From contig JAGXFV010000019.1 in NCBI GenBank assembly GCA_024637095.1, positions 1-60,841 on the forward strand: DNA of 60,841 nucleotides. Reading direction: 5' to 3'. The notes beneath the pieces are model-generated. The model was not told the origin of the DNA. It ran no database searches and was given only the letters and a program-made list of their open reading frames with translations. This document shows, in pieces, positions 1 through 60,841 of this stretch. Numbering within the stretch: position 1 is the first letter of the stretch; the number at the start of each line of letters is the position of its first letter. Origin of the DNA: Actinomycetes bacterium (GTDB lineage Bacteria; Actinomycetota; Thermoleophilia; RBG-16-64-13). A program made the position numbers and the translations under genes.

Positions 1-474
1 CGCGGCGTGGCCGCGGTGTGGCAAGGGTTGCTGGCGGTGAAGCTAACCCCGAACGTGACAGATGCGGTACCTGTGGCTCAGGCTGCGGTCGAGGCCGGAG
101 CCACCGCTATCTCCTTGGTGAACACCTTCAAAGGGCTGGTGCTCGATCGGCTGACCTTGAATCCATACTTGGGCGGAACCACGGGAGGCCTCTCCGGGCC
201 TGCCATCAAGCCGCTCGCCCTCCGGTTCTGCTGGGAAGTGGCGGCCGCGGTCGAGGTGCCGATTATCGGCATGGGCGGAGTCGCTTCGGTCGAGGACGTC
301 ATCGATTACCTGGCCGTGGGCGCGAGCGCGGTGGCCGTGGGCGCTTCGGCCTTTCGCGACCCCTGGTTGTATGCCCGGCTTGCGCGGGAACTGGGGAGTG
401 AGCTCGCTCACCGGGGATTGACTCTCGACGAGCTCACCGGTTGCGCTCACCGGGGCGGCGCTCTGGGTCTCTAG
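1..474 (+). CDS. pyrD: Dihydroorotate dehydrogenase, type 1B catalytic subunit (3' part only)
   Basis: The reading frame is open from the first base, so the 5' end lies outside the window; about 157 C-terminal residues are present. The protein oxidises dihydroorotate to orotate in pyrimidine synthesis. The visible part is the second half of the flavin-binding TIM barrel: KLTPNVTD, then GGLSGPAIKP, then the phosphate-binding PIIGMGG strand-loop and a GASAVAVGA strand. The GGLSGPAIKPLALR pattern is typical of type 1 (PyrD B) enzymes, which usually pair with the electron-transfer subunit PyrK. The TAG stop overlaps, tail to tail, the stop of the lipoprotein gene on the other strand through a shared CTAG. 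The pyr operon probably continues upstream of the window. Confidence 0.93.
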   Translation, partial: RGVAAVWQGLLAVKLTPNVTDAVPVAQAAVEAGATAISLVNTFKGLVLDRLTLNPYLGGTTGGLSGPAIKPLALRFCWEVAAAVEVPIIGMGGVASVEDVIDYLAVGASAVAVGASAFRDPWLYARLARELGSELAHRGLTLDELTGCAHRGGALGL

Positions 475-1241
475 CCGCTCCCGCCCCCAAGCAGTTCTCG
501 GATGTCGCGGGCGTCCTCGGGAACCTCGGGTAGTTCTACCGAATCTCCGGCTTCTTCCAGGCGGGAGAAGCGATAGGAGAAGTCCTCTCCGTAAATCGGC
601 CGGAACTCGGCGCCCAGGGGAGCTCCGGTTTCCTTGTCGACGTCGAGGGCCATCTTGATGTCCCCGGGGTAAAGCGGGTTCTCGGCCACGGCGTCCATGA
701 TCACCTGGTCAAGGCCTTCTGCAGCGACGCTGCGAGCGCTGATGTCTCCGGTCAACCGCCACGCGTCCTCGAACTCGGCGCTTTCTTCGACCGCGATTCC
801 CTCCGGCTCCACGAGCTCGATCAGGCGCAGGGGGTTCACCAGGCGAACGGCGACCAGGAGAGTGGCGACCCCCTCTTTGGTCTCCTGGTTGAATTCGTCC
901 GCGGTCCAGATTTCGTTGACGTCCCCGGGACGCACCTCGTACCAGGGCTCATCCTCCGCGAGGGCAATGAAATAAGTGTCTCCGTCGGCGATGACGGGGC
1001 CGAAGGCGGCGGCTCCCGGAGAGTCTCCCTGCCTATGTCGGGCGGGAGAGCCTCCCTGCGCGAAGGTCCAGACATGCTCATCGCCTTCGGCCACGGTGGG
1101 AGCGTCGCTTATCCAGGTGGCGGCCTGGGAGAGGGCGTCTTGCGCGGAAGGCTCGCTGTCTGCGCACCCCAACGCCGAAAGACTCAAGGCAAGCGCCACC
1201 GGTAAAGCCAGCAGCCAAGCCTGGTTAAGTCGGCCCTTCAT
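471..1241 (-). CDS. Putative LprG/LppX-like lipoprotein
   Basis: 256 residues from an ATG preceded by GAGGAGG at good spacing. The longer upstream reading of this frame overlaps mihF antisense and is not used. The N-terminus has two positive residues, a hydrophobic stretch and a lipobox LSALGC at about residues 19-24, so it should be lipidated and held on the outer face of the membrane. The rest is soluble. A DGDTYFIAL strand, an NPLRLIELV segment and a WRLTGDISA strand resemble the actinobacterial LppX/LprA/LprF/LprG fold that binds lipids in a hydrophobic cavity. That assignment rests on pattern only and is moderate. The gene is convergent with pyrD and divergent from mihF, with only 93 bases between its start and mihF. 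Confidence 0.6.
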   Translation of the reverse strand: MKGRLNQAWLLALPVALALSLSALGCADSEPSAQDALSQAATWISDAPTVAEGDEHVWTFAQGGSPARHRQGDSPGAAAFGPVIADGDTYFIALAEDEPWYEVRPGDVNEIWTADEFNQETKEGVATLLVAVRLVNPLRLIELVEPEGIAVEESAEFEDAWRLTGDISARSVAAEGLDQVIMDAVAENPLYPGDIKMALDVDKETGAPLGAEFRPIYGEDFSYRFSRLEEAGDSVELPEVPEDARDIRELLGGGSG

Positions 1242-1300
1242 GTAACCTCCTCGGAAGTACTTCTCGAAAACCGGATACCCCGCACCAATCGCAAGAGCAG

Positions 1301-1328
1301 TTGCGCAGGATACGCCTGTAAGTATAAT
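1301..1328 (+). promoter_or_regulatory. Sigma-A promoter of mihF, probably leaderless
   Basis: TTGCGC at 1301-1306, a 16-base spacer, and a perfect TATAAT at 1323-1328. The mihF GTG starts 7 bases after the -10 box, where the transcript should begin, and no Shine-Dalgarno can fit. This suggests a leaderless mRNA. Confidence 0.75.
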
Positions 1329-1334
1329 GGGCGC

Positions 1335-1682
1335 GTGGTCGACCACACCGTGACAGCACAACCTCAAGCGCAGACTCCAGAGCGAAGCCATCAGCAGCGC
1401 ATGGAAGCGCTCGAGCGCGCCAACGGTATCCGATCGGAACGTGCCCGTCTTAAGCAACAACTCAAGGTGGGCGAGGTCCACATCACCGACGTCCTTTCGG
1501 ACCCTCCGGAATACGTCCACACCGCCAAGGTCTTCGACCTCATCATGGCCGTTCCCAAGTTCGGAAGGGTCAAGGCCTCCAAGGTTCTGGAGAAGTGCCG
1601 GGTGAGTTCTTCGAAGACCATCATTGGTCTGACTCCGCGTCAGCGGCGCGAGCTGATCGAGTTCCTCGAGTCTTCCTCGTAA
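1335..1682 (+). CDS. mihF: Actinobacterial integration host factor (mIHF)
   Basis: 115 residues, close to mycobacterial mIHF (Rv1388). The family is small, basic and found only in Actinobacteria; it binds DNA without strong sequence preference, compacts the nucleoid and stimulates mycobacteriophage L5 integration. The N-terminal half is a charged helix (RSERARLKQQLKVGE), followed by a helix-two-turn-helix region with the conserved run VPKFGRVKASKVLEKC and ending in LTPRQRRELIEFL. The GTG start lies at the expected transcription start. gmk, rpoZ and coaBC follow in the classic actinobacterial order. This gene is the best single taxonomic marker in the window. Confidence 0.92.
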   Translation: MVDHTVTAQPQAQTPERSHQQRMEALERANGIRSERARLKQQLKVGEVHITDVLSDPPEYVHTAKVFDLIMAVPKFGRVKASKVLEKCRVSSSKTIIGLTPRQRRELIEFLESSS

Positions 1683-1692
1683 CTTCAGAGCC

Positions 1693-2289
1693 ATAGCCAG
1701 GCTCATCGTCATTTCGGGACCGTCCGGCGCGGGGAAGGGCACTTTGATCGCCAAGATCCGGCCCCGCTTTCGCGACCTGCGGTTATCCGTCTCGGCCACC
1801 ACTCGGAAGAGGCGGCGTGGGGAGGAGGAGGGACGCGACTACTTCTTTCTCGTGCGCGAGGATTTCAAGAAACGCATGGACCGGGGCGACTTCTTGGAGC
1901 ACGCGGAGTACGGCGGCAATCTCTACGGCACGCCGCGCCAAGCGGTTGAGGACAGCTTGCGCCGTGGCTGCGACGTGCTCCTGGAGATCGAGTTGCAGGG
2001 CGCCATGCAGGTGCACGACGCCGTAGAGGATGCGGTCATGGTCTTCGTGGCCCCGCCCGATCTGGGAGAGCTCGAGACCCGGTTGCGCAGACGAGACACC
2101 GAGAGCGAAGGCCAGATCCAGCGGCGCATGGATCACGCCCGCGAGGAACTCGCTGGTCGCGACGAGCACGGAAAACCCCCGGAATTCGACTATGCTATAG
2201 TCAATGTGGACGTCTGCGAGGCGGCGGATTCGCTTGCCCGCATAATCGAGGACATTCGCGTCCACGATTCTGCCCGACACCAGCACTGA
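1693..2289 (+). CDS. gmk: Guanylate kinase with apparent ATA start codon
   Basis: Phosphorylates GMP (and dGMP) to GDP using ATP. The P-loop GPSGAGKGT is encoded from about 1717, preceded by the first beta strand ARLIVIS; the GMP-binding SxSATTRKRR and a GNLYGTP motif follow. This frame has stops at 1630 and 1654 and no ATG, GTG or TTG before the P-loop. The first canonical-type codon is a TTG at 1744, which would delete the whole P-loop. The codon in the normal start position, giving (M)ARLIVISGPSG, is ATA at 1693, 10 bases after the mihF stop. From there the protein is 198 residues, normal for the family. Translation is probably coupled to mihF. The gene is real; the start is inferred. Confidence 0.9.
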   Translation: MARLIVISGPSGAGKGTLIAKIRPRFRDLRLSVSATTRKRRRGEEEGRDYFFLVREDFKKRMDRGDFLEHAEYGGNLYGTPRQAVEDSLRRGCDVLLEIELQGAMQVHDAVEDAVMVFVAPPDLGELETRLRRRDTESEGQIQRRMDHAREELAGRDEHGKPPEFDYAIVNVDVCEAADSLARIIEDIRVHDSARHQH

Positions 2290-2326
2290 TACCGAATCCC
2301 CCACACTGCGACGAGGTGACTAGCGG

Positions 2327-2587
2327 ATGAATAAGCCGACCGTGGACGACATTCTGGCTGGACTTAGCAAGAACGCCCCTGAGGGCGAGGTTCCCAACCG
2401 CTATTCCGCTGTGATGGTGACCGCCCGCCGGGCGCGCCAGATCAACAGCTACTATCGCAGCCTGGGCGAAGGCGGCGGGCTCGAGGACTTCGCGCCGCCC
2501 CTTGTTACCGGTCCCACCCGTAATTACCTGACCATCGCCATGGAAGAAGTGGCGGAGGGCGAGATTGGATATCGCCTGGCCGGCTAA
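2327..2587 (+). CDS. rpoZ: RNA polymerase omega subunit
   Basis: 86 residues. The omega subunit helps assemble and stabilise RNA polymerase by clamping the beta-prime subunit. The core omega pattern is clear: NRYSAVMVTARRARQINSYY, with the conserved Ala-Arg-Arg-Ala-Arg-Gln-Ile helix, and near the C-terminus YLTIAMEEVAEGEIGY. The ATG is preceded by GAGGTG. It sits between gmk and coaBC as in most Actinobacteria and is probably co-transcribed with them. Confidence 0.95.
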   Translation: MNKPTVDDILAGLSKNAPEGEVPNRYSAVMVTARRARQINSYYRSLGEGGGLEDFAPPLVTGPTRNYLTIAMEEVAEGEIGYRLAG

Positions 2588-2611
2588 CGCCGAGCCGCCT
2601 TTCTTCCGGTT

Positions 2612-3844
2612 ATGATCACTAGTGGCCAGCCCAAGGTCCTGCTGGGGGTCACCGGCGGTATCGCCGCCTACAAATCCGTTGAAATCCTGCGGGGACTGCA
2701 ACGCAACGGCGTCGACGTAACCGTGGTGATGACTCCGGCCGCCACTCAGTTCGTGGGGCCCCTCACCTTCGAGACGCTTTCCGGCCACCCCGTGCACTTA
2801 GACGCGCAGTGGCTCCGTAGCGACTCGGGCATCGCGCACGTCGAGGAGGGCCGCGACGCCGACCTTCTCCTGATCGCCCCGGCCACGGCCAATACCCTGG
2901 CCAAGATGGCCCAGGGTGTCGCCGACAACCTGCTGACGACCACCTATCTGGCCTTTTCCGGCACCGTGCTGGTGGCTCCCGCCATGAACGCCAACATGTG
3001 GTCTCATCCCGCCACTCAGCAGAATCTCGCCCTGCTCGAACAGCGGGGGGTCGTGGTCGTGCAGCCCGACGAAGGCGAGCTCGCCTGCGGGGTCTACGGC
3101 GCCGGACGGATGGCCGAGCCCGACGGCATCGTCGCCGAGGTCAAGCTTCGTCTGCAGGTAGAGAGGAAGAGCGATTTGCGGGGACTCAGGGTATTGGTCA
3201 CCGCCGGGGGCACCCAGGAACCGATCGACGCGGTGCGCTACATCGGCAACCGCAGCTCGGGGAAGATGGGCTTCTCTCTGGCCCGTGCTGCCCATGACCG
3301 GGGGGCCGAGGTCGATTTGGTGCACTCCAATGTCAAGTTGCCCAAAGTGCCCGGGGTCAACCAGGTGGAAGCTTCCACCGCGGACGACGTCTATCGCGAG
3401 GTCATGGCCCGCCTGCCCGAGGTCGACGTGCTCATCATGGCGGCGGCGGTGGCGGACTATCGGGTCGGCAGGAACGTGGACGGCAAGATGGAAAAGAGGC
3501 GGGAGCACCTCACCATCCAACTGGAGCCCACCGCCGATGTTCTCTGCGAGGTAGCGGCACTGGAGGGCGGCCGCTTTGTCGTTGGGTTTGCCGCCGAATT
3601 CGGGATGGAGGGTCTGGAGCGCGCTCGGGGAAAGCTGGAGCACAAGAACCTGGACATGATCGTCTTCAACGACATCTCGCGCAGCGATATCGGCTTCAAT
3701 GTGGATGAGAACGAAGTGGTCATCCTAACGCCGGAGGGCGACGTCGAAGTGGCCCGGACGGGCAAAGAGGTGGTCGCCGAACGAATTCTGGACGAGGTGG
3801 CCCGGGCCTTACGCCGCCAACGGAAGGCCGGCGTGTCGGTCTGA
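2612..3844 (+). CDS. coaBC: Bifunctional phosphopantothenoylcysteine decarboxylase/synthetase
   Basis: 410 residues; catalyses two steps of coenzyme A synthesis. The N-terminal FMN-dependent decarboxylase half (CoaC, about 1-185) shows GVTGGIAAYK, the PAMNANMW motif and the active-site Cys in LACGVYGAGRM. The C-terminal half (CoaB, about 190-405) joins cysteine to 4'-phosphopantothenate and shows VTAGGTQEPID, RYIGNRSSGKMG and the dimer-interface/nucleotide segment around ADYRV and KMEKR. It ends the mihF-gmk-rpoZ operon. The stop lies inside a 20-base tandem duplication, so a copy of the last codons continues past the stop. A strong hairpin follows 28 bases later. Confidence 0.96.
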   Translation: MITSGQPKVLLGVTGGIAAYKSVEILRGLQRNGVDVTVVMTPAATQFVGPLTFETLSGHPVHLDAQWLRSDSGIAHVEEGRDADLLLIAPATANTLAKMAQGVADNLLTTTYLAFSGTVLVAPAMNANMWSHPATQQNLALLEQRGVVVVQPDEGELACGVYGAGRMAEPDGIVAEVKLRLQVERKSDLRGLRVLVTAGGTQEPIDAVRYIGNRSSGKMGFSLARAAHDRGAEVDLVHSNVKLPKVPGVNQVEASTADDVYREVMARLPEVDVLIMAAAVADYRVGRNVDGKMEKRREHLTIQLEPTADVLCEVAALEGGRFVVGFAAEFGMEGLERARGKLEHKNLDMIVFNDISRSDIGFNVDENEVVILTPEGDVEVARTGKEVVAERILDEVARALRRQRKAGVSV

Positions 3845-3862
3845 CGGCCGGCGTGTCGGTCT
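3826..3862 (+). repeat. 20-base tandem duplication across the coaBC stop
   Basis: The 17-base block GGCCGGCGTGTCGGTCT occurs at 3826-3842 and again at 3846-3862, exactly 20 bases later. The first copy encodes the last residues of CoaBC and the second lies after its TGA. It looks like a replication-slippage product. Confidence 0.9.
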
Positions 3863-3872
3863 AGAGCATGGG

Positions 3873-3896
3873 AGAGGGCGCCCGAAGGCGCCCTCT
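3873..3896. terminator. Bidirectional terminator-like hairpin between coaBC and sigA
   Basis: A perfect 10-base-pair stem (AGAGGGCGCC with GGCGCCCTCT) closed by a CGAA loop lies between the convergent coaBC and sigA genes. There is no T-tract on either side, as is common for actinobacterial terminators, so it could end transcription from both directions. Confidence 0.75.
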
Positions 3897-3925
3897 GAGG
3901 CTCATCCTCGGTCTCTCGGATCTCC

Positions 3926-5029
3926 TCAAGCCGACTCGCGCATCGCCTGGATTTCGGACGATGCCTTGATCTGCTCGAGGGCCTTGGCTTCGATCTGCCG
4001 GATGCGCTCGCGGCTGACGTTGAAGCGGGAGCTCACCTCGGCCAGAGTGCGCGGGTGCTCACCCTTCAGCCCGAAGCGAAGCTCGACCACTTTTCGTTCA
4101 CGTTCGTCCATGCTCTTGAGCACTCGATCGAGACTCTCCCGGGCGATGATGCTGGAGACTGCCTCCGCGGGGTCAGGTGTGCTGGTGTTTTCGATGAAAT
4201 CGCCCAGTTCTGCATCTTCCTCGTCGCCGATCGGCGTCTCCAGGGAGGTGGTGCGCTGCGCGATCTTGCGCATCTCCCGCACTTCCTCGGGCTCGATGGC
4301 CAGTTCCGTCGCGAGATCCTCGTCTGTGGGTTCCCGTCCGGACTCCTGGAGCATCTTCCGCTCAGTGCGCATCATTTTGTTGATCTTCTCGATCATGTGC
4401 ACCGGGATGCGGATGTTGCGATCCTGGTTGGCGATGGCACGGGTTATCGCCTGGCGAATCCACCAGGTGGCGTAGGTCGAAAACTTGAAGCCCTTGCGGT
4501 AGTCGAATTTCTCCACCGCACGAATCAGCCCGGTATTGCCTTCCTGAATCAGGTCGAGCAGGTCCATATCCTGGGTGTAGTAGTTCTTCGCGATCGAGAT
4601 CACGAGGCGCAGGTTGGAGCTGATCATCTTGTCCTTGGCCATCATGTCGCCGGCTTCGATCCGCTTTGCCAGCTGAACTTCTTCGTCTTTTGTAAGCAGT
4701 GGGACTTCCCCGGCTTCCTTGAGGTAGAGCCGGAGCGGATCGTTGGTGACGGTCTCCACGGAAAGATCCAGAGTGGGGGCGGTCTTCTCCAAACCGCCTG
4801 CATCCACCGGGGCCTCCTCGTAGACCTCGACGTTGAGGTCGAAAAGCTGCGAGTAGAGGTCCTCGATATCGTCGGTGGTCATGTCGAAATCCTCGACCAG
4901 TGCCATCACCTCGTCGGTGACGACGTAGCCACGCTCCTGGCCGGCCTGAAGCAGTCCCGGGATGTCTACGATGGTCCGACCCTCGCCCATCGCTGCATCG
5001 CTGTTGGTTCTCATCGCCATCGTTGGCAC
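3926..5029 (-). CDS. sigA: Primary sigma factor SigA/RpoD
   Basis: About 367 residues from the GTG at 5029, which has AAAGAGG upstream; an ATG nine bases on (5020) is the alternative. The frame is open to 5140, but that start would overlap the likely -10 box. Region 1.1 is short. Region 1.2 begins near NDPLRLYLKEAGEVPLL, region 2 contains the core-binding DLIQEGNTGLIRAVEKFDY and the -10-melting FSTYATWWIRQAITRAI, region 3 has PVHMIEKINK, and region 4 ends with the helix-turn-helix LAEVSSRFNVSRERIRQIEAKAL that reads the -35 box. This is a full essential group 1 sigma factor. It is monocistronic and convergent with coaBC. Confidence 0.95.
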   Translation of the reverse strand: MPTMAMRTNSDAAMGEGRTIVDIPGLLQAGQERGYVVTDEVMALVEDFDMTTDDIEDLYSQLFDLNVEVYEEAPVDAGGLEKTAPTLDLSVETVTNDPLRLYLKEAGEVPLLTKDEEVQLAKRIEAGDMMAKDKMISSNLRLVISIAKNYYTQDMDLLDLIQEGNTGLIRAVEKFDYRKGFKFSTYATWWIRQAITRAIANQDRNIRIPVHMIEKINKMMRTERKMLQESGREPTDEDLATELAIEPEEVREMRKIAQRTTSLETPIGDEEDAELGDFIENTSTPDPAEAVSSIIARESLDRVLKSMDERERKVVELRFGLKGEHPRTLAEVSSRFNVSRERIRQIEAKALEQIKASSEIQAMRESA

Positions 5030-5126
5030 GTATCCCTCTTTGTCGTCTTGCTGAGTAAAAACATCCTGAGGCTTAGACCCCTTTGGAGAAGGTCCCCTGG
5101 GGGACCCTCCTGAGGCAAACCCGCAC

Positions 5127-5155
5127 ATTGTATCTCCCACAAGTACTATTGTCTA
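5127..5155 (-). promoter_or_regulatory. Likely sigA promoter
   Basis: On the minus strand: TAGACA at 5155-5150, a 17-base spacer, and TACAAT at 5132-5127. The transcript would begin near 5120 and leave a leader of about 90 bases before the chosen sigA start. Confidence 0.65.
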
Positions 5156-5196
5156 TAGGACTTGGGACGAAACGTCGGTTCCAAACACCAGCGTAT

Positions 5197-5210
5197 CGAA
5201 CAAACGTTCT
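5197..5210. promoter_or_regulatory. LexA (SOS) box-like palindrome upstream of sigA
   Basis: CGAACAAACGTTCT has the GAAC-N4-GTTC dyad of the Gram-positive and actinobacterial LexA operator. It lies about 42 bases upstream of the sigA -35 box, in a 150-base intergenic stretch otherwise relatively AT-rich for this window. Confidence 0.5.
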
Positions 5211-5309
5211 GCACACAATGGCATTCTACCCGCAAAATGCGAGTGAATTGCTAAGGAATGGTGAAGAATTGATTACGAGCGGGGAATTCGGAGACCAAGC
5301 ACCAGAAAG

Positions 5310-7160
5310 CTAGACGCCTTCGACCGCTCCGGTCCAGCCGTCGAAGCCGAGAGCGGCGTCGTGGCCGTGGGAAGCGGCAAGCAACTGGCTTCGGTAAAGG
5401 GCGGCATAGGAGCCGGTCAGGTCCAGCAGTTCTTGGTGGGACCCGTCCTCGACGATACGCCCGTCGGCCACCACCAGGATCCGGTCTGAGCGCTCCACCG
5501 TGGAGAGCCGGTGGGCGATGATCAAAGAGGTGCGCTCGGCCAACAGACGGCCCAGGGCGAGCTCCACCCGCCGCTCGGTGCCTGGGTCTACGCTGGAGGT
5601 CGCCTCGTCCAGGATCAGGATGGACGGCTGGGCGAAGAACGCTCGGGCGAAGGCCACCAGCTGACGTTCTCCCGCCGAGAGCCGGCTGCCCCGTTCCTGC
5701 ACCTCGGTGTCGTAGCCGTCGGGCAGATTGGCGATCAGGTCGTCAACCCCCAACCGGCGCGCCGCCTGTCTGACCTCGTCCAAAGTCGCCTCCGGCCTGG
5801 GCAGGCGGATGTTGTCGAGCACGGTGCCTGAGAACAGATAGGGCTCCTGCGGCACGTAACCCACCTGGCGGCGGAAAGCCCTGATGTCGTAGTCCTGCAG
5901 CTCGACTCCGTCCACCAGTATCCGGCCGGCATCGGGCCGGTAGAAACGCAGGAGCAGGCGCGCGATGGTCGTCTTGCCCGCCCCGGTGGGGCCCACCAGG
6001 GCCACGCGCTGTCCCGCCGGGATGTGAATGGAGACGTCGTGAAGGACGTCCCCGCCGTTGTCGTAGGAGAAAGTGACGTTCTCGAACCTCAGCTCGCCCT
6101 GGAGGCGTCCGGGAATGGTTTCACCCTGCCACTCGGTGGCGTCCGGTTCCGTCTCCAATACTGTGTAGATCTTCTCCAGGGCCGCGCCCGCCGACTGGAA
6201 GGTGTTGTAGAGCTCGGAAAGAGACTGCACGGGATCGAAGAAGCTCGAGAGGTAGGCGATGAAGGCAGCGAGCATCCCTACGGTCAGATTGCCCTGCGTG
6301 ACCTGCCAGCCGCCGTAGAGCAGGATGATGGCTGTGGCGATGGCCGAGAGGAACTCCACGGAGGGGAAGTAGAGCCCGGAGATGTAGACGGTGGATACGT
6401 TGGCGCGGCGGTAGGTGTCGTTGACCTCGTGGAATTTTTCCCGGTTGCGGTCTTCCCGCACGAACGCCTGGACCACCCGCACCCCGCTGACCGACTCCTG
6501 CAGAGTCGCCGTCAGGTCGGCCACGGTCTCTCTGACTTCCCGGTAGGCCTTGACCGCTCGGGTGCGGAACACGGCGGTGGCCACGAGCAGCAACGGCAGG
6601 ACGGAAAGAGTCACCAGGGCGAGCTCGAAGTCCATGGTCATGATGATGATGGCCGCCCCGGTGAGGGTGAGCACGCTGGTAACCAACTGGGTCATGCCCT
6701 CGGTCAGCAGCTGCTCGAGCGCTTCGATGTCGTTGGTCAGTCGGGAGATTACCCAGCCGGCGCGTTGGCGGGTGTGGTAGCCGACGTCCAGTGAGGTCAG
6801 GTGGCCGAAGAGCTCGTCGCGCAGGTCGCGGATGATGCGCTCTCCTACCCAGTTGACTCCGTAGGTCTGCAACCCGTTGAGCACCGCTCCCAGGACTCCG
6901 GCTCCCAGATAGAGCAGGCCGATCACCAAGAGGTAGTCCAGGTTCTGCTCGCGAATGCCCCCGTCGATGGCCAGGCGGAGCAGGTAGGGACCGGCCAGCC
7001 CGGTCGCGGTGAAAAGGAGCATGACCAGCAAAGTGGCCGCCGCCTGCCAGCGGTAGTTCCGGGCAAAGGCGCCCAAGCGGACCAGCGCCTGCCGGTCGAG
7101 CCACACCCGCAGTGCAGCGCGGCCCTCGTCCGGCGCGTAGTGGCGCCCGTGGGAGCTCAA
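5310..7160 (-). CDS. ABC exporter half-transporter, catalytically complete NBD
   Basis: 616 residues. An N-terminal six-helix type IV exporter domain (about 35-330) is followed by an ATPase domain with Walker A GPTGAGKTT, a variant signature LSAGERQ, and Walker B ILILDEATSSVD with the catalytic Glu, then the switch His in IIAHRLST. It is the second gene of a two-gene unit: its TTG start overlaps the TGA of the upstream ABC gene (TTGA), with GGGAGG seven bases before it. With its degenerate partner it should form an asymmetric heterodimer of the BmrCD/TM287-288 kind, exporting lipids, drugs or peptides. The substrate cannot be told from sequence. Confidence 0.92.
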   Translation of the reverse strand: MSSHGRHYAPDEGRAALRVWLDRQALVRLGAFARNYRWQAAATLLVMLLFTATGLAGPYLLRLAIDGGIREQNLDYLLVIGLLYLGAGVLGAVLNGLQTYGVNWVGERIIRDLRDELFGHLTSLDVGYHTRQRAGWVISRLTNDIEALEQLLTEGMTQLVTSVLTLTGAAIIIMTMDFELALVTLSVLPLLLVATAVFRTRAVKAYREVRETVADLTATLQESVSGVRVVQAFVREDRNREKFHEVNDTYRRANVSTVYISGLYFPSVEFLSAIATAIILLYGGWQVTQGNLTVGMLAAFIAYLSSFFDPVQSLSELYNTFQSAGAALEKIYTVLETEPDATEWQGETIPGRLQGELRFENVTFSYDNGGDVLHDVSIHIPAGQRVALVGPTGAGKTTIARLLLRFYRPDAGRILVDGVELQDYDIRAFRRQVGYVPQEPYLFSGTVLDNIRLPRPEATLDEVRQAARRLGVDDLIANLPDGYDTEVQERGSRLSAGERQLVAFARAFFAQPSILILDEATSSVDPGTERRVELALGRLLAERTSLIIAHRLSTVERSDRILVVADGRIVEDGSHQELLDLTGSYAALYRSQLLAASHGHDAALGFDGWTGAVEGV

Positions 7161-8908
7161 AGAGTTTCCTCCCGCGCTGCCGCCACCAGTTCCCGCTGCA
7201 CGTCCTCCTCGGCCTCCCGAATCAGGATCTCCTGCCAGGGCACTTCCTCGGGCGGCCCCACCTGGACGATGCGGCCCCGTTCCATGAGCACCACGCGGTC
7301 GGCCAGCCGCACGGTCGAGGGGCGATGGGCGATGACGACCGTGGTTCGGGTGCCGTGAATGCCTTCGAGCGCGGCCATTATGTGGGCCTCGGTCTCAGCG
7401 TCCACACTCGAGGTGGCGTCGTCCAGGATCAGGATCCGGGGGTCGACCAGTAGGGCCCGCGCCAGGGCGAGCCGCTGGCGCTGTCCGCCGCTCAGCGTGA
7501 GCCCGCGCTCTCCGATCACGGTGTCGTAGCCTTGCGGCAAGCGTTCGATGAACTCATCGGCGGCGGCGGCCTGCGCCGCCGCCCGCACTTCCACCTCACC
7601 CGCGTCGGGCCGGCCGTAGCGGATGTTGTCGCGAACGCTCAAGGAGAACAGGAAGGGATCCTGTTCCACGAGCCCCAGTTGCTCACGCAGACCGTGCAGG
7701 GTGACGTCGCGCAGATCCGTCCCATCGACCAGGATCTTGCCGGAACTGGGATCGGCAAAGCGGGGGATCAGGCGGGCGAGCGTGGTCTTGCCTGAACCGG
7801 TGGGGCCGACCAGAGCTACGGTTTCGCCGGGCTCTATATCGAGGGAGACCTGACGCACCACGGGGTGGCCGTCGTAGCCGAAGTCCACGTCGCGGAATTC
7901 GATCCGGCCCTCGATGCGCCCGAGCGGAACAGCGTTAGCCGCCTCATACACCTCGGGTTCTTCATCCAGGATCTCGAGCACGCGTTCACCCGAGGCAGCC
8001 GCCCGCTCCGCCCAGCTGACCAGCATGCCCAGCATGCGGAGCGGCCAGACGAGGAGCAGGGTGTAACCGTAGAAGGCCAGCAGGCTGCCCAGCGTCATCT
8101 CGTCGGCGATGACGAGGCGGCCCCCGTAATAGAGGATGATGAGCAGGCTCAGGCTGGGAAGCAGGCCGAGAAGGGGCACGTAACGGCCCCTGATCGCCGC
8201 CGCCTCTAGGTTCTGCCGGTAGATGCGGTCGGAGGCCTCGGCAAAGCGCTCCTGCTGAAGGTCTTCGACGGCGAAGGCTTTGATCACGCGGATGCCCAGG
8301 ATTCTCTCCTCGGCCACGGCCGTGAGTTCCGCCACACGTTGCTGGATGGCGTAAAGCGAGGGATGCAGGCGCGAACTGAACCGCCGCGCGACCACCAATA
8401 GCAGCGGCGCGGGCAGGAGGGCCGCCACCGCGAGCCGGGGCTCCAGAACGAACAGCAAGATGGTCACCCCGATCAAAGTCAGGGTGTGCGTGACGATGAA
8501 GATCAGTCCGTAGCTGAGAAAGAGCCTGACCCCACGCACGTCGGCCATCGCCCGGCTGATCAGCTGCCCGGTCTGCGAGCGCAGGTAGAAACGCAGCCCC
8601 AGGTGCTGCATGTGATCGAACAAACGATTGCGCACGTCGGTTTCCACCGCCAGACTCATCTTGCCGGAGACGGTCCGGCGCAGGAAAGCGGTGATGAAGC
8701 GGGCCACGCCGACCGCGACCATGGCCAGCGACAGGGGAAGCAGCAGGTCGTCCCGCCCGCCTATCAAAGCGAGATCGACCACAGACTTGGTGAGCCAGGG
8801 TATGACCAACCCGAGCCCGGTGGTGGCGAGGGCTAGGAACAGGGACGCGTAGAGGGCCAACCAGTGGCCCTCGAGAAAAGTCAGGATCATGCGGCGAAAG
8901 GTGTGCAT
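7157..8908 (-). CDS. ABC exporter half-transporter, degenerate Walker B
   Basis: 583 residues from the ATG at 8908. A TTG further out (8947) is actually part of a TTGACA box and is not used. It has six membrane helices (about 10-300), then Walker A GPTGSGKTT, a canonical signature LSGGQRQRLALARA, Walker B ILILDDATSSVDAE and IIAHRPSTV. The residue after the Walker B Asp is Asp rather than the catalytic Glu, which marks the non-hydrolysing site of heterodimeric exporters. Partner of the gene at 5310-7160, with which it overlaps by four bases. A -10-like TACACT ends seven bases before the ATG and no Shine-Dalgarno is visible, so the message may be leaderless. Confidence 0.92.
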   Translation of the reverse strand: MHTFRRMILTFLEGHWLALYASLFLALATTGLGLVIPWLTKSVVDLALIGGRDDLLLPLSLAMVAVGVARFITAFLRRTVSGKMSLAVETDVRNRLFDHMQHLGLRFYLRSQTGQLISRAMADVRGVRLFLSYGLIFIVTHTLTLIGVTILLFVLEPRLAVAALLPAPLLLVVARRFSSRLHPSLYAIQQRVAELTAVAEERILGIRVIKAFAVEDLQQERFAEASDRIYRQNLEAAAIRGRYVPLLGLLPSLSLLIILYYGGRLVIADEMTLGSLLAFYGYTLLLVWPLRMLGMLVSWAERAAASGERVLEILDEEPEVYEAANAVPLGRIEGRIEFRDVDFGYDGHPVVRQVSLDIEPGETVALVGPTGSGKTTLARLIPRFADPSSGKILVDGTDLRDVTLHGLREQLGLVEQDPFLFSLSVRDNIRYGRPDAGEVEVRAAAQAAAADEFIERLPQGYDTVIGERGLTLSGGQRQRLALARALLVDPRILILDDATSSVDAETEAHIMAALEGIHGTRTTVVIAHRPSTVRLADRVVLMERGRIVQVGPPEEVPWQEILIREAEEDVQRELVAAAREETL

Positions 8909-8915
8909 CGGCCTA

Positions 8916-8947
8916 AGTGTACCCGCGCAATCGAATCTGATTGTCAA
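8916..8947 (-). promoter_or_regulatory. Possible promoter of the ABC exporter pair
   Basis: On the minus strand: TTGACA at 8947-8942 and TACACT at 8921-8916. The 20-base spacer is longer than usual, which lowers confidence. The ATG follows the -10 box by seven bases. Confidence 0.45.
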
Positions 8948-9016
8948 AGGCGTGAATTGCGGCCGCTGCTCCCGTGCGCCAAGCGGCTCGTCGAGACCCG
9001 GTCATTCTGGTCTCTG

Positions 9017-9053
9017 ATGGTGATTACCATGGGTCCGGGACGGCTGCTATCGT
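9017..9053 (+). promoter_or_regulatory. plsX promoter with overlapping palindrome
   Basis: ATGGT-GATT-ACCAT (9017-9030) is a perfect dyad. The -35-like TTACCA (9024-9029) lies inside it; TATCGT (9048-9053) follows after 18 bases. The dyad is placed where a repressor could block the promoter. The 250 bases between the exporter and plsX otherwise hold only a GC-rich leader with a GGGAGG/CCTCCC hairpin. Confidence 0.4.
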
Positions 9054-9161
9054 GTAGTGGTCGCCGGACCGCGCGCGGAGCGCGCCACCGGGGAGGCCTC
9101 ATGGTGTCCTCCCGGCTCCGGCCGTCGCACTCGCTTGGAGTTCGGGAGGACGCCGCACTTT

Positions 9162-10232
9162 ATGAAAGAAACGAACCCGCCATCCTCGACCGCTCCGCCA
9201 ATGGAAGGATCGCCCCTGGTCCGTCAGGTCACAATCGCCCTGGACGCCGAGGGAGGAGACCACGCTCCCCGCGAGGTCGTGCTGGGTGCATTGGCCGCCG
9301 CCGGGCCCGATCTGCGGGTGCTGCTCGTTGGGCGGCCCGAAGTGGTTCGGGCCGAGCTCGAAAGGGCCAATGCCGAGTTCTCAGGCGACGGCGCCAAATA
9401 CATCGAGATGGTGCCTTCCGCTTCGGTCATCAGTTCCAGCGAGGAGCCCGCCCGGGCGGTGCGGAATCAGCCCGAAGCGTCCATCTCGGTGGGCGCGCGC
9501 CTCGTCGCGGATGGGGAAGCGCAGGCCTTCATCTCCGCGGGCAGCACGGGCGCCATGTTGGCCGCCGGTCTGTTGTTGGTCAAGCGGGTGCGCGGCATCA
9601 AAAGGCCGGCCATACTCACCCTGCTCCCCGGCGAGAAAGGACCGGTGGTGTTCCTGGACGCTGGAGCGAATGCCGATTGCCGGCCCGAGCACCTGCTGGA
9701 GTTCGGCACCCTGGGCGCGGTCTTCGGTCACCGGGTTCTCGGTCTGGAGAACCCGCGGGTGGGATTGCTGAACATCGGTGAGGAAGCGGGCAAAGGCAAT
9801 GAACTGGCGGTGGCGGCCCACGAACTGCTCGCCGGGAGCGGCCTCAACTTTGTCGGTAACCTCGAAGGCCGCGACCTGCTGGCCAACGCGGCCGATGTGG
9901 TGGTGACCGACGGCTTCACCGGCAACGTGGCCCTCAAGCTCTTGGAGGGGACAGCCCGCTCACTCATGCTGAGAATCCGCTCCGCGGCAGAGACCGACAT
10001 CCGCTCCAAGCTCGGCGGAGTCCTGCTCCGGCCGGCGCTGCGCAGTCTGCGCGAAGAACTCGACCCGGAGCAGTATGGCGGGACCTACCTGCTGGGCCTT
10101 CGCGGGCTACTGGTGATCGCCCACGGCAACTCCTCTCGGACGGCAATTGAGAACGGCCTCCGGTTCGCCGCCGAAGCGGTGCGCAGCGATGTGGTGGCTG
10201 CGGTAAGGGACGAACTCGAGGCCCGGCGGTAA
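9162..10232 (+). CDS. plsX: Phosphate acyltransferase PlsX
   Basis: 356 residues from the ATG at 9162; an in-frame extension back to 9057 has no family support. PlsX makes acyl-phosphate from acyl-ACP for the PlsY step of phospholipid synthesis. Family features: VTIALDAEGGDHAPREVVLGA at the N-terminus of the core, SISVGARLVADGEAQAFISAGSTGAMLA, VFLDAGANADCRPEHLLEFG, VGLLNIGEEAGKGNE and VVTDGFTGNVALKLLEG. About 18 residues of poorly conserved sequence precede the core. The usual neighbours rpmF and yceD are absent upstream. acpP follows under its own promoter. Confidence 0.95.
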   Translation: MKETNPPSSTAPPMEGSPLVRQVTIALDAEGGDHAPREVVLGALAAAGPDLRVLLVGRPEVVRAELERANAEFSGDGAKYIEMVPSASVISSSEEPARAVRNQPEASISVGARLVADGEAQAFISAGSTGAMLAAGLLLVKRVRGIKRPAILTLLPGEKGPVVFLDAGANADCRPEHLLEFGTLGAVFGHRVLGLENPRVGLLNIGEEAGKGNELAVAAHELLAGSGLNFVGNLEGRDLLANAADVVVTDGFTGNVALKLLEGTARSLMLRIRSAAETDIRSKLGGVLLRPALRSLREELDPEQYGGTYLLGLRGLLVIAHGNSSRTAIENGLRFAAEAVRSDVVAAVRDELEARR

Positions 10233-10239
10233 GGCGCGC

Positions 10240-10267
10240 TTGTGTCCGGAACTGCCGTTGCTACAAT
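10240..10267 (+). promoter_or_regulatory. acpP promoter
   Basis: TTGTGT at 10240-10245, a 16-base spacer and TACAAT at 10262-10267, directly after the plsX stop. The leader to acpP would be about 67 bases. Confidence 0.6.
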
Positions 10268-10340
10268 GGGTTCTTCGATCGAGGCCGGGATGGTGCCAGG
10301 GGCACCGCCGGCGCAATGAAATTTCGCGCAAGGAGAATCG

Positions 10341-10580
10341 ATGGGCAGGGAAGAGATCTTCGCTAAGGTTCAGGCCATTCTCGTGGACCAACTCGAGGTC
10401 AGTGCTGAAGACGTCACTATGGAAGCCAACTTCCAGGAGGACCTGGACGCCGACAGCTTGGATCTGGTGGAAGTCATCATGGAGCTGGAAGACCAGTTCG
10501 ATCTGAAGATCTCCGACGAAGAGGCTGAACAGATCGGTACCGTCGGCGCGGCCGTCGATTTCATCGAGAAGCGCGTCTGA
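10341..10580 (+). CDS. acpP: Acyl carrier protein
   Basis: 79 residues, acidic, with the phosphopantetheine attachment Ser in the DADSLDLVE motif (about residue 38). It carries growing acyl chains in fatty acid synthesis and supplies PlsX. Start ATG preceded by AAGGAG. Located between plsX and rnc as in many bacteria. Confidence 0.97.
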   Translation: MGREEIFAKVQAILVDQLEVSAEDVTMEANFQEDLDADSLDLVEVIMELEDQFDLKISDEEAEQIGTVGAAVDFIEKRV

Positions 10581-10595
10581 TCCGATAACCACCGA

Positions 10596-11360
10596 GTGAG
10601 CGAACAACCAGAGCGCCCGGACCTGCTCACGCTGGCCGGACGGCTCTCTCCGCAGAAGCTCGACCTGGCGTTGACCCACTCCGCCTGGGTGGCCCGGCGC
10701 ACCGACTCCTACGAGCGGCTGGAGTTCCTGGGGGACAGTGTGCTCGGCCTGGCCATCTCCACCCACCTCTACGCCGGGTACCCGGCCTATCCCGAGGGCC
10801 GGTTGGCCAAACTGAAGGCTTATGTGGTCAGCCGCAAGAGTTGCTCGGTGGTCGCGGCGGCGCTCGGGCTGGACGATCTGGTACGAGCGCGGGCGCCGGG
10901 CGATGAAGCGCAGAGAACTGAGTTGGCCGAGAACGCCGTTGCGCTGGGCAATATCCTGGAAGCGCTCATCGGGGCCCTTTATCTGGAGTTCGGGTACGGT
11001 GCCGTCGAACCTGCGATCGTGGAGGCCTTCAGGGAGCGGGTCCGCTATGCGACCACTCGGCATGTGGACTACAAGAGCACGCTTCAAGAGTATCTGGCTG
11101 CCCTGCGGGAGCCGGCCACAGCCCGCTATCGACTGATGCGTGAAGACGGCCCGCCACACGAACGCAGCTTCGTCTCCCAGGTCGAAGTGAGGGGCAAGGT
11201 CTACGGCATGGGCTCGGGGACCAGCATCAAAGAGAGCGAGCAAGAGGCGGCGCGCGAGGCGCTCACCAGATTTGGGGTGCTCGACGAAGAGGGCGTCGTC
11301 CGCGAAGACAGCCCAGACGGGGACGAGGCTTTCGGCCCAGACGGGGACGAGGCTCTCTAG
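10596..11360 (+). CDS. rnc: Ribonuclease III with Asp to Asn at a metal site
   Basis: 254 residues from a GTG. It cleaves double-stranded RNA in rRNA precursors and mRNAs. The RNase III domain (about 10-145) carries ERLEFLGDSVL with acidic residues E40, E43 and D47. In the second acidic motif, usually ADxxEALIGA, the sequence reads GNILEALIGA: residue 119 is Asn (AAT) where the family has a metal-binding Asp, while E122 is kept. The dsRNA-binding domain follows (about 150-230; KSTLQEYLA, then GSGTSIKESEQEAAREAL). The tail holds two copies of PDGDEAxG from a 24-base DNA repeat. Activity may be altered. Confidence 0.93.
   Translation: MSEQPERPDLLTLAGRLSPQKLDLALTHSAWVARRTDSYERLEFLGDSVLGLAISTHLYAGYPAYPEGRLAKLKAYVVSRKSCSVVAAALGLDDLVRARAPGDEAQRTELAENAVALGNILEALIGALYLEFGYGAVEPAIVEAFRERVRYATTRHVDYKSTLQEYLAALREPATARYRLMREDGPPHERSFVSQVEVRGKVYGMGSGTSIKESEQEAAREALTRFGVLDEEGVVREDSPDGDEAFGPDGDEAL
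11311..11354 (+). repeat. 24-base-period repeat at the 3' end of rnc
   Basis: GCCCAGACGGGGACGAGGCT occurs at 11311-11330 and 11335-11354. It duplicates eight codons at the RNase III C-terminus, outside the conserved domains. Confidence 0.9.
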
Positions 11361-11384
11361 ACAAGAGGAGGGGACGGACGGCGC

Positions 11385-14300
11385 ATGGCCTTCCTCCACA
11401 CCATCAGGCTCAAGGGCTTCAAGACCTTTGCCCGCTCCACGGAACTCCTGATCGAACCGGGAGTGACCGTGATCATCGGTCCCAATGGCAGCGGCAAGAG
11501 CAATATCGCCGACGCCGTCCTCTGGGCCCTGGGCGAGCAAAGCCCCACAGCCATCCGCGGCCGCAACATGCAGGACGTTATCTTCTCCGGCAGCGAGGGG
11601 CGTAAGGGCGCGGCTACCGCCGAAGTCACCCTGGCTTTTGACAACTCCTCCGGCGCTTTTCCCACAGAGTACGAAGAGGTGGAGGTCACCCGGTCGGTGA
11701 GTCGAGACGGCTCTTCCAGCTACCGCTTGAACGGATCGGCCTGTCGTCTGGTCGACATCCAGGAACTGATCTCGGCGGTGGGCCTTGGGCGCGAGATGCA
11801 CAGCGTGATCAGCCAGGGCAGGGTGGAGGAATTCCTGAGCTCGACGCCTTTGGCCCGCAGGGCCTTGGTCGAGGAGGCCGCCGGACTGGGCCGCTACAAG
11901 AAACGCCGGCAGCGCTCGCAGGCAAAGCTGGAGAAGGTGCAGACCAACCTCGACCGGGTCGAAGACATCGAAACCGAGGTGCGCAAGGCCCTGCGTCCCT
12001 TGAAGGCTCAGGTAACGGCGGCGGAACGCTACGCCGAGGTCACCGAGGAACTGGCAGCCGCACGCACCCGCCTGCTCCTGGTCGAACTGACCGCCCTAAC
12101 TCGAGAGAGGAGCGAGCGCGGACAAAAGCGGGCTCAGGTGACCTCGTCGCGCGAAGGGAGCGCGAGAGAGCTCGAGGCGATCAGAGCCTCGCGGGCCCGG
12201 GAAGAGGAGGAGTTTGCGCGCACCATTAGCGAACGCGAAGCTCTGACAGCGCGGTACCACGAGGCCCGCGGGCATACCGAGCGCATCCAATCCCGTGCCG
12301 CCACGCTGGGGCAGCGGCTGTCCCGGCTGGAAGCGGACCTCGAGCGTACGCGCCGCCGCCGGGAACAGGCCGAAGGGGAGCTGGAGGCGGCCCGCTCGCG
12401 GGTGGATTCCATCGCCGCCGCCCCCGGCTACAGCGCGGCCAGATTGGAGCTGGTGCAGCGGGCGGCCGAAGAGCTCAACGGGCTGATGCTGGAGACGCGC
12501 ACCGAGCTCGGAGTTAGGGAGGCCGCGCACGAAGAAGCCAAGGACCTGGTATTCGAGCTCGAGTCCAATCGCAGCCGCCTCGCGCAGGAGCGGGATCTCA
12601 TTCGCCGCGAGCTGGCTGAACGTGCCGCTCGGCGGGCGCAAATCGACAGCCAGTCCCGGACCGCCGCCGACCGCATGGCGGGAATCGAAGCCGGCCTCGA
12701 TAGTCTCGGCGGAGAACGGCAGTCGGCGCAGGCATTGGTCGCAGAAGCCAAGGAGGCGGCCGGCGAGGCGCGGGAGCGGGTGAGGCAGCTCGAGACCGGT
12801 CTGGCGCAGGCTCGGGCGAGGGCACGGGAGGCGGGAGAGCGACTGGCCGACCTCGACGCCCGCGAGCGGGTGGCGCAGGCCATCATTTCCCGTCGCGAAG
12901 GCGTGCCGGAACAGGCCCGCCGGCTCAGAGACGAGCGCGACGGGGCCCGGTTGGTCATCGAGTTGCTCCAGGTGGATCCCGGCTATGAGCGAGCGGTGGG
13001 GGCGGCCCTGGGTTCCCTGGCTTACGCCGTGGTCCTTCCCGGCGGGGCTGAGCTCGCGCTCCTCGGAGAAGAAGGGTCGCTGGAGATGGTGTGGCCCGAG
13101 TCCCTCGAGAACCCAAGGGCGCCGCAGGGTGAACCCCAGACCGACCTCCCGCCGGATAGCCTGTGGCGACACTTCTCCCTGCCGCAGCCGCTTGCCGTCG
13201 CTCTCGGTCGTCTATTGCCGCCGCTGTTGGTGGCCGAAGATCTGGCCTCCGCTGCTTCGCTTCTGGGTGCGCAGGTCCCGGGGAGGGCGGAACCGCTGGC
13301 GGTCACGCTCCGAGGTGAACTGGCTCGAGGTAGCTACTACGCTGCGCGGCGCCTGGAAGCCGGCACCGACGTCTTCCTGGGAGCCCGTGCGGAACTCGAA
13401 GCCGTCCAAAAAGAACGCGAGGCTTCGCTCGAAGAAAGGGAGCTTGCCGAGCGGGAGCTCGCGAGACTGGAGGCCGGCCTGGAGAAAGCCCGCCAACTCG
13501 TGCGGGAAACCGATCAAGCGGAGCGAGAGGCCGTGCGCTCGGCCGCGGGATTGGAAGACGAACTGAATCTGCACTCCCGCCGGCTGGAAGAGGCCAGGAA
13601 GGAACTCGACGAGGCCCAGGAGCGCCGGGAGCACGACGTGGAGGTGGTGGCCTCTCTGGAGGAGCAGCTGGAGGCGGCTCAGACCGCCTACGAGGAACAC
13701 GGCGCTCGAGTGACCGCGGCCCGTGAAGGATTGGTGGCCGCGCGCGCGTTGGCCGAAGAAGCCCGGAATGGGCTCGGCCGGGTGGAGCAGAAGCGTTCCC
13801 AGGCCATGCTCCTTCAGGTCAAGCTGCGGGAGCGTCGCCGCGCGTACGAGGATGAGCAGGGGCGGGCCCGGGACCAGCGGGACCGCGCCGGGCGTATCGT
13901 CGGCGGACTGGCCGCGCGCGAGGAACGGCTTACTCTCGCGATCCCGGTCTTCGAGCGGCTGCGCGCCACCGTCGCCGGGCTGGGGGAGGAGCTCGAGACC
14001 CGGGTGGGCGGGCTCGCGGCTGGGGTCGAAGCCTCGCGCCGCCGCACCGATGGCTTCGCCGATGCGCTCAAGGACCACGGACGGCGGGAAGCCGAGCTTC
14101 AGCAGCGACTGGCCGAACTGAGCGAAGCGCAGGTCGAGGTCGAGGTGGCGCTTGCCCACCTGGGGGACCGGATCGGCGAACGTGAGCGCGAAATCGAAGA
14201 GCTGCGCCGGCGCCATCTGTCGCCCCGCGGGCTATCGGCCGGCGACGTTAGCGATGACGACGCCGAAACCCTGCGCTTGCTGCTCGAACGGTTGGAACGC

Positions 14301-15059
14301 AAGCGCGAGCGCATTGGGCCGATCAATCCGCTCGCCGAGCAGGAGTACAGGGAGACCTCGGAGCGCGCCGACTTCCTGGCGGAACAGAGGCGTGATCTGG
14401 AGTCTTCGGTTGCGGAGATTGCGCGGATCATCGGCGAGTTGGACGAGCACATCGAGACGACCTTCAACGAGGTTTTCGAGCAGACCCGGGAGCACTTCGA
14501 GGAGATGGTGGGGGTTCTCTTTCCGGGCGGACGCGGCCTGCTGAAACTCGAGGAGATCGGCGGCGAGCGGGCGGAGGACTTAAGGGGGAACGGGCGAGAC
14601 GGCGACGACTCGGACGCCGTCACGGAAGCTGCGGAGGAGGCGGCCGCACTGGATGAGTCGGCGCCGGAATACGCGCGCAAGGGGGTGGTCCTCGAAATCA
14701 AGCCCCCGCGCAAGGCCCCCCGTGCGCTCAGCCTGCTTTCCGGGGGCGAGAAGGCCCTTGCCGCCATAGCCTTCCTCTTCGCGCTCTTCCTGGCGCGGCC
14801 GGCGCCTTTCTACATTCTCGACGAGGTCGAGGCGGCGTTGGACGACACCAACATCGGGCGCTTCCTGTCCCTGGTCAGGCGCTTTCAGGATCGCACCCAG
14901 TTCATCGTGATCACCCACCAGCGCCGGACGATGGAGGTGGCCGACACCCTCTACGGCGTGGCCATGGACGCGGACGGGACCTCGCGCGTGCTCTCGCGCA
15001 GGCTGACCGTCGCCAACGACGATAAACACTCCGAGAGGGAGGGCACGGTTTCGCTTTGA
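11385..15059 (+). CDS. smc: Chromosome segregation ATPase SMC
   Basis: 1224 residues. N-terminal ATPase half with Walker A GPNGSGKSN (32-40) and the Q-loop region EQSP; two long coiled coils of Arg/Glu-rich heptads (about 170-500 and 670-1010) either side of a hinge; C-terminal half with signature LSGGEKALAA (about 1118) and Walker B FYILDEVEAALDD (about 1142). It organises and separates chromosomes together with ScpA/ScpB, which are not in this window. The hinge (about 505-660) keeps the GYERAVGAALG entry but where most SMCs have a Gly-rich PGG..TGG motif it reads ARGSYYAARR. Located between rnc and ftsY, a common order. Confidence 0.96.
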   Translation: MAFLHTIRLKGFKTFARSTELLIEPGVTVIIGPNGSGKSNIADAVLWALGEQSPTAIRGRNMQDVIFSGSEGRKGAATAEVTLAFDNSSGAFPTEYEEVEVTRSVSRDGSSSYRLNGSACRLVDIQELISAVGLGREMHSVISQGRVEEFLSSTPLARRALVEEAAGLGRYKKRRQRSQAKLEKVQTNLDRVEDIETEVRKALRPLKAQVTAAERYAEVTEELAAARTRLLLVELTALTRERSERGQKRAQVTSSREGSARELEAIRASRAREEEEFARTISEREALTARYHEARGHTERIQSRAATLGQRLSRLEADLERTRRRREQAEGELEAARSRVDSIAAAPGYSAARLELVQRAAEELNGLMLETRTELGVREAAHEEAKDLVFELESNRSRLAQERDLIRRELAERAARRAQIDSQSRTAADRMAGIEAGLDSLGGERQSAQALVAEAKEAAGEARERVRQLETGLAQARARAREAGERLADLDARERVAQAIISRREGVPEQARRLRDERDGARLVIELLQVDPGYERAVGAALGSLAYAVVLPGGAELALLGEEGSLEMVWPESLENPRAPQGEPQTDLPPDSLWRHFSLPQPLAVALGRLLPPLLVAEDLASAASLLGAQVPGRAEPLAVTLRGELARGSYYAARRLEAGTDVFLGARAELEAVQKEREASLEERELAERELARLEAGLEKARQLVRETDQAEREAVRSAAGLEDELNLHSRRLEEARKELDEAQERREHDVEVVASLEEQLEAAQTAYEEHGARVTAAREGLVAARALAEEARNGLGRVEQKRSQAMLLQVKLRERRRAYEDEQGRARDQRDRAGRIVGGLAAREERLTLAIPVFERLRATVAGLGEELETRVGGLAAGVEASRRRTDGFADALKDHGRREAELQQRLAELSEAQVEVEVALAHLGDRIGEREREIEELRRRHLSPRGLSAGDVSDDDAETLRLLLERLERKRERIGPINPLAEQEYRETSERADFLAEQRRDLESSVAEIARIIGELDEHIETTFNEVFEQTREHFEEMVGVLFPGGRGLLKLEEIGGERAEDLRGNGRDGDDSDAVTEAAEEAAALDESAPEYARKGVVLEIKPPRKAPRALSLLSGGEKALAAIAFLFALFLARPAPFYILDEVEAALDDTNIGRFLSLVRRFQDRTQFIVITHQRRTMEVADTLYGVAMDADGTSRVLSRRLTVANDDKHSEREGTVSL

Positions 15060-15123
15060 TAGTATTCAAGCCCGCTCCGGCCGCGGAGCAGCGTCGGTCC
15101 AACCCGTGGGAGGTTTCGCTTCT

Positions 15124-16128
15124 TTGACTCAGAACTGGTCGGAGGTCTTTGTCGGTGTGGAGGAAGGCGCCCTGGTGGAGCTGCCTGATGAGAAGCAGCG
15201 CAAGCGCCGGGGCTGGTTTCAACAGTTACGCGAAGGCCTCAGCAAGAGCCGCCAGGCCCTGCAGCAGCAGTTCTCGGCCATCATGTTCGACCAACTCGAT
15301 GACGAGTTCTGGGAGCGGATCGAGGAGACCCTGATCTATGCCGACGTCGGCGTTGAGAGCACCGTCTCCATCGTGGAGCAACTCGAGCAGGCGGCAGACG
15401 CGGGCGAGATCACCGATTCGCAGCAGCTGTTGCACCACCTGCGCACCATCACCGCCGACCACTTCTCGGGTGCGGATGCCCGCATAGACGTGAGCAAGAT
15501 GCCCACCGTGATTCTGGTGGTGGGCGTGAACGGCACCGGCAAGACCACCACGATCGGCAAGATTGCCTGGCACCTCAAGCAGTTGGGCAAGGAACCGCTG
15601 CTGGTCGCGGGCGATACCTTCCGCGCCGCTGCCATCGAGCAACTGGTGGAGTGGGGCAAGCGGGTCGATTGCGAGGTGGTGCAGTCCGAGCGCGGCGGGG
15701 ATCCGGGAGCCGTGGTTTTCGACGGCATTGCCGCCGCGAAGAGCCGGGGAGTCGACGTGGTCATCATCGACACCGCCGGCCGCCTGCATACCCAGGTCAA
15801 TCTGATGAAAGAGCTGGAGAAGATCGTTCGGGTAATCCGGAAGCAGCTGCCCGACGCACCCCATGAAACCCTGCTGACCATCGACGCCACCACCGGTCAG
15901 AACGGACTGGTTCAGGCCCGCCTCTTCAAGGAGGCCGTCGACATTACCGGCGTGGTGCTCACCAAGATGGACGGTACGGCCAAAGGCGGCATCGCCGTGG
16001 CCATCTCCCACGAACTCGATCTGCCCCTAAAGCTGATCGGCACCGGCGAGAAGATGGAGCATCTACAGCCGTTCGATGCCGGGGGGTTTGCCGAGGCGCT
16101 GTTCGACGACACCCTGCTCGCCGGTTAG
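15124..16128 (+). CDS. ftsY: Signal recognition particle receptor FtsY
   Basis: 334 residues from a TTG with GGGAGG ten bases upstream; a GTG at 15106 in the same frame overlaps that Shine-Dalgarno and is less likely. FtsY receives the SRP-ribosome complex at the membrane. The N-terminal acidic domain is reduced to about 35 residues, then the N domain and the G domain with GVNGTGKTTTIGKIA, the insertion-box region DTFRAAAIEQL, DTAGRL, and TKMDGTAKGG. No membrane helix is seen, so it should bind the membrane peripherally. Its partner Ffh is encoded about 3.4 kb downstream, past the accessory interval. Confidence 0.95.
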   Translation: MTQNWSEVFVGVEEGALVELPDEKQRKRRGWFQQLREGLSKSRQALQQQFSAIMFDQLDDEFWERIEETLIYADVGVESTVSIVEQLEQAADAGEITDSQQLLHHLRTITADHFSGADARIDVSKMPTVILVVGVNGTGKTTTIGKIAWHLKQLGKEPLLVAGDTFRAAAIEQLVEWGKRVDCEVVQSERGGDPGAVVFDGIAAAKSRGVDVVIIDTAGRLHTQVNLMKELEKIVRVIRKQLPDAPHETLLTIDATTGQNGLVQARLFKEAVDITGVVLTKMDGTAKGGIAVAISHELDLPLKLIGTGEKMEHLQPFDAGGFAEALFDDTLLAG

Positions 16129-16155
16129 AGAAGCTCCCGCAGCGGGGCCTGCTGA

Positions 16156-16491
16156 ATGGAGCCGCTTCTGCCTTCGTCGCGCGTCGTCCTCGTAGCCGCA
16201 ATTGCCACCTGGGTTTCCATGCTCCTGGTCTACTTCGTCGGAGTCCTGGCTAGCGGCCCTCCCAAAGGTGGGGGCGTGCTCTACTGGCTCCTGGCGATGT
16301 CCTCGTTCGGCCCGGTCGGCGGTGCGCTGGCCGGCTTCGTGGTCATCCGCCGAGCATACGCCGATGTTCCCCCCGAAGAGGCCGCCGTTGAAGTTCTTCT
16401 GCGCCTCGCGCTCTTGGCGGTGTTCACCTCTTTGGTGGCTCTGGCGCTCTTTTGGCTCTTCTGGGTGCTCATCGGCGACACCTTCTTCTAA
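16156..16491 (+). CDS. Small three-helix membrane protein, unknown function
   Basis: 111 residues with three predicted membrane helices (about 10-32, 40-64 and 81-106). The second helix ends in GGALAGFVVIRRAYADVPPEEA, a sequence repeated in diverged form in the remnant at 18388-18548. I do not recognise the family. It is directly followed by the WD40 gene, and the same pair order is seen in the downstream remnants, so the two proteins may work together, for example as a membrane anchor and a propeller scaffold. That link is inference from gene order only. Confidence 0.6.
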   Translation: MEPLLPSSRVVLVAAIATWVSMLLVYFVGVLASGPPKGGGVLYWLLAMSSFGPVGGALAGFVVIRRAYADVPPEEAAVEVLLRLALLAVFTSLVALALFWLFWVLIGDTFF

Positions 16492-16547
16492 TTTCGCCCC
16501 GTAGAGGGGATAACGGAAGATAACCGCGTCCCCCGGAAGGCAAGAGC

Positions 16548-17475
16548 ATGCTCGGAGAACCCATCGAGATCCGCGCCTACGAGCGCTACGCCAGTTCGGT
16601 CAGGTATGCGCCGGACCCGCGCTCCCAGTTGGCGGTCAGCGCCGGTGGCACCGGGCTACTGAGGCTCTGGATGGTGCCCACTTGGCAACCCGCGAGAATG
16701 CTGACGGGACACCGTCACGCGGTGAACGGCCTCGTCATCTCGTCCGACGGCCGTCAGGTGGTGTCGGGCTCGACCGACGGCACTCTGCGGGTGTGGTCCT
16801 TGGTTCCGCCGGAACGCGAACTCGCGGTGTTCGAAGGCCATAAGAAGACCGTGGCCGGCGTCGCCCTCTCTCCGGACGATCGTTTGCTCGCCTCCGCCTC
16901 GTACGACGCAACTGTGCGCTTGTGGGACCTGGAGAGTCACGAAGAGCTCCTACGGTTCAAGCCGGGCAAACGCAATATGACCGCCGTGGCTTTCAGCCTG
17001 GACGGCAAGAAGCTGCTGGGCGGCGAACTGGGGGAGGAGCTCTACGTGTGGGACGTGGCCTCTGGGGATGAAAGCGCTCGTCTGGGTGGGCACGAGCAGG
17101 CGGTTTCCTCTCTGACCTTTACCCCGGAGTTCGGCCAGGTGCCGGGGCAGCTGCTCGTGGCCGACACCGCCTCGGTCGCGCTGCGCAGCTTCCCCGGTCT
17201 CGAGGAGCTCTGGCGGTGGCAGTCCCCGCAGAAAGGCGTCTTTTCCTACCGCTGCCTCTCCCGATGGCCGCCTGCTAGCCGTGGGTGGAGACCACCATCT
17301 CTGGCTACTCGAGGCGGAGAGCGGCGAACTGCTGCATGAAGTTAAACTCGGACCGAAGGGGGTCTACTCCGTCGACTTCGCTCCGGACATGAGCCACGTC
17401 GCCGTGGCTACGTCCGACGGCGCCCTGCGCGTGTTTCCGCTGATCTACACAGTCTTACGGGGCCTCCCGCTCTAG
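16548..17475 (+). pseudogene. Seven-bladed WD40 beta-propeller protein, split by a frameshift
   Basis: The first frame runs 16548-17339 and the correct continuation to 17475 lies one frame over. Removing one T from the TTTT run at 17241-17244 restores a single protein of about 308 residues in which seven propeller repeats can be counted: blades beginning near residues 15, 60, 100, 142, 180, 229 and 268, many ending in the typical LRVWSL, VRLWDL or LYVWDV. The shift falls in blade six, just before SPDGRLLAVGGDHHLWLL. There is no signal peptide, so it should be cytoplasmic. Both halves are well preserved, so this is either recent inactivation or a homopolymer sequencing error. ATG with GGAAGG upstream. 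Confidence 0.75.
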
Positions 17476-17550
17476 CTCTCTCTCCAATCGTGGACTTTCG
17501 ACCGATTTCTGGAGGTGTCCTGTTGCAGTCGCGTCGCCCTGCACTGTGCT

Positions 17551-17570
17551 GATGTAAAGATGTTACCATC
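17551..17570. promoter_or_regulatory. Imperfect inverted repeat, possible operator
   Basis: GATGTAA and TTACCATC form a dyad around a five-base centre with one bulged base, 17 bases before the DUF4160 start. The placement suits autoregulation by the HTH protein of this two-gene unit, but no experiment or comparison supports it here. Confidence 0.3.
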
Positions 17571-17587
17571 GGAGGTACGGGAAAGCC

Positions 17588-17781
17588 GTGACGAAAATCC
17601 GGCGTGGGGGATACGTCTTTCTCGCATGGAAGGGCGATCACTCGCCGCGCCACGTGCATGTTTATCGTGAGGGCACCTCGTTTTGAAGTGGGACTTGGAG
17701 AACGAGAGGCCAATGATCGGCACGCAGTCACCACGCGTGCTCGGACTGATCCGAGAGCTTCAGACGGAGGGACGGTTGTGA
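17588..17781 (+). pseudogene. DUF4160 family protein, frameshifted
   Basis: Starting at GTG 17588 the frame encodes about 32 residues including YVFLAWKGDHSPRHVHVY, then stops at 17684. The rest of a DUF4160 protein, VLKWDLENERPMIG to a C-terminal LGLIRELQTEGRL, is in the next frame and ends at TGA 17779-17781. Adding one G to the GGG run at about 17671-17673 gives an intact protein of about 65 residues. The function of DUF4160 is unknown to me; it is often seen in small two-gene units. The TGA overlaps the GTG of the HTH gene, so the two were translationally coupled. Frameshift or sequencing error cannot be told apart here. Confidence 0.7.
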
Positions 17782-18254
17782 GGCTGCGATCGGTTCGCGC
17801 CAACAACCATAAACGTGAGTTCGAGGTCGAGTTGCAGCAGCGGCGGATGACCCTTTCGTTCGCGCGGGTAAGTCCGACTCCGACGCCGGCCGATCCGCTT
17901 GTGGAGTTGTTCATCGACGAGGAGTTGGGCCGAGAGGCGTTCACCTATCGCTTGGCGTCGGGTCTAGAGGGCTCGGTGCATGTAGAACAGGTGCTGGAAT
18001 ACAATCGTGACCCGGCCTACCTGAGAGACCAGCTGCTCTACAGGTTGACCCTCGAAGCTGATCGCGCGTTCCAAAGGAGCGGAATCTCGAAGAGGGAGAT
18101 CGCCCGGCGGCTGGAAACCTCTCCCGCGCAGCTCTACCGGCTCCTGGACCCCACCAACTATCGCAAGTCGGTCGACCAACTTCTCATGCTGCTCCAGGTT
18201 CTCAATCGTGAAGTCGAGTTCACGGTGCGGCCGAGAAAGGGCGCGGCCCGGTAA
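17778..18254 (+). CDS. DUF4160-associated helix-turn-helix protein
   Basis: 158 residues from a GTG that overlaps the DUF4160 stop (GTGA). The N-terminal 80 residues form a beta-rich region (HKREFEVELQQRRMTLSF, then LVELFIDEELGREAFTYRLASG). The C-terminal half holds an XRE-like helix-turn-helix, GISKREIARRLETSPAQLYRLLD, and ends VEFTVRPRKGAAR. The pairing with DUF4160 resembles a small antitoxin/toxin-type or regulatory module, but no toxicity is known to me for this pair. The frame is intact although its partner is broken. Base composition and codon use look slightly less GC-rich than the flanking ribosomal genes, consistent with acquisition. Confidence 0.7.
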   Translation: MRLRSVRANNHKREFEVELQQRRMTLSFARVSPTPTPADPLVELFIDEELGREAFTYRLASGLEGSVHVEQVLEYNRDPAYLRDQLLYRLTLEADRAFQRSGISKREIARRLETSPAQLYRLLDPTNYRKSVDQLLMLLQVLNREVEFTVRPRKGAAR

Positions 18255-18387
18255 AGCAAGTGACGAGAGGCCTCGGGTGCCCTGGTTTGCTGCGTTGCGG
18301 GAGTGCCTCGGGAGCCGGCACCGTTGGGTGCGGCCGCACAACGTTAGACGCGCGGGTGCGTGCGACATTTCGGTTGCGAATCGCTCA

Positions 18388-18548
18388 GCGGGTTCGTGGT
18401 CATCCGCCGGGCCTTCGCGGGAAGCAGCACCGAGGAGACCGAAGCCGATCTCCTGTTGCGGCTGGCGGCCCTGGCCGTCGATGCTGTGCTCGGAGCCATG
18501 ACCCTGGTGCTCCTGCTGTGGGGGCTGGCCGGCGGAGCGTTTGCTTGA
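18388..18548 (+). pseudogene. Remnant of a second copy of the three-helix membrane protein
   Basis: This frame encodes SGFVVIRRAFAGSSTEETEADLLLRLAAL and a last hydrophobic helix, aligning with residues from about 58 to the end of the protein at 16156-16491 (AGFVVIRRAYADVPPEEAAVEVLLRLALL). The first two-thirds are missing. The nucleotide sequences have diverged widely, so the duplication is old. No start codon with a Shine-Dalgarno is visible. Confidence 0.6.
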
Positions 18549-18564
18549 GTAAGGAGCGCCGACA

Positions 18565-18678
18565 CTGCTAAGCGGACCCATGGAGATCAAGGCCTGCGAC
18601 GGCTACGCGAGCGCGGTTCGCTACTCGCCCGACCCCCGCGCGCTTTCCGGGGATGCACCCCTTACGTGGCCGGCCTAG
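18565..18678 (+). pseudogene. Remnant of a second WD40 gene (5' end only)
   Basis: AAGGAG at 18551-18556 is followed eight bases later by CTG and a 37-codon frame reading LLSGPMEIKACDGYASAVRYSPDPR and a TAG at 18676. It matches the first 26 residues of the WD40 protein at 16548 (MLGEPIEIRAYERYASSVRYAPDPR). The CTG stands where that gene has ATG. Everything after the first part of blade one is lost. Confidence 0.6.
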
Positions 18679-18834
18679 CCAAGGAGGGCGTCGGCGCCGG
18701 CGGCGCGCCGTCGGGCGGCGCGCCTCATCTCCCGGGCGGTGCAGCAGGCCCTGGACGCCCGTGATCGTCGCCATACTGCCGGCTCTCGCCGCGATAGTGA
18801 TGTTGCCCATACGCCGAGGGCGCGAGCGGGTCTG
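18679..18834. other. Non-coding remainder of the accessory interval
   Basis: About 156 bases of very GC-rich sequence between the WD40 remnant and the lipoprotein gene. I see no start-supported gene, repeat or RNA. It ends at the stop of the convergent lipoprotein gene and probably contains debris of the lost genes. Confidence 0.5.
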
Positions 18835-19302
18835 CTATTTCGAGTCAGTCAAGGCCTCGAGGTCGCGGCCAAGCTCCATCACATTGCGTTTGAGATCGGG
18901 CGCCAGCACGCGGAACCAAGCCTGTCGTTCATCCGATGCCGTCTCAGGTGCTGACACTACACCTACGATCGAGCAACCGGCCGGGTACTCCGGTGAGAAG
19001 TGGAGAACCACTCGCCGCCTATCGTGCAGTTCCAGTATGGCTGAGAACTGTGGAGTTGTATCTCCCTCCCAGTCGGTTTCCGTTGCTTCAGCATAGGCTG
19101 CCAGAAAACCTGCCAGCGAGACGTCCTCGGGCAAGCGTGGGATTGCCTCGTCCGTCTCAAGGATCGCCCCCGAGGGTCCCACAAGTGCGCTGACTACGTC
19201 ATCCGAGTTCAAGGAGGGAAGAGCAGAGGTGTTCTGGGAGCAGCCGGTTGCAATAACGGTACCGATCAGCACGATGAACGTGGTTCTCAGGATCGCATTC
19301 AT
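18835..19302 (-). CDS. Hypothetical lipoprotein
   Basis: 155 residues with GGAGGAGG before the ATG. A short N-region (MNAILR), a hydrophobic stretch and a lipobox-like IATGC (Cys about 21) indicate lipidation and export. The mature part is acidic and soluble, with VVLHFSPEYPAGCSIVGVVS as its most strand-like section and a single further Cys. I recognise no domain. It is encoded on the opposite strand to its neighbours and ends the accessory interval before the ffh promoter. Confidence 0.6.
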   Translation of the reverse strand: MNAILRTTFIVLIGTVIATGCSQNTSALPSLNSDDVVSALVGPSGAILETDEAIPRLPEDVSLAGFLAAYAEATETDWEGDTTPQFSAILELHDRRRVVLHFSPEYPAGCSIVGVVSAPETASDERQAWFRVLAPDLKRNVMELGRDLEALTDSK

Positions 19303-19427
19303 CGGGGCCCTCCTCCGTAGCCGATTGGGTAGTCTACGATCTTCAAGTCGTCCATGGGGTACGGGTCAGGTATTTTGTCATCAGTGTCGCATACCCGAAA
19401 ATCACATAGGTCCCGGCCCGCCTCCGT

Positions 19428-19456
19428 TTGACGCCCTCTGCCGCCCGGAGTAAACT
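19428..19456 (+). promoter_or_regulatory. ffh operon promoter
   Basis: TTGACG at 19428-19433, exactly 17 bases, then TAAACT at 19451-19456. The predicted leader is about 117 bases and starts with a hairpin (CACGCCG with CGGCGTG, about 19466-19493). It would drive ffh and perhaps rpsP to rnhB. No SRP RNA was recognised in the leader. Confidence 0.6.
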
Positions 19457-19579
19457 CCCTCATTCACGCCGGGCCCCGGAGGCCGCGGCGTGCCGTCTAC
19501 GATAATTTGCGGCGCAGCTTGGCGACGGCGTCGCAGTTGAACCGGTGCGATAGCGAGAAGGGTCCCTAGCACAACTTTC

Positions 19580-20929
19580 ATGTTCGACACTCTCTCCGAT
19601 AAGCTCCAGGGAGCGCTGGATTCCGTAAAGGGTCAGGGCAAGCTCACCGAGAAGGACGTGGAACGCGCCGCTCGGGAGATTCGGCTCGCCCTGCTCGAAG
19701 CCGACGTCAACTTCAAGGTTGTCAAGGACTTCGTAAAGAAGGTGAAGGATCGCGCAATGGGGGCGGAGATCCTCCAGAGCCTGACCCCCGCGCAGCAGTT
19801 CGTCAAGATCATCAACGAAGAACTGACCGAGCTGATGGGGTCGACCGCCAACAAGCTCTCATTCTCCCCCCGCCCGCCCACGGTCATCCTCATGGTCGGT
19901 TTGCAGGGCTCGGGTAAGACCACCGCCTGCGGCAAACTGGCCAATATGCTGAAGAGCCAAGGGAAGAGCCCGGCGATGGTGGCGGCCGACGTCTACCGTC
20001 CCGCCGCGGTAGATCAACTGAAGGCACTTGGCGAGCAACTGGAGGTGCCCGTCTACGATGAGGGCACCGGCGCCGATCCGGTGGATATCGCGAAGCACGG
20101 CCTGGCGTGGGCCCGGGAAGCGGGGCGGGACGTCCTCATCGTCGATACCGCGGGCCGGCTGCACATCGACGAGACCCTAATGGACGAGCTAGTGCGGATC
20201 CGCAAAGAGGTCAAGCCGCACAACATCCTGCTGGTGCTGGACGCCATGACCGGTCAGGACGCGGTCAACGTGGCTCAGCAGTTTCAGGAGCGGGTCAACT
20301 TCGACGGGGTGGTGCTCACCAAACTGGATGGCGACGCCCGCGGTGGCGCCGCCCTCTCGGTCAAGGCGGTTACCGGCAAACCGGTCAAGTTCGCTTCGAC
20401 CGGCGAGAAACTGGACGCCTTCGAGCATTTTCATCCGGATCGTATGGCCGGCCGCATCCTGGGAATGGGCGACGTGCTCTCCCTCGTGGAGAAGGCCGAA
20501 CAGGCGGTCGACCGCGAGAAGGCGGAGGAACTCGAGCAGCGGCTGCGCAAGTCGCAGTTCACCTTTGACGACTTTCTCGATCAAATGCAGCAGGTCAAGA
20601 ACATGGGACCGCTGCAAAACCTGCTGGGAATGATCCCGGGCCTGCCCATGGGCAAGCTCAAGGACCTGCAGGTGGACGAGAAGGCACTCGGGCGGATCGA
20701 GGCCATCATCCAATCGATGACCGCCGAAGAGCGGCGCAATCCCGACCTGATCACTGGAACCCGCCGCCGCCGCATCGCCGCCGGCTCGGGTAATGACATC
20801 CAGGCGGTGAATCAGCTGCTCAAGCAGTTCAAGCAGATGCAGAAGATGATCAAGCAGCTGAGCTCGGGTAAGATGCCCAAGAACCCCTTCCAGATGTTGG
20901 GCGGGGGTGGAGGTGGACTCCCCTTCTAG
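19580..20929 (+). CDS. ffh: Signal recognition particle protein Ffh (SRP54)
   Basis: 449 residues. With the SRP RNA it binds signal sequences on nascent chains and docks on FtsY. N domain (1-85), then the G domain with GLQGSGKTTACGKLA, DVYRPAAVDQL, DTAGRL and TKLDGDARGG, and a Met-rich M domain from about 300, ending KQFKQMQKMIKQLSSGK and a Gly-rich tail. The Shine-Dalgarno is weak. It starts the ffh-rpsP-khpA-rimM-trmD-rplS group. Confidence 0.97.
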   Translation: MFDTLSDKLQGALDSVKGQGKLTEKDVERAAREIRLALLEADVNFKVVKDFVKKVKDRAMGAEILQSLTPAQQFVKIINEELTELMGSTANKLSFSPRPPTVILMVGLQGSGKTTACGKLANMLKSQGKSPAMVAADVYRPAAVDQLKALGEQLEVPVYDEGTGADPVDIAKHGLAWAREAGRDVLIVDTAGRLHIDETLMDELVRIRKEVKPHNILLVLDAMTGQDAVNVAQQFQERVNFDGVVLTKLDGDARGGAALSVKAVTGKPVKFASTGEKLDAFEHFHPDRMAGRILGMGDVLSLVEKAEQAVDREKAEELEQRLRKSQFTFDDFLDQMQQVKNMGPLQNLLGMIPGLPMGKLKDLQVDEKALGRIEAIIQSMTAEERRNPDLITGTRRRRIAAGSGNDIQAVNQLLKQFKQMQKMIKQLSSGKMPKNPFQMLGGGGGGLPF

Positions 20930-20988
20930 AGGGGGGCTTTCCCAGATTTGAATCCGTTGGTTCTCAACCTCGAGAGAGGAGGTGATTC

Positions 20989-21231
20989 ATGGCGACTGCA
21001 ATCCGACTGACGCGTAGAGGAAGTAAGAAGAACCCGATCTACCGCATCGTGGTGGCTGACTCGCGTTCGCCCCGAGACGGGCGATTCATCGAGACGATCG
21101 GCCTGTACAACCCCCAGACCGACCCTTCCACGATCGATGTGAAGGAGGATCGTCTGCGGGAGTGGCTGGGCACCGGCGCTCAACCTTCCCACGCGGTCAA
21201 GAAACTCCTGGAGGCCAAAGGTCTCGTTTAG
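20989..21231 (+). CDS. rpsP: Ribosomal protein S16
   Basis: 80 residues, small-subunit assembly protein. Conserved N-terminus [32 protein letters not shown] and GLYNPQTDP are present. A strong GAGGAGG precedes the ATG. The khpA gene follows after 12 bases. Confidence 0.97.
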
Positions 21232-21243
21232 GAGGTCTTTCAG

Positions 21244-21474
21244 TTGAAAACACTGCTCGAGTATCTCGCCCGTCGGCTGGTTTCCCGGCCCGAGGATGTG
21301 CGGGTCGAGGAGGTAGAGAAGGACGGCATGACGGTCCTGCGCCTGTCCGTGGCCCAGGAGGATCTGGGCAAGGTCATCGGACGGCAGGGCCGGATCGCCC
21401 ATGCCCTGAGAACTGTAGTCAAGGCCAGTGCCGCCAAAGAGGACCGGCGTGTAACCGTCGAGATCCTCGACTGA
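21244..21474 (+). CDS. khpA: KH-domain RNA-binding protein KhpA
   Basis: 76 residues from a TTG with GGAGG upstream. A single KH domain with the GxxG loop in DLGKVIGRQGRIAHALRTV. KhpA usually works with KhpB (Jag) in RNA binding linked to cell division and elongation. Placed between rpsP and rimM as in Firmicutes and Actinobacteria. Confidence 0.93.
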   Translation: MKTLLEYLARRLVSRPEDVRVEEVEKDGMTVLRLSVAQEDLGKVIGRQGRIAHALRTVVKASAAKEDRRVTVEILD

Positions 21475-21477
21475 GCC

Positions 21478-22008
21478 GTGCCTAGGCCCGACTGGGTCGA
21501 AGTGGGGCGGATCGCCCGTCCCCACGGAGTGGGCGGCGAGGTCCGCGTTTCCCCCGATACCGACAACCCGGAGCGCTTTCGCCCGGGATCCCGCCTTCAT
21601 GCGAGGTCGCAGCGAGACCCTTCCTTGCCCCGAAGGGAGTTGGAGATTGAATACGTTCGCGGCGACGAGAGTTTTCCGATCATCGCCTTCTTCGGACTTC
21701 ACGACCGGGACGAGGCCGATCTGGTCAAGGGTTGGGTGCTGGAGGTACCCGCTGAGGAATTGCCGTCGCTCGAGGAGGGTGAGTTCTATCCCTGGGAGCT
21801 CGAGGGCCTCGTGGTGTTCACCGAGAGCGGCCGTCGAGTGGGCGAGGTCTTGGAGTTGATGGAATCCCCGGCCAACGACGTGCTGCGCATCAGTCTGGAA
21901 TCCGGGAGCGAGGTTCTGGTGCCCTTCGTGATGGAAGTCGTGCCCGAAGTGCTTTTGGAGGAAGGCCGCCTGATCCTTTCCGAGGCGGTGCTGCCCGAGG
22001 AGGGTTGA
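21478..22008 (+). CDS. rimM: 16S rRNA processing protein RimM
   Basis: 176 residues from a GTG three bases after the khpA stop. It assists maturation of the 30S head by binding S19. N-terminal RimM barrel (VEVGRIARPHGVGGEVRV) and C-terminal PRC barrel (EFYPWELEGLVVFTESGRRVGEV) are both present. trmD begins one base after its stop, so the genes are coupled. Confidence 0.94.
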   Translation: MPRPDWVEVGRIARPHGVGGEVRVSPDTDNPERFRPGSRLHARSQRDPSLPRRELEIEYVRGDESFPIIAFFGLHDRDEADLVKGWVLEVPAEELPSLEEGEFYPWELEGLVVFTESGRRVGEVLELMESPANDVLRISLESGSEVLVPFVMEVVPEVLLEEGRLILSEAVLPEEG

Positions 22009-22009
22009 G

Positions 22010-22762
22010 ATGACCCGCCGGTTCGACGTCTTCACGCTGGTACCCGAGGCTTTTGGCTGGTTTCGCGCGCAACATCCCGTTCGGGACGCGCTGGAATCGG
22101 GTGCAGTCGACCTGCGCGTTCACAACATTCGCGATTACACCAGCCTGCGGCACAATGCCGTAGACGACACTCCGTATGGCGGGGGACCGGGCATGGTGAT
22201 CCGGGTGGACGTCGTGGCCGAAGCGCTCGAGGGTGTCTTCGGCGTGGCCGCCGAACGGGTCAAGGAAGATCGGGAGGTCTTCGTGCTGAGCCCGGCAGGG
22301 CGGCCCTTCGACGATCGCGAAGCCACGCTTTTGGCCGAGTGCGACCGGGACCTCGTTCTCCTCAGCGGCAGATACGAAGGCTTCGACTACCGCGTGATCG
22401 AGCTCTTCGCGAGCGCCGAACTCTCCGTGGGACCCTTCGTGCTGGCGGGCGGCGAGGTGGCGACGATGGCCGTGCTCGAGGCCACGATTCGCAAGATGCC
22501 GGGGGTGCTCGGCAACGAGCAGAGCCTGCTGGAGGAGTCCTTCAGCGTCGGCCTTGCGGGCGCGGGTGAGTACCCTCAATTCACTCGGCCGCGCGAATTC
22601 CGGGGGAGCGCGGTGCCGGAAACTCTCTTGAGCGGTAACCATGGGTCGATCGCCGACTGGCGGCGGCAGCAGGCCCGCGCTTCCGGCTGGTCGGCTTGGT
22701 GCCCGGCATCTGCCGCGGCCGGGGATACTGGGAAGCGGCAGGCCGGCCTTCCCGAGGGATAG
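22010..22762 (+). CDS. trmD: tRNA (guanine37-N1)-methyltransferase TrmD
   Basis: 250 residues. Methylates G37 of tRNAs to prevent frameshifting. Trefoil-knot SPOUT features: DDTPYGGGPGMVIRVD, LLSGRYEGFDYRVIE and LAGGEVATMAVLEATIRKMPGVLGN; the catalytic Asp region is FTRPREFRG. The usual GVD after GRYE is GFD here, a mild change. The last 30 residues after WRRQQ are unlike the family and of low complexity. Confidence 0.95.
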   Translation: MTRRFDVFTLVPEAFGWFRAQHPVRDALESGAVDLRVHNIRDYTSLRHNAVDDTPYGGGPGMVIRVDVVAEALEGVFGVAAERVKEDREVFVLSPAGRPFDDREATLLAECDRDLVLLSGRYEGFDYRVIELFASAELSVGPFVLAGGEVATMAVLEATIRKMPGVLGNEQSLLEESFSVGLAGAGEYPQFTRPREFRGSAVPETLLSGNHGSIADWRRQQARASGWSAWCPASAAAGDTGKRQAGLPEG

Positions 22763-22773
22763 GGCTCGCTGCC

Positions 22774-22798
22774 GCAGACGGGCACTCTCAAAGTCTGC
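22774..22798 (+). promoter_or_regulatory. Hairpin in the rplS leader
   Basis: GCAGAC (22774-22779) pairs with GTCTGC (22793-22798) in the 94-base gap before rplS, followed by TATCTTT. It could be an L19-type leader, an attenuator or a processing site; evidence is a single stem only. Confidence 0.3.
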
Positions 22799-22856
22799 TA
22801 TCTTTGGTCGCTGCGATTTCTGCAAGACGATTTTTCCGATGTGAGGGCAGTGCCAC

Positions 22857-23204
22857 ATGACGACTGTTATCGATACGCTCGAACAGCAGCAACTGCGTGA
22901 CGACGTCCCGGTTTTCAAGGCCGGCGACACGCTCCGCGTCCACTTTCGCGTGGTGGAAGGTACCCGCGAGCGCATCCAGGTTTTCCAGGGTATTTGCATA
23001 AAGCGCCAGGGTCACGGCGTGCGTGAGACCTTCACTGTGCGAAAGCAGTCCTTCGGTGTGGGTGTGGAGCGGACGTTCCCGGTGCACTCGCCAAAGATCG
23101 ACCGGATAGAAGTGATGGCGATCGGGGACGTGAGCCGCGCAAAACTCTACTACCTGCGCAAGAAGGTGGGCAAGAAAGCACGTGTTCGGGAGAAACGCAC
23201 CTAG
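22857..23204 (+). CDS. rplS: Ribosomal protein L19
   Basis: 115 residues, large-subunit protein at the subunit interface. Diagnostic segments: [58 protein letters not shown] and [17 protein letters not shown]. Its last 23 bases overlap the start of lepB. Confidence 0.97.
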
Positions 23205-23799
23205 TACGCCTCCGAGTGACGACCTTCAGGTAGTGTCGGAAGCCCAAATCCGGCGTCAGGCTGAGCGGCAACGCAACCGGGCCGGCGCCGGCATCCTCGC
23301 CTCTCTGGGCGAGGTGATTCTGATCGTGGGGGCCGCGTTCATTCTGGCCCTCTTCGTTCAGCAGTTCGTGATCAAGCCGTTCTCCATTCCCTCGGCCTCG
23401 ATGGTGCCGACTCTGCAGGAGGGCGACCGCGTTCTGGTAAACCGCTTTCTCTTCTACTTCCAGGAGCCCGAGAAGGGCGACGTCGTCGTCTTTCATCCGC
23501 CCATAGACCCGGAGACCGACTACATCAAGCGAGTTGTCGGGGTGGAGGGCGACGTGGTTGCCGTGGTCGACGGCCGCCTGGTGGTCAACGGCGAAGTGCA
23601 GGAGGAGCCGTATCTCAATACCCCGATCATGAACTCGGACTTCGAGGCGTTCACGGTTGGCCCCGACCAGATATTCGTGATGGGGGACAATCGCAATTCG
23701 AGCGGGGACAGCCGGATCTTCGGGCCGGTCGATGTGGACGAAGTACTGGGCGAGGCCTTCCTCGTGTACTGGCCACTCGGCCGGATAGACACACTCTGA
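23182..23799 (+). CDS. lepB: Signal peptidase I
   Basis: 205 residues, beginning at a GTG inside the end of rplS; an internal GTG near 23232 is possible. It cleaves signal peptides from exported proteins at the outer face of the membrane. One N-terminal helix (about 42-62, [18 protein letters not shown]), then the catalytic Ser in [12 protein letters not shown], the catalytic Lys in [13 protein letters not shown] and the box [12 protein letters not shown]. Type I enzymes of Gram-positive bacteria have this layout. It is followed by rnhB one base later. Confidence 0.95.
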
Positions 23800-23800
23800 C

Positions 23801-24625
23801 GTGATGGCGGCGCCGCCGGGTGGTAAGCCCGAACCAGGCGAAACGGGGTCAGGTGGACGTCGCGCCGGCAAGGCGGTCGCGCGCCGTCCGGGATCTCGCC
23901 GTTCCAACCCCTTTCGCTACGACGAGAAGCGCCTGCAGGCGCTCGGGGATACGGCCTGCCGCATAGCGGGGGCGGACGAGGTCGGGCGCGGGTGCCTAGC
24001 GGGTCCGCTGGTGGTGGCCTCCGTCGTGCTCGACTACCGCAAACGGCCGGCTTCGCGCTTGAAGGGCCTCACAGATTCCAAGGCGCTTACCGCCAAACAC
24101 CGGGAAGAACTCTATCCCCGGGTGTTGGCCGCGGCGGATAGGGTCTCGGTGGTCGCCGTCACTCCAGGCCGCATCGACGCTGTGGGTCTTCACCGCTGCA
24201 ATTTGCTCGCGCTGATCGAGGCTTTCGAACGCCTGCAGGGCGGCTACGACCTGGGTCTCGTGGACGGCTTTGACCTGCGCCGTCCCGACCTCAAGGCGGA
24301 CCGGGTGATCGGGGGAGATTGGCTAAGCGCCGCGGTGGGCGCCGCCTCGATAGTGGCCAAGGTCACCCGGGACCGTCTGATGCATCACCTGGACGAGCAT
24401 CATCCCGGTTACGGATTCGCTGAGCACGTCGGCTACGGCACCAAAACCCATCAGCGGGCCCTGCGCGAGCTCGGGCCCAGCCCGATCCACCGCCGCAGCT
24501 TCTCCTTGGTCGCATCCCTTTGCGCGGGGGAGGCACTCACCCTGTTCGAAGAGGAGGGCGCGGCTACAAGCGGGGCCGGGACGGCGGACGTCCACGCCGG
24601 GACGGCGGAAGGCGGCGCGAACTAG
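23801..24625 (+). CDS. rnhB: Ribonuclease HII
   Basis: 274 residues from GTG (ATG three bases on is the alternative). Removes ribonucleotides from DNA and RNA in hybrids. Acidic active-site set visible: GADEVGRGCLAGP (Asp, Glu), GLVDGFD (Asp) and TRDRLM (Asp). The N-terminus has about 50 extra basic, Gly-rich residues and the C-terminus about 25 residues with two copies of GTADVHAGTAE-like sequence, neither conserved. Ends the ffh-rnhB gene group. Confidence 0.94.
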   Translation: MMAAPPGGKPEPGETGSGGRRAGKAVARRPGSRRSNPFRYDEKRLQALGDTACRIAGADEVGRGCLAGPLVVASVVLDYRKRPASRLKGLTDSKALTAKHREELYPRVLAAADRVSVVAVTPGRIDAVGLHRCNLLALIEAFERLQGGYDLGLVDGFDLRRPDLKADRVIGGDWLSAAVGAASIVAKVTRDRLMHHLDEHHPGYGFAEHVGYGTKTHQRALRELGPSPIHRRSFSLVASLCAGEALTLFEEEGAATSGAGTADVHAGTAEGGAN

Positions 24626-24668
24626 GCCTTCCCGGGAGAGCGCCTCAAAGCGACTCACCCCGCTCGCC

Positions 24669-25241
24669 TCAGCTCGAAGGCGTCCCCGGCAACCGGTCCT
24701 CGGGATAGAGCCCGCGCCATTCGTGTTCGAGCATCCCCCAGATTTCCACGTCCCAGAAGCGTCCATTGAGGAAGTACGCCTCGCGCAGCACGCCTTCCCG
24801 GGTGAAGCCCAGTTTTCGGTAGAGCCCGCGTGCCGGCTGATTGTAGGCGCGGACCCTCAGTCTTATGCGGTGGAGATTTCGCACCTGAAATCCCCAGAGG
24901 AGCAGACGGCGTATGGCGGACTGGCCCATGCCGATTCCGCGGAACTCCGGAAAGAGGAAGATCCCCAACTCCGCGTCGCGATCCTTGGGATCGATGTTGT
25001 GAAGTCCGATGTTGCCGGCATGTCTGCCGCCGGCGGCCTCGATGATGGCGAAGACGTAGTCCCTGTCTGATTCGCGCATCTCGCGCAGCCAACGTTCCTG
25101 CGACTCGACATTGTTCAAGGGCAGGACCCACGTGAGGTTGGCGGAGACCTCCGGCTCCGCCCGGAAGAAGTCGAGGGAGGCAAGCACCTCTTCCCTTTCC
25201 AGAGGGCGCAGGTAAACAGGCTCACCGGCGAAGATCTCCAT
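24669..25241 (-). CDS. GNAT family N-acetyltransferase (RimJ/RimL type)
   Basis: 190 residues. The N-terminus (GEPVYLRPLEREE) and order of motifs match the RimJ/RimL subgroup, which acetylates protein N-termini or small amines: NIGLHNIDPKDRDAELGIFL, the acetyl-CoA loop FRGIGMGQSAIRRLL and RLRVRAYNQPARGLYRKLGFTREGVLREA. The substrate is unknown. It is divergent from yraN. No Shine-Dalgarno is visible; a -10-like TATCCT (25253-25248 on the minus strand) ends six bases before the ATG, so a leaderless message is possible. Confidence 0.88.
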   Translation of the reverse strand: MEIFAGEPVYLRPLEREEVLASLDFFRAEPEVSANLTWVLPLNNVESQERWLREMRESDRDYVFAIIEAAGGRHAGNIGLHNIDPKDRDAELGIFLFPEFRGIGMGQSAIRRLLLWGFQVRNLHRIRLRVRAYNQPARGLYRKLGFTREGVLREAYFLNGRFWDVEIWGMLEHEWRGLYPEDRLPGTPSS

Positions 25242-25324
25242 TCACCCAGGATACTGCCTAGGTCCCATGGGTCGCCAGCTTCCGGCTGGATAGTCTCCCC
25301 TCAACACGGCAAAAGGAGGGGGAG

Positions 25325-25777
25325 ATGAGGGCTTTGTTCGACCCGGACAAGTTCGATCCGGGTAGACGGCGTCCCCGGTGGAGCGATCAGAGTGCGCGGA
25401 CGCAGGGCATCACCTGCGTGGCCCGCGGGCGGCTGGCCGAGGACGCGGCGGCCGCCTTCCTCGAGCAGAATGAGGTCGCCATCCTGGACCGCAACTACCG
25501 GTCGCCGGTGGGCGAGTTGGACATCGTGGGAGTCGACGCGGATACCACCGTGGTGGTGGAGGTAAAGGCCCGTTCGAGCGCCAATTTCGGCGAGCCACTG
25601 GAGGCGGTCGGGCCGCTCAAGGAGCGGCGGCTACGGGCGGCTGCGGCGTGGTGGATGGCCGAGAACGGCATGGCCCCGGAGGGCATCCGCTTCGACGTCA
25701 TCGCCGTGCAGTTGGGACCGGGAGGCGGCCTGAGGGCTCTGTTTCACTGGCGCGACGTGCTGGGCGAGTGTAGATAG
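25325..25777 (+). CDS. yraN: YraN/UPF0102 family endonuclease-like protein
   Basis: 150 residues with AAGGAGGGGGAG before the ATG. The endonuclease-like fold of the family is marked by GRLAEDAAAAFL, ILDRNYRSPVGELDIVGVDADTTVVVEVKAR with the Asp and Glu-x-Lys acidic site, and FDVIAVQL. The N-terminal 35 residues are extra. Function of the family is not settled. It commonly precedes comM and dprA, as here, and its stop overlaps the comM start by one base. Confidence 0.92.
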   Translation: MRALFDPDKFDPGRRRPRWSDQSARTQGITCVARGRLAEDAAAAFLEQNEVAILDRNYRSPVGELDIVGVDADTTVVVEVKARSSANFGEPLEAVGPLKERRLRAAAAWWMAENGMAPEGIRFDVIAVQLGPGGGLRALFHWRDVLGECR

Positions 25778-27327
25778 TGGGCACGGCAGCGACGTGGGGT
25801 TTTGCTCTTGCGGGGATAGAGGCGGTCCCCATCAGGGTCGAAGCCCACGTCCGGCGGGGATTACCGGGTCTGACCGTCGTGGGTCTCCCGGGATCCGCCG
25901 TCAGAGAGGCCAGGGAACGCGTGCGGTCGGCCGCCGCGAGTTCTCTCTTGCCCTTACCCCTGCAGCGAATCACCGTCAATCTCTCCCCGGGGGATCTGCG
26001 CAAGGAGGGCGCGGGCCTGGATCTGTCTGTGGCGCTCGCCATTCTCGCTGCCGGAGGTCTGCTTCCGGCCGGCCTCGCCCGCGATTCGGGTGCGGTTGGG
26101 GAACTCTCTCTGGACGGCACCGTACGGCCGGTCCGGGGGATCCTGTCTCATGCTGAAGCCGCCCAGCGCGTGTCCCCGGGACTGCTACTCGTCCCCGTGG
26201 AGGGCCTTCGGGAAGCCGCGCAGGTGGAAGGCGTACGGGCCATCGGAGTGCGCTCGCTGCTCGAGGCTATCCTGGCATTACGCGACCCGAAGGCCAGAAT
26301 ACGCCTCGAGCAACGCGGAAACCGCTGGCTCCGGCAACGGGGCCGCTTCGACGACTCTCCGATAGACATTGCTCCTGACATGAGCGAGGTGACCGGGCAG
26401 GAGGCGGCGAAAAGGGCATTGGAGATCGCCGCGGCGGGCGGGCATCATGCCCTGCTCTACGGCCAGGCCGGGGTGGGCAAGACCATGCTCGCGCGGCGAC
26501 TCCCCGGGATTCTGCCGCCTCTTCAGCCGCAGCAAGCGCTCGAGGTGACGCGTATTTGGAGCGTCGCCGGGCTGATGCCTCCAGGGGCCGCCCTCATCCG
26601 TCACGCGCCCTTCCGTGCACCTCATCACAGCGCCTCCCGGCCCGCGCTCGTCGGCGGCGGCAGCGTCCCTCGCCCCGGGGAAGTGACTCTTGCCCACCAT
26701 GGGGTTCTGTTCTTGGATGAGCTTCCCGAGTTCAGCCGGGAGAGCCTCGAGTCCCTGCGCCAGCCTTTGGAGGAAGGTGAAGTAGTGGTCAGCCGAGGCA
26801 GCGGGAGTCTTCGTTTCCCCGCTCGCTGCACCCTGGTAGCCGCGATGAACCCCTGTCCTTGCGGCTTCAAAGGGAGCACCGCTCGTGATTGCACCTGCGC
26901 AGAGGCGGCCGTCCTGCGCTACCGAGATCGTCTGAGCGGAGCCCTGCTGGACCGCATCGATTTGCAGATCGAGGTGGGAGCCGTTGAACCCGGTGCGTTT
27001 ATGCGGGCGGGGTCGGGTGAAAGCTCGGCGGCCATCCGTGAGCGGGTCGTCGAAGCACGGCGTTATGCTCAGGACCGCGCCCTCAACGAACTCGGAGCAG
27101 ATGGCCGCCTCGAGGACTCGCGGGTGATTCTGTCTCAATTCTCATCGAGTGCACGCCGGTTGCTGCATCGTGCCCTCAGCCGAGATTTTCTGGGAGGCCG
27201 CGGTTACATGCGAGTGTTGCGCGTCGCGCGCACGATCGCCGACCTGGACCACGGCGGAGAAGTCGCAGAGCAGCACGTGTCTGAGGCCTTGCTCCTACGT
27301 CTTCCGGATCATCGCCGTGTTGCCTGA
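25777..27327 (+). CDS. comM: Mg-chelatase-like AAA+ helicase ComM
   Basis: 516 residues from a GTG. ComM drives branch migration of recombination intermediates in natural transformation. An N-terminal Lon-like domain (about 10-170; GLPGLTVVGLPGSAVREARERV, then NLSPGDLRKEGAGLDLSVALAIL) precedes the AAA+ core: Walker A GQAGVGKTMLARRLPGI, HHSASRPALVGGG, Walker B GVLFLDELPEF, and the Cys-rich NPCPCGFKGSTARDCTC zinc-like segment. The C-terminal lid ends with ARTIADLDH. dprA follows at once. Confidence 0.96.
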   Translation: MGTAATWGFALAGIEAVPIRVEAHVRRGLPGLTVVGLPGSAVREARERVRSAAASSLLPLPLQRITVNLSPGDLRKEGAGLDLSVALAILAAGGLLPAGLARDSGAVGELSLDGTVRPVRGILSHAEAAQRVSPGLLLVPVEGLREAAQVEGVRAIGVRSLLEAILALRDPKARIRLEQRGNRWLRQRGRFDDSPIDIAPDMSEVTGQEAAKRALEIAAAGGHHALLYGQAGVGKTMLARRLPGILPPLQPQQALEVTRIWSVAGLMPPGAALIRHAPFRAPHHSASRPALVGGGSVPRPGEVTLAHHGVLFLDELPEFSRESLESLRQPLEEGEVVVSRGSGSLRFPARCTLVAAMNPCPCGFKGSTARDCTCAEAAVLRYRDRLSGALLDRIDLQIEVGAVEPGAFMRAGSGESSAAIRERVVEARRYAQDRALNELGADGRLEDSRVILSQFSSSARRLLHRALSRDFLGGRGYMRVLRVARTIADLDHGGEVAEQHVSEALLLRLPDHRRVA

Positions 27328-27331
27328 TGCT

Positions 27332-28585
27332 ATGACCGAGGACGAAGGTGGACCTGACGGGAGCCGCGCCGACCGAGAGAAGTGGGTCGCCTGGGAGGGG
27401 AGTTGGGGCGAACTCTCCCCTCCGAGGGTCAGGGCGGCGCGCGGACTTAGCCTGCTCGCGACCACCCGGTTTCGCCCGGTGCTGTCGCTCCTGCGGGAGT
27501 TTCCGCCGGAGGAGCTGTGGTCTGCACCGAGCGCGGCTCTCCGGGGTTGGGGACTCAGCCCGCATTCCGCTGAGGAATTCGTCATTCGCCGCGACCGCAT
27601 CTCCTGGGGGGCTACGGCCGAGGCTTTGAGTAATTGCGAGGGCCGCTTCGTCCCCGTGGGCAGTGCGGAGTACCCGCGCGAGTTGATGCATTTGACCGTC
27701 CCTCCCGCGGGGCTGTTTGTCCGCGCCCCCCTCCCGGCCTGGGAGCGCCTCCTGGGTGTGCCTCGCGTGGGCGTGGTTGGGACCCGATCGGTAACCGTGA
27801 GTGGCTTGAGCACGGCCGGCAGTTTCTCCGCCGCCTTTGCCACAGAGGGAATCGCCGTCGTCAGCGGCCTGGCTTTGGGCGCCGATGGAGCGGCGCACCG
27901 GGGAGCGCTCGAAGTCGGGGGCCTGACCGTGGCTGTGCTTGGGTCGGGCATCGACGTTGCGTCGCCGGGGCGGCACCGGCCGCTCTATCGGGAAGTCTGC
28001 GAGCGGGGCGCGGTCATAAGCGAGTTTCCGCCGGGCTTCAAAGCGGCTCGGTGGACCTTTCCCATGCGCAACCGCATTCTGGCCGCGCTCTCCGACGCCG
28101 TGGTGGTCATCGAGGCGGGCAGCAGGAGTGGCGCCTTGATCACGGCGGGAGAGGCTGCGTCCCTTGGCCGATCGGTTTTCGCGGTTCCCGGACCCATCGG
28201 CGTTGGCTCCCACCGCGGCTGTAACGAACTTCTCTACGTGGGTGCCATTCCTGCCCTCGATTCGCAGCTCTTGGTGCAGGACTTTCTGTACCAGACGAAG
28301 AACGAGAGAGGAAACCGGAGAGGAGACCGGGAGCGAGAGGAGTGTGACGGGCGGCCGACTCCCGAGAACTGCAGCTCCAAGGGCCGCCGCGGAGCGGGCG
28401 ACAGGACGGAGCATCCTCACGCTCGGCTCCTGCTGCAGGCTTTGGAGGCGGGGGCGCTCAGCCTGGATCAGCTAGCGCCAATGTCCGGCCTCAGCCCTCG
28501 TGAGGTTTCGGTGGCGATGGCAATGCTCGAGTTGGACGGGTTGGCGGCGCGGGCCGGACCGGCCACCTACTGCCTGACGGCGTAG
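27332..28585 (+). CDS. dprA: DNA processing protein DprA
   Basis: 417 residues from the ATG five bases after the comM stop (an earlier in-frame opening lies inside comM). DprA protects incoming single-stranded DNA and loads RecA during transformation. A SAM-like N-terminus, then the Rossmann core: VGVVGTRSVTVSGLSTA, VVSGLALGADGAAHRGAL, TVAVLGSGIDVASPGRHRPLY, FPMRNRILAALSDAVVVIEAGSRSGALITA and FAVPGPIGVGSHRGCNELL. A charged linker of about 60 residues leads to a winged-helix C-terminus (LSLDQLAPMSGLSPREVSVAMAMLELDGLA). ComM and DprA together suggest transformation capacity. Confidence 0.94.
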   Translation: MTEDEGGPDGSRADREKWVAWEGSWGELSPPRVRAARGLSLLATTRFRPVLSLLREFPPEELWSAPSAALRGWGLSPHSAEEFVIRRDRISWGATAEALSNCEGRFVPVGSAEYPRELMHLTVPPAGLFVRAPLPAWERLLGVPRVGVVGTRSVTVSGLSTAGSFSAAFATEGIAVVSGLALGADGAAHRGALEVGGLTVAVLGSGIDVASPGRHRPLYREVCERGAVISEFPPGFKAARWTFPMRNRILAALSDAVVVIEAGSRSGALITAGEAASLGRSVFAVPGPIGVGSHRGCNELLYVGAIPALDSQLLVQDFLYQTKNERGNRRGDREREECDGRPTPENCSSKGRRGAGDRTEHPHARLLLQALEAGALSLDQLAPMSGLSPREVSVAMAMLELDGLAARAGPATYCLTA

Positions 28586-28672
28586 GCAGGCAGTAGCGCG
28601 CAGACGTGCTCATCTCCAGTTCGGGCCTCAGCCAGAGAGTACGAATGCGCAGCGCGCAGGGGAGGTGGTTGT

Positions 28673-29677
28673 TTGCCGGCAGACGCCGAAGGAACCGCGG
28701 GCGAGGTGCGGACGGCCGCCGAGGAGCCGGACCTGCGTATGGCGATCGGCCGGTTTTTACGCGGCCTCGTCGCGGCCGCTTACAGCGATCACACGGTGGC
28801 CGCCTACCGCCGCGACCTCCAGCAACTGCTGGCCTTTCTCGAAGAAGGGGGGTCGGACTTCCCGGCTTCGGTGACGCGCGTCCATCTCCGTGGCTATGCT
28901 GCGGGGCTCGGGGACGGGAGCCTTCATCCCCATCGTCGCCCTTACGCGCCCGCCAGCGCCGCGAGGAAACTCTCGGTCGTCCGGCAGTTCTTCAGCTTCC
29001 TGGTCGACGAGCAATTGCTGGCAGCCAGCCCGGCGGTCGATCTCACAGCCCCTAAACTTCCCCGCCGTCTGCCCCAGGTGATGACCCAGCAAGAGGTGTT
29101 TCATCTGCTGGACGAGGACGCCGGCGAGGGGCCGCTCGAACTGCGGGACCTGGCTCTGATCGAATTGCTATACTCGTGCGGACTTCGGGCCCAAGAGGTG
29201 CTCGACCTTCGCATCGGTGACTTGGACCTGGCTGCGCAAGAGACTCGCGTCCGCGGTAAGCGCAGGAAGGAGCGGATGGTCCCGATCGGAGATGTGGCCC
29301 GGGACGCACTCGCGCGGTACCTGGAAGAGGGGAGGCCGGGACTGCGGAGTCACCCGGAGAGCCATGAGAACTCGGGAGAGGGAGAGTCCCCTCGGTGGGA
29401 TGAGCCGGTGTTCCTGACCAAGAACGGCAACAAGTTAGCGACGTCGGACGTTCGCCGCCGGCTCCATCGGCGCCTCGAAAGGCTCGGGGCCGCGTTCGAG
29501 ATATCCCCTCACACGCTTCGCCACTCCTTTGCCACTCATCTCCTCGAAGGTGGCGCCGACCTGAGGTCCATCCAGGAGCTTCTCGGCCATGCCTCACTGC
29601 GCACCACTCAGGTGTACACGCACGTATCCGCCGCCCACCTGCGCGGGGTATACCGTCGCGCCCATCCCCGCTCATAG
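28673..29677 (+). CDS. xerC: Tyrosine recombinase XerC/XerD
   Basis: 334 residues from a TTG with GGGGAGGTGG upstream. It resolves chromosome dimers at dif together with the FtsK translocase. N-terminal SAM-like core-binding domain (about 25-125) and catalytic domain with Arg in LYSCGLRAQEVLDL, Lys in RGKRRKERMVPIG, HTLRHSFATHLLEGG, and LGHASLRTTQVYTHV with the nucleophile Tyr. A 20-residue insertion rich in Ser, Glu and His (around 228-245) separates strands of the catalytic domain. XerC and XerD cannot be told apart without a tree. Placed between dprA and whiG. Confidence 0.93.
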   Translation: MPADAEGTAGEVRTAAEEPDLRMAIGRFLRGLVAAAYSDHTVAAYRRDLQQLLAFLEEGGSDFPASVTRVHLRGYAAGLGDGSLHPHRRPYAPASAARKLSVVRQFFSFLVDEQLLAASPAVDLTAPKLPRRLPQVMTQQEVFHLLDEDAGEGPLELRDLALIELLYSCGLRAQEVLDLRIGDLDLAAQETRVRGKRRKERMVPIGDVARDALARYLEEGRPGLRSHPESHENSGEGESPRWDEPVFLTKNGNKLATSDVRRRLHRRLERLGAAFEISPHTLRHSFATHLLEGGADLRSIQELLGHASLRTTQVYTHVSAAHLRGVYRRAHPRS

Positions 29678-29679
29678 CC

Positions 29680-30486
29680 GTGGCCGGAATCGACCGAACC
29701 AAGGACGGCCATGATGTCGACGACCTGTGGAGACGCTTCAAGGAGTTTGGCGATGGTGGCGCCCGGGATCAACTGATTCTGGCCTACTCGCCCCTGGTCA
29801 AATACGTTGCCGGGCGGATGGGCACGGGGCTGCCCGCCCATATCGAAGAAGGCGACCTGATCTCCTACGGCCTACTCGGCCTGATCGGCGCCATCGAGCG
29901 CTTCGATCTTGAGCGGAACATCAAGTTCGAAACCTACGCCATCTCCCGGATCAAAGGCTCCATCATCGACGAGTTGCGCGCGCTCGACTGGGTGCCCCGC
30001 TCGGTGCGCAGTTGGGCCCGCCAGGTGGAGCGAACCGTGACCACGCTGGAGAACGAACTGCGGCGGGCGCCCACCGACGGCGAGATCGCCGCCTCGCTGG
30101 AGGTATCCGTCGATGAGTTCCAGGGGATTCTGACTCAGATCAGCTCCGCTTCGATCGTCGCCCTCGACGAGTTCTGGACGCTGAGCGGGTCCGGCGGGGA
30201 CAAGGTTACTCTCATGGACACGATAGAGGACGAGAGCGCCCCCGATCCCGCACGCGCCCTCGACATCCAGTCGGTCAAAGAGATGCTGGCGGAGGCCATT
30301 CGCCGACTGCCCGAGCGCGAGCGCATAGTCATAGGCCTCTATTATTACGAAGGCCTGACCCTCAAGGAGATCGGGGAAGTGCTCGGGGTCACCGAATCCC
30401 GAGTCTCGCAGCTGCACACTAAGGCCATCCTGCGGTTGAAGGGTCGGATGAAGGAACAGGTCGAGCCGGGAGAGCGTCTGCGCTAG
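29680..30486 (+). CDS. whiG: WhiG/FliA-type sigma factor
   Basis: 268 residues from a GTG two bases after the xer stop, with no clear Shine-Dalgarno, so probably coupled. Alternative sigma factor of the FliA/WhiG group. Region 2: LVKYVAGRM, GDLISYGLLGLIGAIERFD and KFETYAISRIKGSIIDELRALDWVPRSVR; region 3 PTDGEIAASLEVS; region 4 LTLKEIGEVLGVTESRVSQLHTKAILRLK. In Streptomyces the whiG gene also lies just upstream of rpsB and controls spore formation; in flagellated bacteria the homologue controls motility. Which role applies here cannot be seen. Confidence 0.9.
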   Translation: MAGIDRTKDGHDVDDLWRRFKEFGDGGARDQLILAYSPLVKYVAGRMGTGLPAHIEEGDLISYGLLGLIGAIERFDLERNIKFETYAISRIKGSIIDELRALDWVPRSVRSWARQVERTVTTLENELRRAPTDGEIAASLEVSVDEFQGILTQISSASIVALDEFWTLSGSGGDKVTLMDTIEDESAPDPARALDIQSVKEMLAEAIRRLPERERIVIGLYYYEGLTLKEIGEVLGVTESRVSQLHTKAILRLKGRMKEQVEPGERLR

Positions 30487-30567
30487 CTCCGACGTTTCGG
30501 CATCCGTGCGCGGGTGATCCCCGCCGCTCGGGGCCGCCTTTCGCCTCCCGCTCCGCACAGAACCTTG

Positions 30568-30576
30568 TGCTAGACT
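30568..30576 (+). promoter_or_regulatory. Extended -10 promoter for rpsB
   Basis: TGC followed by TAGACT (30571-30576) makes an extended -10; the -35 is weak. A dyad GCACA-N6-TGTGC occupies 30555-30570 directly upstream. The leader would be about 105 bases. A short hairpin (CCCCG/CGGGG near 30517-30531) between whiG and this promoter may end whiG transcription. Confidence 0.45.
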
Positions 30577-30687
30577 ACCTCGGTTAATCAATCGATCCTG
30601 GAGCGCGTGTGCCCCGGTGGTGCCGACGAATTCGGTTCCGGGAAAGCGCCCAGCGAAGCAGCGCCACAACCAAGAAAGGAAGCACCC

Positions 30688-31824
30688 ATGCCGGCTGCCT
30701 CTATGAAGCAGTTGCTGGAGTCCGGAGTTCACTTCGGTCACCAGACCCGCCGTTGGAATCCCAAGATGAAGCCCTTCATCTTCAGTGAACGCGGTGGGAT
30801 CCACATCATCGATCTGCAGAAGACCTCCAAGCTCTTGGACCAGGCCTACGACTTCGCGCGAAACATCGTCGACCGGGGCGGCTTGGTTCTGTTCGTGGGG
30901 ACCAAGAAGCAGTGCCAAGACATCATCCGCGAAGAAGCGACCAAGGCGGGTATGCCCTTCGTCTCCCACCGTTGGCTGGGCGGGTTGCTCACCAACTACT
31001 CGACCATCCAGAGTCGGATCAAGCGGCTGCACGAACTGCGGCGACTGAAAGAAGACGGCTCGCTCGAACTGCTGCCAACTAAAGAGCGCATGAACCTCGA
31101 GCGCGAACTGGAGAAGCTCGAGATCAATCTGGGCGGCGTGGCGAACATGGATCGACTGCCCGATGCGGTCTTCATCATCGATCCGAAGAAAGAAGCCATC
31201 GCCACGCGCGAGGTGAATAAGCTGGGCCTGCCTTTGATTGGGTTGGTGGACACCAACTGCGATCCTGACGAAGTGGACTTCATCATTCCGGGCAACGACG
31301 ACGCCATTCGTTCTTGCAGTCTGATCGTGCAGACCATGGCGCGGGCGGTGTCGGAATCCAAGCAGATGGTCACCGAGGAAGAGATGACGCGCGAGGCGCA
31401 ACCCGCTTCCAAGCCCGAGGCGCAGTCCGCTTCCAAGCCCGAGGCGCCCACGCAAGAGGCGGTGGAAGCCCAGACTTCCGAACCGCCGGCACCAAAGATT
31501 TCCGAGGCGGCCCGCAAGGCGGCGGAGCGCAAAGCCCCGAGAGCGGCGCAGCCAAAGCCGGGCGCGAAAGCCAAGCCGGAACAGGCGGCTCCCGAGCACG
31601 GGGAGACTTCTGGGACGCCGGGGGCGCCGGGATCGGCCGAGCAGGCGGTGGCTCCGGCTCAGCAGGACGACGCCGCCGAGCGGCGCGAGACCGAAGCCGG
31701 TGAAGTTGGGGCGGCCGGGCAGGAACCCGAGAATCCGGTGGTCGACGAGGCTCAGGCCGAGGAGGCCGGAGCCGAAGCAGACGCGCAGGCCGCCGAGAGC
31801 GGCGAGTCGGAGGCGAAGGAGTAA
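30688..31824 (+). CDS. rpsB: Ribosomal protein S2 with long acidic C-terminal tail
   Basis: 378 residues from the ATG at 30688, preceded by AAAGGAAG; the frame is open further upstream without support. The S2 core (1-about 235) has [46 protein letters not shown] and [28 protein letters not shown]. The remaining 140 residues are low complexity, rich in Ala, Glu, Pro and Lys, and include a duplicated EAQxASKP unit. Tails on S2 are known in some Actinobacteria; this one is long. tsf follows 77 bases later. Confidence 0.96.
31393..31440 (+). repeat. 24-base tandem repeat in the rpsB tail
   Basis: Two copies of a 24-base unit (31393-31416 and 31417-31440), differing at two bases, encode EAQ-x-ASKP twice and start the low-complexity tail of S2. 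Confidence 0.85.
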
Positions 31825-31901
31825 CAAGACCGCGGCGGTTGCGCCCGGTGGCTCGATAAATGAATTGACCGGCGCGGAGCGCCGGAAGACGGAGGACATC
31901 A

Positions 31902-32501
31902 ATGGCGGTCAGCGCAAAGGTGGTAAAGGAGCTCCGCGAGAAATGCGGGGTGGGAATGATGGAGTGTAAGCGCGCCCTCGAGGAGAGCGGGGGCGACGTC
32001 GACGAGGCGATCAAGCTGCTGCGCAAGAAGGGCATGGCCGCGGCCGACAAGAAAGCCGCTCGCGCCACCAACGAAGGCCTGGTCGACACCTACATCCACG
32101 CAGGCGGAAAGCTGGGTGTGATGGTGGAGGTTAACTGCGAGACAGACTTCGTCGCGCGCAACGAGGAGTTCCAGCAGCTCGTCCACAACGTGGCGATGCA
32201 TATCGCGGCCGCGAATCCCCAGTTCGTCAGTCGCGAGGAGGTCCCCGAGGAATCCCTGGCGGCCGAGCGCGAGATCTATCTGGCGCAGGCCCGGGAAACC
32301 GGCAAACCGGACAATGTTCTCGAGAAGATTGTCGAGGGCAAGCTGAACAAGTGGTTCGAGCAGGTCGTGCTGCTTGAGCAGCCCTTCGTCAAAGACCCGG
32401 ACAAGACCATCGACGAGCTGCGCCGCGAGGCCATCGCCAAAATCGGCGAGAACATCGAGGTACGGCGATTCGCCCGCTTCCAGCTGGGCGAGGAGCTCTA
32501 G
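31902..32501 (+). CDS. tsf: Elongation factor Ts
   Basis: 199 residues; exchanges GDP for GTP on EF-Tu. UBA-like N-terminus VKELREKCGVGMMECKRALEESGGDVDEAIKLLR, then the TDFVARN motif that contacts EF-Tu and a single dimerisation half (DNVLEKIVEGKLNKWFEQVVLLEQPFVKD). The protein is of the short type seen in Thermus and several Actinobacteria rather than the 280-residue E. coli type. GGAGG before the ATG; a strong terminator follows. Confidence 0.96.
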   Translation: MAVSAKVVKELREKCGVGMMECKRALEESGGDVDEAIKLLRKKGMAAADKKAARATNEGLVDTYIHAGGKLGVMVEVNCETDFVARNEEFQQLVHNVAMHIAAANPQFVSREEVPEESLAAEREIYLAQARETGKPDNVLEKIVEGKLNKWFEQVVLLEQPFVKDPDKTIDELRREAIAKIGENIEVRRFARFQLGEEL

Positions 32502-32515
32502 TACGGAGCGCATGG

Positions 32516-32541
32516 GGCGGCCTTCGGGCCGCCTTTTCTTT
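32516..32541 (+). terminator. Rho-independent terminator after tsf
   Basis: GGCGGCC, a TTCG loop and GGCCGCC (32516-32533), followed by TTTTCTTT. This is the best classical intrinsic terminator in the window and separates rpsB-tsf from pyrH. Confidence 0.9.
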
Positions 32542-32582
32542 GGCCTGTATGTAAAGACTGACGGGGGAGAGGCGGTCCAAAA

Positions 32583-33347
32583 TTGGCCGAGGGCAGGAGC
32601 ACCGACGCGGGCGGAGCAATCTATCAGCGAGTGCTGCTCAAACTGAGCGGCGAGGCCCTGGTGGGTGGCGGCGGTCAGGGTATCGATACCGCGCGGATGG
32701 AAGAGGTGGCGGATGAGATTGCGCAGGCGCGCGACCTCGGCGTGCAGATAGCCATCGTCGTGGGCGCCGGCAACATCTTTCGCGGCGTGGCGGGAAGCGC
32801 GAAGGGCATGGACCGCGCCACCGCGGATTACATGGGAATGGTGGCCACCGTCATCAATTCCATGGCTTTACAGGACGCGCTGGAAGGCCGAGGCGTCATG
32901 ACTCGTCTGCAGTCAGCCATCGTCATGCAGGAGATCGCGGAACCCTACATCCGCCGGCGCGCGATCCGTCACCTGGAGAAGGAGCGGATCGTGATCTTCG
33001 CGGCCGGCACCGGTAATCCCTACTTCACCACCGACACGGCGGCCGCGCTGCGTGCCCTCGAGATCAATGCCGACGCCATTCTGATGGCGAAGAAGAAGTT
33101 CGCCGGCGTATATGACTCCGATCCCGAGAAGAACCCCGACGCCAAATTCATCCCCCGGATCACCCATCGCGAGGCCCTCGAACGTGGTCTGCGGGTTATG
33201 GACATCACCGCGCTCTCCCTGTGCATGGATAACCGGCTTCCCATTAGGGTTTTCAACATGTCGGAACCCCAGAACATCGTCAAGGTGCTCAAGGGGGAGG
33301 ACGTGGGGACGGTGGTATATTGTGAGCCTTCCGGGACGAGCTCTTAG
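32583..33347 (+). CDS. pyrH: Uridylate kinase
   Basis: 254 residues from a TTG, with GGGAGAGG about ten bases upstream. Converts UMP to UDP; allosterically regulated hexamer in bacteria. Amino-acid kinase fold: [64 protein letters not shown], and [17 protein letters not shown]. The start is the weakest point. frr follows after 29 bases. Confidence 0.96.
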
Positions 33348-33376
33348 CTTTCGATAGGGGAGAGGGAGAGGTTTCG

Positions 33377-33934
33377 ATGATCAAGGAGCTGATCGACGAC
33401 GGCAAACGGCGCATGGACGGGGCGGTCGAGTCCCTGCGCTCGGAATTTAACACCGTCCGGACGGGGCGAGCCTCCACCGCCCTACTCGACCGCATCCAGG
33501 TCGACTACTACGGCTCGCGAACTCCCCTCAATCAGCTGGCCAATCTCAGCACCCCGGATCCCCGTCTGATCTCGATCACCGTGTACGACAAATCGTCGGT
33601 ACAGGCGGTCGTTCGGGCGATACAGGAATCCGAGCTCGCCCTGACCCCCAACGTGGACGGCAACATCGTCCGACTGAACGTCCCCCCGCTCACCGAAGAG
33701 CGGCGCAAGGACCTGGTCAAAGTGGTCCGTCACATGGCCGAGGACGGTCGGGTGGCGGTGCGGAATGTTCGCCGCGACGTCATCAGCGATCTCAAGGACC
33801 TGAAGAAGGAAGGCGAGGTCTCCGAAGACGAGGAGCGCCGCGCCGAAGACGAGGTGCAGAAGGTCACTGACGGGCACACCGAGAGGATAAACGAGCTCCT
33901 GGAGGCCAAGGAGGAGGAGATCCTCGAGGTCTGA
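33377..33934 (+). CDS. frr: Ribosome recycling factor
   Basis: 185 residues; splits post-termination ribosomes with EF-G. Typical features: MDGAVESLRSEFNTVRTGRASTALLDRI, YYGSRTPLNQLANLSTPDPRLISI, and the C-terminal helix ERRAEDEVQKVTDGHTERINELLEAKEEEILEV. ATG with GAGGGAGAGG upstream. The TGA overlaps the uppS ATG (TGATG). Confidence 0.97.
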   Translation: MIKELIDDGKRRMDGAVESLRSEFNTVRTGRASTALLDRIQVDYYGSRTPLNQLANLSTPDPRLISITVYDKSSVQAVVRAIQESELALTPNVDGNIVRLNVPPLTEERRKDLVKVVRHMAEDGRVAVRNVRRDVISDLKDLKKEGEVSEDEERRAEDEVQKVTDGHTERINELLEAKEEEILEV

Positions 33935-34716
33935 TGAGCGCCGCCGAATGGCTCAGAACCCGGTGGCGCCTGCTCCGGGCTGGATCGGGCCGGACGGCGA
34001 CCGCCCCCCTCGCCGCGGTTCCTCAGCACGTGGGAATCATCATGGACGGCAACGGCCGCTGGGCAGCGCGGCGCCGGCTGCCCGTCCTGGCCGGACACCG
34101 CGAAGGAACCCGGGCGCTCAAGCGGGCCATTTACGCCGCCATCGAACTGGGCGTGGGCCAACTCACAATCTACTCGTTCTCGACCGAGAACTGGGAACGT
34201 CCCGAGGATGAGGTCCGGGGCCTGATGGGCCTGCTCGAGGAGATGATCGACGACGAGGTCCCGGAGCTTCACCGCAACGGGGTGCGGGTTGCCTTCATCG
34301 GCCGGCGGGAGGGGCTCTCCGAGAATCTGCGCGCGAAAATCGAGCGAGCTGAACGAACCACCCGCGACAACCAAAGATTGACGCTCTATGTGGCCTTCAA
34401 TTACGGCGGCCGGGCGGAGATCGTCGACGCGGTGCGTTCCGCCCTCCGCGCCGGAACCCCTCCTGAAGAGCTTGACCAGGAGGTGATCGCCGCCCACCTG
34501 TATGCCCCCGACATGGCCGAGCCCGATCTCATCATCCGCACATCGGGCGAGGAAAGGCTCTCGAACTTCCTCCTGTGGGAATCGGCCTACTCGGAGCTCT
34601 ACTTCTCTGAGGTGCTCTGGCCCGACTTCGACGAGGCGGCGATGCGGCGGGCGCTCGAGGACTATGCGGAGCGGGAGCGGCGGTACGGGGGGCGGATGGA
34701 GCCGGGCCGTGTCTAG
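33934..34716 (+). CDS. uppS: Undecaprenyl diphosphate synthase (cis-prenyltransferase)
   Basis: 260 residues. Extends farnesyl diphosphate with isopentenyl units to make the lipid carrier of cell-wall synthesis. Motifs: HVGIIMDGNGRWA with the catalytic Asp, GHREGTRALKRAI, LTIYSFSTENWERP, LYVAFNYGGRAEIVDA, PDLIIRTSGEERLSNFLLWESAYSELYF. The actual chain length made cannot be read from sequence. The N-terminal 30 residues are extra and basic. It works with dxr and ispG in this cluster, which supply the isoprenoid units. Confidence 0.94.
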   Translation: MSAAEWLRTRWRLLRAGSGRTATAPLAAVPQHVGIIMDGNGRWAARRRLPVLAGHREGTRALKRAIYAAIELGVGQLTIYSFSTENWERPEDEVRGLMGLLEEMIDDEVPELHRNGVRVAFIGRREGLSENLRAKIERAERTTRDNQRLTLYVAFNYGGRAEIVDAVRSALRAGTPPEELDQEVIAAHLYAPDMAEPDLIIRTSGEERLSNFLLWESAYSELYFSEVLWPDFDEAAMRRALEDYAERERRYGGRMEPGRV

Positions 34717-34727
34717 GGGGGCGGGCC

Positions 34728-35534
34728 ATGCTTAGGGCGCGCCTGCTCGTCGCGGCGGTGGGTGTCCCCCTCGGTGTGGCTCTGATGATTCTGGGCGGGT
34801 GGTACTTCCTCGGTGCCGTGCTGGCGCTCGCCCTGCTCGCCCTCCACGAGTTCTACAGTCTGGTCCGCCCTTACCGACCCAATTTGCTCGTGGGCTATAT
34901 CGTCTCCATCGCCGCGATCCTGGGAGCGCAGTGGTACGGACGCTCGGGGCTCCTCGGGGGCTTCATGATCGTTCTTCTGCTGCTCTTCTTCTGGGCGATG
35001 GCGGGCAGAAGCGGAGAGCACCTGCTGGGCCGGATGTCGGTCACGGTGCTCGGCGTGGTCTGGATCGGGACGGCCTTCGGCCACCTGATCCTGCTGCGCA
35101 ACCTGCAAGAAGGTTTGCCCCTGATCATTCTGGCCGTCGGCGCCACCTGGTTCGGGGACACCGCCGCCTACTTCGTGGGCCGAGCATTTGGAAGGCACCG
35201 CATGGCGCCGCGCATTTCCCCGAAGAAGACCGTCGAGGGCGCCATCGCCGGTCTCGTGGGGGCGGCGCTCTTCGGCCTCGGGGTCAAGCTCTACAACGAC
35301 TGGCTGAGCACGGAGATGGCGCTCTACCTCGGGCTGATCGCCGGTTTTGCCGGGCAGTGGGGGGACCTGTTTGAGTCGGCGGCCAAGCGGGACCTGCAGG
35401 TGAAGGACTCCGGTAGGCTGCTTCCGGGACACGGCGGCATTCTCGACCGCTTCGATTCCATCCTCTTCGCCGGCGCGGCCGTCTACTGGGCCAGCGTCTT
35501 CCTGATCGGGGACCTGGCGGGCAGCGCGCTGTGA
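34728..35534 (+). CDS. cdsA: Phosphatidate cytidylyltransferase
   Basis: 268 residues, membrane protein with about seven hydrophobic helices. Makes CDP-diacylglycerol for phospholipid synthesis. The family signature lies near the C-terminus: SAAKRDLQVKDSGRLLPGHGGILDRFDS with the Asp pair. GATWFGDTAAYFVGRAFGRH and ISPKKTVEGAIAG are also typical. dxr starts within its last codons. Confidence 0.95.
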   Translation: MLRARLLVAAVGVPLGVALMILGGWYFLGAVLALALLALHEFYSLVRPYRPNLLVGYIVSIAAILGAQWYGRSGLLGGFMIVLLLLFFWAMAGRSGEHLLGRMSVTVLGVVWIGTAFGHLILLRNLQEGLPLIILAVGATWFGDTAAYFVGRAFGRHRMAPRISPKKTVEGAIAGLVGAALFGLGVKLYNDWLSTEMALYLGLIAGFAGQWGDLFESAAKRDLQVKDSGRLLPGHGGILDRFDSILFAGAAVYWASVFLIGDLAGSAL

Positions 35535-36685
35535 GCCGGCGGGTGATCATTTTGGGCTCTACCGGCTCGATCGGAGTTCAAGCGCTCGAGGTGATAGCGC
35601 GTTCCCCAGAGTTGAGCGTCGTGGGGCTCTCCTGTGCCTCCCAGGTGGGCCCGCTGCTGGAACAGGCCGTGGCCTACGGGGTGGACGACGTCGCCGTTGC
35701 GGACTCCGTTGCAGCCCAATCCACGAGGGCGCTCTACCCGGAGCTGGGGGTGCGCACTGGAGCCGGTGCCGCGGCGCGGCTGGTGCGCGAGGTCGAGGCC
35801 GACCTGGTGCTAAACGCAATTGTGGGCTTTGCTGGGCTCGAGGCCACCCTGGCCACTCTCGAGCGGGGGGTACCCCTGGCCCTCGCCAACAAGGAAAGCT
35901 TGGTGAGCGGGGGCGGGCTGGTGGCCGAGATCCGGCGGCGCCACAAGGTGCCCATCCTACCCGTGGATTCCGAACACTCCGCCCTTTTCCAACTGCTCGA
36001 GGGAGAAGAACCGCCGGCCGTGCGCTCCCTGGTCCTCACCGCCTCCGGCGGCCCTTTTCGCGGGCGCTCGCTCGACCAACTGAAGGATGTTTCGCCGGAA
36101 GAAGCCCTGGCCCACCCCACCTGGAACATGGGCCCCAAGATCACCATCGATTCGGCCACCCTGATGAACAAGGGGCTCGAGATAATCGAGGCGCATCACC
36201 TCTTCGGAGTCGGCTACGACGATATCGAGGTGCTCATCCACCCCGGCTCGCTGGTTCACTCGCTGGTGCGTCTGGTGGATGGAGCGCTGCTCGCGCATCT
36301 GGGCCATCCGGATATGCGGGTGCCCATCTCGCACGCGCTGCACTATCCTCGGCGCGCGGAGGTGCCGGTTCCGCGTCTGGATCTGGCTGAGGTCGGACGG
36401 CTCGAGTTCTCTCGCCCCGATGAGGAGGCGTTCCCGGCGCTTCGTTTGGCCAGGGCGGCGGGGAGGGCCGGGGAGGGGGCAACCTGTGTCTTGAATGCGG
36501 CCAACGAAGTGGCGGTGCACGCGTTCCTCGAACGGCGGCTCTCTTATCTGGGGATAGTCCGGGTGGTCGAAGAAGTACTAAACCAGGCCGACACGTCCCC
36601 TCCGCAAACTTACGAGCAGGCGGTGGATCTTGACCTCTCTGCCCGGCGTCTGGCGGACAATGCCGTATCCCGAAACGATCGGTGA
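35531..36685 (+). CDS. dxr: 1-deoxy-D-xylulose 5-phosphate reductoisomerase
   Basis: 384 residues from a GTG overlapping the cdsA stop. First committed step of the MEP isoprenoid pathway: converts DXP to MEP with NADPH. NADPH-binding ILGSTGSIGVQALEVI, ANKESLVSGG, the metal-binding PVDSEHSALFQLL, LTASGGPFRGRS, PTWNMGPKITIDSATLMNKGLEIIEAHHLF and VHSLVRLVDGALLAHLGHPDMRVPI. With ispG it shows the organism uses the MEP rather than the mevalonate pathway. Confidence 0.97.
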   Translation: MSRRVIILGSTGSIGVQALEVIARSPELSVVGLSCASQVGPLLEQAVAYGVDDVAVADSVAAQSTRALYPELGVRTGAGAAARLVREVEADLVLNAIVGFAGLEATLATLERGVPLALANKESLVSGGGLVAEIRRRHKVPILPVDSEHSALFQLLEGEEPPAVRSLVLTASGGPFRGRSLDQLKDVSPEEALAHPTWNMGPKITIDSATLMNKGLEIIEAHHLFGVGYDDIEVLIHPGSLVHSLVRLVDGALLAHLGHPDMRVPISHALHYPRRAEVPVPRLDLAEVGRLEFSRPDEEAFPALRLARAAGRAGEGATCVLNAANEVAVHAFLERRLSYLGIVRVVEEVLNQADTSPPQTYEQAVDLDLSARRLADNAVSRNDR

Positions 36686-36776
36686 GGGGCTTCGTCGGTC
36701 TTCGTCCGGCTCGACAGGTACAATGTCATTCAGGCCCCCGAAGGGTCTTGAGGGCCCCTAGAGAGGTATTGAGCTG

Positions 36777-37919
36777 ATGCTCGGCATTCTCATATCGATA
36801 TTCGGTCTGGGTTTCTTGATTCTCGCCCACGAGTTTGGCCACTTCATCGTGGCCAAGGCGACGGGCATGAGAGTCGAGGAGTTCAGCATAGGCTTTGGCC
36901 CCTACCTGGTCAGCCGACGGATGGGGGATACCATCTATGGCATCTCCGCCGTTCCTCTGGGCGGCTACGTGCGCGTCACCGGCATGCACGAAGAGGAGTT
37001 CCAGGCTCGGGTCGATGCCGTACGCGAGGAGCGGGAACATAGGGTGAGGGACCCCGAGAGCCGGCTGGCCGGATCCTCGGCCATCGCCGACGAGGAAGTC
37101 ATACGCACTCCGCTCAACCGGCGCTACTACGCGCGGCCGGTGTGGCAGCGCATTCTTTTTATCGTCGCCGGCGTATCGATGAATATGGTGGTCGCCTTTC
37201 TCCTGTTGTACGTCGTGGCCTTCCAGGGCTACTTCGAGGCTTCCACCGTGATCGAGGAGGTCGTGGAGGGCAGTCCCGCCGCCGAGGCCGGCATCCGTCC
37301 CGGAGATCAGATCCTCTCGGTTGCTGGGGAGGAGGTCGACGATTGGGCCGGGGCGCAACAGACCATCAGGCTGCACGAGGGCGAGCAGGTGCCCATCACA
37401 ATCGAGCGAAACGGGCAGGTTCAGGACCTTCAGACCACCTTAGAAGACCGTGACGGCGTGGGCTTCCTTGGAGTGGCCCCCGAGACCGAGCGCGTGGAAC
37501 CCGGACTTCTCGGAGCGTTCAGCTTCGCGGCGTCGCGGACCTGGGACATGTTCACCGTGGTCTTCGTGCTCATCGGGGACATGTTCAGCGGCGATGTTCC
37601 GGTCACCGGAGATCAAGGGTTGGCGGGACCGGTAGGCATCGTCTCGATATCCTCGGAGGCGGTCAGCAGCGGTATCTTCTTGAGCCTGCTGGCGTTCATC
37701 AGCGTCCAACTGGCCATCTTGAACATGATTCCCCTGCTTCCTCTCGATGGGGGCCACGTGCTCTTCAGCCTGCTCGAAAAGGTGCTCGGACGGGCGGTCA
37801 GCCTGCGGACTTTCGAACGGGTATCGATGGTGGGAATCACCCTGTTCCTGCTTCTCTTCCTGGTGGCCACCACCAATGACCTGGGCCGTCTCTTTGGCGG
37901 CGGCGGGCCCAGCTTCTAG
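36777..37919 (+). CDS. rseP: Site-2 protease RseP/RasP (M50)
   Basis: 380 residues, integral membrane zinc protease that cleaves anti-sigma factors and signal-peptide remnants within the membrane. HEFGH active-site motif at about 19-23 in the first helix, GGYVRVTG, one PDZ domain (about 155-240; VVEGSPAAEAGIRPGDQILSVAGEEV), and the second metal motif in NMIPLLPLDGGHVLF. A loop of about 40 charged residues (around 75-115) follows the first GG motif. A -10-like TACAAT (36719-36724) lies 52 bases upstream of the ATG. Confidence 0.95.
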   Translation: MLGILISIFGLGFLILAHEFGHFIVAKATGMRVEEFSIGFGPYLVSRRMGDTIYGISAVPLGGYVRVTGMHEEEFQARVDAVREEREHRVRDPESRLAGSSAIADEEVIRTPLNRRYYARPVWQRILFIVAGVSMNMVVAFLLLYVVAFQGYFEASTVIEEVVEGSPAAEAGIRPGDQILSVAGEEVDDWAGAQQTIRLHEGEQVPITIERNGQVQDLQTTLEDRDGVGFLGVAPETERVEPGLLGAFSFAASRTWDMFTVVFVLIGDMFSGDVPVTGDQGLAGPVGIVSISSEAVSSGIFLSLLAFISVQLAILNMIPLLPLDGGHVLFSLLEKVLGRAVSLRTFERVSMVGITLFLLLFLVATTNDLGRLFGGGGPSF

Positions 37920-37933
37920 CCGGGGCGCACGAC

Positions 37934-38998
37934 TTGTTCAGCGAACGATCCGTGAGCCTGGGCGGCGTGATGGTGGGTGGGACGGCGCCGGTCGTAATCC
38001 AATCCATGACCAATACGCCGACTGAGGACGTCGCCTCTACCCTCTCTCAAATCCGGGCCCTGGCCACCGCCGGTGCCCGGCTGGTGCGAGTGGCCGTTCC
38101 CGGCCCCGAGGCCGCGGACGCGCTGGGTGATCTGGTGGCGGATTCACCGGTACCGCTGATCGCTGATGTCCACTTCGATCACAACTTGGCCATCCGCGCC
38201 CTCGAGCAGGGGGTGGCCGGCATCCGCATCAATCCGGGTAACCTGGGGGGTTACGAGCGGGCGGGAGAAGTGGCCGACGCCGCCGCGTCCGCCGGCGCAG
38301 TAATCCGGGTCGGCGTCAACAGCGGTTCTTTGCAGCGGGACCTCCGCGAAATGGAAGAGCGCGACCCCGCTGGAGCGCTGGTGGAATCTGCCGTGCGTTA
38401 CTGTGGATTCTTTGAGGAGCGCGGCTTCAGCAACCTCAAAGTCTCGGTGAAGTCCTCTTCACCCGTGGTGACTATAGACGCCAACCGCCGCCTCTCCCGT
38501 CGGATTCCTCACCCGCTGCACTTGGGGGTGACCGAAGCGGGAACCCCGGCCCGGGGGAGCATTCGCAGTGCGGTTGCGCTGGGCGCGCTGCTGGCTGAGG
38601 GCGTGGGCGATACGCTCCGGGTCTCGCTGACGGGAGACCCCGTACGTGAACTCGAAGTGGCTCTGGAAATTCTCCGCAGCCTGGAGCTGCTGCCGTCGGG
38701 CCCGCGGGTAATCTCCTGCCCCACCTGCGGACGGACCCAGGTGGCTCTCGAGAGTCTGGCCCTGGAGGTCGAGCGCCGGTTGGAGGAGTTGGGCGAAGAT
38801 CTGACCGTCGCGGTCATGGGTTGTGTGGTCAACGGCCCGGGTGAGGCGCGCAAGGCCGACTTTGGGATCGCTGGAGGCCGCGGGGAAGGCGTGGTGTTCG
38901 CCGAAGGAAGGCCGGTGCGCAAGGTCTCTCAGGAGAAACTGGTTGACGAACTGTTCGCCGTAATCGCGGAACGGTTCGAGACAGACGAACTCGGTTGA
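37934..38998 (+). CDS. ispG: 4-hydroxy-3-methylbut-2-enyl diphosphate synthase (IspG)
   Basis: 354 residues from a TTG. Reduces MEcPP to HMBPP in the MEP pathway with a 4Fe-4S cluster. TIM-barrel start VVIQSMTNTPTEDV, LIADVHFDHNLAI, GIRINPGNLGG, and the cluster ligands in ISCPTCGRTQ and MGCVVNGPGEARKADFGIAGG. The conserved order dxr-rseP-ispG is widespread in Actinobacteria. Confidence 0.96.
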   Translation: MFSERSVSLGGVMVGGTAPVVIQSMTNTPTEDVASTLSQIRALATAGARLVRVAVPGPEAADALGDLVADSPVPLIADVHFDHNLAIRALEQGVAGIRINPGNLGGYERAGEVADAAASAGAVIRVGVNSGSLQRDLREMEERDPAGALVESAVRYCGFFEERGFSNLKVSVKSSSPVVTIDANRRLSRRIPHPLHLGVTEAGTPARGSIRSAVALGALLAEGVGDTLRVSLTGDPVRELEVALEILRSLELLPSGPRVISCPTCGRTQVALESLALEVERRLEELGEDLTVAVMGCVVNGPGEARKADFGIAGGRGEGVVFAEGRPVRKVSQEKLVDELFAVIAERFETDELG

Positions 38999-39018
38999 GG
39001 AGATCGGAGCAATTGGGC

Positions 39019-39131
39019 CCGAGGTTCTCGGTGCGGCCGGGAGGCTTGTGTCTCTCGAGCGGCTACGAGAAGATGCATCCCTCGCCCCGATGGGCCGCTT
39101 CGCGGCAACCGCCAACCACTAAGGAGGCAGC
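39019..39131 (+). promoter_or_regulatory. Structured leader before proS with alternative stems
   Basis: Three local stems are visible: CCGAG/CTCGG (39019-39031), TCTCG/CGAGA (39053-39070) and GCCGC/GCGGC (39094-39106). GCGGCC (39033-39038) can instead pair with GGCCGC (39093-39098), enclosing the second stem and excluding the third. The last stem lies 15 bases before the AAGGAGG Shine-Dalgarno. It matches no class that I can name with confidence. Confidence 0.35.
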
Positions 39132-40853
39132 ATGAGGGCCTCGTCCCTATTCATGCCCACGCTCAAGCAGTCGCCCTCCGACGCCGAGGCGATTAGCCAC
39201 AAGCTGTTGATTCGAGGCGGCTTCGTTCGTCAGTTCGCCGCCGGGATCTATCTCTTCCTGCCTTTGGGCTGGCGGGTTATGGAGCGGGTGAACCGGATCA
39301 TTCGCGAGGAGATGGACGCCATCGGGGCCCAGGAGCTTTCCATGCCCACGCTGCATACCGCAGACGTGTGGCAACAGACCGGGCGCTACTTCGACATCGG
39401 CGACGAGATGTTTCGCCTCAAGGACAGGGGCGACCGGGACATGGTGCTCGCCATGACCCATGAGGAGATCTTCGCTTGGCTGGCGGCCCGCGAACTGCGC
39501 TCTTATCGCGAACTCCCGCAGATCTGGTATCAGATTCAGCTCAAGTTCCGCGATGAGCTCCGGCCGAAGGGCGGAGTTCTGCGGGTTCGCGAGTTCCAGA
39601 TGAAAGACAGCTACAGCTTCGATATCGACGAGCCCGGCATGGAGGCCAGCTACGGCAAGCACATCGGCGCCTACGACCGCATCTTCGCGCGCGCTGGACT
39701 GCGTTCCTACCGCGTTGAGAGCGATCCCGGGATGATGGGCGGGGCCCAGGCTCACGAGTACATGGCTCCCGCCGCCGCGGGGGAGGACCGAGTCGCGCTA
39801 TGCGATACCTGCGGGTACGCGGCCAATATCGAACTCGCCCGCTCACACGCGCACCCCGCGGAGGGGCAGGCAGAGGATGAGTTGCGGGAGATCGAGACTC
39901 CCGGACGGCGGACTATCGAAGAGGTGAGCGTATTCCTCGAGCTTCCTTCCTCCTCGCTGGTCAAGTCGTTGCTCTACATGGCGGACGAGGAACCGGTACT
40001 GGCCTTGGTGCGGGGAGATCAGGAACTCCACGAGGGCAAGCTGGCCAGATTTCTCGGCCGTCCCGTGCGTCCCGCGCGCCCGGAAGAGGTCGAGGAGTTC
40101 CTCGGGGTAGAGGTGGGCTTCGTGGGCCCGGTGGGTATCGCCACCGGCGCTGATCTCAGAATGGTCGCCGACGAAAGCCTGTCGCCCGAAGGGCCCAGCG
40201 GGCGCCGGGGCTACGTGGTGGGAGGCAACCGCCGCGACACCCACCTGGCGGGCGCGGTGATGGGACGCGACGTTGCGCCCGAGTACGCCGATCTGCGGGA
40301 AGCCCAGGCGGGGGAGGGTTGTCCCGATTGCCACGGCACACTGCGGATCGAGCAGGTGATCGAGGTGGGCAACATCTTCAAGCTGGGCACCAAGTACTCG
40401 AAGCCCCTGGGCGCCACCGTGCTCGACGAGGACGGCAAGGAGAAGCCCATTATGATGGGCTCCTACGGCATCGGTCCGGCCCGGATCGCCGCCTCGGCGG
40501 TGGAGCAGAACCACGACGAGAGGGGAATCCTTTGGCCCAAGAGCATTGCTCCCTTCGACGTTCATCTGGTGCAGGTCCAGTCGAAGGATGAAGCGCAATC
40601 CGCTCTTGCGGGCCGGCTCCACGAGCAGCTGCAACAGGCCGGCTGGGAAGTGCTGTGGGATGACCGTGACGAGCGTCCCGGGGTCAAGTTCAGCGACGCG
40701 GAGCTGATTGGCTGCCCGCTGCGGGTTACCGTGGGCCGCCGCGCGGCGGAGGGCGTAGTTGAATTGCAGCCCCGCGCCTCGGGCGAGCGGGTGGAAGTTC
40801 ACGAGGAAGAGGTGGTCGCGCGCCTGCGGGCGCTCTGGGACGAGATCCGTTAG
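39132..40853 (+). CDS. proS: Prolyl-tRNA synthetase (bacterial type)
   Basis: 573 residues. Class II synthetase with motif 1 around GWRVMERVNRIIREEMDAIGAQELSMP, motif 2 in QIQLKFRDELRPKGGVLRVREFQMKDSYSFD and motif 3 in GSYGIGPARIAASAVEQ. The editing (INS, YbaK-like) domain is inserted at about 225-380, the bacterial arrangement that removes mischarged alanine. C-terminal anticodon-binding domain VHLVQVQSKDEAQ to VTVGRRAAEGVVEL. AAGGAGG before the ATG. Confidence 0.97.
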   Translation: MRASSLFMPTLKQSPSDAEAISHKLLIRGGFVRQFAAGIYLFLPLGWRVMERVNRIIREEMDAIGAQELSMPTLHTADVWQQTGRYFDIGDEMFRLKDRGDRDMVLAMTHEEIFAWLAARELRSYRELPQIWYQIQLKFRDELRPKGGVLRVREFQMKDSYSFDIDEPGMEASYGKHIGAYDRIFARAGLRSYRVESDPGMMGGAQAHEYMAPAAAGEDRVALCDTCGYAANIELARSHAHPAEGQAEDELREIETPGRRTIEEVSVFLELPSSSLVKSLLYMADEEPVLALVRGDQELHEGKLARFLGRPVRPARPEEVEEFLGVEVGFVGPVGIATGADLRMVADESLSPEGPSGRRGYVVGGNRRDTHLAGAVMGRDVAPEYADLREAQAGEGCPDCHGTLRIEQVIEVGNIFKLGTKYSKPLGATVLDEDGKEKPIMMGSYGIGPARIAASAVEQNHDERGILWPKSIAPFDVHLVQVQSKDEAQSALAGRLHEQLQQAGWEVLWDDRDERPGVKFSDAELIGCPLRVTVGRRAAEGVVELQPRASGERVEVHEEEVVARLRALWDEIR

Positions 40854-40861
40854 GGGTCCTC

Positions 40862-40897
40862 CCTGCCTGCGGCAGGTTTCCGCGGCACCCGGTTTTT
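40862..40897 (+). terminator. Terminator region after proS
   Basis: CCTGCC-TGC-GGCAGG (40862-40876) is a perfect hairpin followed by TTT; a second CCG..CGG stem then leads into a TTTTTT run (40892-40897). Transcription of proS very likely ends here. Confidence 0.65.
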
Positions 40898-40923
40898 TGG
40901 CTTCCCTGCAGGAAGTATGCTGC

Positions 40924-40953
40924 TTGAGGGGGCCTATTTTGCCGTGCTATAAT
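40924..40953 (+). promoter_or_regulatory. Promoter of the rimP-nusA-infB operon
   Basis: TTGAGG at 40924-40929, an 18-base spacer and a perfect TATAAT at 40948-40953. Transcription should begin near 40960, giving a leader of about 80 bases that contains the hairpin at 40991-41023. Confidence 0.75.
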
Positions 40954-40990
40954 TCCTACACTGTTAACCACAGCCCGATGAGACCTGACC

Positions 40991-41023
40991 AGAAGTGGGT
41001 GCGGCGCTACCCACTTTTGTATT
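40991..41023 (+). terminator. Attenuator-like hairpin and T-tract just before rimP
   Basis: AAGTGGGT (40993-41000) pairs perfectly with ACCCACTT (41009-41016) around an eight-base GC-rich loop, and TTTTGTATTTG follows. It is a typical intrinsic terminator placed inside the leader, ending 16 bases before the rimP ATG. It is likely an attenuator, possibly NusA-responsive. Confidence 0.7.
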
Positions 41024-41038
41024 TGTAAGGGCTTTTAA

Positions 41039-41491
41039 ATGAAGCTGACCGAGGAGTGGGTACAAGAACAGCTGGATCGGGAGTTCGAGGATCTCGAGTT
41101 GGTTTTGCTCGAGGTGCTGGGAAACCGGAGGAACCGAGTGCTTCGGTTGTTCGTGGACCATCCTTCGGGAGTGACCCACGAACTCCTGGCCGAGGTTTCG
41201 CGGTCGCTGGGGGAGACGCTGGACGAGTCGAGGTTCTCCGACGAGCCTTACACGCTCGAGGTGAGCTCTCCCGGCATCGAGCGGCCGCTGGTCAAGAAAA
41301 GGCACTTCGAGCAGCAGGTGGGCAAGAAGATCTACGTCAAGACGTTCGCGCCGGTGGAGGGGCAGAAGGTCTGGCGGGGAGTGCTTCGCGAGGTTGGCGA
41401 AAACTCCATCACGGTGGACGAAGACAAGCGGGGGGCCACGATAGAGCTGGAAAACGTGGCCAAGGCTCACCTCGTTTTCGAATTCGAGTAG
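41039..41491 (+). CDS. rimP: Ribosome maturation factor RimP
   Basis: 150 residues. Needed for 30S maturation. RimP_N domain (FEDLELVLLEVLGNRRNRVLRLFVDHPSGVTHELLAEVSRSLG), then the linker EVSSPGIERPLVKKRHFEQ and an SH3-like C-terminal domain ending in VAKAHLVFEFE. The ATG is preceded by AAGGG. First gene of the operon with nusA and infB; nusA starts ten bases after it. Confidence 0.95.
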   Translation: MKLTEEWVQEQLDREFEDLELVLLEVLGNRRNRVLRLFVDHPSGVTHELLAEVSRSLGETLDESRFSDEPYTLEVSSPGIERPLVKKRHFEQQVGKKIYVKTFAPVEGQKVWRGVLREVGENSITVDEDKRGATIELENVAKAHLVFEFE

Positions 41492-41501
41492 GAGAGGTGG
41501 A

Positions 41502-42779
41502 ATGAACAGAGAGACCATCGAGGCGCTGCACGTGATCGAGAAGGAGAAGGGAATCCCCTTTGACCTCTTGATCGACGCGCTCGAAGATGCCCTCCACTCC
41601 GCCTACAACAAGACGGCCAACGCGGTTCCCTTCTCCGAAGTCAAAATCGACCAGGATACCGGCGAGATCCACGTCTTCGAGCTGATCTTCCCTCCGGGTA
41701 TGGAACCAGATACGGAGGGACTCGAGGAAGGCGAGAAGCCGGACATCGACTATTCCATCGCCGAACGCCAGGAAGTGACTCCCAGCGATTTTGGCCGGAT
41801 CGCCGCACAGACGGCTAAGCAGGTCATCTATCAGCGCATCCGCGATGCGGAGCAGGACATTTTCTTCCGGGAATACTCCACGCGGTTGGGCGAGATCGTC
41901 ACCGGCATCGTCCAGCAATCGGACAATCGTTACACCCTGGTCGACCTCGGCAGGGTGGAGGCGCTGCTGCCCAAGAGCGAGCAGGTATACACCGAACGCT
42001 ACGAGCACGGGATGCGCCTTAAAGCGGTGATCAAAGAGGTCAATCAGAACCCCAAAGGTCCGCCGATCATCCTCTCGCGGCGCAGCGAAGAACTGGTGCG
42101 CCGGTTGTTCGAGCTCGAGGTGCCGGAGATTGCCGACGAGCTGGTCGAAATCGTGGGTGTCGCCCGCGAGCCGGGTTATCGCACCAAGATCTCAGTGGTT
42201 TCACACAGCGATGGGGTCGATCCCGTGGGCGCATGTGTGGGCCCCCGGGGCTCGCGGGTCAGGATGGTGGTGTCCGAACTTCGCGGAGAGAAGATCGACA
42301 TCATCCCCTTCAACGAAGAGCCGGCGCGGTTCGTGGCCAAGGCGCTCTCGCCCGCCCGGGTACGTGAGGTGCTGCTCGACGACGACGCCCTCGAGGCGAC
42401 CGTGGTCGTGCCTGACGATCAACTGTCGCTTGCCATCGGCAAGGATGGGATGAACGCCCGTCTCGCCAACCGGCTGACCGGTTGGAAGATCGACATCAAG
42501 TCCGAGACGGAAATGGTGGAGGACGAGACATCCTTCAGCGTGACCGAAGAGGAGCAGCAGGTCGACGACGGCCGCTGCCACGCGGTTACCAGCGGGGGCA
42601 AGCGCTGCCCCAACGCGGCGCTGCCGGGGAGCCTCTACTGCGGTATCCCGGCGCACCAGGCGCAGGCCCTCGAAGAATCGGCCGAGGCCTCCCCAGAGGA
42701 TGCCGCAGTTGCCTCCGAAGAGACGGACCTGGATGAGGAGCCGGTGAAAGAGGCGGCGAAGGAGGCTGGGGAGGCATAG
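41502..42779 (+). CDS. nusA: Transcription factor NusA with C-terminal Cys/His motif
   Basis: 425 residues. NusA binds RNA polymerase and RNA to control pausing, termination and antitermination. N-terminal polymerase-binding domain (about 1-130), S1 domain (about 135-200; EIVTGIVQQSDNRYTLVDLG), KH1 (YRTKISVVSHSDGVDPVGACVGPRGSRVRMV) and KH2 (LSLAIGKDGMNARLANRLTGWKIDI). After KH2 there is an unusual segment, RCHAVTSGGKRC...GSLYCGIPAH, with C359, C369, C380 and H385 spaced like a small zinc knuckle (as in DUF5763-type tails), then an acidic tail. The motif is seen directly; zinc binding is inferred. Confidence 0.95.
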   Translation: MNRETIEALHVIEKEKGIPFDLLIDALEDALHSAYNKTANAVPFSEVKIDQDTGEIHVFELIFPPGMEPDTEGLEEGEKPDIDYSIAERQEVTPSDFGRIAAQTAKQVIYQRIRDAEQDIFFREYSTRLGEIVTGIVQQSDNRYTLVDLGRVEALLPKSEQVYTERYEHGMRLKAVIKEVNQNPKGPPIILSRRSEELVRRLFELEVPEIADELVEIVGVAREPGYRTKISVVSHSDGVDPVGACVGPRGSRVRMVVSELRGEKIDIIPFNEEPARFVAKALSPARVREVLLDDDALEATVVVPDDQLSLAIGKDGMNARLANRLTGWKIDIKSETEMVEDETSFSVTEEEQQVDDGRCHAVTSGGKRCPNAALPGSLYCGIPAHQAQALEESAEASPEDAAVASEETDLDEEPVKEAAKEAGEA

Positions 42780-42814
42780 TCCTCTTGCGGTCTCAAACGG
42801 GTGAGAGGAGCACG

Positions 42815-43123
42815 GTGGCGAGCTCCAGGTACCAGCCTGAACGTCGCTGCGTGGGCTGTGGCACCCGACGACCGCAGGCTGAGTTGATACGCTTCCACAT
42901 TCGGAAGTCGGAGGACGAGGCTTTACGGGTGGTCCCGGACGCTCCTGGAGAGCGGTTGGGCCGGGGGGCCTATTTGTGTCCCCGCCTCGCCTGCTTGGAG
43001 TTGGCGTTCAGACGCCGCGGCTTCCAGCGGGCCTTCCGGGCGGCGGTCGAGTGGGACGAGAATGAGTTGCGCGGCGCGCTGAAGAATAGACCAGAAGATA
43101 ACGAGCAACGGCAGGTGGACTAG
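42815..43123 (+). CDS. ylxR: YlxR family RNA-binding protein (DUF448)
   Basis: 102 residues from the GTG at 42815, which has GAGAGGAG upstream; a TTG at 42785 in the same frame lacks one. The YlxR core is RRCVGCGTRRPQAELIRFH, then GRGAYLCPRLACLELAFRRRGFQRAFR. The family binds nucleic acid and is often described as nucleoid-associated or linked to RNase P. It lies between nusA and infB as in most bacteria; its TAG overlaps the infB GTG. Confidence 0.92.
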   Translation: MASSRYQPERRCVGCGTRRPQAELIRFHIRKSEDEALRVVPDAPGERLGRGAYLCPRLACLELAFRRRGFQRAFRAAVEWDENELRGALKNRPEDNEQRQVD

Positions 43124-45861
43124 TGGCAAAACGGCGGATTTATTCAATCGCGAAAGACCGGGGAATGACGACTCAGGAGCTTGCTGAGCAACTCCGTTCG
43201 GCGGGGTTGGAATTCAAGAGCAACCTTTCGAGCGTCGAAGAATCTGAGGTCGAGCGCGTTCTTTCTGCCGAGAAAGCCGCCCCGACCGACGGAGGCAAGG
43301 CGGCGGTCAAGCCAAAAGCCAAGACTTCGAAGACAAAAACGGACTCCGTCGATGCGGAACCGGCGTCGGCGGCCGAACCCAAGGCGTCGGCCGCCGAACC
43401 CAAGGCCTCGGCGGCCGAACCCAAGGCGCCGGCGGCCGAGGCGGTTGAGGCTGAAACCAAGGCAGAGCCGGCCAAGAGCGAATCCGCCAAGCCGGCGGAC
43501 GCCAAGGCAGAGCCGGCCAAGACGTCGGCTAAGGCCGCTGCCAAGCCGGCCCCGTCGAGCGGTGCCCGCAAAGATGAAAACGGGGGAAGTGGGCCTCGCC
43601 GCGTGAAGAGCATCCGCAACGAGGACCGGCCCACCGTGGCCGCTCCCGACGTTCCCATGCGCAAGGGCGTGAAGGCTTCGGGCAACGTGCTGCGCAAGGG
43701 TGAAGAGCACAAAGTGATGGAGCAAAAGCGGCTGGAGCAAAAGGCGGCGCAGGCCGCGGCGGCACAGCAGCGGCAGGCAAAGACCGAGACACCGCCCGCG
43801 AAGCAGGGTCAGGGCAGCCCGCCGCCGCGCACCTCCCGTCCTACGGGCACCGCGCCCGCTCAGCAGCACACCGAGGAAGCCGAGGGACGCAAACGCCCGG
43901 CCGCCCGGACCCGTCCCACCACGACTTCTCCTGCGCCTGCCGCCGGTGGCCGCCCTCGCCGGGGCGCAGAGCGTTCGACTCGTCGGCGCGTGGTGATCGA
44001 TTCTCAGGCGGGCCGCAAAGGGGGCAAACCCAGCCGAGGAGCCAAAGGTGACGCGGCTCACGCCGAGCCCCAGGCGCCGGTCAAAGTTAAGCCGGCTCCC
44101 GGGACCGAGAGCCCGGTGGAACTGGCCAGCGGTGCGACCGTCAAGGATTTGGCCGAGGCGCTTCAACTCGCTCCCTCCGAGCTGATCATGACCATGATGA
44201 AGATGGGCGAGATGGTCACCATCACCCAGTCGCTCTCAGACGAGGCGATGGAGATCCTGGCTTCGGAGTTCGAGCGTCAGGTGATCATCAAGCACGCCGA
44301 GGAGGAGACGGGCGAGCCTGTCTTCGAGGATGCGCCCGAAGATCTGAAGGACCGCGCTCCAGTGGTGACCATCATGGGTCACGTGGACCACGGTAAGACC
44401 TCGTTGCTGGACGCCATCCGGACGACGGAAGTCGCCGCGGGCGAGGCCGGAGGGATCACCCAGCATATCGGCGCCTATCAGGTTCGCCACGGCGAGCGTC
44501 CGGTGACCTTCATCGATACTCCCGGTCACGAAGCCTTCACGGCCATGAGGGCCCGGGGTGCCAAGGTTACCGACATCGCCGTGATCGTCGTCGCCGCCAA
44601 CGACGGGGTCATGCCTCAGACAGTCGAGGCGATCGATCACGCGAAGGCCGCCGAGGTCCCCATGGTCGTGGCCATCAACAAGATGGACCTGGCCGACTCG
44701 AACCCAGACCGCGTGAAGCAGCAACTCTCCGATCAGGGCCTGGTGCCCGAGGACTGGGGCGGGGACACGGTGATGGTCCCGGTCTCGGCCAAGCAGGCCA
44801 CCAACCTGGACGAACTGATGGACATGCTGCTGCTGGTCGCCGACGTGCAGGAACTCAAAGCCAACCCCGAGTCCGCGGCCTCGGGCGTCATCGTCGAAGC
44901 CGAACTGGACGTGGGCCGTGGGCCCGTAGCCACCATGCTGGTACAGCGGGGCACGCTGAAGGTCGGTGATGCCCTCTGGAGCGGCGAGGCGTACGGCAAG
45001 GTCAAGGCCATGTTCGACTTCAAAGGCGAGGAGATCAAGGAAGCAGGGCCGAGCGTACCTGTGCAGATCCTGGGCTTCGACACGGTCCCCGACGCCGGCG
45101 ATTACGGCATGGTGGTCAAGGACGAGCGTGAGGCCCGGCACAAGGCCGAGAAGCGCACATCCCGCCTGCGCATGGAGCAGCAGGCCAAGGGCGGCGCTGG
45201 AGCGACCTCGTTGGACGATTTCTACGCCCGCCTCAAAGAAGGCGAGGTCAAGGAACTCAACTTGGTCCTCAAGGCCGACGTGGGCGGCTCCGCCGAAGCG
45301 CTGCAGGAAGCTCTGCAGAACGTCAGTCATCCCGAAGTCAAGGTGCGGGTCATCCACTCGGGTGTCGGCGGCGTGAACGAGTCCGACATCATGCTGGCCG
45401 CCGCCTCCAACGCGGTGGTGATCGGCTTCAACGTCCGGCCTTCGATCGGCGCGAAGAATCTCGCCGAGCAGGAGGGCGTGGACGTGCGCACCTACCGGGT
45501 GATCTACAAGGCGATCGAGGACGTGGAAGCGGCCCTCGTGGGTATGCTCGAGCCGGACATGGTGGAGGAGGAACTGGGCACCGTCGAGGTGCGCCAAACC
45601 TTCCGCTCGTCGAAGATCGGTACCATCGCCGGGGGCTACGTGCAGACGGGCAAGATCACCCGCAACGCGAAGGTCAGGATCGTGCGCGACGGGAGCATCG
45701 TCTACGAGGGCAGCCTCAGCTCGCTCAAGCGCTTCCAGGAAGACGCGCGTGAAGTCCTGGCCGGCTATGAATGCGGTTTGGTGATCGATGGCTACGACGA
45801 CGTCAAGGAAGGCGACATGATCGAGGCCTTCGAGATCCGGGAAGTCGCCCGTACCGCGTAG
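43123..45861 (+). CDS. infB: Translation initiation factor IF-2
   Basis: 912 residues from a GTG. GTPase that brings fMet-tRNA to the 30S subunit. Residues 1-55 form the IF2_N-like start ([23 protein letters not shown]), about 55-330 are low complexity (Ala, Lys, Pro, Glu, Arg), including three 7-residue SAAEPKA repeats; a second IF2_N domain at about 335-390; G domain with [21 protein letters not shown] and NKMD; then domains II-IV to the fMet-tRNA-binding C2 domain ([30 protein letters not shown]). Long N-terminal tails are usual in Actinobacteria. Confidence 0.97.
43366..43428 (+). repeat. Three 21-base tandem repeats in infB
   Basis: Three consecutive 21-base units, each encoding SAAEPKA, differ by one or two bases in third positions. 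A partial fourth unit follows. They are part of the disordered IF-2 N-terminus. Confidence 0.85.
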
Positions 45862-45865
45862 TCAG

Positions 45866-46189
45866 GTGGCGGGCAGACCCGAGGCGGACGCCAAGGGCTT
45901 CGTGGGCATTTTGGCGGTCGAGCTCCACTTCCCGGAGCTCGGCTCGCTCAAAGCCAAGCGGATGTTCTTGCGCAAGCTAAGAGACACGGTGAGCCGGAGG
46001 TACAGTGCCAGCGTGTCCGAAGTCGCCTACCAGGATCTCTGGCAGCGCTCGCGCGTGCTTATCGCAGTTGCCGCGTCGGACACGTCCAGCCTCGACCGCA
46101 CCCTAAACGCCATTAATGGGTATTTGTATTCGCAGGACTGGAACGTGATCGACATCCAGGAGGAGGTCGTCGAGATAGATGGCGCGTGA
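45866..46189 (+). CDS. ylxP: YlxP/DUF503 family protein
   Basis: 107 residues from a GTG four bases after infB. DUF503 core: GILAVELHFPELGSLKAKRMFLRKLRDTVSRRYSASVSEVAYQDLWQRS followed by IDIQEEVVEI. The role is unknown; the gene is almost always between infB and rbfA. The rbfA ATG lies inside its 3' end (11-base overlap). Confidence 0.9.
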   Translation: MAGRPEADAKGFVGILAVELHFPELGSLKAKRMFLRKLRDTVSRRYSASVSEVAYQDLWQRSRVLIAVAASDTSSLDRTLNAINGYLYSQDWNVIDIQEEVVEIDGA

Positions 46190-46607
46190 ACCTTCGGTAC
46201 GTATGAGACGAGTGAACGAGGCGATCAAGGAATTGGTCAGCGGCGCGGTCGCCAACCGCTTGAAGGATCCGAGAATCGGGTTCGTGACCATTACCGGGGC
46301 AAACGCTACCTCGGATCTGCAGTACGCCACGATCTACGTCTCGGTATTCGGCAAGGAGAGTGAGAAGGAGCAAACCCTCGAAGGATTGCGCTCGTCCGAG
46401 GGTTTCCTTCAGGAGATAATCAACCGGGAACTCCATCTGAAGCGGACGCCCAAGCTCGAGTTTGTCTACGACCAAAGTATCGACGAAGGCATGAAGATTC
46501 AGAGTCTTCTCAGGAAGGAAAGCGAGCGGCTGGGGATCTCCTTGACAGAGGAACCGGCGGGTGAGCTCGAGGAGGACTTGGATAACGATCCGGAGGAGGA
46601 GGCATGA
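46179..46607 (+). CDS. rbfA: Ribosome-binding factor A
   Basis: 142 residues. Single KH-like domain that binds the 30S subunit during late maturation and cold adaptation. Typical: RMRRVNEAIKELVSGAVANRLKDPRIGFVTITGANATSDLQYATIYVSV and LHLKRTPKLEFVYDQSIDEGMKI. The last 25 residues are acidic. Overlaps both ylxP and nrnA by a few bases. Confidence 0.95.
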   Translation: MAREPSVRMRRVNEAIKELVSGAVANRLKDPRIGFVTITGANATSDLQYATIYVSVFGKESEKEQTLEGLRSSEGFLQEIINRELHLKRTPKLEFVYDQSIDEGMKIQSLLRKESERLGISLTEEPAGELEEDLDNDPEEEA

Positions 46608-47605
46608 GCGGAATGGCGGCCGACGACAGTTCGATTTCACTGGAAGAAATCGCGAGGAGGCTGCCTCAAGAGAAGCGCATCCTCATAGCCGCCCACGAGA
46701 ATCCTGACGGCGATGCGCTCGGCTGCGTGGCCGCGCTCAGCCTTCTCGCCGATAGGCTGGGCATCGAGCACTCGGCCTACCTGCCGGGTGAGGGCTCCTT
46801 CCCGCCCGAGTACGAATTCCTGTCCGGTCTGCAGAACGTGCTGCGTGGGGACTTCCCGGCGCTAGAAGCCAGCATCACCGCCTACATCCTGGATTGCGCT
46901 TCGACGGGGCGCCTCTCCAAGAGCGGGCTCGAATGCGCCGGGGCCTGCATCAACATAGATCACCACCAGGACAACACCCGCTTCGGGAACCACAACCATA
47001 TCGATCCCGAGGCCGCCTCCACCACCGAACTGCTCTATCGAATAATCAAAGTTGGCGGGCTGCCCCTCGACGCAGAGATCGCCACCGCCCTCTACGTCGG
47101 CCTGGTGACCGACACCGGCCGGTTCCAATACGCCAACACCTCGCCGGCCGCACACCGCATGGCCGCGGAACTCCAGGAGGCGGGGGTGGACGTGAACGCG
47201 GTCTACCGCCGGCTCTACGAGAATGTACCGCTGCCCAAGGTCATGCTGCGGGCGCGGGCGCTCGGCCGACTGCAACTTCGCTTGGGCGGCGCACTGGCCG
47301 TCTCCTGGCTCCTGTCCGAGGACTTCAAGGAGGTGGGGGCCGATGAGAGTTACGGCGAGGGGATCATCGATGGCATCCGGGCGATTCGCGGAGTCAAGAT
47401 TGCCGCGCTGCTCCGGGAGCAAAACAACAACGGTACGGTGGTGCTCAAGGGCAGCCTGCGTTCGACGGACGACTCCGTGAATGTAGCCAACATCGCCCAC
47501 CTTTTCGGGGGTGGAGGCCACGTTCTGGCCGCCGGCTTCAGCGCAGACACCGGCATCCCTGAGTTGCTGGACCGACTGGAGGAAGAGGTGAAGGCGCGAC
47601 TATGA
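46604..47605 (+). CDS. nrnA: Bifunctional oligoribonuclease/PAP phosphatase NrnA
   Basis: 333 residues. DHH phosphoesterase that degrades nano-RNA and removes the 3' phosphate of pAp. Metal-binding motifs HENPDGDALGC, LDCASTGR, INIDHHQDN and the DTGRFQYANTSP motif; C-terminal DHHA1 domain with GGGGHVLAAGF. Probably coupled to rbfA (ATGA overlap) and to truB (ATGA overlap). Confidence 0.95.
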   Translation: MSGMAADDSSISLEEIARRLPQEKRILIAAHENPDGDALGCVAALSLLADRLGIEHSAYLPGEGSFPPEYEFLSGLQNVLRGDFPALEASITAYILDCASTGRLSKSGLECAGACINIDHHQDNTRFGNHNHIDPEAASTTELLYRIIKVGGLPLDAEIATALYVGLVTDTGRFQYANTSPAAHRMAAELQEAGVDVNAVYRRLYENVPLPKVMLRARALGRLQLRLGGALAVSWLLSEDFKEVGADESYGEGIIDGIRAIRGVKIAALLREQNNNGTVVLKGSLRSTDDSVNVANIAHLFGGGGHVLAAGFSADTGIPELLDRLEEEVKARL

Positions 47606-48492
47606 GCCGCCGCCGGCCGGCCTTGCCGGCAAGAGTGGTGCTCGTCGACAAGCCGGCGGGTTGGACCAGCTACGATGTCATCCGCCGGGTCAAGCAGTCG
47701 CTTCGTGGCAAGATCGGTCACGCCGGGACACTCGACCCCTTCGCCACCGGCCTGCTGCTCGTTCTACTCGGCCAGGCAACCCGCATCTCCAGTTTGATCA
47801 TGGAACTGCCCAAGGAGTACCTGGCCACCGCGCGTTTTGGCGCCACCTCCACGACCGGAGATCCCACGGGCGAGGTGCGCGAGACCGGGGGAGAGGTGGA
47901 AGTCCGGGATCTGCTGGCGGCGCTCGACGGGATTCGCGGACGGGTACTTCAGCGCGTGCCCATGACCAGCGCGGTCAAGGTCGGAGGAGAACGGCTCTAC
48001 GAGAAGGCCAGGCGCGGCGAGGAGATCGCAACGCCCGAGCGGGAGATCATGGTCTACGATGCGACTTTGCTCGACTTCGACCAGGAGACGCAGACGGCGA
48101 GGCTCCTTTTTCGGACGGGCAAGGGCGCCTACATCCGCAGACTGGCCGAGGATCTGGGAACCGAGTTGCAAGCCGGCGCCTACCTCACAGCGCTAAGGCG
48201 ACTGCGCACCGGCGTCTTTTCGGTGGACGCGGCGTGTGCTCCCGAGGATTTCAGCGCCGAGGTTCTTCAAGGCCGGTCGGGCTCCGTTCAGCCGCTATCG
48301 GGAGCCCTCTCCTTCCTGCCCGCGCTCGAGGTGGAAGGGGCTGCCGCTGCCCGGGCCGCCAACGGCAACGAATTGCGGCCGGCCCCAGAGGGACGCTTTC
48401 GGGTGATGAACGCTGGGACTCTGCTGGGCCTCTACCAGGGAGAAGCCGGCGCGGGACGCCCGCTGATCGTTTTTCCCGAGCCGCAGGATTAG
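47602..48492 (+). CDS. truB: tRNA pseudouridine-55 synthase TruB
   Basis: 296 residues. Makes pseudouridine 55 in the T loop of tRNAs. Active-site Asp in KIGHAGTLDPFATGLLLVLLG; also VDKPAGWTSYDVIRRVK, PKEYLATARFGATSTTGDPTG, and RTGKGAYIRRLAEDLG. A C-terminal PUA-like domain is present. ribF follows after 19 bases, the common truB-ribF order. Confidence 0.96.
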   Translation: MSRRRPALPARVVLVDKPAGWTSYDVIRRVKQSLRGKIGHAGTLDPFATGLLLVLLGQATRISSLIMELPKEYLATARFGATSTTGDPTGEVRETGGEVEVRDLLAALDGIRGRVLQRVPMTSAVKVGGERLYEKARRGEEIATPEREIMVYDATLLDFDQETQTARLLFRTGKGAYIRRLAEDLGTELQAGAYLTALRRLRTGVFSVDAACAPEDFSAEVLQGRSGSVQPLSGALSFLPALEVEGAAAARAANGNELRPAPEGRFRVMNAGTLLGLYQGEAGAGRPLIVFPEPQD

Positions 48493-48511
48493 CCGTGGGA
48501 GGCCGGTAGCA

Positions 48512-49447
48512 GTGCGCCTGTACCGACATCTGGACGAGGTGGACCGCCGATCGGCGGTGGCCCGCGCGGTGGCCGTCGGCGTGTTCGACGGGGTTCACCT
48601 TGGTCATCGGGAGATAATTCGTCGAGCGGTCGAAGAGGCCCACTTCCTGCGGGGCCGCGCGCTGGTGCTCACCTTCGATCCACACCCCGATAGCGTGCTC
48701 GCTCCGCAGGCGGCCCCGCCCAGCCTGACCTCGCTGGAGTTCAAGCTGGAACTGATGGAGGAGGAGGGCGTGGACGAGACCGCCGCTATCCCCTTCGATC
48801 CCGAATTCGCACGGCAATCGCCGGAGACCTTCTGCCGGCAGCTACTCCGCGAGGGGCTGAACGCGTCCCACGTGGTCGTCGGAGAGAATTTTCGCTTCGG
48901 CGCCGGCGCTCAGGGCTCTCCGCAGATGCTGCGTGATCTGGGTCGAGGGTTGGGCTTTGGGGTCACGGCTGTCGGTTTGACTCACCGGAGCGGGGCCCCC
49001 GTCTCGAGCACGCGCATCCGCCGCCTGCTGCAGGAGGGGAGGACGATGGAGGCGGCTCGGCTACTCGGCCGTCCGCATCTGCTCGAGGGGTACGTGATCG
49101 CCGGGGATGGTCGAGGCCGGGCTCTGGGGGTTCCCACGGCCAACATCGAGGTCCCCGAGGAGCTGGTGATTCCCGCCCCCGGCGTCTATGTCAGCCGCAG
49201 TCTGGTCGCCGGGGAGGAGTACGGTTCGGTGACCAGCATCGGCACCAATCCCACGTTCGACGGCCCCGATTTACGGGTGGAAACCTACATTCTCGAGTTC
49301 GACCATGGCATCTATGGTCAGAAGATGCGGGTCGAGTTCCTTCAGAGGCTCCGGGGCCAGGTACGCTTCCCCGACGTTGAGGCGCTGAAGGCTCAGATGT
49401 GGGAGGACATTCGTCAGGCCGAAAGCGCTCTCGCCGCCGGTGGCTGA
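48512..49447 (+). CDS. ribF: Riboflavin kinase/FAD synthetase RibF
   Basis: 311 residues from a GTG. Phosphorylates riboflavin to FMN and adenylates FMN to FAD. N-terminal nucleotidyltransferase with AVGVFDGVHLGHREII, LTFDPHPDSVL, VVGENFRFGAGAQG and VSSTRIRRLLQEG; C-terminal riboflavin kinase with GRPHLLEGYVIAGDGRGRALGVPTANI and TSIGTNPTFDG. Last gene of the rimP-ribF operon. Confidence 0.95.
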   Translation: MRLYRHLDEVDRRSAVARAVAVGVFDGVHLGHREIIRRAVEEAHFLRGRALVLTFDPHPDSVLAPQAAPPSLTSLEFKLELMEEEGVDETAAIPFDPEFARQSPETFCRQLLREGLNASHVVVGENFRFGAGAQGSPQMLRDLGRGLGFGVTAVGLTHRSGAPVSSTRIRRLLQEGRTMEAARLLGRPHLLEGYVIAGDGRGRALGVPTANIEVPEELVIPAPGVYVSRSLVAGEEYGSVTSIGTNPTFDGPDLRVETYILEFDHGIYGQKMRVEFLQRLRGQVRFPDVEALKAQMWEDIRQAESALAAGG

Positions 49448-49495
49448 GCGCCCCGGCGCTGAACGAGGGTGTGTCCGATGCCTGTGGTAACCTAC

Positions 49496-49518
49496 TTTGG
49501 TCTGGGCGCGAGCCCAAA
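49496..49518 (+). promoter_or_regulatory. Hairpin in the rpsO leader
   Basis: GGGC-GCGA-GCCC (49504-49515) forms a GNRA-capped stem; alternatively TTTGG (49496-49500) can pair with CCAAA (49514-49518). It lies 67 bases before the rpsO ATG and may serve S15 autoregulation or processing. Evidence is limited to the pairing. Confidence 0.3.
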
Positions 49519-49584
49519 TTGCAACCTGCATCTCGGCCGGGATGAAGTCATTTCGGCTGGGGGTACGGACAAGGAGAGCACGGG

Positions 49585-49851
49585 ATGCTGAGCAAGGAAG
49601 AAAAGACCGGGATCATCGACAAGCACAAGCAGCACGAGGGCGACACCGGTTCCCCCGAGGTGCAGGTGGCCATTCTTACGAGGCAGATCAACGTCCTCAC
49701 GGAGCACCTCAAGTTTCACAAGAAGGATCACCACTCCCGCCGGGGCCTGCTGAAAATGGTCGGTAAGCGACGGCGTCTGCTCAACTACCTGCACAAGCAG
49801 GACGTTGAGCGCTACAGAAGTCTCTTGCAGGAATTAGGTCTGCGGAAGTAA
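49585..49851 (+). CDS. rpsO: Ribosomal protein S15
   Basis: 88 residues. Binds 16S rRNA early in 30S assembly. Complete family pattern: [61 protein letters not shown] upstream of the ATG. pnp follows, as in most bacteria. Confidence 0.97.
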
Positions 49852-49869
49852 GCGCGGGCTGACGAAAGT

Positions 49870-49906
49870 CCTCCCGCCGGGAGGCGCGCGTGATCCGGTC
49901 TTTTTT
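49870..49906 (+). terminator. Hairpin and T-run after rpsO
   Basis: CCTCCC-GCC-GGGAGG (49870-49884) is a perfect stem; a TTTTTT run lies 16 bases further (49901-49906). The distance is too long for a textbook terminator, so partial readthrough into pnp is likely. Confidence 0.45.
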
Positions 49907-49968
49907 GACCCTACTCGATGATGGGAAGAAACAGGACTGATGGGTCGAGCGGAATAATGTTTGCGCGG

Positions 49969-49987
49969 CTCCGAGAGGGACTCGGAG
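49969..49987 (+). promoter_or_regulatory. Hairpin in the pnp leader
   Basis: CTCCGAG (49969-49975) pairs perfectly with CTCGGAG (49981-49987) around AGGGA, ten bases before the pnp Shine-Dalgarno. This is the place where pnp messages in other bacteria carry an RNase III-cut stem used for autoregulation. Confidence 0.4.
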
Positions 49988-50010
49988 AGTCGCGACAGGA
50001 AAGGCAGAGA

Positions 50011-52134
50011 ATGGTTGAGAGTACAGGCGGCCAGGTGAGCCGCAAGGAAGTCACGATCGGCGAGCGCAAGCTCGAGTTCGAGACAGGCAAATTGGCGAAG
50101 CAGGCGAGTGGAGCGGTAGTAGTCAGGTCGGGAGATACGGTCGTTCTGGTTACGGCAGTGGTGGCGACGTCCCGCCGGGACGTCGATTTCTTTCCCCTCA
50201 CGGTAGACGTAGAGGAGGGGATGTACGCGGCCGGTAAGTTTCCCGGCGGATTCATCAAGCGCGAAGGGAGACCCAGCGAGCACGCCATCATCACCGCGCG
50301 TGTAATGGATCGGCCGATCCGCCCGCTGTGGCCTAAAGGCTTCAACAAGGAAGTTCACCTCGTGGCGACCGTCATCTCGGTCGACATGGAGAACCCCCAC
50401 GACGTGTTGGCCCTGGTGGGCGCCTCCGCGGCTCTCACCCTGTCTGAGGCTCCCTTCATGGGGCCGGTGGGCGGCGTTCGGGTCGGCCGGGTGGACGGCA
50501 ACTGGGTGATCAACCCCACGTACGCCGAGATCGAGCAGAGCGACATCAATCTGATCGTCGCCGGCACCGCCGACGCCATCACCATGGTGGAAGCGGGGGC
50601 TCATGAGGTCTCCGAGGAAGAAGTGATCCGCGGCCTCGAGATCGCACACGAGGCCATCAAGAAGCAGGTGGAGGCGCTCAGCGAGTGGCGTGAAGAAGTC
50701 GGCGTACCCAAAATGGAGTTCGAGGAGCGCCGTCCCGATAGCCATCTGATGGACAAGATCAAGGCGCGGTTCTCCGGAGACATCCTGGACGCAATTTCGC
50801 GCGAGGAAAAGCACGATCGCTCGGTCACCGTGTCCCAGGTGAAAGAGCAGGTCAAGGAGGCCTGGGCGCCCGCCGAGGATGCGGAAGACCCCGCCCGGGA
50901 AGTCGCCGAGATCTCCCGAGCCTTCGATGCGGTCGAGAAAGAGCTCATCCGCCGCCGTATCGCTGTGGACAAGGTTCGTCCTGACGGACGTGGGGCCACG
51001 CACATCCGCGACATCTCCGCCGAGGTGGGCGTGTCGCCTCGGACGCATGGCAGCGGGCTTTTCACCCGAGGCCAGACGCAGGTACTCACCCTGCTGACGC
51101 TGGGCACCGGCCGCGACGAGCAGCGGGTCGAGGGGCTGACTGTCGCCGATTCCAAGCGCTACATGCATCACTACAAGTTCCCGCCCTTCTCCGTGGGCGA
51201 GGCCGGCTTTATGCGCGGCCCGGGCCGGCGGGAGATTGGACACGGTTTGCTTGCCGAGCGGGCGCTGCTTCCCCTGATCCCCTCCGACGAGGAGTTCCCT
51301 TACACGATCCGCCTGGTCTCCGAGGTCCTGGAGTCCAACGGCTCCAGCTCGATGGCCAGCGTATGCGGCTCTACGCTCGCCCTCCTGGACGGCGGTGTGC
51401 CGCTGAAGGCGCCGGTCGCCGGCATCGCTATGGGACTCATCAAGGAGAAGGACGACTACATCGTCCTGACCGACATCGCCGGGGTCGAAGACCACCTGGG
51501 TGACATGGACTTCAAAGTGGCGGGGACCAAAGCCGGGATCACCGCCCTGCAGATGGACATCAAGATCACCGGCGTCACTTTCGAGATCCTCCGGGACGCC
51601 TTGGCCCAGGCCAAGGACGCACGCCTGGCGATCCTGGACGAGATGAATGCAGCGATATCCGAACCCCGGAGCGTGCTCTCAGATTTCGCTCCGCGTATCC
51701 TCACCGTCAAGATCGATTCCGACAAGATCGGTGCGGTCATCGGCAAGGGCGGCGAAACCATCCGCGGCCTTGAGGACGAGTTCGACTGCACCATCGAGAT
51801 CGACGACGACGGCATGGTCAAGGTCTATGCGACCGACGGCCTAAGCGGCGAAGGCTGCGCCAACCGGATCAAGAGCATCACTAAGGAGATCGAGCCCGGT
51901 GAAGTAATCGTTGGCCGGGTGGCTTCGACCACCAACTTCGGCGCCTTTGTGAGTCTCAAGCCGGGAACCGACGGCCTGGTGCACATCTCCAAGCTGGGCA
52001 AGGGCCGCGTCGAGACCGTCGAGGAGATCGTCAAGAAAGGCGATCTTGTCAAGGTCGAGGTGCTCGATGTCGCCGTGCAGAACGGCAAAGAGAAGGTGAG
52101 CCTGAGGCTCCTGGAAAAGCTGGAGGAGAATTAG
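50011..52134 (+). CDS. pnp: Polyribonucleotide nucleotidyltransferase (PNPase)
   Basis: 707 residues from the ATG at 50011 with AGGAAAGG upstream; an in-frame ATG at 49918 would cover the leader hairpin. 3'-5' phosphorolytic exonuclease. First RNase PH domain (about 15-145; GMYAAGKFPGGFIKREGRPSEHAIITARVMDRPIRPLWP), helical linker, second RNase PH domain (RPDGRGATHIRDISAEVG, LESNGSSSMASVCGSTLALLDGGVP), KH domain (KIGAVIGKGGETIRGLEDEF) and S1 domain (VGRVASTTNFGAFVSLKPGTDGLVHIS). All domains are complete. Confidence 0.96.
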   Translation: MVESTGGQVSRKEVTIGERKLEFETGKLAKQASGAVVVRSGDTVVLVTAVVATSRRDVDFFPLTVDVEEGMYAAGKFPGGFIKREGRPSEHAIITARVMDRPIRPLWPKGFNKEVHLVATVISVDMENPHDVLALVGASAALTLSEAPFMGPVGGVRVGRVDGNWVINPTYAEIEQSDINLIVAGTADAITMVEAGAHEVSEEEVIRGLEIAHEAIKKQVEALSEWREEVGVPKMEFEERRPDSHLMDKIKARFSGDILDAISREEKHDRSVTVSQVKEQVKEAWAPAEDAEDPAREVAEISRAFDAVEKELIRRRIAVDKVRPDGRGATHIRDISAEVGVSPRTHGSGLFTRGQTQVLTLLTLGTGRDEQRVEGLTVADSKRYMHHYKFPPFSVGEAGFMRGPGRREIGHGLLAERALLPLIPSDEEFPYTIRLVSEVLESNGSSSMASVCGSTLALLDGGVPLKAPVAGIAMGLIKEKDDYIVLTDIAGVEDHLGDMDFKVAGTKAGITALQMDIKITGVTFEILRDALAQAKDARLAILDEMNAAISEPRSVLSDFAPRILTVKIDSDKIGAVIGKGGETIRGLEDEFDCTIEIDDDGMVKVYATDGLSGEGCANRIKSITKEIEPGEVIVGRVASTTNFGAFVSLKPGTDGLVHISKLGKGRVETVEEIVKKGDLVKVEVLDVAVQNGKEKVSLRLLEKLEEN

Positions 52135-52159
52135 TACCTCCGGCGGGCAGGAGCGCGCC

Positions 52160-53437
52160 ATTCAAGAGTATCGCCTAGAAGAGCTGAGCAACGGGCAGCG
52201 GCTCGTAACCGAGCGGCTGGACCATGTGCGCTCGGTTACGCTCGGATTCTGGATCCCGGTTGGGTCTCGCGATGAAACGCGGGATCTGGCTGGGGTCACT
52301 CATTTCATAGAGCATCTGCTCTTCAAGGGCACCCAGAAATACACGGCCGAAGAGATTGCCCAGATCTTCGACACGCTGGGGGGCGAGCTCAACGCGGCCA
52401 CTTCTCGCGAGTATGTCGTCGTGTTCGGACGGTTTATCGACGAGCAACTTCCCCGCGCCCTGGACGTCCTGGTTGACATGCTGGTGGATCCGATTTTCGC
52501 CGACCTGGACCGGGAACGAGAAGTGATCTTGGAAGAGATCGCGATGTACGAGGACTCGCCTCAGGATCTGATCCACGATCTGCTCGCCGACACCCTCTTC
52601 GACTCACATCCTCTGGGCCGCCCGGTGCTGGGAAGCCGGGAGTCGATCTCGGGCATGGCCGAGGAGACCATCCGGGAGTATCACCAGCGTCACTTCCAGT
52701 TTGGAGACATGGTGGTGGCGGCTGCCGGCAACGTCGACCACGACCAACTCAAGGAACTCTTGCTGAAGACCCACGGCGGGGTTGGCAACGGGAGCAAGAC
52801 CCCACTGGAGCACAGCCGGCCACACATCGCTCAGCGCTCGGCCTTCCTCAAGAAGGAGACGGAGCAACTCCACGTGGCCCTGGGGAGCGAAGGCATTCCC
52901 CGTAACGATGAGCGTCGCTACACCCTGTCGGTGCTGGACAGCCTTTTGGGAGGTTCGCTCAGTTCGCGCCTTTTTCAGGAGGTGCGGGAGAAGCGGGGAC
53001 TGGTCTACAGCATCTACTCATTCTGCAACATGTACCGGGATACCGGGCTCTGCGGAGTCTACTTCGGGACGCGTCCCGACCGGGCCGGTCAGGTGCTCGA
53101 GGTGGTCTCGCGCGAACTTGAAACTATGCGCAACGTACCGGTGGACGAGTCCGAACTCGAGCGCACCAAGGAGCACCTCAAAGGCCGCATCGTGCTCTCC
53201 ATGGAGAGCACCTCGGCGCGCATGAACCGGCTGGGCAAGGGCGTCCTGACCGGGGCGGAGATCCTTTCGCTGGACGAGATTACCGAACGCATCGACGCGG
53301 TCACGGCCACGGGTGTGCGCGAAATGGTCAACCTAATTTTCGATCCCTCGCGCATGACGCTGGTGGGGATCGGCTCGGAGGAAGAAGTGTTCCGTAAGGC
53401 GGTTTCCTCTTCCGGGGACTCTTTCGGGGCGGCTTAG
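52160..53437 (+). CDS. M16 family zinc peptidase with apparent ATT start codon
   Basis: 425 residues from the ATT at 52160, which has AGGAG six bases upstream. Between the in-frame TGA at 52103 and the GTG at 52226 there is no ATG, GTG or TTG; the GTG would remove the N-terminal strand (YRLEELSNGQRLVTERLDHVRSV) that M16 proteins such as B. subtilis YmxG/MlpA share. Zinc motif HFIEH in THFIEHLLFKGT, with the downstream Glu in EEIAMYEDSPQD; the second domain has LDSLLGGSLSSRLFQEVREKRGLVYSIYS. Processing-peptidase-like, substrate unknown. Placed between pnp and dapB as in other Actinobacteria. Confidence 0.9.
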   Translation: MQEYRLEELSNGQRLVTERLDHVRSVTLGFWIPVGSRDETRDLAGVTHFIEHLLFKGTQKYTAEEIAQIFDTLGGELNAATSREYVVVFGRFIDEQLPRALDVLVDMLVDPIFADLDREREVILEEIAMYEDSPQDLIHDLLADTLFDSHPLGRPVLGSRESISGMAEETIREYHQRHFQFGDMVVAAAGNVDHDQLKELLLKTHGGVGNGSKTPLEHSRPHIAQRSAFLKKETEQLHVALGSEGIPRNDERRYTLSVLDSLLGGSLSSRLFQEVREKRGLVYSIYSFCNMYRDTGLCGVYFGTRPDRAGQVLEVVSRELETMRNVPVDESELERTKEHLKGRIVLSMESTSARMNRLGKGVLTGAEILSLDEITERIDAVTATGVREMVNLIFDPSRMTLVGIGSEEEVFRKAVSSSGDSFGAA

Positions 53438-53449
53438 GACCGGCCTCGT

Positions 53450-54241
53450 ATGAACCCGCAGAAGATCAGAGTGGTGGTGACCGGTGCCGCCGGTCAGATG
53501 GGACGCATCGTTGTCGGGGCGGTCTCCGCAGCGGACGATATGGAACTGCTCGGCGTGGTCGATCCCCTCTTCGGTTCGGCGGTGGCGCACCCCGAGGCCA
53601 CCGGCGCCCTCGGCTCCGTACCTTCTTTTGAGGCACTCGAGAATGCCCTGGACGCGCTTGAGGCCGACGTCGTGGTGGACTTCTCGCTGGCTGAGGGTGC
53701 CCGGCGCAATATCACCGTCGCCTTGGAGAACGGAGTTTCTCCCGTGGTGGGGACCACCGGGCTGACCAAGGAAGATTTTGAGCGCTTTGCCGCCGAGGCC
53801 GAAGCGCTCGGGGTTCCGGCCTTCGTGGCTCCCAACTTCGCCCTGGGGGCGGTGCTGATGATGCTGCTCTCGCAACAGGCCGCTCGCCACTTCCCGGACG
53901 CCGAGATAATCGAACTGCATCACGAACACAAGAAGGACGCCCCTTCGGGCACGGCAAAGCGGACCGCCGACCTGATCGCTGAGGTCTGGCGCGAAACCGC
54001 AGTCAAGGATGCGCATGCACCGGCCGAAGCGGCGCAGGCCGCGGACGCCGTGCCCACCCACAGTGTCCGCCTTCCCGGGATCATCGCCGAGCAGCAGGTG
54101 ATCTTCGGTGCGCTCGGACAGACTTTGACCATCGAACATCGTACGACTTCCCGCGAGTCCTTCATGCCGGGCGTGCTCCTGGCGGTGCGCAAAGTGCGCT
54201 CCTTGCAGGGATTCGTGGTAGGACTGGAGAACATTCTATAG
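53450..54241 (+). CDS. dapB: 4-hydroxy-tetrahydrodipicolinate reductase
   Basis: 263 residues. Second dedicated step of lysine and diaminopimelate synthesis. NAD(P)-binding VVVTGAAGQMGRIVVGAVSA, VVGTTGLTKEDFERF, APNFALGAVLMM, the catalytic His/Lys region EIIELHHEHKKDAPSGTAKRTADLI, and HSVRLPGIIAEQQVIFGALGQTLTIEHRTTSRESF. rnj starts on the base after its stop. Confidence 0.96.
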   Translation: MNPQKIRVVVTGAAGQMGRIVVGAVSAADDMELLGVVDPLFGSAVAHPEATGALGSVPSFEALENALDALEADVVVDFSLAEGARRNITVALENGVSPVVGTTGLTKEDFERFAAEAEALGVPAFVAPNFALGAVLMMLLSQQAARHFPDAEIIELHHEHKKDAPSGTAKRTADLIAEVWRETAVKDAHAPAEAAQAADAVPTHSVRLPGIIAEQQVIFGALGQTLTIEHRTTSRESFMPGVLLAVRKVRSLQGFVVGLENIL

Positions 54242-55903
54242 ATGTCAGATAAATCATTGAGAGTGATTCCTCTCGGCGGCCTGGGATCCATCGGCAAGAA
54301 CATGACCGTCATCGAATACGACGGCGCGCTGCTGGTGGTGGACGCGGGACTCATGTTCCCCGACGAAGAGATGCCGGGCATCGACCTGGTCCTCCCCGAC
54401 TTCACCTACGTTCTGGAAAACCGGGACAAGGCGGTCGGGGTCGTCCTCACCCACGGGCATGAGGATCACGTCGGGGCGCTGCCCTACCTCTTGCGAGAGT
54501 GCAATTTGCCGGTCTACGGCACCCGGCTCACCCTGGGACTGGTCAACGGCAAACTCGGTGAGCACGGGCTCCAGAAGAAGGCCAACCTCAACGAGATCAG
54601 TGCGGGAACCGAGCTCGAGCTGGGTCCCTTCCGCATGGAATTTCTGGAAGTCTGCCACAGCATTCCCGATGGGGTCGGTATCGCGATCCACACACCGGTA
54701 GGCACGATCGTCCATACCGGGGACTTCAAGCTCGATCACACCCCGATCGATTGCCGGGTCACGGCCATGCATCGGTTCGGGGAGTTGGGAAGTCAGGGCG
54801 TGCTCCTGCTGCTCTCGGATTCCACCAATGCCGAAACCGCCGGATTCACCAAGCCGGAACGCTCCGTGGGCGAGACCCTGGATGCGATCATGGCGAAGGC
54901 CCCCGGGCGGGTGATCGTCGCTTCGTTCGCCAGCCATATCCACCGCATCCAGCAGGTCTTCGATGTGGCCGCCAAACACCGGCGTGCCGTCGCGGTGATC
55001 GGGCGCAGCATGACCCGCAACGTGAACATCGCCCAAAACCTGGGCTATCTGAATGTGCCCAAGGACACCATGATCCCGGCCAAACAGATCCCGGACTTCC
55101 CCGATGAACACCTGGTCATTCTCAGTACCGGCAGCCAGGGAGAACCGATGGCGGCTCTCTCGCGGATGGCTTCGCACGACCACCACCTGGTGGACATCGT
55201 CCCCGGCGATACCGTGGTCATCTCGGCCAAACCCGTCCCCGGCAACGAGCGCAGCGTCTCGCGCACGATCAACCGCCTGTTCGGTGCGGGTGCCCGCGTC
55301 ATATACGAGTCCAACGCTCCGGTGCACGTCTCGGGCCACGCCTCGGCCGAAGAGCTCAAGATGCTGCTCAACATGGTGCGGCCCAAATACTTCATGCCGG
55401 TGCACGGCGAGCGCAAGCACCTGCACTTTCACGCCGAACTCGCTCGTGAGTTGGGCATTACCGACGACCGCATTTTCATCATGGAGATCGGCGATGTGCT
55501 CGAGATCGACAACGGCAACGCCGCCGTCACCGAGAAGGTTCAGGGCGGAGTGATGTATGTTGACGGGCTGGGCGTGGGCCCTATCCAGGACGCCGTGCTT
55601 CGTGATCGTCACCATTTGGCCAACGACGGCATCGTCACCGTGGTAGTGGTGGTGAGTTCTCAGGACGCTTCGCTGGTGTCGGGCCCGGAGATCTCGCTCC
55701 GCGGCTTTTCGGAAGGGATGGAGACCGATCAATTGGTCGAAGGACTGCGCGAGGCCCTCTTGACCGAGCTTCGCTCCGATGCGGTCAAGCAGATCAGCGA
55801 CAGCACCATTCTCAAATCTCATTTGGACGATGCGGCCAAGAGATACCTGTATCGCAAAGTGCGCAAGCGGCCCATGGTGATGCCGATCGTCGTGGAGGTC
55901 TAG
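54242..55903 (+). CDS. rnj: Ribonuclease J
   Basis: 553 residues. Metallo-beta-lactamase/beta-CASP endo- and 5' exoribonuclease of mRNA decay and rRNA maturation. Metal motif LTHGHEDHVGALPYLL, GDFKLDHTPID, SDSTNAETAGFTKPERSVGETLDAI, the beta-CASP region ASFASHIHRIQQVFDVAAKHRRAVAVIGRSM, NAPVHVSGHASAEELKMLLNMVRPKYFMPVHGERKHL, and a C-terminal domain ending YLYRKVRKRPMVMPIVVEV. Probably co-transcribed with dapB. Confidence 0.97.
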   Translation: MSDKSLRVIPLGGLGSIGKNMTVIEYDGALLVVDAGLMFPDEEMPGIDLVLPDFTYVLENRDKAVGVVLTHGHEDHVGALPYLLRECNLPVYGTRLTLGLVNGKLGEHGLQKKANLNEISAGTELELGPFRMEFLEVCHSIPDGVGIAIHTPVGTIVHTGDFKLDHTPIDCRVTAMHRFGELGSQGVLLLLSDSTNAETAGFTKPERSVGETLDAIMAKAPGRVIVASFASHIHRIQQVFDVAAKHRRAVAVIGRSMTRNVNIAQNLGYLNVPKDTMIPAKQIPDFPDEHLVILSTGSQGEPMAALSRMASHDHHLVDIVPGDTVVISAKPVPGNERSVSRTINRLFGAGARVIYESNAPVHVSGHASAEELKMLLNMVRPKYFMPVHGERKHLHFHAELARELGITDDRIFIMEIGDVLEIDNGNAAVTEKVQGGVMYVDGLGVGPIQDAVLRDRHHLANDGIVTVVVVVSSQDASLVSGPEISLRGFSEGMETDQLVEGLREALLTELRSDAVKQISDSTILKSHLDDAAKRYLYRKVRKRPMVMPIVVEV

Positions 55904-55909
55904 ACGGCA

Positions 55910-58522
55910 GTGGCGGTTCGTCGAGATTCGAGCGAAGTGGAGGGCGGCGGGAAGAAGGCGGGCAGGGCCGTCAAATCGAGGCCCGCGATTCCCGCCGGCC
56001 AAGGACACGCCCACGAACTGGCTGGGTTGGCTGCGTTTGGCCTCAGTCTCTTCCTCGGTTTCGTCCTCCTGTTTCAGGGCAAAGCCGGCCTCGTCGGCCG
56101 CTGGGCAGAGGACGGGCTGGCGCTGGGCCTCGGCCGCCTGGCTTTTCTCGCTCCGCTTGCCCTCTTGGCCGTCGCCGGCTTGTTGATGCTCGAGCGTCGG
56201 CCCCGTCTCGCCGGCCGGTTCTGGGGTGCGGTAATGCTGCTGCTCAGTCTCCTGCTGCTGGTTTCGGGGGGCGCGCTGCCTTTCGGTTCGGGCCACCCTG
56301 ACGAGACCTTTGTCTCCCAGGTGTACAAAACGCGGGCGGGGATATTGGGTGAGGCACTCTACGCCCCGTTGGCCGCGTTGGTCGGAGACGTGGGTGTGGC
56401 CATCACCGCCTGGATCCTTTTGCTGGCCGGTCTCAGCCTGCTTACCGGTCTCACCTTGAAGAGAACCGCGAGGGAAACCGGTCGTGCCGCAACCGTGGTC
56501 CGGGAGCGCGCCAAGGAAGGGACTCGGAGAATGAGGTCCCGGCGCGGGGAGGGACCGCTCGATCCCTATCTGGAGGGCTTCGGCCCGGCGGAGAACCCGC
56601 CGCGAGGCGGCTGGGACGAGCTGGCCGGAGGCCAGGACCATGATTGGCAGGACCCCGCCTCAGCGGCCACCTACGCGCGCACCGAAGTCCGCTCCGCGGG
56701 TAGCCCGGCTTTTGACTGGCCGAGCGACTCCTCGCCCCGAGGCGACCACCCGCCCGACGAGTACCCACGGGAGGCGCATCCGCGAGACGTGCCCCTGGTC
56801 GATGGGGAGGAGGCTTTCCCCGACCTCTACCAGGGAATGCCGGTGGCGCAGCCGCACGCGCCCAAGGCACATCCCGACTCAGACGGCGCCGTTCAGCTGA
56901 AGCCTAGAACCCCGAGAGCGGAGGACGAACCCGCCTCGGAAGAGCACCGCGAGCGGGGCTCGGGACACGCCCAAACGGTTGACGAACCGCAGCCGGAACC
57001 GACCGTTGCGGCATCTGGGCCATCCGCGCCGCCGCCGCCGCGCTATGAACTGCCCGATCCCGACCTCCTGAAGCGAACCGCGCCCAATCGCTGGGACGAT
57101 GCGGGCGGGGAGGAGGAGACCGCGCGTCTCTTGCTCGAAACCCTCTCTAGTTTCGGGGTCGAGGCCCGGATCATCGGCACCGTGATCGGGCCGCGGGTCA
57201 CGCGCTACGAACTGCAGCTCGCTCCCGGGACCAAAGTGAGCAAGATCGCGGGTCTCAAGGACGATCTGGCCTACGGCCTGGCCAGCACCGAGATCCGCAT
57301 TCTCGCGCCCATCCCGGGCAAACAGGCGGTGGGCGTGGAGATTCCCAATCGGCGCCCGTCCTTCGTCACCCTTGGGGACATCTACCGGGAATTTCCCCGT
57401 TCGGCCGGGCCGCTCATGGTCTGGTTGGGCAAGGACATCTCGGGCAAGGCCGTCTTCACCGACCTCACCAAGCTGCCCCACCTGCTGATAGCGGGAACCA
57501 CCGGATCGGGAAAGAGCGGTTCGGTCAACTGCATCATCTCTTCCATCCTCCTGCGCTCGAGTCCGGCGCAGGTGCGCATGATCCTGATCGATCCCAAGAA
57601 GGTCGAGCTCAGTCCTTACGGGCGCATCCCGCATCTGCTGGTGCCGGTCGTGACCAACATGAAGAACGCGGCCGGGGTCCTGGCCAATGTGGTCAAGGAG
57701 ATGGAGAACCGCTACGAGCTGATGGAGCTCGAAAAAGCGCGCCATCTGGACGAGATGAACAAGAGCCGCCGCCGCCGGGGTGAGGACCCGCTGCCCTACA
57801 TCGTGGTGGTGGTGGACGAGCTGGCCGATTTGATGATGGTGGCTCCGGCAGAGGTCGAGGATTACATCATCCGCATCGCTCAGAAGGCCCGCGCCGTTGG
57901 CATCCATCTGGTAGTCGCCACCCAGCGGCCGTCCGCCGACGTGATCACGGGCTTGATCAAGGCCAACATTCCCTCGCGCATCGCTTTTGCGGTATCGAGT
58001 CAGGTGGACTCCCGCGTGATTCTGGACGCGAACGGCGCCGAGACACTTCTGGGCATGGGGGACATGCTCTTCCGCCCGCTGGGTTCCAACAAGCTGCAGC
58101 GGGTGCAGGGCGCCTACATCACCGAGGGCGAGATCTCCGGGCTGGTCCGGCATGTGCGCGGGCAGGCGGAGCCGCAGTTTCGGGAAGAACTGCTGCTGCC
58201 TCTCCCAGAGGAGCATGAAGAGGAAGAATTCGATCCCGACGAGGATGATCTCCTCGCCGACGCGGCTGAGCTAGTGCTTGATACCGGCACGGCTTCGGTC
58301 TCCATGCTGCAGCGCCGGCTGCGGGTGGGCTACACCCGCGCGGGTCGGCTGATCGACATGCTTGAGCGGCGGGGAATCGTGGGTCCCCATGAGGGCAGCA
58401 AAGCGCGGCAGATTCAGACATCGCCCGAGAGGCGGCAGGAAGTGCTGGCCTCGCTTCGCGCCGATTCGCGGGGCGAAGTGCCCGAGCCCGAGGCGGACCC
58501 GTCTCTGTTCGACGACGAGTAA
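55910..58522 (+). CDS. ftsK: DNA translocase FtsK/SpoIIIE
   Basis: 870 residues from a GTG. Four membrane helices (about 38-57, 70-93, 104-122, 150-178), a 200-residue linker rich in Pro, Asp, Glu and His, then the alpha/beta motor: EARIIGTVIGPRVTRYELQLAPGTKVSKI, Walker A AGTTGSGKSGSVN (about 532), Walker B YIVVVVDELADLMM (about 633), RPSADVITGLIKANIPSRIAFAVSSQVDSRVILD. The C-terminal gamma winged helix (VSMLQRRLRVGYTRAGRLIDMLERRGIVG) reads KOPS-type polarity sequences. It pumps DNA at the septum and works with Xer recombinases (see 28673). Confidence 0.96.
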   Translation: MAVRRDSSEVEGGGKKAGRAVKSRPAIPAGQGHAHELAGLAAFGLSLFLGFVLLFQGKAGLVGRWAEDGLALGLGRLAFLAPLALLAVAGLLMLERRPRLAGRFWGAVMLLLSLLLLVSGGALPFGSGHPDETFVSQVYKTRAGILGEALYAPLAALVGDVGVAITAWILLLAGLSLLTGLTLKRTARETGRAATVVRERAKEGTRRMRSRRGEGPLDPYLEGFGPAENPPRGGWDELAGGQDHDWQDPASAATYARTEVRSAGSPAFDWPSDSSPRGDHPPDEYPREAHPRDVPLVDGEEAFPDLYQGMPVAQPHAPKAHPDSDGAVQLKPRTPRAEDEPASEEHRERGSGHAQTVDEPQPEPTVAASGPSAPPPPRYELPDPDLLKRTAPNRWDDAGGEEETARLLLETLSSFGVEARIIGTVIGPRVTRYELQLAPGTKVSKIAGLKDDLAYGLASTEIRILAPIPGKQAVGVEIPNRRPSFVTLGDIYREFPRSAGPLMVWLGKDISGKAVFTDLTKLPHLLIAGTTGSGKSGSVNCIISSILLRSSPAQVRMILIDPKKVELSPYGRIPHLLVPVVTNMKNAAGVLANVVKEMENRYELMELEKARHLDEMNKSRRRRGEDPLPYIVVVVDELADLMMVAPAEVEDYIIRIAQKARAVGIHLVVATQRPSADVITGLIKANIPSRIAFAVSSQVDSRVILDANGAETLLGMGDMLFRPLGSNKLQRVQGAYITEGEISGLVRHVRGQAEPQFREELLLPLPEEHEEEEFDPDEDDLLADAAELVLDTGTASVSMLQRRLRVGYTRAGRLIDMLERRGIVGPHEGSKARQIQTSPERRQEVLASLRADSRGEVPEPEADPSLFDDE

Positions 58523-58528
58523 CCGCCC

Positions 58529-59614
58529 GTGGCCCATCCTCATGAGCTTGCGCTCCCGCGGATCACGGCCGAAGAGCTCTGCGAAAGAACCTGTACCGTC
58601 GTCGACGTGCGCTCCCCTGCGGAGTTCGCCGAGGGTCATCTTCCCGGCGCGCTGAACCTCCCCCTGCTCGAAGACGAGCAGCGCGCCGAGGTGGGTACCG
58701 CCTACCACCGGGACGGGTCCGACAGCGCCCGCGTGGAGGCCATGGTGCTCGTCAGCCGAACCCTTCCTGCCTACCTGGAACTGTTGCGCACTCTGTCAGC
58801 ACGCTCGGAATGCCTCGCCGTCATGTGCTGGCGGGGCGGCGACCGCAGCGGCAACGTGGTGCGCCTGCTGCAACTGGTGGGTGTTCGTGCGGTTCAATTG
58901 GAGGGGGGTTACCGCGCCTACCGGCGTTGGTTACTCGATGGTCTCGCCGCCTGGCACCCGCCCGCTCCCGTGATCACGCTTTACGGCTACACCGGCTCGG
59001 GCAAGACCGCCGTCCTGCGCGAGATGCGCCGTCTGGCGCGGAAGTGGCCGGCGCCGCGCCCCGCGGTGGTCGACCTCGAAGGTCTGGCCTTGCACCGCGG
59101 CTCGCTTCTGGGAGGACTCAACCAGCCGGGGAGGCGTTCGCAAAAGGGTTTTGACGCGCTTCTCTGGGACGAGCTCAGGCATCTGCGCGGGGACTACCTG
59201 CTCCTCGAGGGGGAGAGCGCCAAGATCGGGCATATCTTTCTACCCAGCAGAGTGGCCGAGGCCATTCGCGGCGGAATCCCCGTGCAGCTGGAATCGACCC
59301 CGGACGAGCGAGCGGCGCGGATTCTGCGGGAATATGCGCCCAAAGGCTGGAGCGCCGAGGAAGAGGCCGCCTTCGCCGAGAGCCTCAAGCGGATCGCCTC
59401 CCGCGCCCCCGGAGCGGCTTCCGAGGTGAGCGCCGCCTTCGGCGAGGGACGTTACGAGCAGGCGGTTCAGGCTCTGCTTGCCTCCTACTATGACCCGCTT
59501 TACTATCGCTCATGTGTGCAGGAGAAGGCTTTCGCCTATACTCTAGAGTCGTCGGGACACCCGGTCCGCGATGCCGAGAGGTTGTTGCGCGGCCTGCCCG
59601 CATTGTTGGCTTGA
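58529..59614 (+). CDS. mnmH: tRNA 2-selenouridine synthase
   Basis: 361 residues from a GTG. Replaces sulfur with selenium at the wobble 2-thiouridine of some tRNAs, using selenophosphate. N-terminal rhodanese domain (about 8-135) with VVDVRSPAEFAEGHLPGALNLPLL and the catalytic Cys in MCWRGGDRSGNVVRLL; C-terminal P-loop domain beginning TLYGYTGSGKTAVLREM, with DLEGLALHRGSLLGGLN and LLEGESAKIGHIFLP. It normally needs SelD, which is not in this window. The gene is tucked between ftsK and rodZ with 6-base spacing to ftsK. Confidence 0.94.
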   Translation: MAHPHELALPRITAEELCERTCTVVDVRSPAEFAEGHLPGALNLPLLEDEQRAEVGTAYHRDGSDSARVEAMVLVSRTLPAYLELLRTLSARSECLAVMCWRGGDRSGNVVRLLQLVGVRAVQLEGGYRAYRRWLLDGLAAWHPPAPVITLYGYTGSGKTAVLREMRRLARKWPAPRPAVVDLEGLALHRGSLLGGLNQPGRRSQKGFDALLWDELRHLRGDYLLLEGESAKIGHIFLPSRVAEAIRGGIPVQLESTPDERAARILREYAPKGWSAEEEAAFAESLKRIASRAPGAASEVSAAFGEGRYEQAVQALLASYYDPLYYRSCVQEKAFAYTLESSGHPVRDAERLLRGLPALLA

Positions 59615-59640
59615 GCAAGCGAGAGAAGCGATCACGTAAT
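59611..59640 (+). promoter_or_regulatory. Possible rodZ promoter
   Basis: TTGAGC at 59611-59616, an 18-base spacer and CGTAAT at 59635-59640, ending eight bases before the rodZ ATG. No Shine-Dalgarno is visible, so a leaderless or nearly leaderless message is possible. The -10 is weak. Confidence 0.3.
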
Positions 59641-59648
59641 TCTGATAA

Positions 59649-60509
59649 ATGGTTGAAATAGGCGAACAGTTGCGTGAGGCCCGCGCGCGGCGGGGCCTTA
59701 GTATCAAAGATGTCGAGGACGGCACCAAGATCCGTTCTAAGTACTTGCAGGCCCTGGAGGAAGACGACTTCGAGTCGATCCCGGGGCCGACCTTCGTCAA
59801 GGGATTCATGCGGACCTACGCCGAGTTCCTGGATCTGGACGCCGAATCCATGGTGTACGAGTACCGCTCTGCTTACGAGAGCCAGCCCGATCCCCATCAG
59901 ATTCGCCCGCTTAACAATCGTCCGCGCTCCAACTCCGGCAGGCGATCCTCCAACCATGTGGTCGTGGGTATCGTCGCCCTGGTCATCATCGCTGTGCTGC
60001 TCTGGCTGGGCTCTTCGCTGGGGTGGGGAAGAGGTCAAGAATCCGCTGAGATTACCGCGGACACCGTGAGCGAGGAGATGGGCGACGCCGCAGGCGGAGC
60101 GATCGATACCTCTCTGGACCAAAACCAACCCGAAGAGACGGCCCCGGGGACGGAAACCTCACTCGAGCAGGGTGCGGCTACGGCTGAATCGCCCGAGGGC
60201 GAGACCACGGCGCCCGCGGAGACCACCTCCACGCTTGCCGCGACCGGGGGGGCGGTTCAGGTGGTGGCGCAGGCCGACGGCGGCCGCTGCTGGCTGCTCG
60301 CGCGCGACGGCTCGGCCGAGGGGGAGATCCTCTATTCAGGCACCCTCGAGCAGGGTGAAGAAGTCGCTTTCTCGAGCGAAGAGGCGATTTGGATGAACGT
60401 CGGCAGCCCTGCGGCGCTCTCGGTGTCGGTGAACGGCTCCGCGGTCGAGGTCCCCGAGCCTTACGGCAACTTCATCCTCACGGCCGGCGGCATAGAGCGC
60501 ACCTCGTGA
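59649..60509 (+). CDS. rodZ: RodZ-like helix-turn-helix membrane protein
   Basis: 286 residues. N-terminal XRE-type helix-turn-helix (about 1-75; IGEQLREARARRGLSIKDVEDGTKIRSKYLQALEEDDFESIPGPTFVKGFMR), a basic linker, one membrane helix (about 99-118), a Thr/Glu/Ala-rich outside linker, and a C-terminal DUF4115 beta domain (about 195-286; DGGRCWLLARDGSAEGEILYSGTLEQGEEVAFSS). RodZ links MreB filaments to the membrane in rod-shaped cells; in Actinobacteria this family often sits by ftsK and rimO, as here. Its stop overlaps the rimO start. Confidence 0.9.
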   Translation: MVEIGEQLREARARRGLSIKDVEDGTKIRSKYLQALEEDDFESIPGPTFVKGFMRTYAEFLDLDAESMVYEYRSAYESQPDPHQIRPLNNRPRSNSGRRSSNHVVVGIVALVIIAVLLWLGSSLGWGRGQESAEITADTVSEEMGDAAGGAIDTSLDQNQPEETAPGTETSLEQGAATAESPEGETTAPAETTSTLAATGGAVQVVAQADGGRCWLLARDGSAEGEILYSGTLEQGEEVAFSSEEAIWMNVGSPAALSVSVNGSAVEVPEPYGNFILTAGGIERTS

Positions 60510-60841
60510 CCCTGCGCGGCTCGGTAGGCCGGCGAGTGTACATCGAGACTCTGGGATGCCCCAAGAACGAAGCCGACTCCTCCCGGCTGGGCCGCCGGCT
60601 GCACGCCGCAGGGATCCAACTGGCCTCCAAGCCCGAGGAAGCCGAACAGATCCTGGTCAACACCTGCGGATTCGTGGAGGATGCCCGCGAGGAATCGATC
60701 GGGGCTCTTGTCGAGCTGACCGAAGCCTATCCGGATCGGCGAATTGTGGCGATGGGCTGTTTGGTCCAGCGCTATCGGGAGGAATTGCGGCAGGGTTTGC
60801 CGGAGGTAGCGGGCTGGTACGGGCTCATGGAACTGGATCTC
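60506..60841 (+). CDS. rimO: Ribosomal protein S12 methylthiotransferase RimO (5' part)
   Basis: 112 codons from a GTG overlapping the rodZ TGA (GTGA); the gene runs off the window end. N-terminal UPF0004 domain of radical-SAM methylthiotransferases, with the three auxiliary-cluster cysteines in VYIETLGCPKNEADS, QILVNTCGFVEDAREESI and AMGCLVQRYREEL. The TLGCPKN and NTCGF forms fit RimO better than MiaB. The radical SAM core lies beyond the window. Confidence 0.92.
   Translation, partial: MTLRGSVGRRVYIETLGCPKNEADSSRLGRRLHAAGIQLASKPEEAEQILVNTCGFVEDAREESIGALVELTEAYPDRRIVAMGCLVQRYREELRQGLPEVAGWYGLMELDL

What the first reader, a model, noticed from the sequence alone, without database searches (positions are those of the whole stretch)
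52149..52228. M16 peptidase appears to start at ATT behind a perfect Shine-Dalgarno
AGGAG-N6-ATT is ideally spaced, and the 22 residues from the ATT match the N-terminal strand of M16 proteins. No canonical start exists between the in-frame stop at 52103 and GTG 52226. AUU is known as the regulated start of infC in several bacteria. A second odd start in one 61-kb window, both changed only at the third base of ATG, argues for real use rather than chance errors.
Basis: partly seen in the sequence, partly recalled or inferred. Interest (0 to 1): 0.55.

Follow-up and report, generated by a model that had tools for sequence, protein, structure and literature searches.

The report
Peptidase gene starting at AUU
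In a group of soil and sediment bacteria, the gene of a protein-cutting enzyme appears to begin with AUU, AUC or ACG instead of the usual start signals, and this odd start has been kept in many genera, which suggests that a weak start is useful there.

Summary
AGGAG-N6-ATT (52149-52162) precedes an M16 peptidase frame with no ATG/GTG/TTG between the stop at 52103 and GTG 52226; codons from ATT onward evolve as protein, those before it do not. It is no sequence error: the same column is ATT, ATC or ACG in relatives. Of 151 distinct Thermoleophilia start regions 40 lack a nearby canonical start, 5 are ambiguous, 106 canonical; 31 of the 40 fall in three families (49 rows, oversampled). Controls: pyrH 30 of 30 canonical, dapB 74 of 76 scored (2 unresolved), pnp 44 of 44 scored; M16 outside the class 38 of 40. 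infC of this family has a conserved ATA, probably its start (17 of 17), so IF3 autoregulation is likely. The 'second odd start', if pyrH is meant, is ordinary (TTG 32583). Best reading: initiation at a near-cognate codon, helped by a strong Shine-Dalgarno, limited by IF3, next to the pnp stop. Initiation at ATT is well supported by sequence; regulation is inference.

The parts
52160..52162 (+). ATT start codon of the M16 peptidase gene
   Evidence: no canonical alternative; ATT/ATC/ACG at the same column in relatives; coding constraint begins here
52149..52153 (+). Shine-Dalgarno AGGAG, 6-nt spacer
   Evidence: duplex energy with an assumed anti-SD -6.6 kcal/mol
52160..53437 (+). M16 (insulinase/MPP-beta type) peptidase gene, 425 aa
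52301..52315 (+). HFIEH, the HxxEH zinc motif (motif recalled) of the peptidase
   Evidence: sequence; H48, E51, H52 invariant in 14 aligned proteins
52103..52105 (+). in-frame TGA upstream of the M16 frame
49918..52134 (+). pnp (polynucleotide phosphorylase); stop TAG 52132-52134 lies 25 nt before the ATT, in another frame; its own start is not settled
53450..54241 (+). dapB, downstream neighbour and control, ATG start
52226..52228 (+). GTG, the first canonical in-frame codon; unlikely start
   Evidence: column 23 is GTG in 16 of 36 non-canonical loci

Best explanation
The M16 peptidase gene after pnp starts at the near-cognate codon AUU 52160. The initiator tRNA (anticodon CAU) would pair at two of three positions; the strong Shine-Dalgarno at ideal spacing compensates; and IF3, which disfavours codons other than AUG/GUG/UUG, would keep the rate low and responsive to IF3 or free 30S supply. 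The weak start is old and probably kept by selection: in three related families the column is mostly AUC, AUU or ACG, while pnp, dapB and pyrH keep canonical starts. Shown here: the sequence, the lack of another start, the conservation and the contrast with control genes. Inferred: actual initiation at AUU, use of fMet, IF3 control, and a benefit of low or tuned expression.
For: No nearby canonical start in 40 of 151 distinct Thermoleophilia M16 start regions (36 of 98; 4 of 53). Families f1, f3, f6: 7 of 16, 12 of 15, 12 of 18, plus 5 ambiguous in f6. Genus mate G001 and f1 genera g3, g4, g6 have ATT or ATC. In f3, GGAGG or GGGAG-like runs stand 5-6 nt before ATC or ACG. In f6, 12 of 18 loci have the M16-frame stop directly before ATC, and 8 of these 12 have no canonical codon in the first 25. 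The frame relation to pnp differs (another frame in G000; same frame with TAG between in G003, G004, G013; overlap of 14 nt in f6), against readthrough or frameshift as a common cause. Synonymous excess begins at the ATT. infC of the same family has ATA 8-11 nt after GGAGG in 17 of 17, with no canonical alternative in 4; IF3 repression of non-canonical starts, and infC ATT in E. coli and ATC in Streptomyces, are stated in PMC5472188 (introduction and discussion read). A tRNA with CAU and a GGG/CCC anticodon stem is present. SD duplex energy: non-canonical mean -7.57 (n=35), canonical -3.42 kcal/mol (n=57).
Against: No expression data of any kind. Within f1, 9 of 16 rows use GTG, TTG or ATG. 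The SD contrast is confounded with ancestry: 7 of the 9 canonical f1 rows have SDs almost as strong (-5.5 to -7.2), and the anti-SD was assumed, not read from a 16S gene. In 13 of 17 f1 infC genes, the window's genome included, an in-frame GTG or TTG 7-13 codons upstream of ATA remains possible, mostly inside the SD itself. The f3 infC genes have ATG (6 of 6 aligned), so the M16 trait is not tied to infC's own codon. L026 (f6) has ACC at the column and a TTG three codons upstream, so TTG may be the start in part of f6. Five of the 36 rows (L061, L068, L090, L093, L094) are weakly assigned, and 4 of the 36 (L090, L093, L094, L142) have a canonical codon 29-43 codons upstream. In L022 and L137 the frame stays open far upstream with a GTG 89 and 159 codons up. 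Sampling favoured f1, f3 and f6; rows are related, not independent.
Confidence: 0.66

Rival explanations
1. Termination-reinitiation: ribosomes ending pnp stay on the mRNA, are held by the SD and restart at the near-cognate codon, so M16 output is tied to pnp translation. Not exclusive with IF3 control.
For: All 34 non-canonical rows with a resolved pnp end (of 36; one unresolved, one without an assigned codon) lie -14 to +39 nt from the pnp stop. In the 18-row clade that holds the f4 loci, the 10 rows with a resolved pnp lie 616-2598 nt away and start at GTG (9) or ATG (1). PMC2268962 (passages read) cites initiation at non-canonical codons downstream of the stop when ribosome recycling factor is inactivated.
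Against: Many canonical rows are just as close to the pnp stop. The same paper takes that finding to mean that recycling and a 30S-IF3 complex make reinitiation accurate. The predicted fold around the site is no better than shuffles (z -0.76).
Confidence: 0.35
2. Neutral tolerance: the strong SD makes the codon nearly irrelevant, drift among near-cognates is harmless and nothing is regulated.
For: The codon label changes at least 27 times on the tree (a count that includes changes among ATG, GTG and TTG), and relatives with canonical starts are common.
Against: Change between the canonical and non-canonical classes is rare (8 on 97 rows); pnp, dapB and pyrH show no such drift in the loci scored.
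Confidence: 0.25
3. The real start is the downstream GTG 52226 and residues 1-22 are untranslated.
For: GTG 52226 is the first canonical codon; the Pfam M16 score falls by only 2 bits; column 23 is GTG in 16 of 36 non-canonical loci.
Against: Synonymous excess in codons 1-22; residues 3-22 align with solved MPP-beta; the other 20 of 36 loci lack GTG there.
Confidence: 0.04
4. A pnp-M16 fusion by readthrough or frameshift.
For: In G003, G004, G013 the frames are the same with one TAG between; in f6 they overlap.
Against: In G000 pnp is in another frame and ends 25 nt upstream with a fresh SD between; frame relations differ among relatives.
Confidence: 0.02
5. Sequencing or assembly error of ATG.
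For: The window comes from a draft assembly of 49 contigs.
Against: Same or similar codon in dozens of separate assemblies.
Confidence: 0.005

Closest known systems
infC (IF3) AUU/AUC start and IF3 autoregulation
   Same: Near-cognate start behind an SD; IF3 would disfavour it
   Different: The product is a peptidase, so no feedback loop on IF3 is expected; the codon varies among AUU, AUC and ACG. E. coli ATT and Streptomyces ATC as stated in PMC5472188 (introduction).
Streptomyces sigR GTC start repressed by IF3 (PMC5472188)
   Same: Gene other than infC, in Actinomycetota, conserved non-canonical start with an extended SD, in an operon where relative output of neighbours may matter
   Different: Other codon; here shared by several families, whereas the paper finds sigR GTC only in Streptomyces; no experiment here
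E. coli pcnB AUU start (recalled)
   Same: Gene other than infC with an AUU start, linked to RNA decay (here the neighbour is pnp)
   Different: Different gene and lineage; recalled, not tested
M16B processing peptidases (Bacillus halodurans, 3hdi; the organism and the B. subtilis MlpA/YmxG place after pnp are recalled)
   Same: Protein family; 3hdi is the best solved match
   Different: In other Actinomycetota the start is canonical in 38 of 40 loci read

Membership tests
M16 peptidase | PF00675 and PF05193 domains | tested here: met
   both over the gathering score
M16 peptidase | HxxEH zinc motif (recalled) | tested here: met
   HFIEH at residues 48-52; H48, E51, H52 invariant in 14 aligned proteins
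Genes with a non-canonical start codon | no ATG/GTG/TTG able to start the conserved protein | tested here: met
Genes with a non-canonical start codon | same state conserved in relatives | tested here: met
   mixed within f1 (7 of 16)
Genes with a non-canonical start codon | initiation at the codon shown by protein or ribosome data | not testable with these tools
   no such data at hand
IF3-regulated starts (infC, sigR) | expression changes with IF3 level or start codon | not testable with these tools
   needs genetics
IF3-regulated starts (infC, sigR) | IF3 gene present, itself with a non-canonical start | tested here: inconclusive
   one infC match in the genome; ATA conserved 17 of 17 in f1 and forced in 4; in G000 itself an in-frame GTG 8 codons upstream remains possible

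The most novel reading that the evidence does not exclude
Selection has held this peptidase gene at a deliberately poor start over much of the history of three Thermoleophilia families, letting the codon change among AUC, AUU and ACG but seldom become AUG or GUG, so that M16 output is set by IF3 or ribosome supply and by pnp translation: an IF3-sensitive control point outside infC, shared by a whole clade and missed by gene callers, with ACG as a natural bacterial start.
Probability: 0.35. Interest if true: 0.75.

Novelty: new member of a known kind. Interest (0 to 1): 0.58.

Why it matters
Few bacterial genes are documented to keep non-canonical starts; infC and sigR are the cases I read about (PMC5472188). 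A clade-wide example with changing codons gives a natural series to test how AUU, AUC, ACG and CUG start in cells and why a weak start would be preferred. It would also mean a systematic annotation error (inference): a gene caller limited to ATG/GTG/TTG must cut about 22 residues here.

Tried and rejected
Rejected: readthrough, frameshift, truncated start, sequence error (see rivals). RNA structure at the start: fold no better than shuffles. General relaxation of start choice: not supported by pyrH, dapB or pnp; the window survey is inconclusive on it. Special initiator tRNA: nothing odd seen, but of 40 tRNA hits only 30 got loci and I scanned 25 of those. Literature: seven searches listed no paper on an M16 or Thermoleophilia non-canonical start; only listings were seen, except PMC5472188 (outline with abstract, introduction, discussion) and PMC2268962 (passages). 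Not done: whole-genome scan for other odd starts; IF3 residue analysis; 16S anti-SD check.

Rows dropped and criteria: of 117 distinct M16 loci (138 found), 19 were left out of the Thermoleophilia set, 17 as outside the class and 2 as truncated, by my reading of titles and distance, not by taxonomy look-up. One of 98 rows was too short for the tree. Non-canonical in the 98 means no ATG/GTG/TTG within 12 codons upstream or 3 downstream of the anchor Tyr4; 32 of the 36 have none within 60 codons or up to the upstream stop. In the 60 short regions the limit was 15 codons up and 6 down; in the phylum sample 25 up and 8 down, and I fetched 40 of the 69 matched genomes outside the class. Controls were scored more loosely: dapB 88 loci examined, 12 not aligned at the N-terminus, 74 of 76 canonical, 2 unresolved (alignment began in another frame); pnp 102 examined, 57 not aligned, 1 off the end, 44 of 44 with a canonical codon, in 12 of them only 13-21 codons upstream; both sets include loci outside the class. 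pyrH 30 of 30 with a canonical codon up to 21 codons upstream (30 of 57 matched genomes had loci). infC 49 of 50 loci aligned.

Full report
What is in the sequence. The window is a whole contig of a 2.47-Mb draft genome. Between pnp (stop 52132-52134) and dapB (53450-54241) lies an M16 peptidase frame. Upstream in frame is TGA 52103-52105; the next ATG/GTG/TTG in frame is GTG 52226. AGGAG 52149-52153, six bases, then ATT 52160. The protein from ATT carries PF00675 and PF05193 and HFIEH, and matches the processing protease 3hdi (8e-94, from residue 9) and mitochondrial MPP-beta (from residue 3).

Relatives. 59 of 61 near genomes hold the gene. Reading 30 loci showed the same column as ATT in the genus mate G001 and in G003, ATC in G004, G013 and G006, and GTG, TTG or ATG nearby in the other f1 loci. 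Names come from the genome-contig scan and from loci identical to unnamed ones: titles are Thermoleophilia, Gaiellales, Solirubrobacterales and unclassified Actinomycetota MAGs; I call the class Thermoleophilia on that ground. Family searches gave 18 loci of f6 and 15 of f3. In f6 ATC stands at the column in 17 of 18; in 12 the M16-frame stop is directly before it, in 5 a TTG lies three or four codons upstream (ambiguous); L026 has ACC with that TTG. In f3: ATC behind GGAGG in G049, G044, G019, G029; ACG behind GGGAG or a similar run in all 7 loci of g19 (6 genomes) and behind GGAGG in G076; canonical in three.

Counts. 138 M16 loci reduce to 117 distinct; 98 were taken as Thermoleophilia: 57 canonical, 36 without a canonical codon within 12 codons upstream or 3 downstream of the anchor, 5 ambiguous. 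Four of the 36 have a canonical codon 29-43 codons upstream; 32 have none within 60 or up to the stop. Sixty further start regions, mostly of other families, were fetched, 53 new: 49 canonical, 4 without a canonical codon, all with CTG at or next to the column (L223, L238, L256, L258). Together 40 of 151, with f1, f3 and f6 deliberately oversampled and rows related to each other. Of 40 loci from other Actinomycetota (of 69 matched), 38 were canonical. The secure core is the 31 rows of f1 (7 of 16), f3 (12 of 15) and f6 (12 of 18).

Tree. A quick tree of 97 proteins without the N-terminus groups f1, f3 and f6 (49 rows, SH-aLRT 96). Fewest changes between canonical and non-canonical: 8, whether the ambiguous rows are left out or counted as non-canonical; fewest changes of the codon label: 27 (labels include ATG, GTG, TTG). 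So the class of start is kept better than the codon. The tree is quick, with a simple model.

Coding boundary. Against five relatives, codons 1-22 show as many or more synonymous than non-synonymous differences, the 18 codons upstream mostly non-synonymous ones (ungapped; the closest relative is uninformative). At the start column 33 of 36 non-canonical rows have ATT, ATC, ACG or CTG, at the next column none; conserved Leu and Thr columns also score high, so this is supportive only.

Controls. dapB: 74 of 76 scored loci canonical, 2 unresolved. pnp: 44 of 44 scored have a canonical codon, in 12 only 13-21 codons upstream. pyrH: 30 of 30, up to 21 codons upstream. These were scored more loosely than M16 and partly include loci outside the class. 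pyrH of the window (ATC 32619 in G000, ATA in G001) has TTG 32583 upstream, homologous to GTG in g4 (L176, L178), so it is ordinary. The window survey flagged 19 of 55 ORFs and was not resolved for the 18 others.

Initiation machinery. infC gave one match. In f1, 17 of 17 infC genes found have ATA 8-11 nt after GGAGG; in four (L144, L147, L152, L156) a stop removes any canonical option, in the other 13 a GTG or TTG 7-13 codons upstream, mostly inside the SD, remains possible. In f6, 7 of 7 have GTC at one place, three with no canonical codon. The other 25 of the 49 aligned infC loci have a canonical codon. Three CAU tRNAs were found, one (L314) with the GGG/CCC anticodon stem of initiators (the hallmark is recalled). 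IF3 feedback in the window's family is therefore likely, from the known infC case (PMC5472188).

Mechanism. Strong SD with a near-cognate start: mean duplex energy -7.57 against -3.42 kcal/mol for canonical rows, partly an effect of ancestry. Every non-canonical row with a resolved pnp end is within -14 to +39 nt of it (34 of 34), but many canonical rows are too. In the clade with the f4 loci, M16 has left pnp (10 rows resolved, 616-2598 nt) and starts at GTG or ATG, often a few bases after TACGAT-like hexamers, which looks like a leaderless transcript (by eye). I favour IF3-limited initiation, with reinitiation by pnp ribosomes as a contributing or alternative route. Neither was tested.

Novelty. 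Genes with conserved non-canonical starts are known (infC; sigR GTC in Streptomyces, PMC5472188), so this is a new member of a known kind. Unusual are the depth of conservation and the exchange among AUC, AUU and ACG in one gene. My searches listed nothing on this gene.

Noticed in passing
L111 (G000:C1:16334-16831, minus) and L144-L159: infC in the window's family has a conserved ATA after GGAGG (17 of 17), the only possible start in four genomes.
   Followed up: yes
L167, L170, L172, L263-L266: infC in family f6 has a conserved GTC at one position (7 of 7) and no canonical start in three: a possible GUC start like that of Streptomyces sigR.
   Followed up: partly
L021, L037, L038, L041, L043, L046, L050, L204, L207-L210: In the f4 clade M16 is far from pnp where this could be resolved, and its GTG follows TACGAT-like hexamers by about 6 nt, as in leaderless mRNAs.
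   Followed up: no
L098 and L102, near 2970-3000: M16 of two MAGs titled Methylomirabilota, downstream of pnp, may also start at ATC after an AGGGGAAG run; no canonical codon within 60 upstream of the anchor.
   Followed up: no
L223, L238, L256, L258, L068, L094: Possible CTG starts of the same gene in families f5, f7, f9, in Solirubrobacter deserti (L068) and in a Solirubrobacteraceae MAG (L094).
   Followed up: partly
G009:C92, G265:C152, G333:C6: M16 matches with one or two in-frame TGA codons inside.
   Followed up: no
32583-32618: pyrH has a 12-residue N-terminal extension from TTG, shared with g4 and variable elsewhere.
   Followed up: partly
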